Source: Acidobacteriota bacterium
Lineage (GTDB): Bacteria; Acidobacteriota; Terriglobia; Acidiferrales; UBA7541
Assembly (NCBI GenBank): GCA_003223255.1
Contig: QHYJ01000087.1
Span: 1 to 41,316, forward strand
Direction: 5' to 3'
DNA: 41,316 bases
Shown: positions 1 to 41,316 of the stretch, piece after piece
Layout: each line of letters begins with the position of its first letter
How positions within the stretch are numbered: the first letter of the stretch is position 1
Made by a program: the position numbers and the translations under genes
Notes under the pieces: model-generated
Database searches by the model: none
Told to the model about the DNA's origin: nothing
The model's input: only the letters and a program-made list of their open reading frames with translations

Positions 1-86
1 AGAGGGAGGATGTCCTTCTCCAGCCTCTGGGTAAACTCCGCAACACTATTGGGCTTCAGATGCATGTAAACTCTGCGTGCAAACAT
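1..86 (-). CDS. Partial ABM-like (antibiotic biosynthesis monooxygenase fold) small protein, N-terminus only
   Basis: Reading the minus strand from the ATG at 84-86 gives an open frame of 28 codons that runs off the window edge. It begins MFARRVYMHLKPNSVAEF, which resembles the first beta strand and helix of short ABM/dimeric alpha-beta barrel proteins often seen in Acidobacteria. A good Shine-Dalgarno (AGGAGA) sits about 6 bases before the ATG. The gene is divergent from the XRE regulator gene. Function cannot be fixed from 28 residues; the family assignment is from memory of the N-terminal motif. Confidence 0.55.
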   Translation of the reverse strand, partial: MFARRVYMHLKPNSVAEFTQRLEKDILP

Positions 87-191
87 GACACTCTCCTTGG
101 TTCTCGATGCCAAAGGGGCGATCCAGGTAACCACTATTGGTTCAGTCATTCTGAAGACTCCCTCAGTCCGATAACCATAATAGGTTAATTC

Positions 192-212
192 ACTTGACGT
201 GTCAAGTATAAT
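192..212 (+). promoter_or_regulatory. Palindromic operator overlapping a TATAAT -10 box, upstream of the XRE regulator
   Basis: Positions 192-207 form a perfect inverted repeat, ACTTGAC-GT-GTCAAGT, with 7-bp arms. The last T begins a consensus TATAAT (207-212). No strong -35 lies 17 bp upstream. A dyad on a -10 box in front of an XRE-type gene fits autorepression, which is an inference. Two GGTTAAT words (183-189 and 230-236) flank the site. Confidence 0.5.
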
Positions 213-265
213 CTGGGATTATTTTGTCAGGTTAATCTGTCGAGTTAAGCCGGGTGGAGGACCTT

Positions 266-1159
266 GTGGACGTTTGCTTAGTGATTAAACAGCGATTGGG
301 TGAATTGGGGCTGGAGCAGAAAGATCTAGCGACTGCCGCCGAAGTTACGGAGTCCTATATTTCCCAACTGCTGGCTCGCAAGAAACTGCCCCCGGCTCCT
401 GACCGAACAGATATCTATGAGAAAATGGCGAAGTTTTTGAAGCTTCCGAGCGATAGACTTTCGAAGCTGGCTGAGCTCCAGCGTAGGGAAGAATTGAAGA
501 TAGACTTGGCGGGCCCGCCCGCGCCCTTGTTTAGGGAAGTTCGGGAATTGATTCTCCGGAAGTGCGTACCCGACAAAGAAAACCAGGTGCGTGCGATTTT
601 TGAGAAGCAGCCCTTCGGCGAACTCGAACGCCTCGTCACACAAAAGCTTTTGCACGTAACCAAGAAAGTCGCCAAAGAAGAATTGAACAGTGAAAACTGG
701 CTCTACTTGGTGGCTCGACTCGCCGGCCGAAGCTATGAACAAATGCGGGTTACCCTCCTGGAGTTCCTGGACACGGACGTTCTCAGCTTGTCGCCTGAAA
801 ACTGTATTTCCTTCCTGGACCCACTGATTGAATCCTGGGACGTCGACCTGACGACCTTTGGTATGGAGATAGTCTTAAATCGGAGAATAGCCTCAGGGGA
901 TCCTAAGAGATTTGAGTTTGTTGAAAGGGGACCTGGCCAACCAGAGGTAGAGCCGGGGTTCAAAGAATTTCTTGAGGATAGTTCCCTCAGCGGGACTGCC
1001 ACCACGGAAGAAATTGAGTTGCTAAGGAATCTAAGGTTCAACGGAAAACGCCCTACTCCACTTTATTATTACCGAGAATTGCAAAGCCTCAGAGACCCGC
1101 TCCATTTTCGTGCGGAAAATCGTTCGTCCAAGCAGAATTCCGGACGAAATAAGCGTTAA
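266..1159 (+). CDS. XRE-family helix-turn-helix transcriptional regulator
   Basis: The N-terminal 60 residues form a Cro/C1-type helix-turn-helix: an IKQRLGELGLEQKDLA helix, then AEVTESYISQLLARKK as turn and recognition helix. The remaining 230 residues are not recognised and contain no obvious zinc-peptidase motif. I prefer the GTG at 266 over the GTG at 254 because GGAGG (256-260) is 5 bases before 266 and overlaps the earlier codon. The protein is then 297 aa. A palindrome over the likely -10 box (192-207) suggests it controls its own promoter. A small gene of unknown function follows 82 bases downstream and may be co-transcribed. Such long XRE proteins occur in mobile or defence-rich regions, but no partner is recognisable here. 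Confidence 0.75.
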   Translation: MDVCLVIKQRLGELGLEQKDLATAAEVTESYISQLLARKKLPPAPDRTDIYEKMAKFLKLPSDRLSKLAELQRREELKIDLAGPPAPLFREVRELILRKCVPDKENQVRAIFEKQPFGELERLVTQKLLHVTKKVAKEELNSENWLYLVARLAGRSYEQMRVTLLEFLDTDVLSLSPENCISFLDPLIESWDVDLTTFGMEIVLNRRIASGDPKRFEFVERGPGQPEVEPGFKEFLEDSSLSGTATTEEIELLRNLRFNGKRPTPLYYYRELQSLRDPLHFRAENRSSKQNSGRNKR

Positions 1160-1241
1160 CGACCCACAATAATCCTTGCCGGCAGATTTGGTCGTAGATC
1201 CAGATCTCGAGGATTCTGAGCCGACGGGGAGGAGAGTTGAA

Positions 1242-1613
1242 ATGCCGGAAACAATCGATGACTTTACGATCGTTCTCCCTGAATTGTCCGACATGGCCAA
1301 CTGCGAATTGAAGCGGTATGACGGACTTGATCGACTATGGCGGATGGTCGAAAGATACAAGATGACAGCTCCCATCGCTATCAGAGTAGTTGATAACAAG
1401 GCGAGATGCGTTCGGGCAATTCGCGGCACTCGCTATCAAGCAGGCGGTTGGCAATTAGAGGACGAAACAACGGCGGTGGCGCCACCTCTCGCAGGTGAAG
1501 TCGAGTTCCCGCTATCTATAAACGTGCAAGATGCCAGGGGAAACATTTTGAAAATGAGACTTCAGCCCGGAGTACCAAAGCGCGAACCCCTTTCAAACCA
1601 TTCTCACGATTGA
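1242..1613 (+). CDS. Hypothetical protein, 123 aa, downstream of XRE regulator
   Basis: No family is recognised. The protein is mixed and soluble, with no signal peptide or membrane segment. It has an N-terminal acidic part, a central basic part (residues about 28-60) and a C-terminal part that looks beta-rich. The ATG at 1242 is chosen because a strong GGGGAGGAG lies 6 bases upstream; the frame is also open from a TTG at 1176. Its distance from the XRE gene and same strand suggest one transcript. Its 3' end overlaps the convergent small gene at 1604-1828 by 10 bases. Confidence 0.55.
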   Translation: MPETIDDFTIVLPELSDMANCELKRYDGLDRLWRMVERYKMTAPIAIRVVDNKARCVRAIRGTRYQAGGWQLEDETTAVAPPLAGEVEFPLSINVQDARGNILKMRLQPGVPKREPLSNHSHD

Positions 1614-1828
1614 TCGAACGGCCCAGTGGTTGCATATGGCCACGGGACCGCCCAGCTTTCGATTGCATCACGTCCAAATCGGGCTTCAGACCATCCACAT
1701 TCTTCCATGACACAGGTTAAGGAAAGAGCCTTCGTTTGGGCTTTCTCTAACGAAAAACCGCCGTGCCTTGGCGACAGCATCCAAGAAATTATCGGCCTGT
1801 TGCACTTCTCGCATCTGAAAAGGAACAC
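1604..1828 (-). CDS. Small putative zinc-ribbon-like protein (CxxC...CxxxxC)
   Basis: The open frame contains four cysteines in a plausible metal-binding layout: Cys6-x2-Cys9 near the N-terminus and Cys39-x4-Cys44 in the middle, numbered from the GTG at 1828. GAGGAG sits 9 bases before that GTG; the frame also extends to an ATG at 1861 without a clear ribosome site. 74 aa, no membrane segment. It converges with and overlaps the end of the upstream hypothetical gene. I do not recognise a named family; the Cys pattern and clean frame are the only support. The stretch 1862-2150 that follows shows nothing clear. Confidence 0.45.
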   Translation of the reverse strand: MFLFRCEKCNRPIISWMLSPRHGGFSLEKAQTKALSLTCVMEECGWSEARFGRDAIESWAVPWPYATTGPFDQS

Positions 1829-2150
1829 ATATACAGTCTCCTCAACGATGCCTTTACTCATTCCGGCATTTTCTCCATTCGCTGCCGGTGAGTCAAACGG
1901 ACTAATTTCTGACGCGAAAAATCTAGGTACAAGAGAGGGTCTCGGAAGGGTCGATTTCCCAGGTTCTCAAGAAATGCCCGTAAGAGTCTGGATGTTCCAG
2001 CGCTGGTGATGCACCAAGGCTGCCAAGGAAAGCATATTGGCTTAATCTGGCAGCCACGAGCTGAGTGTTTGTAGACAATCTGCTGGGCGTCTTCATAGAC
2101 TTGCTCCACGAACCGGCTCGTGGAAACTCAATAAGGAGGCGACGCTCGCT

Positions 2151-2664
2151 ATGCGAGTCCCAAAATCCATGCTCGTCGGTGCTCTGGCCACTTCGGCACC
2201 TCTCTTGGTCCTGCCCACCCCGTGCCTGGCCCAAGAAAATCACCTTGTTGCCACTGCGGTTAGTCTCCACTCCGCTGATGCACAGAGTAATGAAGGGGAG
2301 CGGTACTACGGTGGATTCTAAGACAGGCCAAGTAGACATGCAGTGCAACGACGGCGCTGTAAGGCAGACAGGGCAATACGATCCCGAGGGCGACTATGGG
2401 CGTGGAAATCTGCCAGCCGGCATATTCATAGGCGGGCCCGGTATCGCGAGCTATGATCCGGAAGGTGACGGCATGTCAGGCATATCCACAGCGCAGCATC
2501 TGCCAGGCGTTAGAAACCCATGGGGACCTGGCACCATGCCCAATCCGGAAGGGGACGGACCCATGGGTCCGGCGGCCCTGGTTGGAATCGTGTCGATGGG
2601 CAGCAGGTTAGGCGTCAGCAGCATGCCGGCTCTGTCGTTCAATTTGTACGCGAACACTTATTGA
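2151..2664 (+). pseudogene. Secreted PEGDG-repeat protein, broken by one extra base (frameshift or sequence error)
   Basis: From the ATG at 2151 (AAGGAGG 11 bases upstream) a 56-codon frame encodes a clear signal peptide: basic start MRVPKSM, hydrophobic core, then a cleavage-like PTPCLAQ; it stops at 2321. A second frame, open to 2664, continues with three copies of a D/N-P-E-G-D motif at 2380, 2455 and 2542. The copies use different codons for the same residues, which points to selection on the protein. Removing one G from the GGGG at 2295-2298 joins the frames into one 170-residue exported protein. Function unknown; the Gly/Asp/Glu repeats could bind metal (guess). Either a real mutation or a homopolymer error. 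Confidence 0.5.
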
Positions 2665-2875
2665 GTCTCGATTTCAGGATACTGTCATCGGGTCATCGGA
2701 CTGACCAGTTATCAGAATCAGCGTGAATCCGGAACGTCTACGGCAAGGCGATGGGATGAAAGCAAACGCACGGCGCACGGGAAAGTCGTTCGCCTCGTAT
2801 TGCCTCGAGAGTGGCTTAGCGCCCCTTAGTGCCCCTTGAGCGCTTGGTTATTCGATTGAAAAGAAGAAAGTAAGC

Positions 2876-2902
2876 TGGCGGAGACGGTGGGATTCGAACC
2901 CA
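2876..2902 (-). other. tRNA-Ser-like 3' fragment (T arm + acceptor + CCA), possible attachment site
   Basis: On the minus strand this stretch reads as a T loop (TTCGAAT with TGGG/CCCA stem), then CGTCTCC, G and CCA, as at the 3' end of a bacterial tRNA-Ser. The matching 5' half, anticodon arm and variable arm are absent upstream. Such 27-base tRNA tails are typical of att sites left by integrative elements. The 380-base gap 2665-3044 around it holds no convincing gene. Confidence 0.6.
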
Positions 2903-3044
2903 TAGCCCTTGTTGATAGGACGTAACTTATCGTATTCTCAGCACGCCCAGAACGCGAGATTAGGCACTTTTCACGGACTGAGGTACATGACGAGTACACA
3001 GAAACGAACCCGAGTTAGCCTCAGTCTGGAATTTTTTCCAAACA

Positions 3045-4166
3045 GTGATCAAGCAGATCCATGTGTCTGGTTATAGGTCTGTTCGGGACCTCGACCTTGA
3101 ATTGAAGCCAATTAATGTCCTCACCGGCCCGAACGGTTGTGGAAAGTCAAATCTTTACAACTCCCTTGTCTTGATGGCGCGCGCGGCGCAGGGGCAATTG
3201 GCCCGAGCGATAGCCGCGGAGGGCGGCACGCCAAGCGTATTCTGGGCCGGAGGCGAGCGCGTTCGCTATCAGCGTAAGAAACCTCCAAAACGCGTCGTGC
3301 TTGGCTTTGAAGCGGAGCGGTTCGCTTACGAGCTACAAATCGGTCTCCCGTCCCTAAACGAGCATGCACCGGAAACCATGTTCACACTCGATCCTCGCGT
3401 AAAGGAAGAATATATCTGGTATATCTGGCCGTCTGATACGAAACGTCGCGTGGCTATGTTGAAACGAGATGAACCTTCGGCGTGGTTGCGCAACGCTGAA
3501 GGCAATATGGTCACCTATCCCTTCCAGATTTCGAAACACGAGTCTGTCCTCTCGCAGATCATTGATCCGCACCTCTATCCAGAAATATCCGCAATACGCC
3601 AGCAGATCTTGAGCTGGCGTTTTTATCATCATTTCCGCACAGACTTGGAGTCCCCTGTGCGGCAGCCGCAAATTGGTGTCTATACACCAGTTCTTAGTCA
3701 TGACGGTTCGGACCTTGCAGCGGCTCTCCAAACAATTCTTGAAATCGGCGATGGTACTGCTCTTCGTCAGACCGTAGCGCAGGCCTTTGGCGGCGCGACT
3801 CTCGTTATCGAAGCTATGGATACCCTCTTCAGCATAAAGATGAAAATTCCCGGGCTGCTCCGCCCCTTGCAGACGCAAGAATTCTCGGACGGACAAGTGC
3901 GGTTCTTATGTCTTTGTGCGGCGCTGCTTAGCCCTCGACCACCGTCGCTATTGGCACTCAACGAACCAGAGACTAGCCTGCATCCAGACATTCTGGACGC
4001 CCTGGCGCACTTAATCGTTCGCGCGGCGAGAAACACCCAGCTCTGGATTACCACGCATTCGCAGCCCTTGGCTGACCGGATCGAGAAACATTCCGGCGTA
4101 CCGCGGGTCCGCCTCTGCATGTCAGATGGTGAGACGCAAGTCGAAGGGTCTCGGAAAGGCGTCTAA
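3045..4166 (+). CDS. AAA-type ATPase (AAA_21 / RecF-OLD-like)
   Basis: This is an ABC-like ATPase of the SMC/RecF/OLD group. A Walker A motif GPNGCGKS lies at residues 28-35 after the typical MIKQIHVSGYRSVRDLDL start. Near the C-terminus come a signature-like FSDGQVRFL, a Walker B stretch LLALNEPETSLHP with the catalytic Glu, and a TTHSQ switch. There is no separate Toprim domain. The start is the GTG at 3045, forced by the conserved N-terminus although the ribosome site is weak. The end (EGSRKGV, stop 4164-4166) is abrupt: another frame continues at a GGG run near 4146, so the last residues may be altered by a frameshift. It stands alone between a tRNA fragment and hipBA, as such ATPases often do in islands; its substrate is unknown. 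Confidence 0.8.
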   Translation: MIKQIHVSGYRSVRDLDLELKPINVLTGPNGCGKSNLYNSLVLMARAAQGQLARAIAAEGGTPSVFWAGGERVRYQRKKPPKRVVLGFEAERFAYELQIGLPSLNEHAPETMFTLDPRVKEEYIWYIWPSDTKRRVAMLKRDEPSAWLRNAEGNMVTYPFQISKHESVLSQIIDPHLYPEISAIRQQILSWRFYHHFRTDLESPVRQPQIGVYTPVLSHDGSDLAAALQTILEIGDGTALRQTVAQAFGGATLVIEAMDTLFSIKMKIPGLLRPLQTQEFSDGQVRFLCLCAALLSPRPPSLLALNEPETSLHPDILDALAHLIVRAARNTQLWITTHSQPLADRIEKHSGVPRVRLCMSDGETQVEGSRKGV

Positions 4167-4265
4167 ATCAAGCTACAAGTCATATTGTCGGAGTAGGGAT
4201 CATGATTGCTCACAACCCCCTCCACGGATCCGGACGAGCGGCACTACCGCATCATATGCGGCCGC

Positions 4266-4555
4266 ATGTGGCCGACAACATATAGCTCGTTCTTTGTTCA
4301 GATTAGGAAGGACATCGAAATCAAAGACGGCCTCGCCAAGCTGCCATCGCCGCCCTTTCATTTTCTCTACGGGCAGAAGGAGCGAATCCGGTTCGCGCTG
4401 GTTGCTTACATTCATCTGAATAAGATTCGCAAAGCAGCGCCGCCGAATTCGCGGGGCGCTCCTCGGTGCTGGACATTTTGGAACATGCCGTTATCGATCT
4501 TGAACTGAGAGCTGCCGTCAGAGCACATACAGGGCAGGTTCTGGGACTGATGTGA
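4266..4555 (+). pseudogene. Probable remnant of an unknown gene with one frameshift
   Basis: Two neighbouring frames look coding by composition and join well. The first runs from about 4266 (or upstream) through FALVAYIHLNKIR near 4425. The second, in the +2 frame, continues DSQSSAAEFAGRSSVLDILE and ends at the TGA 4553-4555. One indel near 4424 would merge them into about 95 residues. No family is recognised and no good start is seen. An overlapping 27-codon frame at 4202-4285 starts MIAHNPLHGSGRA, a short peptide I recall as recurring in unrelated genomes and probably not a gene. Confidence 0.35.
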
Positions 4556-4595
4556 GGGACGGGCCAATTCGGCGAATGGTCTGAGATTCTTCGTG

Positions 4596-5873
4596 CTATC
4601 TGAGTAGGTGTCGACATTCTTTGGCTCTGGCGATGAGTCTGTCCGAAAGTCGGCCCAAAATCTCGTGAGTAAGTCCCTCACGCTTGACGCGTTGTTGCAC
4701 AGTTAAGACACGGTCGGGCATGGCTTCGGCTGTCGCGCGAAGATTCGCCAGAACTTCCTCTGGGTTTTGATGCGCTTCAAGAGCAAGCTTTCTCCAGTGC
4801 CTCGGGGCGATGTTCCGCAAGCCATACTCTCCTCCGATTTTCATCGCGAGTTTCAATCCGATGGGACGCATGCCGGGATACGGTAGAGCGCTTGCGAGAT
4901 CATATAGTGGAGCGAGGCGGATTCGTGATTCCGAACCCAGAAGCAGGGCATAGTTTTTTGCGTGGGCATCGGTACCCGCCACAAGCCAACTGAAGGCGAT
5001 GGCACCGACAAAGGTTTGTATGTCTTCGACCGGCGCCGTCGAAAAAGTCGTCAAAAGTTCTGCAATTTCACGGACGCCGGGGCCTCCATCACTCTGGTAC
5101 TTTTTTGTTGGGGGCAGGCCCATTGCCTGACAAACGTCCTCTTGATGGACTCTATGAATCATGCCGCCAGTTTTAACGCGGTCATACCGTTCGATTACAA
5201 TCGCGATTTGGTCTTCAAATCGGCGAATCTCCGAGTTTGCCACTGGTAGGTTGAAAGAACGCGCCAATTCCAGACAAAAGTGTTCGTTCTCGGCGTGTCC
5301 GTCGAATTCGCCCGTTGGGGGTTTGAGGATGTGTGTAGTGGGTAGGCGGCCCGAAGGAACTCCCCATCGGCCATTCTCCAATAGGAGCGCAGTCTTCGGT
5401 TGAGCGCCGGCCAGGCTAAACTGCCCTGTGTCACGGGCCATACGCCACGCAGATTGATCTTGACGCAAGGCGCGCAACCGGTCGGCGGCGCCAGCCTCAT
5501 CTAGCCACTGGACTTCGGGCCGCGCTCCTAATCGAACGGCGTCGAGCCGTTCCGGCTGCACGAACTGTACTGCGCCCGCGCAATCTTCGCCTACGTTTGC
5601 AATGAGTCCGAAAACGTTTCTGGGCGAAACATGGAACTTACGGGCCCATTGGCCAAGTACAATTCCGTTGTCGGGGAGTAATCCCCATAGGAACGGTTCG
5701 ATTTTTCGCTGTCCCTGTTGACCAGATGCCAAGGGGATTGAAACGGACAGGGGATACGCACCGGATGACGCAAGCCATTCGTCGGAATAGAGAAAGGTGA
5801 GTCGCCCGCCCTTTGCCTGCGTCAGGGTTCCCATGACCAAACCTTCCGCAAATGCAACGAGGTGCGTGGTCAT
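4596..5873 (-). CDS. hipA: HipA-family serine/threonine kinase toxin
   Basis: A complete 425-residue HipA-type kinase. The N-terminal couple_hipA domain covers roughly residues 1-110. The HipA_C kinase follows, with the phosphate-loop-like FSLAGAQPK (152-160), the ATP-binding Lys in HILKPP (K184), the catalytic TDAHAKNY (D302 to N307) and the metal-binding YDLAS (D325). All key residues of active HipA are in place. Known members phosphorylate aminoacyl-tRNA synthetases such as GltX and cause growth arrest. The ATG at 5871-5873 overlaps the stop of hipB by ATGA, so the two are translated together. The operator repeats upstream of hipB would control both. Confidence 0.93.
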   Translation of the reverse strand: MTTHLVAFAEGLVMGTLTQAKGGRLTFLYSDEWLASSGAYPLSVSIPLASGQQGQRKIEPFLWGLLPDNGIVLGQWARKFHVSPRNVFGLIANVGEDCAGAVQFVQPERLDAVRLGARPEVQWLDEAGAADRLRALRQDQSAWRMARDTGQFSLAGAQPKTALLLENGRWGVPSGRLPTTHILKPPTGEFDGHAENEHFCLELARSFNLPVANSEIRRFEDQIAIVIERYDRVKTGGMIHRVHQEDVCQAMGLPPTKKYQSDGGPGVREIAELLTTFSTAPVEDIQTFVGAIAFSWLVAGTDAHAKNYALLLGSESRIRLAPLYDLASALPYPGMRPIGLKLAMKIGGEYGLRNIAPRHWRKLALEAHQNPEEVLANLRATAEAMPDRVLTVQQRVKREGLTHEILGRLSDRLIARAKECRHLLR

Positions 5874-6157
5874 TTGCGTGGCTCACGCGCAGTCGCGACG
5901 ATGCGATCGATGTCTACGGTGCTCTCGGGACGTTTTGGCGATTGGCTTTCCGGCGTTGTTGCGTTCAAGCTTATGCCAAGCGCGTCCAGGGTTCGAAGCA
6001 CCAAGCCAATTTCGGCGCGAGGCTTTCCTTTTTCGATCTCGACCAGCCAAAGGCGGCTGACACCAATTTTTTTAGCGAGTGTTGATTGGTCGAGCTGAAG
6101 CTTTTTTCGGGTGCTGCGAATTAAGGTGCCAAGATCAGCGGGGGTCCGGATTCTCAT
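5870..6157 (-). CDS. hipB: HipB-family XRE antitoxin
   Basis: A 95-residue protein with an XRE helix-turn-helix at about residues 20-60 (DQSTLAKKIGVSRLWLVEIE followed by a recognition helix), and a short C-terminal tail as in HipB antitoxins. It binds and neutralises HipA and represses the operon in known systems. AGGAGG lies 7 bases before the ATG. The stop overlaps the hipA start. Three AGCGCT-centred repeats lie directly upstream (6175-6240), which is where a HipB dimer would be expected to bind. Confidence 0.9.
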   Translation of the reverse strand: MRIRTPADLGTLIRSTRKKLQLDQSTLAKKIGVSRLWLVEIEKGKPRAEIGLVLRTLDALGISLNATTPESQSPKRPESTVDIDRIVATAREPRK

Positions 6158-6174
6158 TGGCGGCCTCCTGTAAT

Positions 6175-6240
6175 CGAGCGCTTACATCATTGCAAAGTAA
6201 GCGAGCGCTTACAACTGGAGCAAGTCAACGAGCGCTTACA
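6175..6240 (-). promoter_or_regulatory. hipBA operator array: three 12-bp direct repeats with exact 27-bp period
   Basis: CGAGCGCTTACA occurs at 6175-6186, 6202-6213 and 6229-6240. Each copy carries the palindromic core AGCGCT. The middle copy is part of a larger dyad, GTAAGCG-AG-CGCTTAC (6197-6212). On the minus strand a TTGTAA-17 bp-AATGAT promoter can be drawn across the array, so a bound repressor would cover it. The period is close to 2.5 helical turns. Confidence 0.75.
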
Positions 6241-6272
6241 AAGATATCCGTAGTGGCGAAGAGCCGAGTTCA

Positions 6273-7370
6273 ATGGCAATAGCGCGAAGCGATTGGAACC
6301 GTTACAGTCGGAGCGAAGGGCACTACACTAACCCGACCATGGCGAACTTCCCAGACGGCATACAGTCATATTTGCGAGAACAACTAGACAAACTCGCGAC
6401 GACAGAAGAAATGGAGCGAATGATCCGAGAACTTCCACGACTCGTGGACTCGATACGAAATATCGATCTTTGTGCTGCCTTGCGCGCCGTTTCGGGACTC
6501 ATGACAATCCCGGAATTCCAGCCAAATCTGATCCGACTTGAATCACTTACGCATATGCTCGCAGCGCGGGCAGAGGGCGGAAAAGAGCCCACGCGCGAGC
6601 TGCTGGAAAGATGGATAAATGAGGACCTCGGGGCGGATATGGCAGCGCAGGCTTTTCCGGGAAGCTCTGCGGTTCAGTGCGGCGGTAGTGGATTTGTCCC
6701 AAGAGCTTCCGCCTACCTCTATCGACCGCAAGCGCTTGTCGTAAACCGCCGTACGATTCGACGAAGGACGATTTACGCACATAGTACTCCTGCACGATGA
6801 CTGCAGAGCAGTCCTCGACGAAGGGCTAACGAGCTTCAACAGGCCGCCGGAGGCATTCGGCAAGAAACTAGCGGAATATCTTGAGAGTTGTGCGAAAAAG
6901 TTTTCTGGCTTGCCCGGATACGTTGGGGGCGTGACCCTCATCGTCCTGGGAGGTGTCGGTCGTGGGTTTTCCCTCATGCCGCCGACGATGCCTAGCAGCT
7001 AGTGGCTGGACACTGTCTGTGTGGTCGTTGGCCGACATTGGCCGACCTATACGCTTTGGCTTGGATGGAACATGAGTGGTTGCTCATATTGTGGAAACTC
7101 AATGGCCAGCTGGCGGAAGCGCGGAATCGAAGTCGACACCAGCGACCCTAACATCTATTCATTTTGCAAGGAAAACAAATACCGGCTCGTTCCCCGGGAC
7201 TACCCAATTGGAACTAAGCACGGGAGCATTTCTCTGGATCCAGGCTACATCGCCTCTTTTCGTCAGCAGTTCCACGCCTTGTTTGATGCACACGGCGTGT
7301 ATCGACCCGACGACCGTACACGGCGCGTACACGGGAAAAACCATCGCCGCAACTCACACATTCCAAAGCC
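6273..7370 (+). pseudogene. Heavily decayed gene, unknown protein of about 360 residues
   Basis: A single protein can be pieced together across frames. Frame one starts at 6273 or 6339 and runs through NEDLGADMAAQ. An extra T in the TTTT at 6653-6656 shifts it to a second frame (FREALRFSAAVVDLSQELPP), which carries a TAA at 6742 and a TAG at 7000 but stays coding on both sides. A near 10-bp tandem duplication of TTGGCCGAC (7028-7046) and other indels move the frame again (ADLYALAWMEHEWLLILWKL). Another indel near 7115 restores the frame that continues RGIEVDTSDPNIYSFC to about 7340. The end is cut near the tRNA-Cys gene. I recognise it only as a conserved hypothetical protein of soil bacteria. 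Confidence 0.6.
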
Positions 7371-7377
7371 AGAAAAT

Positions 7378-7454
7378 TGGAGGCGCGGGTGGGATTCGAA
7401 CCCACGAATGGAGGTTTTGCAGACCTCTCCCTTGGGCCGCTTGGGTACCGCGCC
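7378..7454 (-). tRNA. tRNA-Cys (GCA)
   Basis: On the minus strand the 7-bp acceptor pairs GGCGCGG with CCGCGCC. The anticodon stem GAGGT/ACCTC encloses the loop CTGCAAA (anticodon GCA). The T arm is GTGGG-TTCGAAT-CCCAC. The discriminator is U, as expected for tRNA-Cys, and CCA is encoded at the 3' end (7378-7380). It separates the accessory region from galT. Confidence 0.95.
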
Positions 7455-7537
7455 AAATCCTTACTATGGTTCACAATTATAGCAAACCTCGGAAATCTTC
7501 CTGGACGCCCCTGGCTCGCCGTTTTGTAGGAAGATCC

Positions 7538-8491
7538 CTACTTCTTCTCACTCACCGTCCCCCACTCGAATCCTGCCACTTTCGTCAGCTTCGGAATAAT
7601 TTCGATGTGCCAGTGATAGTGATCGTTGATCTCCTCTCCGATCGGCGAAGTGTGAATCATGAAGTTATACGCCGGCAGGTCGAGCACTTCATCCAGCCGC
7701 ATCAACGTATCCTTGAGCATTCTTGCCAGGCTAGCGTAGATCGAGCTCTGGTTATTTTCGTACGACGAACTGTGCACTTTCGGCAGAAGCCACATTTCAA
7801 ACGGAAACCGCGGCGCGTACGGCGCCAGCGAGATGAACTGCTCGTTCTCTCCGATCACCCGCTCGCCGGTGTCCCGCTCCTGCCGGATGATGTCACAGAA
7901 AATGCATCGCTCCTTCTCGTCGTAATAATGCCAGCAGTTGTCCACTTCCTCGCGCACGCGTCGCGGAACGATGGGTAACGCGATTAGTTGCGAATGCGGA
8001 TGTTCGACTGTCGCTCCTGCCGCTTCTCCATGGTTCTTGAAGATCAAAATGTACCGGAAACGCTTGTCGTTTTTCAGGTCCAGCATGCGGTCCCGGTATC
8101 CCCACAACACATCTTCCACCGCGCGGTCGGGCAGCGTCGCCAGCGTCGACATGTGGTCCGGCGATTCGATGACCACCTCATGCGCGCCGATTCCGTTCAT
8201 CTTGTCGAACAAGCCCTCGCCTTCGCGGTCGAGATCCCCTTCGATTCCCAGTGCCGGAAAGCGGTTGGGCACCACCCGCAGCTTCCAGCCCGGGGTGTTC
8301 GCACCGCCGCCATTTCGCCCGTATACCAGCACTTCGGGCGGCGTCTTGGACTCATTCCCGCTGCAGAAGGGACAATTCTTCGGCTCGCGCGCGACCACGC
8401 TCTCACGCAAAAAATCATTTGGTCGCTTTCCCCGCTCGGTCGAAATAATCACCCATCGACCCGTGATGGGGTCTTTGCGTAACTCCGGCAA
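7538..8491 (-). CDS. galT: Galactose-1-phosphate uridylyltransferase (GalT)
   Basis: A HIT-superfamily nucleotidyl transferase of the Leloir pathway, exchanging UMP between UDP-glucose and galactose-1-phosphate. Visible motifs: zinc-site CPFC (C40, C43), the nucleophile motif EHPHSQ (H164, H166), a second CIFC pair (C196, C199) and NDHYHWHIEI near residues 289-298. It starts at a TTG at 8491, supported by a strong AGGAGGGG 6 bases upstream and by the conserved N-terminus. It ends in GFEWGTVSEKK, whereas relatives I know usually continue with a GFYINP-like segment, so the C-terminus seems cut short by some 15-25 residues. Cytosolic, 317 aa. Confidence 0.88.
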   Translation of the reverse strand: MPELRKDPITGRWVIISTERGKRPNDFLRESVVAREPKNCPFCSGNESKTPPEVLVYGRNGGGANTPGWKLRVVPNRFPALGIEGDLDREGEGLFDKMNGIGAHEVVIESPDHMSTLATLPDRAVEDVLWGYRDRMLDLKNDKRFRYILIFKNHGEAAGATVEHPHSQLIALPIVPRRVREEVDNCWHYYDEKERCIFCDIIRQERDTGERVIGENEQFISLAPYAPRFPFEMWLLPKVHSSSYENNQSSIYASLARMLKDTLMRLDEVLDLPAYNFMIHTSPIGEEINDHYHWHIEIIPKLTKVAGFEWGTVSEKK

Positions 8492-8641
8492 CTCTCTCCC
8501 CTCCTCGATTTGATTCTGGGTTGTCCCTGGAGGTGATTACTCAAAAGTGCTCATGCACCTGGTTCGAGAACCCACTCTGGCTTTCTTCCTCATCATCTCA
8601 TGGCGGGGCGATTTTTCGCACAGTCCATTCTCATCTGAATC

Positions 8642-10471
8642 TTATTGCCGTGGGTACGTAGATTCGCCCGAAGGGTCTCTCCGTTTCAGCGCCTTCACTT
8701 GCCCATTTTCCACGACGAACTCGAAAATGATGTCGGCAAACTGCGCCGTCCGGAACTGCAAACCCTTCACTGGAATGAGCTTCTGCGGTGGGCCACCCGG
8801 AAAAGACAGCGCCAGCCCGGCGCCCGACCGGTAAAGCACTTCGAATTTCACCTTGCCTGGCGTCAAGTACGTTCCAGCCAGTTTCTCCAGGAGCTTCGAC
8901 TCCAGCGCCGCGGGCTTGCGCGTGAACACCGCGTCCGCCTGGTCCAGCGACATCACCGCGCTATCAATGTCTCCCTGGGGATTCATCCGGAAGTTGACGG
9001 AAAACTTGCCGTATTGCTCGTCGTCCGGCGTGTCAAACCGGTCATAGTGAAAATGGCTCATAGGAAAATGGAATTCGTGAAATCCAAATTGCAACTGGTC
9101 GCCTTGTAATCCGATTTTCAAAATACCGTAGGCAGCATTTTCGTACTCGCCCGCATAATCGCCCAGAGCGTGCGACGGTTTCGTATTGGGCACGCGGTCG
9201 GCGCCCGCCTTCGTCCGCGACTCCGTGGCTGCCTTTTTGTTAGCGAGCCTCTGCTGCAACTGCCGCTGGCTCCACGGCGTTTGGTCCATGCCCAGCAGCC
9301 GCTCGTAGACGTTGTAGCTGATGATGTTGTAGAGCGGCGCGCTGTGATCGGTTTGAACCAGCACGATCACGCCGATTTTGTCATTGGGCATGAAGGAAAT
9401 CTGTGAGTGAAATCCCGGCAAGTCGCCACCATGAAAAGTGAGAAGCTTCCCGCGATAAGAGGCCGTCTGTCTGCCCATCCCATAAGCAGCATTGAGCACC
9501 TCCCAGTATCCCAACGCTTCTCCGGCGGCATTCGGCAAAGCGATCGCGGGCTGCATGGCGGCTTTCAACACGGTTGCTGGCAGCACTTGCTTCCCCCCGT
9601 ATTTCCCTTCGTTCATCAGCGCGATGAGCCAGCGCGAAAGCTCGTCAATATTGGAAATGATCGCTCCTGCCGGAGCAACGCCTTCCGTGTCCTCGTAATA
9701 AGGAATCTTGTACAGCTCGAAGGAATCGCGCTTTTCCCGGAAAGGCGCGCCGTAATCCGGCTGCTTCAGCATGTCAGCAATGGTGTAGCACGTCGTGCTC
9801 ATGTCCAGAGGCGTGAAGATCCTCTCCCGCACAAAATCTTCCCACTTCTTACCGGACTTCATTTCGATAATCTGTCCCACGGCCGCAAACATGAGGTTGT
9901 TGTACAGGAATGTCTCCCGCATCGGTTCCTGCGGTTCCAGGTACTTCAGCTTGTCAAACAACTCCTGGCGCGTGAAAGGCGACTTGAACCAGATCAAATC
10001 GTGCCGCGTCACACCTGTCCGGTGCGACAGCATGTCGCGCAGCGTCACGTTGTTGTTGAGCTCGTCGTTGTAAAACCGGATCTCCGGCACCGACTCGCGC
10101 ACGGGCTTGTCCCAAGTCAGTTTCCCTTCTTCCACCAGCATGCCCGCCGCCACCGCCGTGAACAATTTGGAGTTCGAGGCGATGGGCTGCATCGTCTTCG
10201 AAGTGAACGGCAGCTTCTTCTCGTAATCCCGATAGCCATAGCCCTTGGCGAAAACCAGCTTGTCTCCAACGACAATCCCTACGCCAACGCCCGGCGTGTT
10301 CCAGTCCTTCAGGGTCTGCTCCATGTACGCGTCGAATCCCTGCAGCTTCTTGGCAATATCCGCTTCCTGCCCTCGCGCACGGACACCAAGAGCGATTAGC
10401 GCAAGAGCAAACAAGGTAGGGCGAACGAAATTCGCAACGGAATGGAGGCGAAACTTGCTTACAGGAGTCAT
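8642..10471 (-). CDS. Secreted serine hydrolase, beta-lactamase/DD-peptidase (class C-like) family
   Basis: With the ATG at 10471 (AGAGGGG 7 bases upstream) the protein is 609 aa and starts with a signal peptide. The penicillin-binding fold carries all three active-site motifs: S99-x-x-K102 in ASNSK, Y190-x-N192 in LYNN, and H347-G-G. The last 150 residues form a beta-rich domain like the DUF3471 tail of such hydrolases. Members hydrolyse peptides, esters or D-amino-acid substrates; the family does not predict beta-lactam resistance. It probably acts in the periplasm or outside the cell. It lies alone between galT and an aminotransferase gene on the same strand. Confidence 0.88.
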   Translation of the reverse strand: MTPVSKFRLHSVANFVRPTLFALALIALGVRARGQEADIAKKLQGFDAYMEQTLKDWNTPGVGVGIVVGDKLVFAKGYGYRDYEKKLPFTSKTMQPIASNSKLFTAVAAGMLVEEGKLTWDKPVRESVPEIRFYNDELNNNVTLRDMLSHRTGVTRHDLIWFKSPFTRQELFDKLKYLEPQEPMRETFLYNNLMFAAVGQIIEMKSGKKWEDFVRERIFTPLDMSTTCYTIADMLKQPDYGAPFREKRDSFELYKIPYYEDTEGVAPAGAIISNIDELSRWLIALMNEGKYGGKQVLPATVLKAAMQPAIALPNAAGEALGYWEVLNAAYGMGRQTASYRGKLLTFHGGDLPGFHSQISFMPNDKIGVIVLVQTDHSAPLYNIISYNVYERLLGMDQTPWSQRQLQQRLANKKAATESRTKAGADRVPNTKPSHALGDYAGEYENAAYGILKIGLQGDQLQFGFHEFHFPMSHFHYDRFDTPDDEQYGKFSVNFRMNPQGDIDSAVMSLDQADAVFTRKPAALESKLLEKLAGTYLTPGKVKFEVLYRSGAGLALSFPGGPPQKLIPVKGLQFRTAQFADIIFEFVVENGQVKALKRRDPSGESTYPRQ

Positions 10472-10672
10472 GAGGACACCCCTCTTCAGAATTCCCGAGG
10501 ATTTTCGTCCCAGCATTCTATAGCCTCATCCTGAATTGGCAATAATCGTATCTCCGGAGTGAACTATAGCCAATCAAGTTCAAACCCCGCGGCCGCCATT
10601 CCCTGTTGGGCAAGCCGCGGGATGGTTGAGTCGTCTTTCTCTGTGAGCTCTCGGTTTTTTGTGGTCTCGGTG

Positions 10673-12022
10673 TTAACTGGATTTTTCTGTTTCGCGGAGG
10701 CACTCTTCCAAGGTACGAATAGCGAAGTCCGCCTGCTCTTCGTCAATGAGCAGCGGCGGCGACATGCGAATGGTGTTCTCACCCGAACTAAGTGTCAGCA
10801 GCCCCTTGTGAAATGCTTTGCTGACCACCGCGTCGCGAAGGTCCACCGCTTTTTCCTTGGTTTTCTGATCGCGCACGATTTCGATGCCGATCATCAAACC
10901 TTTGCCGCGCACGTCGCCGACAATCTTGAAGCGCTTGGGCCAATCGCCGATGTGCTCAAAGATGTATTCGCCCATCTTGCGCGCGTTTTCCATATATCCA
11001 TTTTCGATGAGGTCGAGCGTGGCCAGCGCCGAAGCAATGCAGACGGGATTGCCGCCGTAGGTCGTGCCGTGGGACCCCTTTTTCCAAGCCATCACGCTTT
11101 CCTTGGCGACAAACGCGCTCAGCGGCATGCCGCTGGCGATGCCCTTCGCGATGCACACGATGTCCGGCTCAATTCCGGCGTGTTCGTAGGCCCACCACTT
11201 GCCCGTACGCCCCACGCCGGATTGCACTTCGTCCACGATCAGCATAATGCCGTGGCGATTGCAGATGCGTTGCAATTCCTGCAGGAAAAATGCCGGCGCA
11301 GGGATGAATCCACCTTCGCCCTGAATCGGCTCGATGATGATGGCGGCAATTTCTTCCGGCGCGAACAAGCGCTTGAACATCTGCTGTTCGAGCAGCTCCA
11401 AAATTTCAGTCCCGCACGTCTCCGAAGTGTGGCCATGCGGGCAGCGATAGGCGTACGGGAATGGGATGTGCTCGACGCCACCAAGCAGCGTGCCGAAGTT
11501 TTTCCGCTGTGTGTTTTTCGACGCCGTCAGCGAAAGCGACCCGAGCGTGCGTCCATGGAAGCAGCCATAAAACGCGATGAGCTTATCGCGCTTGGTGGCG
11601 TAACGCGCCAGCTTGATTGCGCCTTCGACGGCTTCCGTGCCGGAATTGCCAAAGAACACTTTCTTGGCTTCTTTTCCCGGCATGGTGGCGACGAGCCGCT
11701 CGGCGAGTTGCGGCATGTGGTGGTGATAAAAATCCGTTCCGGAAATGTGAATCAGTTCCGCGGCCTGTTTCTGAATGGCTTCCACGACTTTCGGATGACA
11801 GTGCCCGGTTGAGCAAACGGCAATGCCGGCAGCAAAATCCAGGAACGAGTTTCCATCCACGTCTTCGACGATGGCGCCGTGGCCTTTCTTGGCCACCAGC
11901 GCGTATTCGCGAGTCAAGGACGGTGACATGAACTTGGCGTCCGCGACGATAACCTGCTGCGCCTTCGGGCCGGGCAGCGCGGTGATGAGTCGAGGTGTTT
12001 TTACTTCCAAAGTCGTTGGCAT
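10673..12022 (-). CDS. Class III PLP-dependent aminotransferase (GABA / acetylornithine type)
   Basis: A fold-type I aminotransferase of 449 aa, with the start placed at the ATG 12022 because GGGAGGAAGAA precedes it closely; the frame is open further upstream without a ribosome site. PLP-binding features: NSGTEA (126-131), the DEVQ aspartate (D264) and the Schiff-base Lys in IAKGIASGMP (K293). The sequence is nearest in style to 4-aminobutyrate or related omega-amino-acid aminotransferases; the exact donor cannot be read from the sequence. No arginine-biosynthesis gene lies nearby, which speaks against argD. The 160-base gap to cysS holds nothing clear. Confidence 0.85.
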   Translation of the reverse strand: MPTTLEVKTPRLITALPGPKAQQVIVADAKFMSPSLTREYALVAKKGHGAIVEDVDGNSFLDFAAGIAVCSTGHCHPKVVEAIQKQAAELIHISGTDFYHHHMPQLAERLVATMPGKEAKKVFFGNSGTEAVEGAIKLARYATKRDKLIAFYGCFHGRTLGSLSLTASKNTQRKNFGTLLGGVEHIPFPYAYRCPHGHTSETCGTEILELLEQQMFKRLFAPEEIAAIIIEPIQGEGGFIPAPAFFLQELQRICNRHGIMLIVDEVQSGVGRTGKWWAYEHAGIEPDIVCIAKGIASGMPLSAFVAKESVMAWKKGSHGTTYGGNPVCIASALATLDLIENGYMENARKMGEYIFEHIGDWPKRFKIVGDVRGKGLMIGIEIVRDQKTKEKAVDLRDAVVSKAFHKGLLTLSSGENTIRMSPPLLIDEEQADFAIRTLEECLRETEKSS

Positions 12023-12225
12023 TTCTTCCTCCCAGAAGAAAATCAGATTGGAGTGAATCAAAACTGCGCGGGGAAGAAGCAGGCGAAAAACAAAGCGGCC
12101 TCGGAGTTTCCGGAACCGGCCTGCAAGAAAAATTTATGCTAAGTCAACACCGAAGAGATTTGGCCGCAGAGCGGCCGGCGGGAAGAAACCCGGGAGGTAC
12201 GGGGGGCGAATTTTGAAATTCAAAG

Positions 12226-13665
12226 TCACTTGCGTTTCCAGCGGACGCTGCCATCCTTCGCGTCTTCCAAAATTATACCACGATCGGAGAGTTCTTTGCG
12301 GATGCGGTCGGCGGCGGCGAAATCGCGCCTTTTCTTGGCGGCAGTACGGTCGGCGATGAGTTTTTCAATTTCCGCGTCACTCAAGCCTGCTTCGGCGCTG
12401 CCATAGCCGAGCGCTTGCAATTTCGCGGCGTCGTGGTCTTCGAGCATGGCAAACACTTTGTCGAACGTGTTGAGAAATTGTAGCGTTGCAGCAACGTCGC
12501 CTTGGCGAAATTCGCTTTTGTCCATGGCGATATTCGCCTCGCGAACCAGATCAAAGACCGCCGCCAGCGCGCGCGCAGTGTTGAGATCGTCGGAAAGGCC
12601 GGCATCGAATTCTTCAGCTGCTTTGGCGATGCGAGCGGCCATGCCTCCCAGCCTCCCTGCCGGAAAATTCCTGTGCTTCAATCGGTCGGCGAAATTGCGC
12701 AGGCGCTCGACGGAGTTGGTAGCCTGCGTCAGGCCGTCAAAGGTGAAGTTGAGCTGCTTGCGATAGGGCACGCTGGCCAGGGCAAAACGCAAGGCAGAAG
12801 GCTTGTGACCTTTGGCGAAAAGATCGCGCAGCGTAAAAAAGTTGCCGAGCGACTTGGACATCTTCTCGCCGTCGACGAGCAAATGCTCGGCGTGCAGCCA
12901 ATAGCGCGCAAACGGCTTGCCAGTGGCGGCTTCGCTCTGTGCAATTTCGTTTTCATGATGCGGAAAGGCTAGGTCGATGCCGCCGGTGTGAATGTCAAGC
13001 GTTTCGCCTAGATATTTCATGGCCATGGCGGAGCATTCGATGTGCCAGCCGGGCCGGCCCGGGCCGATGGCGGTTTCCCAGAAATGCTCGCCGGGTTTGG
13101 GCGCTTTCCAGAGGGCAAAATCTCGCGCGCTTTCCTTTTCGTAGCGATCGTTGTCCACGCGCGCGCCGGCTTGAATGCCGGTGAGATCGATCTTGGAAAG
13201 CTTGCCGTAATTCGTAAATTTGGAGATGCGGTAGTAAATGGAGCCTTCGCTTGCGTAAGTGTAGGTATTCGCCTGCAGGCGCTGAATGAGCTGGACCATG
13301 TCGTCGATGTGATCGGTGGCGCGAATCCAATGCTCGGGAGCCTCGATGCTGAGCGTTTTGCAATCGTCGAAGAAAGCTTGCGCGAATTGCTCGGTGTACT
13401 CGCGGATGTTTCTTCCGGCTGCGGCGGCGTTCGCAATGATGCGGTCGTCCACATCGGTCAGATTTATGACGTGTTTGAGCTGGAAGCCGCGCAGCTTGAG
13501 GAAGCGACGCAGAATGTCCTGGAAGACAAAAGTGCGGTAATTGCCGATGTGGGCGTAGTCATAGACGGTCGGGCCGCAACTGTACATGCGCACCTCGCCG
13601 GGTTTCTGCGGAACGAAGGGTTCGACTTTTCCAGACAGAGTATTGTGGAGCTGGATTTCGGGCAT
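12226..13665 (-). CDS. cysS: Cysteinyl-tRNA synthetase
   Basis: Class I synthetase charging tRNA-Cys. The HIGH-type motif is HIGN (39-42) and the KMSKS loop is at 268-272. The catalytic zinc ligands are C30, C211, H236 and E240, matching C28, C209, H234, E238 of the E. coli enzyme with a 2-residue offset. Length 479 aa is normal. The frame is open for a further 96 codons upstream to 13953, but that part has no family match in character and the family start is at the ATG 13663-13665. The C-terminal helical and anticodon-binding regions are complete. It is about 6 kb from the tRNA-Cys gene, on the same strand. Confidence 0.97.
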   Translation of the reverse strand: MPEIQLHNTLSGKVEPFVPQKPGEVRMYSCGPTVYDYAHIGNYRTFVFQDILRRFLKLRGFQLKHVINLTDVDDRIIANAAAAGRNIREYTEQFAQAFFDDCKTLSIEAPEHWIRATDHIDDMVQLIQRLQANTYTYASEGSIYYRISKFTNYGKLSKIDLTGIQAGARVDNDRYEKESARDFALWKAPKPGEHFWETAIGPGRPGWHIECSAMAMKYLGETLDIHTGGIDLAFPHHENEIAQSEAATGKPFARYWLHAEHLLVDGEKMSKSLGNFFTLRDLFAKGHKPSALRFALASVPYRKQLNFTFDGLTQATNSVERLRNFADRLKHRNFPAGRLGGMAARIAKAAEEFDAGLSDDLNTARALAAVFDLVREANIAMDKSEFRQGDVAATLQFLNTFDKVFAMLEDHDAAKLQALGYGSAEAGLSDAEIEKLIADRTAAKKRRDFAAADRIRKELSDRGIILEDAKDGSVRWKRK

Positions 13666-13840
13666 CGGCGCTCGGTGCTCTTTCGGTTCGATTGGAGAAG
13701 CAATGGATTGTATCTGGAAGAGGGGCAAAGGAGGAAGTAAGGATGTAACGAGGTAAGGAGCTAAGGACAAGGCACGAGAAACCGTGCAAGCTTGCAGTCC
13801 AGCCTCCCGTCGCCCGATTATGCTCCAGCGCCCAAATGAA

Positions 13841-14707
13841 TCATTGCAGCAGAGAACGGATTTGCCTGAGTCGCTCTGCCAGATCCTGCTTTTCGGCCAG
13901 GACGCGCTGCGGGTTCGGTGTGAAGTCTCGCAGGGTTTGCGGTGCACCGGCAATCATCCGTTGCAGACTTGAAAGCGCGGAAGGGTTGCTGAGAACGCTC
14001 CCATAAGCAGAAGCGATTTGTGCCAAAGCCGAGGATGCTCTTTCGTCTAACCCGGCTGCTGGGATTTCAAATTCCCGCTTCACACCAGACTGCCAGTCGA
14101 GACCGTCCAGGCCGAGTGGGCTGAGGGCTTTTCGGAGCATACATTTCTGTTCCGGGGATAGATTGTCCACGTGTAGCGCAAAGGCGACGGCCCCTAAGAT
14201 GAGCGGCAAGGAGATTTTTGGCTACGAGGGTGGCGAAAAGCGTTCCGCCGTTTGCCACATCATGTGAGAAGTGTACGCCTGAGCATGCGCACGGCGCCGT
14301 CCTTGTCGCCATTCTGCAAGAGGCGAAAGGCGTAGAGCACATTGAGTCGACCCAAGGTCAACGCCTTGCGGACATAGTCCGCCGGGTGCGTCCGGCCCGA
14401 GCGCGTAGTCTATGCCCCAATCGCAGTTCGGGATGGCAGTGCCGCGCGCCATGGTCTCGACGGCGGACTTGTTCTTTGCCGCGAGATCCTGGTACTTCAA
14501 GTCGTCGTAGGGTGCGGTGCCGTCGAGGATGGCGTTCAGCTCTTTTGCCTGTTGGTCAGTGATCACGGAATCCTGCATTTCCGCGAAAGCCGACCAATAG
14601 CGCAAGGCAGCGTTCTCGCCGAGAGGCACGTTTTGCTGAGCAACGGCAGAGCCAACCTGCAGGGCCGCAAACAGAATCAGTACCAAAATGAGACGCAGAA
14701 CTTTCAT
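13841..14707 (-). pseudogene. Secreted protein of unknown function, split by three compensating +1 frameshifts
   Basis: The gene starts at an ATG overlapping the anti-sigma stop (ATGA), with a clean signal peptide ending near AVAQQ. It is coding to about 14395 in one frame. A second frame carries ADYVRKALTLGRLNVLYAFR, a third carries SHDVANGGTLFATLVAKNLL, and the first frame returns from about 14205 to the end at 13841. Each junction needs one base removed: a C in CCC near 14388, a C in CTTCTC near 14271, a G in GGGG near 14205. The restored protein is about 287 aa. It looks like the third gene of sigma/anti-sigma operons. Either decayed, or the assembly has homopolymer errors. Confidence 0.65.
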
Positions 14708-15111
14708 AGCTTAAAATTCTCCTTACCAAGCGCATTGGGCACGCTTTGTTTGCCTTCTGATTGGGGGACTGGTTGGTGCTGAAAAGAAAGCCGGTCGACG
14801 GCCTCCTTGAAAGGAGGCGCATCAGCCAATATTGCATTGGCTCGGCCGATAGTCAGAGACTGTGAGTTTGTAAGTGGCGGAGCAATGGCCCCACTCCCGC
14901 TGGCTCCCGGCGGTTGAGTGGGCTTGAAGCGATGCGGCAACCATGGGAGGGCCAAAACTAAGACCGCCGTGCAGGCCGCGGCCCATGCCGTTAGTACAAA
15001 AGGACGCCGGACCGCACGTGGGTGCTTTTTCAGCTGCAGGGACTCCGGGGCCGGAAGGGGCCGAAACTCCTTCAAAAAGCGCTCGAATTGCTCATCATCG
15101 AGAGTTGGCAC
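14704..15111 (-). CDS. Putative membrane-anchored anti-sigma factor
   Basis: A 135-residue protein with a short acidic cytoplasmic N-terminus (DDEQFERFLKEFRPLP), a basic stretch, one membrane helix (about residues 37-58) and a proline-rich then acidic outside part. There is no zinc-binding HxxxCxxC motif, so it is not a ZAS-type anti-sigma. The role is inferred from context: it overlaps the end of the sigma gene by 17 bases, and AGGAGG lies 7 bases before its GTG start at 15111. It is coupled by ATGA to the next gene. Confidence 0.6.
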   Translation of the reverse strand: MPTLDDEQFERFLKEFRPLPAPESLQLKKHPRAVRRPFVLTAWAAACTAVLVLALPWLPHRFKPTQPPGASGSGAIAPPLTNSQSLTIGRANAILADAPPFKEAVDRLSFQHQPVPQSEGKQSVPNALGKENFKL

Positions 15112-15799
15112 GGCAGTCCTCCTCGGCACGCATAGCCTCGCGCAGCTTGGCAAGAGCATAGCGGTAGCGCGAGGCTGCAGTGTTCGCGCTGATACGCAGA
15201 ACTTCGGCGATTTGCGAAAACGTGAATTCTCCCCCGATGTGAAGAATGGTCACTTCCCGCTGGACCCGCTGGTCCTCGGGAAGTGACCACAGGGCGCGCC
15301 GCAACGCCAGCTCTGCGGCATAGTCTCGATTGGGCGGTTCGAACCAAGCCGATCCCGCGTCCAACTCCACGTCGCGCTGACGAGCCTTGCGATCGTTCAG
15401 GACCGCATTGCGCACACAAGTGAACAGATATGCTTTCGCATCCGTTGCGTCGCGAAGCGCGCGGTTTTCAAGGAGTTTCAAGAACACCTGATGGACCGCA
15501 TCCTGAGCGCGACTCCGCTCGCCGCTGAGCGCTGCGCAAAGACTATCACGTCTCCAGAGCAAGTAGCCCAGAAGGCCGCCTACCAAAAGCGTGGCGCCCA
15601 AGAACCACCGCCACGCAGGGATACCCATTAGCCCGACAATCAGGATTTCCATCACAACCACAAATTCAACGGGATGACCCGTCCATACGCCCGCACCGAA
15701 ATTGCCGTAAGGAACTACCTCCAGGGGGTGGCGGTCCTGGTTCGAGCGAGGAACCACCTCACTCAAAGGGGGGCGCCGAAAAGTGGCATAAGCTTTCAT
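15095..15799 (-). CDS. ECF-like sigma factor with membrane-like N-terminal segment and shortened region 2
   Basis: Residues about 99-145 (QDAVHQVFLKLLEN, then AKAYLFTCVRNAVLNDRKAR) match the second half of sigma region 2. Residues 168-222 (LPEDQR, then SQIAEVLRISANTAASRYRY) match region 4 with its helix-turn-helix. The usual start of region 2 is missing. In its place residues 44-82 are strongly hydrophobic and look like two membrane helices. Within region 4 a 9-bp near-perfect tandem repeat (15256-15273) adds VQR after LPEDQR. AAGGAG stands 9 bases before the ATG 15799; the frame is open 40 codons further up. It could be a membrane-tethered regulator or a damaged sigma fused to another gene's end. 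Confidence 0.7.
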   Translation of the reverse strand: MKAYATFRRPPLSEVVPRSNQDRHPLEVVPYGNFGAGVWTGHPVEFVVVMEILIVGLMGIPAWRWFLGATLLVGGLLGYLLWRRDSLCAALSGERSRAQDAVHQVFLKLLENRALRDATDAKAYLFTCVRNAVLNDRKARQRDVELDAGSAWFEPPNRDYAAELALRRALWSLPEDQRVQREVTILHIGGEFTFSQIAEVLRISANTAASRYRYALAKLREAMRAEEDCRANSR

Positions 15800-16021
15800 A
15801 AGCCTGTTCTCCTTGAGGCGTCCGAGAAAAATACCCCAGACGCTCCATGTGGTTTCTAAAAGTAAGACAACCGAGTAGAGCAGACTTGTCTGGAACTGGG
15901 AACTTTGGCTTCGGGCCATGCGTACACCTTGCTAGGCGCTCGTCCGCCCTAGGCTGGCGCCTGTCTACCTAGCCCTTATGATTCGGATTCCCCGCGATTG
16001 CCGCGGGCAGGGAGCGCAAAG

Positions 16022-18490
16022 ATGGATACATTTTTCCTGGACCTGAAGTATGGCGTGCGCTCGTTATGGCGGGACAAAGGCTTTGCGCTCACCGTGCTGC
16101 TGACGTTTGCGGTTTGCATTGCCGCGAACGCCGCGCTTTTCGCCATGGTGAACTCGGTCATTTTGCGTCCGCTGCCGGTAGCGGATGCCGATTCCATTGT
16201 GATTTTTTCCAACGATTATCCCAATGCCGGAGTCCGGGGAAGCAATAACAGCAGTTCAGGCGACTATTACGACCGGTTGCGGGAAATGACGGTTTTTGAG
16301 CGCCAAGCCGTGTTCCGCCCGCGCAATCAAACTGTGGAGCTGAATGGTTCGCCGCAGCAGATTCGCGGGATGCTGGTGACGCCTTCGTGGTTCCATCTGC
16401 TGCGCGTCTCTCCCGTGCTGGGCCGGCCCTTCACGGAAGAAGAAGGCGAAGTCGGGCAGGATCAGGAAGTCATCCTCAGCCACGGGCTTTGGGAGCAGCT
16501 CTATGCCGGAGACAAATCGGTTCTAGGGCGCACGCTGCGCATCAGCGGCAGGCCCTTCACCATTGTGGGCGTGATGGCCCCCAATTTCAATTTCATTGAG
16601 CCTGAAGTTCGCCTGTGGATGCCGCTGGCCTTCACGGACAAAGAGAAGACCGTGCATCACAGCAACAATTGGTACCACATTGGGCGCTTGAAGCCAGACG
16701 CCACTCTGCAGCAGGCCCAGGCACAAGTCGATGCGCTGAACAAAGAAAACCTCGAGCGTTTTCCAGAATTCAAAGAGGTCCTGACCAACGCGGGTTTCCA
16801 TACCACGGTGAAGCCTCTGCAGGACATGCTGACCGCCGGGGTGAAAGGGACTCTTTATTTGTTGTGGGGCGGCGCGTTCCTGGTTCTGCTGATCGGTGGA
16901 CTCAACATCGCCAACCTCGCGCTGGCGCGGCTCGCGATGCGGCGGAAGCAAATCGCCACGCGTATTGCTTTGGGAGCAGGCCGCGCGCAGCTTGTGCGCC
17001 AATTGATTCTGGAAAATCTAGGGCTGGCTTTGCTCGGAGGAATTGGCGGAATCGCTTTGGGCGCGGGCGTGTTGCGGGCTTTGAACGCCATCGGGCTGGA
17101 ACGGTTCCCACGCGCCAACGAAGTCCACATGGACAGCAGAGTCGTGCTCGTTTCTCTGGGGCTGTCCCTGGTAGCCGGAATTTTTGTCGGGCTGTTTCCT
17201 CTCGCCGGCATTTCCAAGATCGGCATCAGCGACGCGCTGCACGAGGAGTCGCGCACCGGCAGCGGCGGGAAAAAATCGCGCCGCGTGCGGCAACTGCTGG
17301 TTACCGCGCAAGTTGGATTTGCCTTTACCCTGCTGATGGGGGCGGGGCTGCTTCTCGCAAGCTTTCGGCTGCTGTTGCACGTCGATCCTGGATTCAATCC
17401 CAACGGCGTGGTATCGGCATCGCTGGCCTTGCCGAGATCCAGATACGCAAACGATGAGGCTTTGCGCGCCTTCCTGAATCGCGCGCTTCCAGCCATCCGC
17501 ACCATCCCCGGAATTTCCTATGCAGGCGCTACGGCAGCGATCCCCCTCGGCAGCAATCACAATGACAGCGTAATTTTGGCCGAGGGCTACCCGATGAAGC
17601 CGGGCGAGTCGCTCATTTCTCCGCTGAACATTTCGGTGACACCCGGTTATTTCGAAGCGATGGGCATTTCGATGATCCGGGGCCGCAGTTTTAATGAGCG
17701 CGACAACGAGACCGCTCCCCGCGTAATTATTGTGGACGAACGGCTGGCGCACCACTTTTGGCCGAGCCGCGACCCGATTGGCCAGCGCATGTACTTTCCC
17801 GGCGACGACGCCAAGGACTTTATGAAGGTCAACGAACACACCGTTTGGTTTACCGTTGTGGGTGTCGCGCGTACGCTACGCTACGAAAACCTCGACGATT
17901 CCGGGGCCACCGTCGGCGCGTACTACATGTGCAATTCTCAAGACCCGGCGAGCTCATTCACATTTGCGCTTAAGACTGCCGGCGATCCAAATTCCGTTGT
18001 GCGGGCGTTGCGCACCGAAATCTCGCGGCTCGATCCGGACCTGGCGCTTTTCGACATCCATTCCATGGCAGAGCGTATTGATCTTTCGTTGTCCTCGCGA
18101 CGAACTTCCATGCTGCTGGCCAATGCGTTCGGCGGAGTGGCATTGTTTCTGGCGTCGCTCGGTATTTATGCCGTGCTGGCGTATCTGGTGACGCAGCGCA
18201 CGCGCGAGATTGGCATTCGCGTCGCGCTCGGCAGCACGCGAACCGGCATTCTCCGGCTGGTTTTGCGCGAAGGATTCAAACTGGTTGCCATGGGGTTTGT
18301 TCTAGGGATCGTTGGAGCGGCGGCGTTGCAGAAAGCGGTGGCCAGCCAAATCTACGGCGTCCGGCCGTTTGATCCACTCATTTTAGCGGGGGTTATGGCC
18401 TTGCTGGGCGGCATCGCGCTGGTTGCCTGCGCCGTCCCCGCCCGTCGCGCCATGAGCGTAGATCCTGTGGTTGCGTTGCGCTATGAATAA
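16022..18490 (+). CDS. MacB/FtsX-type ABC transporter permease (orphan, duplicated type)
   Basis: An 822-residue inner-membrane protein. Residues about 20-45 form the first membrane helix, followed by a large periplasmic MacB_PCD domain. Then comes a first FtsX bundle (three helices, about 285-410), then a linker and a second copy of helix, periplasmic domain and C-terminal FtsX bundle ending in VPARRAMSVDPVVALRYE. This double layout is the acidobacterial 'duplicated orphan permease' form. No ATPase gene is next to it. Relatives export or signal across the envelope; the substrate is unknown. The start is ATG 16022 (GGGAG 7 bases upstream) rather than the TTG 15998. It is divergent from the sigma operon. 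Confidence 0.92.
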   Translation: MDTFFLDLKYGVRSLWRDKGFALTVLLTFAVCIAANAALFAMVNSVILRPLPVADADSIVIFSNDYPNAGVRGSNNSSSGDYYDRLREMTVFERQAVFRPRNQTVELNGSPQQIRGMLVTPSWFHLLRVSPVLGRPFTEEEGEVGQDQEVILSHGLWEQLYAGDKSVLGRTLRISGRPFTIVGVMAPNFNFIEPEVRLWMPLAFTDKEKTVHHSNNWYHIGRLKPDATLQQAQAQVDALNKENLERFPEFKEVLTNAGFHTTVKPLQDMLTAGVKGTLYLLWGGAFLVLLIGGLNIANLALARLAMRRKQIATRIALGAGRAQLVRQLILENLGLALLGGIGGIALGAGVLRALNAIGLERFPRANEVHMDSRVVLVSLGLSLVAGIFVGLFPLAGISKIGISDALHEESRTGSGGKKSRRVRQLLVTAQVGFAFTLLMGAGLLLASFRLLLHVDPGFNPNGVVSASLALPRSRYANDEALRAFLNRALPAIRTIPGISYAGATAAIPLGSNHNDSVILAEGYPMKPGESLISPLNISVTPGYFEAMGISMIRGRSFNERDNETAPRVIIVDERLAHHFWPSRDPIGQRMYFPGDDAKDFMKVNEHTVWFTVVGVARTLRYENLDDSGATVGAYYMCNSQDPASSFTFALKTAGDPNSVVRALRTEISRLDPDLALFDIHSMAERIDLSLSSRRTSMLLANAFGGVALFLASLGIYAVLAYLVTQRTREIGIRVALGSTRTGILRLVLREGFKLVAMGFVLGIVGAAALQKAVASQIYGVRPFDPLILAGVMALLGGIALVACAVPARRAMSVDPVVALRYE

Positions 18491-18848
18491 AATCAAGCGG
18501 GCTCACTTCAACTGTTTGTGGCAGTGACAAGAGGGCCACAAGGCCTAGCGTAGGGCTAGACACGATAGGAACACCCGTGTTAACGTTTCTTCCGTACCGC
18601 CATCCTTGCGCCAGGCGGCTGGGCTCTGACTAGGAACCTGCCAAGCGTTTTCAGGTTGGCCGTTACTCGGCCAACTCTGCGGGCGGTCTCAGGGTGTGGG
18701 ACTCGCCTGACGCTAGAAATGCCCTCCCCACGAGGTAAACGAAGGCGTCTCTTATTGCGTACTTTTCCCGGAACCCGGCCGGCGAACAGGACATGCGCGG
18801 ACCGCATCGAACTACAAAGCACGCAATACGAGGGACAAAGGGGACACC
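18491..18848. other. Intergenic region with an 8-bp perfect hairpin, no gene seen
   Basis: The 358 bases between the permease and smc hold no convincing frame. GTTGGCCG-TTACT-CGGCCAAC forms a perfect hairpin at 18655-18675 without a following T tract, so it is not a standard terminator. The stretch 18590-18770 is rich in further pairings and could hold a structured RNA or a long smc leader, but I cannot assign a class. Confidence 0.35.
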
Positions 18849-21800
18849 TTGCTTAAGCTGCGAAAAGTCGAAATCGTAGGCTTTAAGTCGTTTTGCGAAC
18901 GCACGGTGGTGACGTTCAGCGGCTCGGGGACGACATGCATCGTCGGCCCGAACGGATGCGGCAAGTCGAACGTGGTGGACGCCATCTCCTGGGTGCTGGG
19001 CGAGCAGAGCCACAAGTCTTTGCGCGCGGAGCGCATGGCGGATTGCATCTTCAACGGCACTACGAAACGGCCGCCGCTGGGCATGGCCGAAGTGACCATC
19101 ACGATGGAAGATCCGGAATTGGCAGAGGCAGCGCGGTTTGTGATGGAGGGCGCGGCGGAAGACAAACCTTTTAACACCGAGGGCGCAGAGAAAATCGAGA
19201 TTCAGAGAATCGACGCGCCAGAGGCATCGAGTATTGGGCAATTTAGCCAAGATGGGCCGCAGCATGTTGCGCCCCTGCAAGAAGAAGGACAAGCGGCCGA
19301 GGCTTCTACTGAGGACGGCGGTGGCAGGCTTAAGAAATTATCCAAGAGAAAGAAAAAGGGCGAAGAAAAGCCGACGCTGACGACGAAGCCGGGCGAAATC
19401 ATGGTCAGCCGGAGGCTGTATCGCTCCGGGCAGAGCGAATACCTCATCAACGACCGCGTGGCGCGGCTGCGCGACATCCAGGAAATGTTCATGGGCGTGG
19501 GGTTGGGCCCGGATTCGTACGCCATCATCGAACAGGGACGCATCGGGCTGATCCTTTCCACAAAGCCGATGGAGCGGCGCGCCATCATCGAAGAAGCTGC
19601 GGGCGTGACGAAATTCAAAACCAAGAAGCGGCTTGCGGAAGCCAAGCTGGAATCGTCAAAGCTAAACCTGGCACGCGTGAACGACATTGTCATCGAGGTG
19701 GAGAAGCAGCTGGGCTCGCTGAAGCGGCAGGCGGCGAAGGCGCGGCGATATTCGGAGATTCGCGAGCAGATGCGCGGAATCGTGCGGCAGATGCTGGCGG
19801 GCAAGGCGCGCGAACTGGACACCGCGGCTGAGAAAATTACGAAGCAATTAGAAGAGCTGAACGCGGCGGAGACGCAGCGCGCGACGACCATCCAGCAGAT
19901 GGAAGGCGAGCAGGACCGGCTGAATCAGCGGATTTACGAGTTGGATGCGGAAATTCGGCAGAATCAGAACGTCCTGAACTTGACAGCGCTGGAAGTAGAT
20001 CGCAGCGAGAACAAAATTGCCTTCAACCGGCAACGCGCGCAGGAGCTGGCGGGGCGCCACGCGCAAATGGAAGGGGAGTTGAAGCAAGCGCGCGCGCAGG
20101 CAGCCGAATGGGAAACTCGCAGCGCGACGCAAGTGCAGGCGGTGACGCTGCTGCGCGAGGAATCAGGCGCGCTGAATGGGCGCGTCGAAGAGCTTTTACA
20201 GCGCGCGGAGCAACGCGCGGTGCAGATTCGCGACGCCGAAGGGCGTATCGAGGCGCTGCGGCAGCGCGCGTCGGTCGCGGGCGAAAGCCTGTTGCGGCTG
20301 CACGGCGAGCAGAAGCAGGCGGAAGAAGCGCTGGTACACCAAACCGAGGCGCAGCGGAAATTGGAAGCGAACGAGCACGAGGTGCTGGAAACTTCGATGC
20401 GCGCGCGCGATGACGCGGAACGCGCGGCGCATGAGCTGGAAGCCGTGTCGGCGCAGCTTGCCGCGTTGAAGCAAAATGCCGCGGAGCTGCAGACGAAGAT
20501 TGGCGGATTGCGCGAGGAACGCGATAGCTTGACGAAAGAGGCAGAAGCGCTGCGCGACGCGCTGGCGGGAGCGCGCGCGCGGCATTCGACGCTGACGCAG
20601 ATTCTAAACGACCGGTCGTACACCGCCGAGGCGGTGCAGAAACTTTTTGCTGCAAACGAGCGCGGTGGCGGTAAACAGTTCCGGGCCGTCGGCGTGCTGG
20701 CGGATTACGCGGAAGTGGAAGAAAAGCACGAAACGGCGATTGAACAGTTCTTGCGCGAAGAACTGGAATACGTCGTCGTGGAAACGTTTGACCATGCGCG
20801 CGCAGGGGTTTCCATGCTGCGCGATGAAGTGGGCGGCCGGGCAACGTTTTTTGTGGATTCGCTGCATAAACTGCGGCTTGAAAATGAATACGAGCCCATT
20901 GCGAATTTCCACAGCGACGACGGCGTGATTGCGCGGATGGACAAGCTGGTGGAATTTCGCGATCCGCTGGGAGCGGCGGCGAAGCAGTTCCTGCCACGTT
21001 TGCGTTCGGCGTATTTGACGGATAGCGCGGCCGCGGCCGAAAAACTGGCGCGAGAGAATCCGCAATACGCGTTCGTCACGCCCGATGGCACGTGCTTCCA
21101 AGGGCGCATGGTAACGGGCGGGCGTCCGGATGAAGCGGGCCCGCTGGGCATGAAGCGCGAATTGCGCGTGCTGAATGCCGAAGTGTTGCAACTCGAACAC
21201 CGGATGAATGAGAGGCAGACGGCGCTGGAAGCGGTTACAGCGGAGTTGAGGACAACTCAGCAGGCGCTCGAAGAAATCGATGCGAAGCAGCGGGATGTGG
21301 AACGCGAAGTCATTTCCGCGCAGCACCGCCACAGCCACATGCAGACGGAGCTAGCACGGCTGGGGCTGGAGCTAACCGTCTGCCAGAACGAGTTGGGGCG
21401 CATACGGAAAGGAGCGGAGGACGCACGGCAGCGCGCGGAACGCGCCAAGAACGAGCACGCTGCGGCGGCACTGAGCCGCGCGGAAGCAGAAACGGAAAGC
21501 GCGCGGCTGGCGGAAGATCTGGTTGTTCTCCGCGGGTCGATTCAAACGGACCAGCACGAACTGGCTACGGCGCGCGCCGGATTGGCAGCAATCAATGAGC
21601 GGCTTGCCGCGGCGGAAGCATCGGCTACGCGTCTGCGCGAAGAGCGCGCCGAAATGGAACGGCGCGAGACGGCGCTGCAGCAGCAGGTGCTGTCTATCAG
21701 CGACGAAACCACAAACCTCGCCAAGCAAAGTGAAGAGCTCGCGCAGCAGCTGGAAGGGCTGCGCGCAGAAAAACTGCGACTGGAAACGCGGCAAAAAGAA

Positions 21801-22721
21801 CTTGAGCAGGAGTGGGAGTCGGCGCGTACGCGCGTGACGCAAACAGAAGATCACCTGCGCATGGGCCGGCAAGAGCTCCAGGAATTGCGTGAGCAGCGCA
21901 ATCATGCCGATGTGGAGCGCGCGAAGAACCAGTCCGACCGGGAACACTTGCGCGAAACGTGCCTGAGCGAGGTGAACGCCCAGCCGGAAGACCTGATCGC
22001 GACAGAAGTGGCGTTTATGAGCGGCGAGGAACTGGCCACCGCGGAAGCAAACTACCGCGACATGAAGCAGCGCATCGAAAACATGGGCGCGGTGAACATG
22101 ATGGCTCTCGAAGAATTCAACGAGTGCGAGCAGCGGTTCACTTTCCTGACGCGGGAGCGCGACGACTTGCTGAACTCGATTGCCGACACGCGACAGGCCA
22201 TCGTCGAACTCGATCAAGCCACGACGGAAAAATTCGAGCACGCGTTCCATGCGATCAACAAGAGTTTCTCGGATGCGTTCCACGCGATTTTTGGCGGCGG
22301 CATGGCGGAGATGCGCTTGACCGAGCCGGACAGCTCGGGCGACGCGGGCATCGACATCGTGGCCTCGCCTCCAGGCAAGCGGCTGCAGAACGTGCTGCTG
22401 CTTTCCGGCGGTGAGAAGGCCATGGCAGCATTGGCGCTGCTGATCGCAATTTTCCGTTACCAGCCAAGCCCCTTCTGCATCTTGGACGAAGTGGATGCGC
22501 CGCTGGATGAAGCCAACGTGGGGCGGTTCACAAAATTGATCGGGGCGATGAGCAGCCAGACGCAGTTCATCATCGTCACGCACAACCGTAAGACCATGGA
22601 GATCGCGCCGGTGCTTTACGGCGTGACCATGCAGGAGCCAGGCGTTTCGAAGCTGGTCAGCGTGCGATGGGAAGAAACCGGGAGCGAAGATCCTAATACC
22701 AAGGCAGCTTCGGCGGCGTAA
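18849..22721 (+). CDS. smc: Chromosome segregation protein SMC
   Basis: Forms the ring dimer that, with ScpAB, organises and separates chromosomes. Order of parts: Walker A GPNGCGKS (33-40), long coiled coil, hinge around residues 610-740, returning coiled coil, ABC signature LLSGGEKAMA, Walker B CILDEVDAPLDEAN and D-loop near the C-terminus. The start is TTG 18849 with AAGGGG 5 bases upstream, supported by the conserved MLKLRKVEIVGFKSF. At 1290 residues it is about 100 longer than usual. The excess lies at about 91-180, between the LGEQSHKSLRAERM region and the RRLYRSGQSEYLIN strand, and is acidic, then Lys-rich and low in complexity. No scp genes are nearby. Confidence 0.96.
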   Translation: MLKLRKVEIVGFKSFCERTVVTFSGSGTTCIVGPNGCGKSNVVDAISWVLGEQSHKSLRAERMADCIFNGTTKRPPLGMAEVTITMEDPELAEAARFVMEGAAEDKPFNTEGAEKIEIQRIDAPEASSIGQFSQDGPQHVAPLQEEGQAAEASTEDGGGRLKKLSKRKKKGEEKPTLTTKPGEIMVSRRLYRSGQSEYLINDRVARLRDIQEMFMGVGLGPDSYAIIEQGRIGLILSTKPMERRAIIEEAAGVTKFKTKKRLAEAKLESSKLNLARVNDIVIEVEKQLGSLKRQAAKARRYSEIREQMRGIVRQMLAGKARELDTAAEKITKQLEELNAAETQRATTIQQMEGEQDRLNQRIYELDAEIRQNQNVLNLTALEVDRSENKIAFNRQRAQELAGRHAQMEGELKQARAQAAEWETRSATQVQAVTLLREESGALNGRVEELLQRAEQRAVQIRDAEGRIEALRQRASVAGESLLRLHGEQKQAEEALVHQTEAQRKLEANEHEVLETSMRARDDAERAAHELEAVSAQLAALKQNAAELQTKIGGLREERDSLTKEAEALRDALAGARARHSTLTQILNDRSYTAEAVQKLFAANERGGGKQFRAVGVLADYAEVEEKHETAIEQFLREELEYVVVETFDHARAGVSMLRDEVGGRATFFVDSLHKLRLENEYEPIANFHSDDGVIARMDKLVEFRDPLGAAAKQFLPRLRSAYLTDSAAAAEKLARENPQYAFVTPDGTCFQGRMVTGGRPDEAGPLGMKRELRVLNAEVLQLEHRMNERQTALEAVTAELRTTQQALEEIDAKQRDVEREVISAQHRHSHMQTELARLGLELTVCQNELGRIRKGAEDARQRAERAKNEHAAAALSRAEAETESARLAEDLVVLRGSIQTDQHELATARAGLAAINERLAAAEASATRLREERAEMERRETALQQQVLSISDETTNLAKQSEELAQQLEGLRAEKLRLETRQKELEQEWESARTRVTQTEDHLRMGRQELQELREQRNHADVERAKNQSDREHLRETCLSEVNAQPEDLIATEVAFMSGEELATAEANYRDMKQRIENMGAVNMMALEEFNECEQRFTFLTRERDDLLNSIADTRQAIVELDQATTEKFEHAFHAINKSFSDAFHAIFGGGMAEMRLTEPDSSGDAGIDIVASPPGKRLQNVLLLSGGEKAMAALALLIAIFRYQPSPFCILDEVDAPLDEANVGRFTKLIGAMSSQTQFIIVTHNRKTMEIAPVLYGVTMQEPGVSKLVSVRWEETGSEDPNTKAASAA

Positions 22722-22875
22722 GCATTCCGGGTCCGCGCATTTCCTACAGAAACTGGAAATAATACAAAACAGAGAGTCCTGAAATTTTTCTTAGCATTTT
22801 TTTATTCTTAGGATAAAACTTTCCTCTCGCATTTGGTGCGATTGCATTTCGCACAGATTTCCACTGCGGATGGGT

Positions 22876-22903
22876 TTGACTTCGCGATGCGGTGCGTTAG
22901 AAT
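22876..22903 (+). promoter_or_regulatory. Predicted sigma-70-type promoter of purC
   Basis: TTGACT (22876-22881), a 16-bp spacer and TAGAAT (22898-22903) lie 30 bases before the purC start. The match is 5 of 6 in each hexamer. The smc-purC gap is also A+T-rich near 22770-22815, with the word TTCTTAG repeated, but no clear terminator. Confidence 0.65.
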
Positions 22904-22933
22904 GCGGAACACCAAGTCGGGGAGATACAGTCT

Positions 22934-23833
22934 GTGTCTTCTGCTCCAGCTATGAAAGTCCTAAGGGAGACTCAGTTCGCCGGTCTAACGCCGAGCGCGC
23001 GCGGAAAGGTCCGCGACATTTACGATTTGGGCGTCAAGCTGCTAATCGTCGCGACGGATCGGCTCTCCGCCTTCGATGTGATCCTGCCGACGCCGATTCC
23101 CGATAAGGGACGCGTGCTCACGCAGCTGTCGCTGTTCTGGTTCGATCTTCTCAAAGATGTAATTCCCAATCATGTGATCAGCGCCACGGAGTTTCCCGCC
23201 CCATTTGACCGATTCCGTGAGGAACTAGCGGGGCGTTCCATGCTGGTGCGAAAGACGAAACCTCTGCCAATTGAATGCGTGGTGCGAGGCTACGTTTCGG
23301 GCTCGGGCTGGAAAGACTATCGCGTTTCCGGAAAGATCTGCGGCATGGCCCTGCCGGCGGGGCTGCAAGAGTCCGACCGGTTGCCCGAACCAATCTTCAC
23401 GCCCGCAACGAAAGCGGTAAGCGGCCACGATGAGAATATTTCTTTCGAGCAAGCCGGAGCGTTGATCGGCAAACAACTTGCCGAGAAGGTTCGCGCCGTG
23501 AGCCTGGAACTGTATCGGCGGGCCGCGGCGCATGCGGCGCCCCGCGGCATTATCGTGGCAGATACGAAATTCGAGTTCGGTTTATTGAACGACGAGCTGA
23601 TTTGGATTGACGAGGCGCTGACGCCGGATTCGTCGCGCTTCTGGCTCGCCGCGCGTTACAGTCCGGGCGGACCGCAGGCTTCTTTTGACAAACAGTTTGT
23701 GCGGGACTACCTCGAGCGGATGCGCTGGCCCAAGACCCCGCCAGGGCCGGAGCTGCCACCGGAAGTGGTCGACGCCACTTGCGGGAAGTACCGCGAGGCG
23801 TACCGCATCTTGACTGGCCGTGAATTGACGTAG
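22934..23833 (+). CDS. purC: SAICAR synthetase (phosphoribosylaminoimidazole-succinocarboxamide synthase)
   Basis: Joins CAIR with aspartate using ATP in purine synthesis. The glycine-rich N-terminal start [10 protein letters not shown] (residues about 24-33) is the SAICAR signature, followed by [11 protein letters not shown], the central [11 protein letters not shown] motif and DTKFEFG near residue 210. At 299 aa it belongs to the longer form of the enzyme. The GTG at 22934 is preferred since GGGGAGA stands 8 bases upstream; an ATG at 22952 is the alternative. No other pur genes are close. A small Fis-type gene follows after 43 bases on the same strand. Confidence 0.96.
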
Positions 23834-23876
23834 CAAACAGGGCCCTGCACCCAACATCCCAGCGGAGCGTGTCATC

Positions 23877-24104
23877 GTGAAAGATCAATTGGAAGGGCTC
23901 GTAAATCAAATGGTGGAGCGGGGAATCTACTTTGACGAGGCCATCGAAGAGTTCGAAAAACGATTCATCAAACGCGTGCTGGATCGCGCGAATGGAAATC
24001 AGTCGAAGGCCGCGCAGTTCCTGGGCATTCATCGCAATACCCTGAGCCGCAAGATCGAAGCGTACAAGCTGGATTCGAATGGCCACCGGCGACGGTCGCG
24101 GTGA
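23877..24104 (+). CDS. Fis-type small DNA-binding protein
   Basis: 75 residues. The C-terminal half is a Fis/NtrC-type helix-turn-helix (HTH_8): FIKRVLDRANGNQSKAAQFL and then GIHRNTLSRKIEAYKL. The N-terminal half is an amphipathic helix rich in Glu, likely for dimer formation. It resembles a free-standing copy of the DNA-binding end of sigma-54 activators. It starts with GTG 23877 and follows purC closely, so it probably shares the purC transcript. A bidirectional terminator-like hairpin follows. The target genes are unknown. Confidence 0.85.
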   Translation: MKDQLEGLVNQMVERGIYFDEAIEEFEKRFIKRVLDRANGNQSKAAQFLGIHRNTLSRKIEAYKLDSNGHRRRSR

Positions 24105-24177
24105 AGTAAGTTTTCCCTCGCCAGTTCTCAGCTGACAGTGTAAGAGATTGCAGTTAGAAACGCTCTGCCAAGCAATG

Positions 24178-24213
24178 CAAAACGGCCCTCCGAAATGTCG
24201 GTGAGCCGTTTTG
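24178..24213. terminator. Bidirectional intrinsic terminator between convergent genes
   Basis: CAAAACGGC (24178-24186) pairs perfectly with GCCGTTTTG (24205-24213). The inner part CCGA...TCGG extends the stem. Read in either direction the stem ends in a run of T, so it can stop both the purC-fis transcript and the convergent gene at 24239-25588. Confidence 0.75.
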
Positions 24214-24238
24214 TTGAAACTGCCGGCCGTTTGAAGAG

Positions 24239-25588
24239 TCAGTTGGACTGGCCGCTGGGCTTCTTGGCCGCGGGCCGACGGACGGGCCTTTTGGGTGTGC
24301 CCTTCTCCTTCGGGATGTCTTCTGCTTTCACTTTGGCCTTGTCCCAGTGCAGGAAAAAGGCCGGATCAGGGTCGTAGGCGACCAGGGTTCCCGTGAAATG
24401 GATGGGGCTGTCCTTTTCGACGCGCGCAGCTTCAGGCTGGCCGACGACTTTGACGTCCATATTGGGAGTGGTCGCGGCGTCGAATTCCGCATCGCTGGTC
24501 ACAAAGGCAATCTTCAGCACGATGGGATCGCCGGGGACGACGGCAATGACCTTGCCGGGAACTTCCGGAAATTCCAGGCCGCACGCAGCCAGCCAAGTCA
24601 GTTTGCTCTTGTCGCCTCCCGCCTTAAGGTCGGTGAAGACCGAAGCAATGGTCATATCTTTTTGCACGGCGCTGATGTCCGTCGCGCTCGGTAACGTGTA
24701 GCTGCTCGGACGCTCGGCAGAGCTGCCGGCAAGCTGCAGGAGCTCATTCAACTCTCCATCGGTCAAGCTGTCGCAGACGTTCCCGCCCTGGTAGTTGGCC
24801 ATCAGTTTCTTTAGGTAGTCCTTTACCTGAGCCGATTGTTTCTGTGTCGCGCTCTTGGAGGTCACGGCTTTTGCAAAGTACCAGAAGGCGTCCATTTGCT
24901 GCGGCGGCGTCATGGCCATGTAAGACTTTCCAATGTTGTAATTCGTGCTGAGGTCGTCAGGATTCAGGGCCAAAACCGCCTTATAAGACTCCACGGCGCC
25001 GGCAGAATCCTTGGCTGCCATTGCCGCCGTCGCAGCCGTATAGTTGAAGAGAATCATGGGCTGCTGCTTTTGTTTCTTAAAATCTTCGTCGGTCACATTG
25101 TCGGGCTTTTTGACTTCGTCCAGAGCCTTTAAGCCGGCCAACGCTGCTTCGCGAGCTTTGGCTGCCCCGGCGGCCTGCTCGGCAGCGGGCAGAGTCGCGT
25201 AAGAGAGGGCGCGCGCGTACAACACCTGATAACGAACTACCGCTTCCACCTTATCGCCTAATGCCACGGTCTTGTCCGCGTACTCCATCACTTTTTGCGG
25301 ATTCTTGAGCTGGTTGTAGGCGTTGACGTAGAGGGGATAAACGTAAACGAGGAGTGCGGAATTCGGATACTTCGCAATAAAATCATCCAGGCATTTGACC
25401 TGCGTCGCAGGTACTTTTTCCGCCGCGCATGCCTGTTCCGCGTTGTACTCGACCAGCGTGTAGGCGGGACCTTTTGTGGTGTCCTGCCCCGCTGTGGGCG
25501 CTTGCGCGCGCAGGCTGCTCGAGCTCCCAAGGATTAGACCGAGCGCCACCGCCAGCGCAATGCCCATCCATTTCTTTGTTCCGTTCAT
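24239..25588 (-). CDS. Secreted TPR-like repeat protein
   Basis: 449 residues. A clear signal peptide (KKWMGIALAVALGLILGSSS, cleavage near LRAQ) is followed by a helical region with several TPR-like units (about 45-270), for example AGAVESYKAVLALNPDDLST and NYNIGKSY. A second part around 300-420 looks beta-rich. A Lys/Arg/Pro-rich tail (KRPVRRPAAKKP) closes it. The start is the ATG 25588 with GAGGAG 9 bases upstream; the frame is open to 25993 but without coding character. Probably periplasmic; partner proteins unknown. A promoter is predicted 100 bases upstream. Confidence 0.75.
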   Translation of the reverse strand: MNGTKKWMGIALAVALGLILGSSSSLRAQAPTAGQDTTKGPAYTLVEYNAEQACAAEKVPATQVKCLDDFIAKYPNSALLVYVYPLYVNAYNQLKNPQKVMEYADKTVALGDKVEAVVRYQVLYARALSYATLPAAEQAAGAAKAREAALAGLKALDEVKKPDNVTDEDFKKQKQQPMILFNYTAATAAMAAKDSAGAVESYKAVLALNPDDLSTNYNIGKSYMAMTPPQQMDAFWYFAKAVTSKSATQKQSAQVKDYLKKLMANYQGGNVCDSLTDGELNELLQLAGSSAERPSSYTLPSATDISAVQKDMTIASVFTDLKAGGDKSKLTWLAACGLEFPEVPGKVIAVVPGDPIVLKIAFVTSDAEFDAATTPNMDVKVVGQPEAARVEKDSPIHFTGTLVAYDPDPAFFLHWDKAKVKAEDIPKEKGTPKRPVRRPAAKKPSGQSN

Positions 25589-25687
25589 TCCGGTTTCTCC
25601 TCGCTGAGATTCCGTGCATCCACTCGTGTTCCGCGTGCGACCCGGAATTCTTCCACCGGGAATCATTCTGTCTTGGAAAACGTTGGG

Positions 25688-25717
25688 ATTATAGGAAAAG
25701 CCGCGCTCAATCCGCAA
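25688..25717 (-). promoter_or_regulatory. Predicted promoter of the secreted TPR-like gene
   Basis: On the minus strand TTGCGG (25712-25717), an 18-bp spacer and a perfect TATAAT (25688-25693) are found. The start of transcription would fall near 25681 and leave a leader of about 93 bases before the ATG at 25588. Confidence 0.55.
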
Positions 25718-25905
25718 GCAATTCTCCTCGACGAAGCTCCTGATGATCTTTCCTGCGGGGCCGCTTCTCAATTCTCCCTGCCGCGGCGAACGGGGACGTC
25801 CACGGCGGCGGGAATCACTGATGATAGGATGAGTGTCGCACAAAAAGAGTGGCCCGTGCGAGGAAGAATTCTCACGGCTGGAATGAAAATGCAAATGGAG
25901 GATCT

Positions 25906-26622
25906 TTGGAAAAGAAGGAGCTTTCCGGAAGTGTAGCGCTGGTGACCGGAGGGAGCCGCGGCATCGGCCGCGCCGTCGCGCATCGCTTGGCAACGCTCGG
26001 AGCCTCCGTGGCCATTTGCGGCCGCGACCGCCAGGCCCTGGAAGATTCCGCGGCAGACATGGAAAAGCTCGGCGCGCGTGCGTTTTTTCATCTTGCCGAG
26101 GTCACAAATGTAGGCCAAGTCTCTGAGCTTGTTGCGAAAACCGAAGCGGCACTCGGTCCCATTCGCATCCTGGTGAATAACGCGGGAATTGGTCTGTTTG
26201 GTCCGGCGCACGAAAAAACAGAGGCGGACTGGGACCGTGTATTGAACACCAATCTCAAGAGCGTGTTTCTGGTATCGAAAGCGGTTGTGCCGTCGATGAT
26301 TCGCCGCGGCGCGGGAGACATCATCAACATCAGCTCGCTGGCGGGGAAAAACACGTTCGCGGGCGGTGGGATCTATTGCGCTTCTAAGTGGGGCCTGATG
26401 GGACTTTCGGGCTGCATGTTCGAAGACTTGCGCGAATACGGCATCCGCGTGAGCGTGATTTGCCCGGGAAGCGTGGCCACGGAATTTTCCGGCAGCCGGC
26501 CGAAAGATCCTTCCAAGGCGTTGCACGCGGAGGATGTGGCGCACGCCGTGGAAGCCATCGTGACGCAAAGGCCAGGAAGTTTTTTGAGCGAGATGCATTT
26601 GCGGCCGTTGCGCAAGGCGTAG
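25906..26622 (+). CDS. Short-chain dehydrogenase/reductase (SDR)
   Basis: A classical 238-residue SDR. The nucleotide-binding TGGSRGIG lies at 14-21, NNAG at 91-94, the catalytic Ser in ISSLAG (143-144) and Y157-x3-K161 in YCASK. An Arg at position 40 (ICGRDR) at the end of strand 2 suggests NADP(H). The C-terminal PGSVATEF is typical. It resembles 3-oxoacyl-ACP-reductase-like enzymes, but the substrate is open. The frame has no ATG; TTG 25906 is chosen because GGAGG lies 4 bases upstream, while the upstream GTG 25849 would add a non-conserved tail. The marR gene begins 68 bases after its end. Confidence 0.87.
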   Translation: MEKKELSGSVALVTGGSRGIGRAVAHRLATLGASVAICGRDRQALEDSAADMEKLGARAFFHLAEVTNVGQVSELVAKTEAALGPIRILVNNAGIGLFGPAHEKTEADWDRVLNTNLKSVFLVSKAVVPSMIRRGAGDIINISSLAGKNTFAGGGIYCASKWGLMGLSGCMFEDLREYGIRVSVICPGSVATEFSGSRPKDPSKALHAEDVAHAVEAIVTQRPGSFLSEMHLRPLRKA

Positions 26623-26655
26623 GTGGCGCGGGCGGTAACGACAGATGTTTTCCTC

Positions 26656-26684
26656 TTGACAATAGTCGTTTACACGACTACTAT
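26656..26684 (+). promoter_or_regulatory. Near-consensus promoter with embedded palindrome for marR-yceI
   Basis: TTGACA (26656-26661), a 17-bp spacer and TACTAT (26679-26684). The spacer and the first bases of the -10 box contain the inverted repeat TAGTCGT-TTAC-ACGACTA (26663-26680), 7-bp arms. A MarR dimer bound there would block RNA polymerase. The GTG start is only 6 bases after the -10 box. Confidence 0.85.
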
Positions 26685-26690
26685 TCCGGC

Positions 26691-27152
26691 GTGAGCTCCA
26701 AAAACAAATCCGTGCGCCCGCCGGCCTCGCTCGAAGAGCGCCTCTTTCTCGCCTTGCTGAAAGCCGCAGACGCGCTGGGCCAGGAAGCCGAGCAGCTCAC
26801 GCGCACCGCCAACTTGACCGGCACGCAGTACAACGTGCTGCGCATCCTCCGGGGCGCGGTGCCGGAGGGCTTGGCTTGCCGCGGGATTGGCGACCGAATG
26901 ATTACGCACGATCCCGACATTACGCGGCTGCTGGACCGCATGGAAAAGCGCGGGTTGATCACCCGAGAGCGGCAGAAGGACGACCGCCGCGTGGTGAAGA
27001 CGCGCATTACTCCGCTTGGACTGGAGCTCTTGAAGCCGCTCGATCAGCCCATGCGGGATTTGCACAAGCGGCAGTTCCGCCACATGGCCGGCGCGCGCCT
27101 GAAGACTCTGTATGACCTGCTGGAAGAAATCCGTGCCGACAAGCAGGAGTAA
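26691..27152 (+). CDS. MarR-family transcriptional regulator
   Basis: 153 residues with a winged helix. Helix segments are ALLKAADALGQEAEQL, TQYNVLRILRG, then the recognition part ITRLLDRMEKRGLITRERQK and the wing DDRRVVKTRITPLG. This is the standard MarR motif set. The natural start is the GTG 26691: the residues before it belong to the promoter. With the -10 box ending at 26684, transcription should begin at or within 1-2 bases of the GTG, so the mRNA is probably leaderless. The palindrome inside the promoter suggests autorepression. yceI follows 51 bases downstream and is likely in the same operon. Confidence 0.88.
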   Translation: MSSKNKSVRPPASLEERLFLALLKAADALGQEAEQLTRTANLTGTQYNVLRILRGAVPEGLACRGIGDRMITHDPDITRLLDRMEKRGLITRERQKDDRRVVKTRITPLGLELLKPLDQPMRDLHKRQFRHMAGARLKTLYDLLEEIRADKQE

Positions 27153-27203
27153 CAATTCCCGAATGCAGGTTTAAACTCCAATTCAAGAAGGAAGGAAAAT
27201 AAG

Positions 27204-27824
27204 ATGAACCGGTGCCTCTCTCGAATCGCAATACTCGCAAGCCTCGCAACGGGTCTTTCCCTGCCTGCCGGAGCCGCCAACTCCAACTGGCAGATTGACC
27301 CGCAACATTCATCGGCGCAGTTCGCCGTGCGCCACTTGGGTCTTTCCACCGTCCGCGGCGCGTTCAGCAAGCTCAGCGGAACGATGGTGCTCGATGACCA
27401 GGACATCAGTAAGTCGAGCGTGGAAGTAAGCATCGACGTGAATACCGTGGATACGCGCGAACCCGATCGTGATAAGGATTTACGCAGCGAGCGCTTCTTT
27501 GACGTGGCCCACTTCCCTACCATGACTTTCAAATCGAAGAAGGTGGAACAAGTCGTGCCAGGAAAGCTGCGCGTCACCGGCGACCTGACCATTCGCGGCA
27601 CAACCAAAGAAGTGGTGCTGGACGTGGACGGGCCGACCGCTCCGATAAAAGATCCCTGGGGCAATCAGCGGGTGGCAGCCACAGCGACCACGAAAGTCAA
27701 CCGGCAGGACTTCGGCGTGAAATGGAACGCCAAGCTCGATAACGGCGGCGTCGTGGTTGCCGACGACGTGAACATCACCATCGACGTGGAGATGGTCCAA
27801 AAAGCGGCGAAATCCGGCGACTAG
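27204..27824 (+). CDS. YceI-family periplasmic lipocalin-like protein
   Basis: 206 residues. A signal peptide ends near GAANS, followed by the YceI beta-barrel: WQIDPQHSSAQFAVRHLG, then GTMVLDDQDISKSSVEVSID, RSERFFDVAHFPTMTF, GDLTIRGTTKEVVLDV and ADDVNITIDVEMV at the end. YceI proteins bind long isoprenoid chains, and some respond to stress. AAGGAAGGAAAATAAG precedes the ATG. Placement behind a marR gene with its own operator suggests induction by a small ligand such as a phenolic or an oxidant; this is inferred. Confidence 0.92.
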   Translation: MNRCLSRIAILASLATGLSLPAGAANSNWQIDPQHSSAQFAVRHLGLSTVRGAFSKLSGTMVLDDQDISKSSVEVSIDVNTVDTREPDRDKDLRSERFFDVAHFPTMTFKSKKVEQVVPGKLRVTGDLTIRGTTKEVVLDVDGPTAPIKDPWGNQRVAATATTKVNRQDFGVKWNAKLDNGGVVVADDVNITIDVEMVQKAAKSGD

Positions 27825-27841
27825 CTGACCGCTCCGGAAAT

Positions 27842-27879
27842 CTCATCGAGTGAAGATGAGGCGGCTTATGCACCGCCTC
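27842..27879 (+). terminator. Two overlapping hairpins after yceI
   Basis: CTCATC...GATGAG (27842-27860) and GAGGCGG-CTTATGCA-CCGCCTC (27858-27879) share the bases GAG, so only one can form at a time. No T run follows. They may act as a weak terminator or mRNA end. Confidence 0.35.
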
Positions 27880-27926
27880 GCGTGACTGTATCATCTAATA
27901 AGCGCTCGTGAAAAAAGGCTAAGAAC

Positions 27927-28532
27927 ATGCACAAAGCTGCAGTAACGGAATACCCCGTACACGAACTTATCCGCAATCGCTGGAGCCCGAGAGCTTTTTC
28001 CGACAGACCCGTCGAACCAGCCGTTCTCGCCAGCCTTTTCGAAGCCGCCCGCTGGGCCGCGTCCAGCTTCAATGACCAGCCTTGGGCTTATCTCGTGGCC
28101 TCCAGGGACGACAAAGAGAATTTTGCCAAGATGCTCGGCGTTTTGGTGGAAGGCAATCAGAAATGGGCAAAAGACGCTCCGGTATTGGCCCTTTCCGTGG
28201 CCCGCAAGCACTTTCATCACACCGGCAAGCCGAACCCCGTGGCTGTACATGACGTCGGCGCAGCCAATGCACAACTGACCGCCGAAGCAACCTCACGCGG
28301 CCTGCTGGTTCACCAAATGGCCGGCTTCTCCCACGAAAAGGCTCGGCTGGCTTTCGGGATTCCTGAAGGTTGGGATCCTGTCTCCGCTATCGCTATTGGT
28401 TATCCCGGGGACCCGCAAATTCTCCCCGAAGATTTTCGAAAGTCGGAGTTAGCACCGAGGACCCGTAAACCGATTCGTGAATTCGTGATGAGTGGCAGCT
28501 GGGGACATACTGCTCCGTTCGCTGCCAAATAA
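27927..28532 (+). CDS. Nitroreductase-family FMN oxidoreductase
   Basis: 201 residues. The N-terminal NRWSPRAFSDRPVEPAVL is the FMN phosphate-binding start of the nitroreductase fold. AARWAASSFNDQPWAYLVAS follows, with the conserved SSxNxQPW motif. GYPGD near residue 155 belongs to the C-terminal part. It should use NAD(P)H to reduce nitro or quinone compounds; its natural substrate is unknown. Cytosolic. Start ATG 27927. The next gene (DedA) begins 28 bases after its stop. Confidence 0.88.
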   Translation: MHKAAVTEYPVHELIRNRWSPRAFSDRPVEPAVLASLFEAARWAASSFNDQPWAYLVASRDDKENFAKMLGVLVEGNQKWAKDAPVLALSVARKHFHHTGKPNPVAVHDVGAANAQLTAEATSRGLLVHQMAGFSHEKARLAFGIPEGWDPVSAIAIGYPGDPQILPEDFRKSELAPRTRKPIREFVMSGSWGHTAPFAAK

Positions 28533-28560
28533 TCGAGGAGACAGGACCTCAGCTCCCGCC

Positions 28561-29127
28561 ATGCACCGCGCCTTTGACTTCCTCATCCACCACGGACACG
28601 CCGTGCTGTTTGCCTGGGTTCTTGTCGAGCAACTGGGCGTACCGATTCCCGCGATGCCTCTACTCCTTGCGGCCGGCGCACTAGCCGGCACGGGACGGCT
28701 GAATTTCTTCACCTGCCTTCTGTTCGCGGTGTTGGGGGCGCTAACCTCGGATTCGGTGTGGTTTCAACTCGGCCGTCACAAAGGCATCAAGATTTTGCAA
28801 CTGCTCTGCAGGATTTCTCTCGAGCCGGATTCCTGCGTGCGGCGAACCGAAGGCATTTTTTCCAAGCAAGGGGCGCGTTCGCTTTTGGTGGCCAAATTTC
28901 TCCCCGGCCTGGGGCTGGTGACGCCGCCGCTTGCCGGAATTTTTCGTATGCGCTTCCGGCGCTTTCTACTGTTCGACGCAATCGGATCAATGCTGTGGGT
29001 CGGTGCGTTTCTTGGTCTCGGTTACGCTTTCTCTGGCGAGATCGAACGCATTGCGGCGCAACTAGCATCGCTAGGCGGATGGTTGCTGGCGGTGTTGGTT
29101 GGAGCGTTGGCTGCGTACATCGGATAG
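28561..29127 (+). CDS. DedA-family membrane protein (SNARE-associated), lacking its usual rhodanese tail in frame
   Basis: 188 residues, with several membrane segments. The re-entrant LVEQLGVPIPAMPLLLAAGA (about 20-40) and the conserved FLPGLGLVTPPLAGIFRMRF with Arg (about 120-140) mark the DedA/VTT fold. DedA proteins move phospholipids such as undecaprenyl phosphate across the inner membrane in known cases. The frame stops at the TAG 29125-29127 directly after GALAAYIG. In relatives I recall, this point leads through a basic linker into a rhodanese domain; here that domain follows at once in another frame, so a deletion of the linker is likely. The start ATG 28561 has GAGGAG rather far upstream. 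Confidence 0.85.
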   Translation: MHRAFDFLIHHGHAVLFAWVLVEQLGVPIPAMPLLLAAGALAGTGRLNFFTCLLFAVLGALTSDSVWFQLGRHKGIKILQLLCRISLEPDSCVRRTEGIFSKQGARSLLVAKFLPGLGLVTPPLAGIFRMRFRRFLLFDAIGSMLWVGAFLGLGYAFSGEIERIAAQLASLGGWLLAVLVGALAAYIG

Positions 29128-29129
29128 AG

Positions 29130-29435
29130 TTGAAACAAAAAATCGATGCGGGCGAACCAGTCACCATCGTGGACTTGCGCCATTCCTTGGACTTTGAAGC
29201 CGAGCCGGAGACCATTCCCGGTGCGCTGCACATCGAGGCTAAAGAACTTGAGGAAAAGGACCGCCGCCTGCCGCGCGATGGCGAAGTGGTGCTCTACTGT
29301 ACTTGACCAAACGAAGCCACCAGCGCCCGTGTGGCGCTGCTCCTCAGAAAGAATGGGATCAGGCGCATCCGGCCCTTGCAAGGCGGCTTGAATGCGTGGC
29401 GCGAGCGCGGCTTCCCCTTGGCCACCGCGCTGTAA
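29130..29435 (+). CDS. Rhodanese-domain protein with in-frame TGA, candidate selenocysteine
   Basis: Open from TTG 29130 (no good ribosome site): KQKIDAGEPVTIVDLRHSLD, then IPGALHI and GEVVLYCT, a rhodanese fold up to the active-site loop. The next codon is TGA (29304-29306). After it the same frame goes on without any break as PNEATSARVALLLRKNG, RRIRPLQGGLNAWRERGFPL and ends at TAA 29433-29435, which is the normal rhodanese end. Relatives of the DedA-rhodanese type have Cys at the TGA position (YCxCPNE). So the codon may read selenocysteine, next to the catalytic Cys two residues before. A suitable hairpin follows at 29321-29339. Alternative: one TGC-to-TGA mutation. 101 residues if read through. 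Confidence 0.6.
29321..29339 (+). promoter_or_regulatory. SECIS-like hairpin downstream of the in-frame TGA
   Basis: CAGCGCC-CGTGT-GGCGCTG forms a perfect 7-bp stem with a 5-base loop. The loop begins 21 bases after the TGA, and its second base is G. Known bacterial SECIS elements have a short loop with a G among its first two bases, about 16-37 bases after the UGA. The fit is good but such small hairpins also arise by chance in G+C-rich DNA. Confidence 0.45.
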
Positions 29436-29643
29436 GCCAATTGGTCTACGCCTTTATAATAGAGCGCCAAGTTGAGAATCTTTCCGCTGGGAACCGAAAC
29501 GCGCCGCTGCGAAGGATTGTTCTTCTGTCTGACGGTTAAGGGTGAACGGTTAACGGCCAACGGTGAACTGTCGACTGCGTGTCCAGCGCGGTCGAACGGC
29601 CGGATCCTTCTCCCACTAACCACGGGTCGCGAGTCAGTTCGAG

Positions 29644-30198
29644 CTACAGCCGCGGCAAAACGATCCCACCTTGCGCCTGGTATTTCCCTTTCTTGTCTTT
29701 GTAGCTGATTTCGCAGTCTTCGTCCGATAAAAAGAAGATCACCTGGCAGAGCCCTTCGTTGGCGTAAATCTTCGCGGGCAGCGGCGTGGTGTTGCTGATT
29801 TCCAGCGTCACAAAGCCTTCCCATTCCGGTTCGAACGGCGTCACGTTCACGATGATGCCGCAACGCGCGTAAGTGGACTTGCCAACACAGACCGTCAGCA
29901 CATTGCGCGGAATGCGGAAATATTCGACCGAGCGGGCCAGTGCGAAAGAATTGGGAGGAATAATGCAAACGTCGCCCTTAAATTCCACCAAGGAGCGCGA
30001 ATCGAAATGCTTGGGATCGACGATGGTGGTGTTCACGTTAGTGAAAATCCGGAACTCGTCCGCCACGCGGATGTCGTAGCCATACGAAGACACTCCGTAA
30101 CTGATCACGCCTTCGCGCACTTGCCGGTCCGTGAATGGCTCGATCATTTTGTGCTCCAGCGCCATGCGCCGGATCCAGCGGTCTGGCTTGACGGACAT
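29644..30198 (-). CDS. dcd: dCTP deaminase
   Basis: Turns dCTP into dUTP for thymidylate supply. 184 residues, normal length. Conserved parts: [53 protein letters not shown] and the catalytic Glu in the [11 protein letters not shown] stretch, then [12 protein letters not shown] near the end. Homotrimer in the family; cytosolic. The ATG 30198 is well placed (AGGAGG lies 4 bases before it). It is divergent from the HU gene with about 160 bases between them. The stretch 29436-29643 behind it carries short GGTTAA/GGTGAAC words but no gene. Confidence 0.95.
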
Positions 30199-30303
30199 CC
30201 ATTCCTCCTGAGCGGAAATAACAAAATTTATTTCGGCGATTGCCGCACAAACTGCGCAATGCCTCGCGCTAAAAGACGTTCAGTGTAGATTACCCCTCAC
30301 GTC

Positions 30304-30332
30304 TTGACAACCGCCCCTGCTACCTCTAGCAT
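30304..30332 (+). promoter_or_regulatory. Predicted promoter of the HU/IHF gene
   Basis: A perfect TTGACA (30304-30309), a 17-bp spacer and TAGCAT (30327-30332). Transcription should start near 30339, leaving a leader of about 20 bases before GTG 30359. Confidence 0.7.
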
Positions 30333-30358
30333 CGGCGTCGGAAGTGCGGGAGGAGCGC

Positions 30359-30649
30359 GTGATTAAGCTGGACCTCGTAAACGCGGTAGTCGCCGCGACA
30401 AACATCAGCCGCACCAAAGCCGAGCAGGCCGTCGAAACGATTTTTGAATCCCTGAAGCAGGCGCTGGGCCGCAGCCAGCGCATCGAACTCCGCCGCTTTG
30501 GCGTTTTCAGCGTGAAGCCCCGCAAGACAGGAATCGGACGGAACCCCCGCACCGGGGAAGAGGTCAACATTCCGCCGGGGAAAGCGGTGCGCTTCAAGCC
30601 CGGCAAGGAACTTCAAGGCAAAGACGACGACGAAAAGAAACCGGCATGA
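30359..30649 (+). CDS. HU/IHF-family DNA-binding protein
   Basis: A 96-residue histone-like protein. The helical N-terminus (LVNAVVAATNISRTKAEQAV) is followed by the beta arms with RRFGVFSVKPRKTG and the DNA-intercalating GRNPRTGEEVNIP. The C-terminal KAVRFKPGKEL is standard; an extra acidic-basic tail of about 10 residues (KDDDEKKPA) follows. It bends and packs DNA. GTG 30359 is preferred over GTG 30344, as GGAGG sits 5 bases before it and overlaps the earlier frame. A consensus-like promoter lies just upstream. Confidence 0.94.
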   Translation: MIKLDLVNAVVAATNISRTKAEQAVETIFESLKQALGRSQRIELRRFGVFSVKPRKTGIGRNPRTGEEVNIPPGKAVRFKPGKELQGKDDDEKKPA

Positions 30650-30779
30650 TTTTTTAAGGCTCCAAAGGCAACCCGGCGATCCTGGCCTTCGGATTCCTTT
30701 CCGTCTTCCCCGCCCGCTAGCGTGAACCTGCCATCTATGCTGTACTATCAGTGCTGCGCTTAGCCGCGCCGACCACCTC

Positions 30780-31796
30780 GTGACGCCACCGCCCCCACTC
30801 CCACAAGATCCTCCGTCCTCGATACCGGCCAACCTGGATTGGAGTTCTGATCTTGTCCGGCAATGGTATTACGCGCAGATTCCGCCGCGGCCTTCCCAAA
30901 AATCGCTGCTGCTTGCCGGCGTTCTCTTTTTCCTTACGCTGTGCACTTGCCTCGTGGCCGGCACGCAGTTTGCCGTGGCCTACGCACACAATGAGGCTGT
31001 GTCCATCGATGAGCTCCTGCGAGCGTTCACGCTTTTTTACAAAAACCCTGCCGGACTCCTTGTGGGACTTCCATTTGCCGCCACCTTGCTCGGAATTCTA
31101 CTGGCTCATGAACTGGGACACTTCTTTGCCTGCCGCTATCATCGACTCCACGCCAGCTATCCTTTTTTTATTCCCTTCCCCAACCTCGCCGGCACATTTG
31201 GCGCATTCATTTTGATTCGCTCGCCGATGCGCACCAATCGCGCCCTGTTTGACGTAGGCGCTTCCGGACCCATCGTGGGCTTCGTCTTCGCGATTCCTGC
31301 CCTGGTCTACGGAGTTCTGCATGCCAGAGTGGTGCCCGGGCTTGCCAATCCTGCGCACGCGGAGCTGATTTACGGCACGCCGCTTTTGCTGCACCTGCTC
31401 GAATCGCTTTTTCATCCAAGGATTTCTCCCGACGCGCTGCTCTTGCCCCCGATCGGCCGCGCGGCCTGGGTGGCTTTGTTTGTCACCTCGCTGAATCTGG
31501 TGCCGGCGGCACAACTGGATGGCGGCCACATTCTGCGTTCGCTGAACGTGCGAGCACATCGGGTGTTGTCACTCGCGCTGCCTGTCGGCCTGATCGCCCT
31601 TGGTTTGCTTCATTTCTGGGAAGGTTGGTACATCTGGGGCGTGCTGCTGCTGTTGATGCGCTTTCTGCGCATCCCCCCCGTTTATGACCCGGCGCCGCTA
31701 GATGCCAAGCGAAGGATGGTCGCGCTCCTTGCGCTGATTGTTTTTATACTGTGCTTCATGCCTTCGCCGATTTACATTCCACCAAGTTCTTCTTGA
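30780..31796 (+). CDS. Site-2 protease family (M50) membrane metalloprotease
   Basis: 338 residues with about seven or eight membrane segments. The zinc-binding HELGH (H110-H114) lies in a membrane helix, and the third ligand is D247 in NLVPAAQLDGGH. The layout with a long N-terminal cytoplasmic part and a central GxxG segment (NLAGTFGAFI) is like the EGY/plant-type M50 group found in Acidobacteria, not the PDZ-containing RseP. It would cut membrane-bound regulators; no clear substrate lies next door. The start is GTG 30780, without strong ribosome site. Confidence 0.9.
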   Translation: MTPPPPLPQDPPSSIPANLDWSSDLVRQWYYAQIPPRPSQKSLLLAGVLFFLTLCTCLVAGTQFAVAYAHNEAVSIDELLRAFTLFYKNPAGLLVGLPFAATLLGILLAHELGHFFACRYHRLHASYPFFIPFPNLAGTFGAFILIRSPMRTNRALFDVGASGPIVGFVFAIPALVYGVLHARVVPGLANPAHAELIYGTPLLLHLLESLFHPRISPDALLLPPIGRAAWVALFVTSLNLVPAAQLDGGHILRSLNVRAHRVLSLALPVGLIALGLLHFWEGWYIWGVLLLLMRFLRIPPVYDPAPLDAKRRMVALLALIVFILCFMPSPIYIPPSSS

Positions 31797-31862
31797 CGGC
31801 CCGGAATCTCCGGTTATGATGCCTGCGGCTTGCTCCCGCGATCCCTCGTGGCAGGCCGCCCG

Positions 31863-33215
31863 ATGATTGAACTCGTCCGCACACTTCGCCTGCGCGATCT
31901 CTTCCTTCTCTTCATTGGCTCCGTTATTGGGTCCGGCATCTTTCGCACGCCAGGGCCCATTCTGCGGCAGGTCGGAGGGTCGGTCGGCATTGCCTTGCTG
32001 GTGTGGATTGTCGGCGGCGTTCTGTCGCTCATGGGAGCGCTCACTTACGCGGAACTGGCGGCTGCCAATCCCGAGGCGGGAGGTCTTTATTGTTACATCC
32101 GCGACGGATTTGGCCGCGCACCCGCGTTTCTATATGGCTGGTGTCTTTTTCTCGTGATCGCCAGCGGATCGGTGGCAGCGCTGGCTCGCGTCTTCAGCGA
32201 ATACTTCGCACAGGTGGTTCCCATCTCACCGATAGCACAAACTTTCGTTGCCGTCGTCGTGATTGCGATTGTGACGGCCGTCAATGTCTGGGGCACGCGA
32301 CAGAGCTCCGACCTGCAGAACTGGGCAACGCTGGTCAAAGCCGGCGTCATCGTGGTTTTGAGCGCCGTGCTTCTCTCGCTGGGGCATCACGCCAAAGAAG
32401 TGATCCCGGAGATGGGCGCCACGCAGCACGGAGCCACTTTGTTCTCCAGTTTTGGCTTGGCGATGATTGCGGTCCTTTGGGCCTACGAGGGCTGGCAGTT
32501 TGGCACCTACAGCGCGGGCGAAGTCATTGATCCGCAAAAAGCGTTTCCGCGCGCGTTTCTCCTCGGCTCGCTGGTTTTAATCGGGCTCTATCTCATCGCC
32601 ATCGCTGCGTATCTCTCTGCGCTTGGTCCCGCGGCTACGGCCGCCAGCGATACGATTGCGGCAGCTTCAGTTAGGGTGGTTCTGGGTTCGTGGGCGGGCA
32701 AGCTCGTCGCGCTCACCATTCTCGTTTCCACCTTCAGCGCCGCGAACAGCGTCATCCTCACCGCCCCGCGCGTTTTCTACGCCATGGCGCACGATAATCT
32801 GTTTTTCAAGAAGCTCGCCGTTGTGCATGTCCATTTTCGCACGCCAGTGTTCGCCATCGTCGTGCTGGGCGTGTGGTCGGCGGTGCTGGTTTGCGCGGGG
32901 AAATTAGGTCAGTTCCAAAAACTGATTGAAGGCGTGATTTTTATCGGGTGGATTTTCTATGGCCTGGGAGCTGCGGCCATCTTTCCCATTCGCAGGGCCA
33001 ACGGCAGCCGACCCCTTCCCTACCGAGTTCCAGGTTATCCTTGGACGCCGATCCTTTTTGTCCTCGCCGCAGCCGCCATCGTCGGCAATGCTGTATATGC
33101 CGCGTTCCGAGATCCTGAGCAATTCAGAAATCTCAAGGTCGCTATCGCTTTGCTTGTAATCGGATTCCCTGTTTACCTGATTTGGCGCAGACGGGCTAAC
33201 CCCTCAGCCGCTTAG
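31863..33215 (+). CDS. APC-superfamily amino acid permease
   Basis: 450 residues, about 12 membrane helices. The helix-1 motif IGSVIGSGIFRTPG (about 19-32) is the broken, substrate-binding helix of APC transporters. The conserved YAELAAANPEAGGLYCYIRD follows in helix 2-3, and YEGWQFGTYSAGEVIDP with its Glu in helix 6. It resembles LAT-like exchangers (polyamine or neutral amino acids) more than cation-linked permeases; the substrate is not clear. The ATG 31863 is favoured over the TTG 31830 by the family start. It ends 46 bases before the convergent cupredoxin gene. Confidence 0.9.
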   Translation: MIELVRTLRLRDLFLLFIGSVIGSGIFRTPGPILRQVGGSVGIALLVWIVGGVLSLMGALTYAELAAANPEAGGLYCYIRDGFGRAPAFLYGWCLFLVIASGSVAALARVFSEYFAQVVPISPIAQTFVAVVVIAIVTAVNVWGTRQSSDLQNWATLVKAGVIVVLSAVLLSLGHHAKEVIPEMGATQHGATLFSSFGLAMIAVLWAYEGWQFGTYSAGEVIDPQKAFPRAFLLGSLVLIGLYLIAIAAYLSALGPAATAASDTIAAASVRVVLGSWAGKLVALTILVSTFSAANSVILTAPRVFYAMAHDNLFFKKLAVVHVHFRTPVFAIVVLGVWSAVLVCAGKLGQFQKLIEGVIFIGWIFYGLGAAAIFPIRRANGSRPLPYRVPGYPWTPILFVLAAAAIVGNAVYAAFRDPEQFRNLKVAIALLVIGFPVYLIWRRRANPSAA

Positions 33216-33261
33216 CATTTTCCCGCGCGAAAGCGGTTCTCTGGACAGTTGTTGAGCAAAG

Positions 33262-33972
33262 TCAAGGCGTGGTCCGAAACACAAAGTTGATGGATTGCGT
33301 TTCGCCGCCGTCCACAGTGACTTCCTTCCTCTGCGTGCCATAGACCTCATGCCACGCTGTCACCGTGTACTTCCCTGGCGGGAGATCCGGGAGTTGGAAG
33401 GTGCCATCGTCTTTTGTAACCGACACATGACTGGTTTTCAGTACCACAAAATAAGCACTCATCCAGGCGTGAATATTGCACTTCACATGAATGAACTCCT
33501 CGTTTTCATAAGAGTAAGTAAAGGGGGGAGTGCCAGGTAACTGGATGCGGTTCCATTCGCGGTTAATTTTGGCAAGTGGATGGACATTGTGATTAAAGGG
33601 GTCACTCATCGAGATGCTTACATCCTGCCCTACGCGAAGTGGGAGGACATGGGTCGTGTAATGACAGTTGTGCTGGTCAAAGATCGCTGCCGTGGCCGGG
33701 GACGGGCCCGGGGCCGAATCGCCGGCAGAAATGTAAACCACAACATTTTGGAGCGCGTTGCCGGGTCCGGTGACGACTTCTTCGGTGAAGAGTCCTCCCG
33801 GATTTAATTTGCTACATTCCGGTTGCTTGGAAGTATCAATGAGCTTGGGTTTCGGGGGCGTTCCCGTGTAAGTGACTTTTCCGGTGATGACCCCGGTGTT
33901 CGAACCAGAGTAGAGGGCCGTGGCGCCCAACAGAATGGGCAGGGCCGCAAAGCTTATCGCTGCGAATCGCAT
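33262..33972 (-). CDS. Secreted cupredoxin-like protein with carboxypeptidase-regulatory-like C-terminus (copy 1)
   Basis: 236 residues, signal peptide ending near ALYSG. The middle part has a copper-type set of ligands: H128 and H131 in NHNVHPL, and C165-x2-H168-x2-M171 in CNIHAWM, the same spacing as amicyanin (Cys-x2-His-x2-Met). After that the last 50 residues (GTFQLPDLPPGKYTVTAWHE onward) form a carboxypeptidase-regulatory-like beta sandwich. Often annotated as 'methylamine utilization protein'. Probably a periplasmic or surface blue-copper electron carrier. A paralogue lies at 36855-37610 on the other strand. The start is ATG 33972, at the signal peptide. Confidence 0.78.
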   Translation of the reverse strand: MRFAAISFAALPILLGATALYSGSNTGVITGKVTYTGTPPKPKLIDTSKQPECSKLNPGGLFTEEVVTGPGNALQNVVVYISAGDSAPGPSPATAAIFDQHNCHYTTHVLPLRVGQDVSISMSDPFNHNVHPLAKINREWNRIQLPGTPPFTYSYENEEFIHVKCNIHAWMSAYFVVLKTSHVSVTKDDGTFQLPDLPPGKYTVTAWHEVYGTQRKEVTVDGGETQSINFVFRTTP

Positions 33973-34325
33973 TCCTTTTCTTCCCTCCAATCTGAAGAGT
34001 GGAAAAAACCAAAAATCTTTGGGGTGGGGACCACCCAGTGAGGAAAGGGGCCATGATGGATCTGCTTCTTGGTCCCCCGAACCCTCTCTGTCCAAATACT
34101 AGAGTGAGGGGCTCACTGGCGGCTTGGAAATCTTGCGGTCTGTTCGCAACGAATTAATAAGAGGAGTTATTAATACGAATGACTTAAAATCAAAGCGGGA
34201 AACGCATTCCTCTTCTCGTCGAGACTCACGATCCCTGCGGCAGGCCATCCCGGGTTGCTCTTTTCAGTGCAGCAGTACTATTGTGCACTTGCCTGGGGAT
34301 GAGAACTCCTGTCTAATTTACGCAA

Positions 34326-35783
34326 ATGCCACAGCAATTCGCAGCGGGTGCGCAGATTCTCACGAAGCCGCATATCCTGTTGCTCGGATTGTCCTTTCTG
34401 TTGCTTTCGCCTCGCGCTTCGGGTCAGCAGGCTCCGCTCGACCAAGCTGAAATTCTGGGCCGCCTGGCAGCGGGCAACACGCCTAGTCATATTGCTCATC
34501 TCGTCAAAACGCGCGGTGTGAGTTTCTCGGTTTCCCAGGACTTCCTCTATCGCGTGAAGCTCGCCGGCGGCGAAGGCATTCTCGCGGAGAGACTGCTGTC
34601 GGCGGAACAGTCCGGGGAGTCCCAGCCGATTTCCGGGACGGAAGTGCCCTTCGAGCGTCTGGCCAAATGTGCGGAGCTGATTCACACGGGCGCCACCGAT
34701 TTGGCTAAGAAAGAATGCCGTGTCTCGATTGTGGAAAATCCAAAAAGCCCATGGCCCTTGCTAGTCACCGCCCGGCTATTACAGCAGTACGATCTAACGG
34801 GAAATGTGATGGAAACCTCCGAAGAGAACCTCGAAGAAGGCAGAGAATTGCTTCGACGCGGGGCTACTCTGGGAGCGAACCTGGCCGTGGCCCACCAGCT
34901 ACTGGGCACGGCACTGGATTCCAACGAAACTGCGACGGAGCTGGAAAAAGCAAGCTGGCTCGACCCGGAGCAACTGGAAATCAGCGAAACAACCGCTCAG
35001 CAGATTCCTCGCATTAGTTACGTTGACGGTGGCGAAGAGGGCTCTGATTTCACAGACTCTTCCAACGAACCTGCCAGGATTGATCCCGAGACTGCCCGCC
35101 GCATTGAGCTGGAACCCGACCTGGCCAGTAATCACCGCCGACTGGCCTTCCTCTACCTTCAGGTTGGGAATTTCGACCAGGTGGAAAGCGAATTTGCCGA
35201 AGCGATCCGGCTAGAGCCTGATAATCCTGCGATTCGGAGCGACCTGGCCGTTTACTTCCTCTCCCGGCACAACGAAGATGCAGGCTTGACGCAACTCCGC
35301 GAGTGTGTTCGGATCGCTCCCTTTGGGATCGTCCCACATATTTTTCTTGCAAACACACTTCAATCACTTGGAAAAACCCCCGAGGCCATCAGCGAATTGC
35401 AGTATCTTACGGTTCGGTATCCCGCAGCCGTGGCAGCCACCGACTCCCTCGTGGAGCTTTACTTACAACAAAACGATCCAAAAGCTGCCATCGCGGAACT
35501 GCGCCGATCCCTCAAGGCTTCTTCGCTGATCTATAGTGACCAAAGCAAATTTGTAGAAGCACGCTATCAGGACTTGAACCAGCTGGCGCAACTGTTGAAA
35601 GAAAATCGCGAACTTGACGAGGCGGGCGAGCTGTATCGGTTCCTGCTGCGCTACCAGCCAAACTCATATAGTTTACACAATGATTACGGAAACGTCCTGC
35701 AGGAACAGGGTGAGGTGGACCAGGCCGTTAGCGAATACAACGAAGCCATCCGCTTGGATACAAGCCGTGTCGAGCCCCTATGA
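34326..35783 (+). CDS. Secreted TPR-repeat protein, probably shortened at the C-terminus
   Basis: 485 residues. A signal peptide (ILLLGLSFLLLSPRASGQQ, cleavage near ASG) is followed by a divergent helical part and, from about residue 250 on, clear TPR units such as HRRLAFLYLQVGNFDQVESE and SLHNDYGNVLQEQGEVDQAV. The last unit breaks off at EAIRLDTSRVEPL before a further helix pair, and the sequence after the stop at 35781-35783 has no TPR character in the same frame. The true protein may have been longer. Such exported TPR proteins scaffold envelope complexes; its position between the two cupredoxin copies hints at a role in that redox region, without proof. Confidence 0.8.
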   Translation: MPQQFAAGAQILTKPHILLLGLSFLLLSPRASGQQAPLDQAEILGRLAAGNTPSHIAHLVKTRGVSFSVSQDFLYRVKLAGGEGILAERLLSAEQSGESQPISGTEVPFERLAKCAELIHTGATDLAKKECRVSIVENPKSPWPLLVTARLLQQYDLTGNVMETSEENLEEGRELLRRGATLGANLAVAHQLLGTALDSNETATELEKASWLDPEQLEISETTAQQIPRISYVDGGEEGSDFTDSSNEPARIDPETARRIELEPDLASNHRRLAFLYLQVGNFDQVESEFAEAIRLEPDNPAIRSDLAVYFLSRHNEDAGLTQLRECVRIAPFGIVPHIFLANTLQSLGKTPEAISELQYLTVRYPAAVAATDSLVELYLQQNDPKAAIAELRRSLKASSLIYSDQSKFVEARYQDLNQLAQLLKENRELDEAGELYRFLLRYQPNSYSLHNDYGNVLQEQGEVDQAVSEYNEAIRLDTSRVEPL

Positions 35784-36467
35784 CCGTTTCTGAATTTGTC
35801 CCTTCTCAAGGAAGAAGGCATGCCGGATTCGCGTCCTTTCCACCACGATAACCGCATTCGCTTTACTTCTTGACCGACGCCAGGTCCACTCCATTTTTCT
35901 TGTAAGGTCTTAGTAAACTGTTTGTAAATTCGCTCCCATGCCGCGGCGTCTTTGCTGTAGAACATAGAGCCTGCTGTTTCGCCTCCCTACACTGCCGGAC
36001 GTTAGGGGTTTATTGTCTCTTGGCGTCCGGAGACATGCCCCGCCGGTCGGCATGCAAGTGGACGACAGGTTTTCCTGCCCTCATTTCGCCAGCGGGTAAG
36101 TGAACCTGGGAGCGATGAACCTGAGATAGCAAGAGATAGCAAGACCTGAAAGACTAGTTGGTGGAAAGTGATCCGGGATGTAGTCGCGCTACACCCCGGA
36201 CCGGAAGCAAAGCGCACTTTGCAGAGAGCGCTCACTCCAGCCTTCACTCCGAGGGATGGCATGCAGCTTTCTGCGCGCCATTGGACCCCCACGAGGAGGG
36301 CTGACAGTGATCATAACTCCCCCGGCTTTTGACCTGCCAGCCCTCTTGCCTTGGCTGTACCGGCCTTCGCAGTTCTCTCTCTCGCGCGGACGCGGATTTC
36401 AAACCTTTTCTTTTTCTTTTCGCCGAGCGGCCGAGCCACCAAAAAGCGGGCTGGCCGGGGAGGTTCT
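35784..36467. other. Gene-free stretch with inverted repeats
   Basis: No convincing frame was found in these 684 bases. Two inverted repeats stand out: CCGGACG (35995-36001) with CGTCCGG (36024-36030), and CATGCC (36034-36039) with GGCATG (36049-36054). A short minus-strand frame near 35830-35965 has a mixed composition that might be a decayed gene, but no frame is clean. It follows directly on the cut TPR gene, so a lost or rearranged segment is possible. Confidence 0.3.
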
Positions 36468-36776
36468 ATGACCGCAAAAACGAAGAAGCTGTCTGCGCTC
36501 TGTATAGCGATATTGGCCGCGCCCTGGGGCGTAGCCACCCTGGGATTAACGGGCCGCGCGAGTTGGCCCCATAAAGAGAAGAGCGTCGGCGAAAATACCG
36601 ATGCTGCTTACCGGGACGGCTTCTTCTGGGGCGAACTGGACGGCCGGCAAGGGAAAAAAGTTCGGCTGACCATTGGCCGTTGGAACGAGGAAAAAGACCG
36701 CGCCTCCTTCAAAGCTGGCTATGAAAAAGGCTACCAGGAAGCTCTGAGTTCGAAAAATGCCCAGCATTGGAAGTAA
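36468..36776 (+). CDS. Small secreted protein of unknown function
   Basis: 102 residues. Lys-rich start and a hydrophobic stretch (SALCIAILAAPWGVATLG) form a signal peptide or anchor. The rest holds two related short units with an aromatic-x2-G pattern: AYRDGFFWGELDGRQGKK and FKAGYEKGYQEAL. This Gly/aromatic spacing resembles small exported helical repeats, yet no family is known to me. ATG 36468 is chosen because GGGGAGG stands 5 bases before it. The gene comes first in the run of cupredoxin, porin-cytochrome and dihaem cytochrome genes and may belong to that unit. Confidence 0.65.
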   Translation: MTAKTKKLSALCIAILAAPWGVATLGLTGRASWPHKEKSVGENTDAAYRDGFFWGELDGRQGKKVRLTIGRWNEEKDRASFKAGYEKGYQEALSSKNAQHWK

Positions 36777-36854
36777 GAGCGCGGCACAGGCTGAAAGAAG
36801 GGATTCGCAATTTTCTTCGGAACAGAAATTCATACGAAAAGGAGTTCGTGAGGC

Positions 36855-37610
36855 ATGAAAGCGAAAGCTCTGGCTCTACTGGTTGCTGCAATCGCGGTTC
36901 TCGTTGCTGCAGGGCGCGAACCTGCCCGCGGCCGTACACCCGCTAATGACGGTCCCGCTCCAGGAACCGCAGTAGTGAAAGGACTGGTGAAGTTCGCGGG
37001 CCCGCGGCCCACCCCGGCACACATCAGCATGAACGCGGATCCAAGCTGCTCCAAGGTCCACCCGGGAGGAGTGAGTGCGGAGGATGTCGTGGCCAGTCCC
37101 GACGGCGGTTTGCAGAACGTCGTCGTGTTTGTCTCAGAAGGTCTGGGGGATCGTACTTTTGATCCTCCGCCACAGCCGGCCACCCTGGAACAGAAAGGCT
37201 GCATGTACGGGCCCCACGTCGTCGCCGTGCGCGCCAATCAAGAATTGGACATTCTGAACAAGGATGAGACAACGCACAACTTGCATCCCCTCCCGCTTAA
37301 CAATCGCGAGTGGAACAAGGCGCAAGCTCCGGGCACCAGCGTGGACGCAAGGTTCGCTCGCGAAGAAGTTGCCATTCCCATGAAATGCAATGTGCATCCT
37401 TGGATGCGCAGTTACATCGCCGTCTTCAAGCACCCATTCTTTGCGGTGACGGACAAGGCGGGCAATTTCGAGCTGAAGAACATTCCGCCGGGCGATTATA
37501 CGATCGAGGCATGGCACGAAAAACTTGGTAAATCCATACAGAAAGTCTCCGTGAGTGCTGGCGGTACAAAGGAAATGGAGTTTGTGTTCAAGTCCACGGC
37601 GGGCCACTGA
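36855..37610 (+). CDS. Secreted cupredoxin-like protein with carboxypeptidase-regulatory-like C-terminus (copy 2)
   Basis: 251 residues; signal peptide in the first 25. The same build as copy 1: H141 and H144 in THNLHPL, and C178-x2-H181-x2-M184 in CNVHPWM, then a beta-sandwich from GNFELKNIPPGDYTIEAWHE on. Two further Cys (C65 and C116) match Cys in copy 1 and may form a disulfide. AAGGAG lies 9 bases before the ATG. It sits upstream of the porin-cytochrome and dihaem cytochrome genes on the same strand, so a role as periplasmic electron shuttle in the same chain is likely (inference). The copper ligands are predicted from spacing alone. Confidence 0.8.
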   Translation: MKAKALALLVAAIAVLVAAGREPARGRTPANDGPAPGTAVVKGLVKFAGPRPTPAHISMNADPSCSKVHPGGVSAEDVVASPDGGLQNVVVFVSEGLGDRTFDPPPQPATLEQKGCMYGPHVVAVRANQELDILNKDETTHNLHPLPLNNREWNKAQAPGTSVDARFAREEVAIPMKCNVHPWMRSYIAVFKHPFFAVTDKAGNFELKNIPPGDYTIEAWHEKLGKSIQKVSVSAGGTKEMEFVFKSTAGH

Positions 37611-37747
37611 GTCTAATATCTAGTGTCCTCCGCTTTTAATACCTAAAACAACAAGGAGCCATACAGATTTTTCTCGGAGAGGGGCCTGCAGCCGGTTAGA
37701 AAACTGAAAGACAGGCTCACCCGTGTGGACCCTCTCCGTCCTGTTGT

Positions 37748-37819
37748 GATAATGTTACACTTGGTCTGAGAGGTAATGTTACACTCAGCTTGACTGGTAA
37801 TTCTAAACCTAGGCCGAGG
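37748..37819 (+). repeat. Three 24-bp direct repeats directly before the porin-cytochrome gene
   Basis: Units start at 37748, 37772 and 37796, an exact 24-bp period. The first two share TAATGTTACACT (37750-37761 and 37774-37785). The third is looser (TAATTCTAAACC at 37798-37809). The last unit runs into the Shine-Dalgarno GAGGAGG of the next gene, 7 bases before its ATG. They may be operator iterons or the inner repeats of a lost insertion sequence end (IS21-like ends carry such repeats). Confidence 0.6.
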
Positions 37820-37826
37820 AGGCGCC

Positions 37827-39215
37827 ATGTTGCAGGAGGTTCTGAAATTGAAGAAGCACCGAGTCGCGGCCGCTGCATTCATTGCTGTGTATGGCTGGCT
37901 TTTTCTTTCCGTAGCGGTCCCTTCGGCCTCCGCGTTACCGATCCCAAAAGGCAACGTGCACGCCATCCCGGCGTTCGCCCGAAAGTACGGCATGCCCTGC
38001 TCTTCGTGCCATGAAGCCTGGCCGAAGCTCAGCCCGTTTGGGCAGCAATTCAAGGACAACGGCTACCAGATGGGCAATGAGAAAGATGCTCCCATCTACC
38101 AGAACCCTTCTTATTGGCCGGTCTCCTTCCGTATCACTCCGCACTGGCATCGCGAGGGCGTGGACCACGCCGACATCACGAACCCGGCTACCGGCACCAC
38201 GGCCGAAGGACAGCTGATCACCCATGGTTTTGACGTTTCGGGCTTGGACATTCTCACCGCCGGGACGCTCGCTAAGAACATCAGCTTTCTGCTTGTGCCG
38301 GCTGCGGAGAACGACGGTTCTTTTCATTTTGAAGCCGCCAATGTTCGCTTCAGCAATCTCCTTGGCTCGAGTTGGCTTAATATCAAGGCTGGGAAATTCG
38401 AACTCGATAACATCATCTCCGAAAAGCGAATCTTGGGCCTTTCGAACAATGGCGGCTCCTATCAGATGTACCACTTCCAGCCGGTGACCGAAGATACGAA
38501 CGTGTTCACCTTCGGCCTCGGCGACAACCAGTTCGGCGCCGAGCTTTCCGGGCATTCCAAGAACGACTACACCCGATTCTCGGTGGCCTTGTTGAGCAGC
38601 AACGACGGCAATGAGAATCTCCCCAACGGCCACGGCTACGACACCTTCGTGACCTTCAGCCAAGCCTTTGAAGCCGGTAGTTTGGGCCTGCAGCGGGTTG
38701 GCGCGTTTGCTTATGTCGGCCGTGCCCCGACATACACCGCCGGGGGATCATTGGGGGCTGATGGCCTCGGTCAGAAATCCTTCTACCGGGCGGGTTTCAA
38801 CGGTCTGTGGTATATAAAGAAATTCGACGTCATGACGCAATATCTGCATGGTTTCGACAACGCGTTCCTCGGAAACAACACTCCCTCCTATAACCCTCTT
38901 CCCGCGGGAGCCCACAGCCCTACCTGGGACGCAGGATTAATTGAGCCCCACTACAACGTGAATCCCCAATTGATTCTCATTGGCCGGTACGAGCTGATCC
39001 GCATGTCGCGGCAGGCCTTGGATACCAACCCAGGTAATCTGGGAGATATCGACGCCGGTACCATCGGGTTCCGCTACTATCCGTTCATTTCCAGCCGAGC
39101 TGGCTTTGCCTTCCACAACGAGTATTCCGTGGTCCGCCAGCGGGGCGTTTCCCCAATATTGAACCGCGACCTAACGAGCAACAGTTTGTTCTTTGGCTTC
39201 GACTTTATCTTTTGA
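37827..39215 (+). CDS. Cyc2-like outer-membrane monohaem cytochrome c - porin fusion
   Basis: 462 residues. A long signal peptide (cleavage near SASAL) is followed by IPAFARKYGMPCSSCHEAWP with one haem c site C58-S-S-C61-H62, then KLSPFGQQFKDNGY. The remaining 370 residues are rich in alternating aromatic/polar strands and end in FFGFDFIF, a C-terminal Phe as in outer-membrane beta-barrels. One N-terminal haem followed by a porin is the Cyc2 layout, used by iron oxidisers to take electrons from outside; the length agrees. Function here is not proven, and related fused cytochrome-porins of unknown role exist. The dihaem cytochrome gene follows after 16 bases, so the two form an operon. Confidence 0.72.
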   Translation: MLQEVLKLKKHRVAAAAFIAVYGWLFLSVAVPSASALPIPKGNVHAIPAFARKYGMPCSSCHEAWPKLSPFGQQFKDNGYQMGNEKDAPIYQNPSYWPVSFRITPHWHREGVDHADITNPATGTTAEGQLITHGFDVSGLDILTAGTLAKNISFLLVPAAENDGSFHFEAANVRFSNLLGSSWLNIKAGKFELDNIISEKRILGLSNNGGSYQMYHFQPVTEDTNVFTFGLGDNQFGAELSGHSKNDYTRFSVALLSSNDGNENLPNGHGYDTFVTFSQAFEAGSLGLQRVGAFAYVGRAPTYTAGGSLGADGLGQKSFYRAGFNGLWYIKKFDVMTQYLHGFDNAFLGNNTPSYNPLPAGAHSPTWDAGLIEPHYNVNPQLILIGRYELIRMSRQALDTNPGNLGDIDAGTIGFRYYPFISSRAGFAFHNEYSVVRQRGVSPILNRDLTSNSLFFGFDFIF

Positions 39216-39231
39216 GTAAGGACGAACAACG

Positions 39232-40089
39232 ATGCGCGCAAACAAAGTGAAAAAGTTCGCAATGATTGCTGCCGCGATGCTGGCCACGGCGTGGTATTCG
39301 CACGCTCAGGAATCCCACATCGGCAAACGGACCGGGCACGCGAGCGCCGGAAAGCCGCTCTACTACCGCTATTGCTGGGGCTGCCACGGTTTTCGCGGAG
39401 ATGGCAACGGCGAGAACGGTCCGTACCTTAACATTCTGCCCCGCAACTTTGTGTCGGCCACATTCAAATGCCGTTCGACGCCGACCGGCACTTTGCCAAC
39501 CGATGACGATCTTTTCAACTCCATCACCCGCGGTTTCTACGCTACCTACATGCCGTCCTGGGTCACTTTGACGAACCAGCAGCGCGCCGACCTGGTGGCC
39601 TTCATCAAAACTTTTTCGCCGCGCTGGAAAAATGAGAAGGCCGGTGAGCCCATCAAAGTGCCGGCGGAGCCGGCGCTGACTGTGGACAGCATCAAGCACG
39701 GGAAGGAACTCTTCGCCAAACTGGAGTGCTGGAAGTGCCATGGGCAGGAGGGCCGAGGTGACGGGCCTTCGGCCGCCACGCTGACCGACAGCAGCGACCA
39801 GCCCATTCGTCCCTACAACTTTGCAGCCGGGACGCGGTTCAAGTGCGGGGAAACCAATGAAGATCTATACAAGATCTTCATAACCGGCTTGGATGGCACG
39901 CCAATGCCGTCGTTCGCTGACAACGTCAAGCCGGAAGAGGCGTGGGACTTGGTGCACTACCTGCGCACCTTGCAAGTCACACATAACGGCCGGGAACTGG
40001 CACTTTGGGAGAGCACGAAAGAGGGCGCGGAAATCGTGAAGGCTGCCAAGATCACGGGGACGCCCACGGGCTCCGGCATCAAGCAATAA
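39232..40089 (+). CDS. Periplasmic dihaem cytochrome c
   Basis: 285 residues; signal peptide cleaved near SHAQE. Two class-I type cytochrome domains: CWGCH (48-52) with a likely Met ligand M107 in YMPSW, and CWKCH (166-170) with M225 in TPMPSF. Each haem domain has the RGDG..G loop after the site. Probable soluble electron carrier between the outer-membrane porin-cytochrome and the inner-membrane chain. It starts 16 bases after the porin-cytochrome stop (GTAAGGACGAACAACG before the ATG), so it is translated from the same mRNA. The extra Cys at 80 and 205 (TFKC, RFKC) could form a disulfide bond. Confidence 0.9.
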   Translation: MRANKVKKFAMIAAAMLATAWYSHAQESHIGKRTGHASAGKPLYYRYCWGCHGFRGDGNGENGPYLNILPRNFVSATFKCRSTPTGTLPTDDDLFNSITRGFYATYMPSWVTLTNQQRADLVAFIKTFSPRWKNEKAGEPIKVPAEPALTVDSIKHGKELFAKLECWKCHGQEGRGDGPSAATLTDSSDQPIRPYNFAAGTRFKCGETNEDLYKIFITGLDGTPMPSFADNVKPEEAWDLVHYLRTLQVTHNGRELALWESTKEGAEIVKAAKITGTPTGSGIKQ

Positions 40090-40249
40090 GCTGGAAAGAG
40101 AATGATTGTTTGCCATCGGCTCCCTGCACATCTTTTCTGGCGCATGTGCAGGCGCAGGGCTGTGGGCCGAGAACTGTGATCCGTGACCGGCTCGCATAGC
40201 TGAAGGACAATATCCGTTTGCGGTAGGCCCGTTTGCCGTTAGGGGTTGG

Positions 40250-40884
40250 CTGAGCAGCACGGCGTCGTCACGGCGTTGCGCTTCTTCCAAACGGCGCCGT
40301 CCAACTCGGCAATCGCAGGACCGAGTTAGTCGAGCAGTTTTAGAAGTTCTTCTCGTCGCCGCTTGGCCCAAGGCCCGAGGGGAGAGCTACCAGTTCTCCG
40401 CGGCCTTTCTTACTGAACAACTTTCTCTTCCGGCACAACCCCTGGCTCATGGGCAGAAAGTGGAGCTGGTTACCGAGCATGGTGCGCAGCCCTACGAGCT
40501 TGTGCCGGTGCCAGAGAAGCTGTCGGAGGTCGCGTTTAGCCGGCGTGGGAACGCAGATGCGCGGAAAGCGCTCGCTGAGCAGGAGCTCGAGAATGAGCGC
40601 AGCATCGCGCTCATCGGTCTTCTGCTTGCGCACTTCACTGGCCCGAATCTTCGCGGAGTCCCCGATCCACAACTCGTGACCGAGTTCCGCGAGCAATCCC
40701 TCGAACCAATGCATCGGGCCGGCGGCTTCGATAGGCCACGCGCACGGCTCCATTGCAAGCCGCGGTAAAACGCGTAGGCGTCGCCGCCTCGTGGTCCAAA
40801 CGCCGCTCCGCATGTTCTCCTGTGAGAGGATCCAGTATGGCGACCTGCTGATAGCGTGTGTGAAAATCACAGCCTAATCAACAT
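40250..40884 (-). mobile_element. Decayed IS110-family transposase (N-terminal part)
   Basis: A minus-strand remnant. From the ATG 40882-40884 (AGGAG upstream) the frame is lost after three codons, and then GCDFHTRYQQVAILDPLTGE appears, the IS110 DEDD start. Shifts lead to AGPMHWFEGLLAELGHELWI, KIRASEVRKQKTDERDAALI and RDLRQLLWHRHKLV, all IS110-like. A stop interrupts after LLKLLD near 40328, and the match ends near 40250 after AVLLSQ. The C-terminal transposase half with the Ser motif is missing. It is not active. Confidence 0.78.
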
Positions 40885-40980
40885 TGCTCGGCTCCTTTCT
40901 TCCGAGCCTCGGTCGTTGACAGCAACCAAGTCTACTCGGTCGAACGAGCCGACGCCGTCACCTAATCAGCCAGCAGGAGA

Positions 40981-41316
40981 TTATTGTTTCGAGATCACGC
41001 TACCGACCGGAGCTGTATTCCCAGCTGGCTCGATAATGTGGTAACTCCTTACGCCGTTGATCACCATTGGCCATGGACCGTTGGCAGCTCCTGCCGCTGT
41101 GAAACTCCCGGATCCATCCACGTTGACCGCGTACGTGCCCGATACGCTCACATTGGTGCTGAGCGGATTGAGCGCCGTTGACACGTCGACGACTCCTTTA
41201 TACTTGCCCATGCCGTCGATCGTGACTTGTCCAGCCGAGGTCGTTTGAGAGGCCGAGTTGTTTCCTGAGCTTTGCAGATCGGAGTACGCTGCGGAGTAGT
41301 TCAGAGTCGCGGCGCT
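40981..41316 (-). CDS. Partial secreted beta-rich protein (C-terminal end only)
   Basis: On the minus strand the frame is open from the window edge to the stop at 40981, 111 residues. It is rich in Ser, Thr, Gly, Asn and Val with alternating strands: QVTIDGMGKYKGVVDVSTA and VSGTYAVNVDGSGSFTAAG. The SGTYxVNxDGSGSFT pattern is common in large exported proteins of Acidobacteria. The start lies outside the window. The function is unknown; an adhesin-like or surface role is a guess. Confidence 0.6.
   Translation of the reverse strand, partial: SAATLNYSAAYSDLQSSGNNSASQTTSAGQVTIDGMGKYKGVVDVSTALNPLSTNVSVSGTYAVNVDGSGSFTAAGAANGPWPMVINGVRSYHIIEPAGNTAPVGSVISKQ

Follow-up and report, generated by a model that had tools for sequence, protein, structure and literature searches.

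Rhodaneses in which selenocysteine (Sec) stands two residues past the loop cysteine are already catalogued as NF041203 (rhodanese_LYCAU, given in its entry as the CxU form of COG0607), and fusions of a DedA membrane protein to a rhodanese occur within COG0586, where the part of PMC10127716 (2023) that treats them calls the link between the two domains unclear; PA1209 of Pseudomonas aeruginosa is presented as such a fusion in PMC12893004. We analyzed a window of 41,316 nucleotides from an Acidobacteriota soil bacterium, in which a rhodanese reading frame next to a DedA domain contains an in-frame TGA (Table 1).

NF041203 was the best NCBIfam match of the rhodanese domain in the window, of six fusions, and of one stand-alone protein tested, and it has the rhodanese domain and the CxU loop in common with the window. 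It differs in being a stand-alone model of 126 positions, whereas the fusions add an N-terminal DedA domain, and its cut-off of 115 bits was not reached by the window domain (77.1), the six fusions (70.5-87.0), or the stand-alone TGA member L058 (108.1). The published COG0586 fusions show the same order, DedA then rhodanese, and the Nitrospira members that we found are Cys versions of the window's family. It is their descriptions that set the published fusions apart, in that the relevant parts of PMC10127716 and PMC12893004 mention no Sec; the window's family differs from them further by two invariant DedA cysteines and by the absence of Asp51 and Arg136 equivalents, a comparison outside which PA1209 lies. 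TsoB (NF045694, rhodanese/DsbD fusion-like) also joins a Sec rhodanese to a membrane module but, as outlined in PMC13188914, has two Sec in a UxxxxU arrangement and another partner domain; the window domain scored 12.3 bits against its cut-off of 805.

The YghB-type DedA undecaprenyl phosphate (UndP) flippases share the VTT domain with the window's family, and section 6 of PMC10127716 names Glu39, Asp51, Arg130, and Arg136 of YghB as essential for flipping. In an alignment of 51 of the 76 fusions (A4; a further alignment, A5, comprised 46 domains), the Glu39 equivalent was retained in 47/51, while Asp51 was found in 0/51, mostly with hydrophobic residues in its place, Arg130 was Lys in 51/51, and Arg136 was found in 0/51, with Ser, Gly, or Asn in 49/51. 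The family has the VTT domain of a COG0586 UndP flippase without the full set of essential residues; another DedA protein in the window's genome, L166, keeps all four.

Searches of the open PubMed Central literature turned up no description of Sec in a DedA protein or of a Sec DedA-rhodanese. The observation is real. An earlier note on this DNA had supposed that a Cys/Sec pair in such a domain near a DedA protein would be new; the CxU rhodanese and the DedA-rhodanese are each known, the former through NF041203, and it is the Sec DedA-rhodanese combination that appears to be new. This apparently undescribed selenoprotein architecture, which standard gene callers would truncate at its Sec codon, offers a handle on the DedA-rhodanese fusion. 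An older link between DedA and selenite handling, reportedly drawn by Ledgham in 2005 and taken here at second hand from a citation and a review, makes the selenium connection testable.

Table 1. Features of the locus in window coordinates, with the evidence for each.
Feature	Position	Strand	Evidence
YceI-like gene	27204..27824	+	PF04264, 175 bits
Nitroreductase family gene, directly upstream	27927..28532	+	PF00881, 76.6 bits
DedA (VTT, PF09335) domain	28561..29127	+	ORF 28492-29127; 58.5 bits vs cut-off 33.9
61-nt deletion point	29126..29127	.	Alignment A3: only the window row is gapped, over 61 columns
Rhodanese domain (PF00581) with in-frame TGA	29130..29435	+	52.8 bits vs cut-off 22.2; pLDDT 87.8
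TGT, Cys57, first of the CxU pair	29298..29300	+	Structure alignments
TGA, probable Sec59 of the CxU motif	29304..29306	+	62/81 rows TGA, other 19 TGC/TGT; machinery in genome
Putative SECIS hairpin, 7-bp stem, 5-nt loop CGUGU	29321..29339	+	Fold and row comparison

The in-frame TGA and its probable reading as selenocysteine

The translation of 29130-29435 runs LKQKIDAGEPV...VVLYCT, then TGA, then PNEATSARVALLLRKNG...LATAL, and closes with TAA, leaving 42 sense codons between the two; the frame passes through the TGA to a normal domain end, just as the earlier note had stated. With the TGA read as Sec, the CxU loop of the window domain is CTU (Cys57-Thr-Sec59). Among 30 gp2 TGA rows, the differences at codon positions 1/2/3 were 0.194/0.089/0.50 upstream of the TGA and 0.195/0.146/0.50 downstream of it (codons +12 to +39). 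Such similar values on both sides indicate that protein-level evolution continues beyond the TGA.

A scan of named genomes gave 386 confirmed loci, of which 80 were kept (for L122 and L159, with two regex hits, the longer-frame hit was used, and the short L093 was retained). They come mostly from Acidobacteria MAGs, with others from Rokubacteria, Methylomirabilota, and Nitrospira. When the window was added, the column that holds the second loop Cys of relatives had TGA in 62 of 81 rows and TGC or TGT in the remaining 19, that is, a conserved in-frame UGA with Cys as the alternative, and at the place that had been predicted for it. Within the genus (36 genomes, the window's included), a close match with one internal TGA was present in 30 genomes, a close match without an internal TGA in G001, G003, and G031, and no match in three. 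The motif survey fitted 38 of 45 loci, 33 with TGA and 5 with TGC/TGT; of the other seven, L059-L061 carry TGA at the corresponding codon, L063 carries Cys there, and the last three are rhodaneses of other kinds. These two sets overlap with the 81 rows, and the counts are not separate samples.

Class-wide, at E <= 1e-16, at least 256 of 399 genomes had a match, with TGA rows in several families among the matches listed. A second subfamily occurred in 46 of 299 genomes, with TGA in 13 of the 46; the loci of 30 of these 46 genomes were read, and 26/30 fit the motif (13 TGA, 13 Cys). L188, L192, L194, and L196 of this subfamily fell outside the regex and were left out of the counts; all four have Cys at the Sec column. 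TGA members of the fusion occur in Acidobacteriota, Rokubacteria, and Methylomirabilota. A tree of 76 fusions (four of the 80 named rows, with fewer than 255 upstream codons, and the window row were left out) required at least five Sec/Cys changes, gain and loss not being distinguished. The record of L103 is titled Betaproteobacteria, and its locus is gp2-like acidobacterial; it is probably mislabelled.

All four components of Sec decoding that the earlier note had suggested looking for were present in the window's genome (6.66 Mb in 428 contigs, 97.3% complete): selA (472 bits), selB (360 bits, cut-off 242), selD (350 bits, cut-off 125), and tRNA-Sec (64.9 bits with the Rfam model, cut-off 47), the last also called by ARAGORN as tRNA-SeC with anticodon tca. 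Of 14 well-known control genomes, two each were above the cut-off for selA, selB, and selD and five for tRNA-Sec, so the Rfam model is not very specific and its match is weak taken alone. The selD gene (L163, G000:C2:40475-41437, where G000 is the window's genome) has itself an in-frame TGA at the active site, in the motif G-TGA-AAK, which is an independent sign of Sec decoding in the same genome. At E <= 1e-40, selA was detected in 56 of 61 relatives, and it is present in all three same-genus Cys carriers; at this threshold none was found in G026, an 85%-complete MAG that carries the TGA gene, or in G050, a Cys carrier.

The machinery, the TGA/Cys column, and the hairpin comparison given below all support the proposal that had been made for this codon. 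We conclude that the TGA of the window, kept by relatives, is very probably read as selenocysteine (probability about 0.9), with SelB and the hairpin predicted to insert Sec and so to give the rhodanese domain a CxU loop, a reading that is strongly supported by comparison. Alternatively, the TGA could be a normal stop codon, or an error of sequencing, with a frame past it that is due to chance or to overlapping coding sequence; in favour of this, the HU and M50 genes of the window do end in TGA. However, the codon is common to dozens of genomes of several phyla, amino acid-level constraint persists past it, and the frame closes at the normal end of the domain; comparison among relatives contradicts a stop or an error, and we rejected both as exceedingly improbable. 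Reassignment of TGA to another amino acid such as Trp or Gly, for which we found no evidence, was rejected as equally improbable: Cys is the only alternative to TGA at this column in the rows read, neighbouring genes end in TGA, and the Sec machinery is present.

The hairpin downstream of the TGA

The hairpin CAGCGCC-CGUGU-GGCGCUG has G as its second loop base, starts its loop 21 nt past the TGA, and folds with -12.5 kcal/mol. Folding confirmed the SECIS-like element of 7 bp that the earlier note had pointed out, and its stem, loop, base, distance, and energy all lie within the bSECIS constraints of Fig. 2 in PMC13188914 (loop 3-9 nt, stem 4-16 bp, MFE <= -7.5, G in the first two loop positions, and UGA-to-loop 16-37 nt). 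Its stability by itself was not unusual, as 33 of 200 shuffles folded equally well (z -0.95). Single-sequence folding being unremarkable, its energy is not usable as proof, and the case beyond chance rests on the comparative evidence. An Rfam scan of 28400-29600 gave 0 matches up to E 1.

Compared among relatives, the hairpin was kept in TGA rows and relaxed in Cys rows. In the former, codon +6 was AGC in 61/62, +7 was GCC and +10 was GCG in 62/62, +8 was CGT or CGG in 62/62, and +9 was GTG in 60/60 rows with Val; in the latter, AGC was found at +6 in 17/19, GCC at +7 in 12/19, and GCG at +10 in 12/19. Differences by codon position at +6 to +10 were 0/0/0.051 in the 30 gp2 TGA rows, and this near-zero third-position change indicates that synonymous change is suppressed in the hairpin. 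The mean number of pairs formed was 6.74 of 7 in TGA rows vs 4.0 expected under synonymous codons, and Cys rows were also above expectation (5.74 vs 3.89).

The groups were told apart by five core pairs, which were intact in 61/62 TGA vs 8/19 Cys rows of subfamily I (L129 being the TGA row that misses one pair) and in 13/13 TGA vs 0/13 Cys rows of subfamily II; the rows share ancestry, so Fisher values for these counts are not true probabilities. Three TGA rows of subfamily II (L169-L171) keep their core pairs through a G-C to A-U double change, which alters both amino acids too. Folding of the whole segment was barely beyond synonymous controls and separated the groups weakly (mean z -0.74 for TGA and -0.35 for Cys rows; p <= 0.05 in 11/62 and 2/19, respectively; p = 0.42 for the window), and the loop G failed to separate them, being present in 62/62 and 13/13 TGA rows and in 17/19 and 12/13 Cys rows. 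Covariation of the outer pair was observed in 48/62 against a permuted mean of 36, and was not significant on phylogenetically independent pairs, which were too few. L121, the sister of a TGA row on the tree, has TGT at the Sec position and all seven hairpin pairs intact; either Sec was recently replaced by Cys here or the base was miscalled.

The DedA fusion and the copy in the window

The reading frames of most relatives make the rhodanese domain the C-terminus of a predicted DedA membrane protein: 76 of the 80 named loci have at least 255 in-frame codons upstream, and the DedA motif S/T-C-V/I/A-R, present in 59/80, lies always exactly 178 residues before the Sec/Cys. The DedA domain that the earlier note had placed near the rhodanese is present, but in most relatives it is part of the same protein and not merely adjacent. 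Across the 51 aligned fusions, DedA residues Cys87, Cys96, and Lys116 are invariant, as is Cys271; position 273 has either Cys or Sec, which the alignment does not distinguish (C in both cases). Secondary structure was taken from the AlphaFold prediction for the fusion (pLDDT 83.3, pTM 0.69). The order of the helices, combined with the re-entrant topology that is usual for DedA and was assumed here, would bring Cys87 and Cys96 to the side of the rhodanese domain, which we infer to be cytosolic.

Compared to five close relatives (L082-L086), the window lacks 61 nt between 29126 and 29127, so that the DedA frame closes early, at TAG 29125-29127, with the rhodanese left out of frame; in the relatives aligned with the window DedA the frame continues into the rhodanese. 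TTG 29130, 2 nt past the DedA stop, is a possible restart codon. Judged from its sequence, the window copy may be split, defective or dead, or misassembled. We consider it possible, with the balance leaning against it, that the family is a genuine selenoprotein and the copy in the window is decaying or split, its rhodanese depending on the weak restart at TTG 29130. The frameshifting loss speaks for decay, as do the open frame of 285 codons (281-419 in 29 other same-genus TGA rows, at least 320 in most) and the lack of a second copy in the genome, where the three other hits are 32-35% identical. Against this, the rhodanese part keeps its loop, its hairpin, and the full domain length, the gap of 2 nt from stop to restart is as in translational coupling, and an assembly error of the MAG is possible.

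Upstream of the fusion, tblastn matched YceI in 29/80 and nitroreductase in 31/80 of the named loci, counts to be read in view of the many loci that are truncated; the spacing to the fusion was mostly constant, and a few loci were arranged otherwise (e.g., L129). Between 27100 and 29700, the scan for sigma-70 promoters found 0, and there were 3 terminator-like sites vs 3.6 expected.

Fold and possible chemistry of the rhodanese domain

The window domain belongs to PF00581 by its profile score above the cut-off and by its rhodanese fold. Its model matched the rhodanese domain of 3tp9 with Z 14.7 and rmsd 1.6 over 94 residues; the top structural match was 3flh (Z 15.3), titled only lp_1913, and the word rhodanese is in the titles of many of the best PDB matches, while others go by protein number only. 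In the alignments with 3tp9, 5ve3, 6pfz, and 3gk5, the loop Cys corresponded to Cys57, with a gap of about 2 residues in the loop, while both domains of 6mxv, the best hit, aligned without gaps and put residue 59 on the loop Cys. The structure alignments therefore disagree, and either Cys57 or Sec59 may be the main nucleophile; because of the two 6mxv domains, we no longer take Cys57 to be the clear catalytic residue.

We tentatively propose, at somewhat under even chances, that the Cys57/Sec59 pair acts as a reductase of persulfide or a similar substrate via a selenenylsulfide. SelB with Sec-tRNA would be recruited by the hairpin at 29321-29339 and Sec59 inserted; one member of the pair would then take up sulfane sulfur, as persulfide or perselenide, or meet another oxidised substrate, and attack by the other would free the reduced product and leave a Cys57-Sec59 selenenylsulfide. 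A thiol partner, for which the two invariant DedA cysteines are candidates, would then reduce this bond again. The usual rhodanese loop pattern, CxxGxR, is absent from this loop in the alignments, which fits a different use of the pair, in peroxidase-like chemistry, metal binding, or true sulfur/selenium transfer. PMC9312934, in the part that bears on this point, gives antioxidant defence as the role of almost all selenoproteins of known function and likens most predicted selenoproteins to thiol oxidoreductases, which also favours such a use. On the other hand, both profile and fold make the domain as a whole look like any other rhodanese; nothing here is decisive, and we give this alternative the same standing as persulfide reduction.

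Building on the proposed reductase, the CxU rhodanese and the DedA cysteines could form a chalcogen or electron relay by which Sec chemistry would drive or gate the passage of a substrate through a DedA domain that has lost UndP flippase residues, an idea that we regard as unlikely. If it were true, the DedA/VTT superfamily, from which to our knowledge no selenoprotein is known so far, would have its first, and the unexplained DedA-rhodanese fusion would gain a function.

Other rhodaneses with loop TGA codons were also seen among the relatives. L199, L200, and L201 (3 of 61 relatives) encode rhodanese-like proteins whose loop, FY-TGA-x-TGA-P (UxU), contains two in-frame TGAs; both are retained at 88-89% identity, and two of the three have a 7-bp downstream hairpin in the minimum-energy fold; this UxU protein had no match in the window's genome. 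L062 and L065 are rhodaneses with a hydrophobic N-terminus and a TGA directly past FY, at the expected catalytic Cys, and they resemble the forms catalogued, by their entries, as having Sec at the catalytic site.
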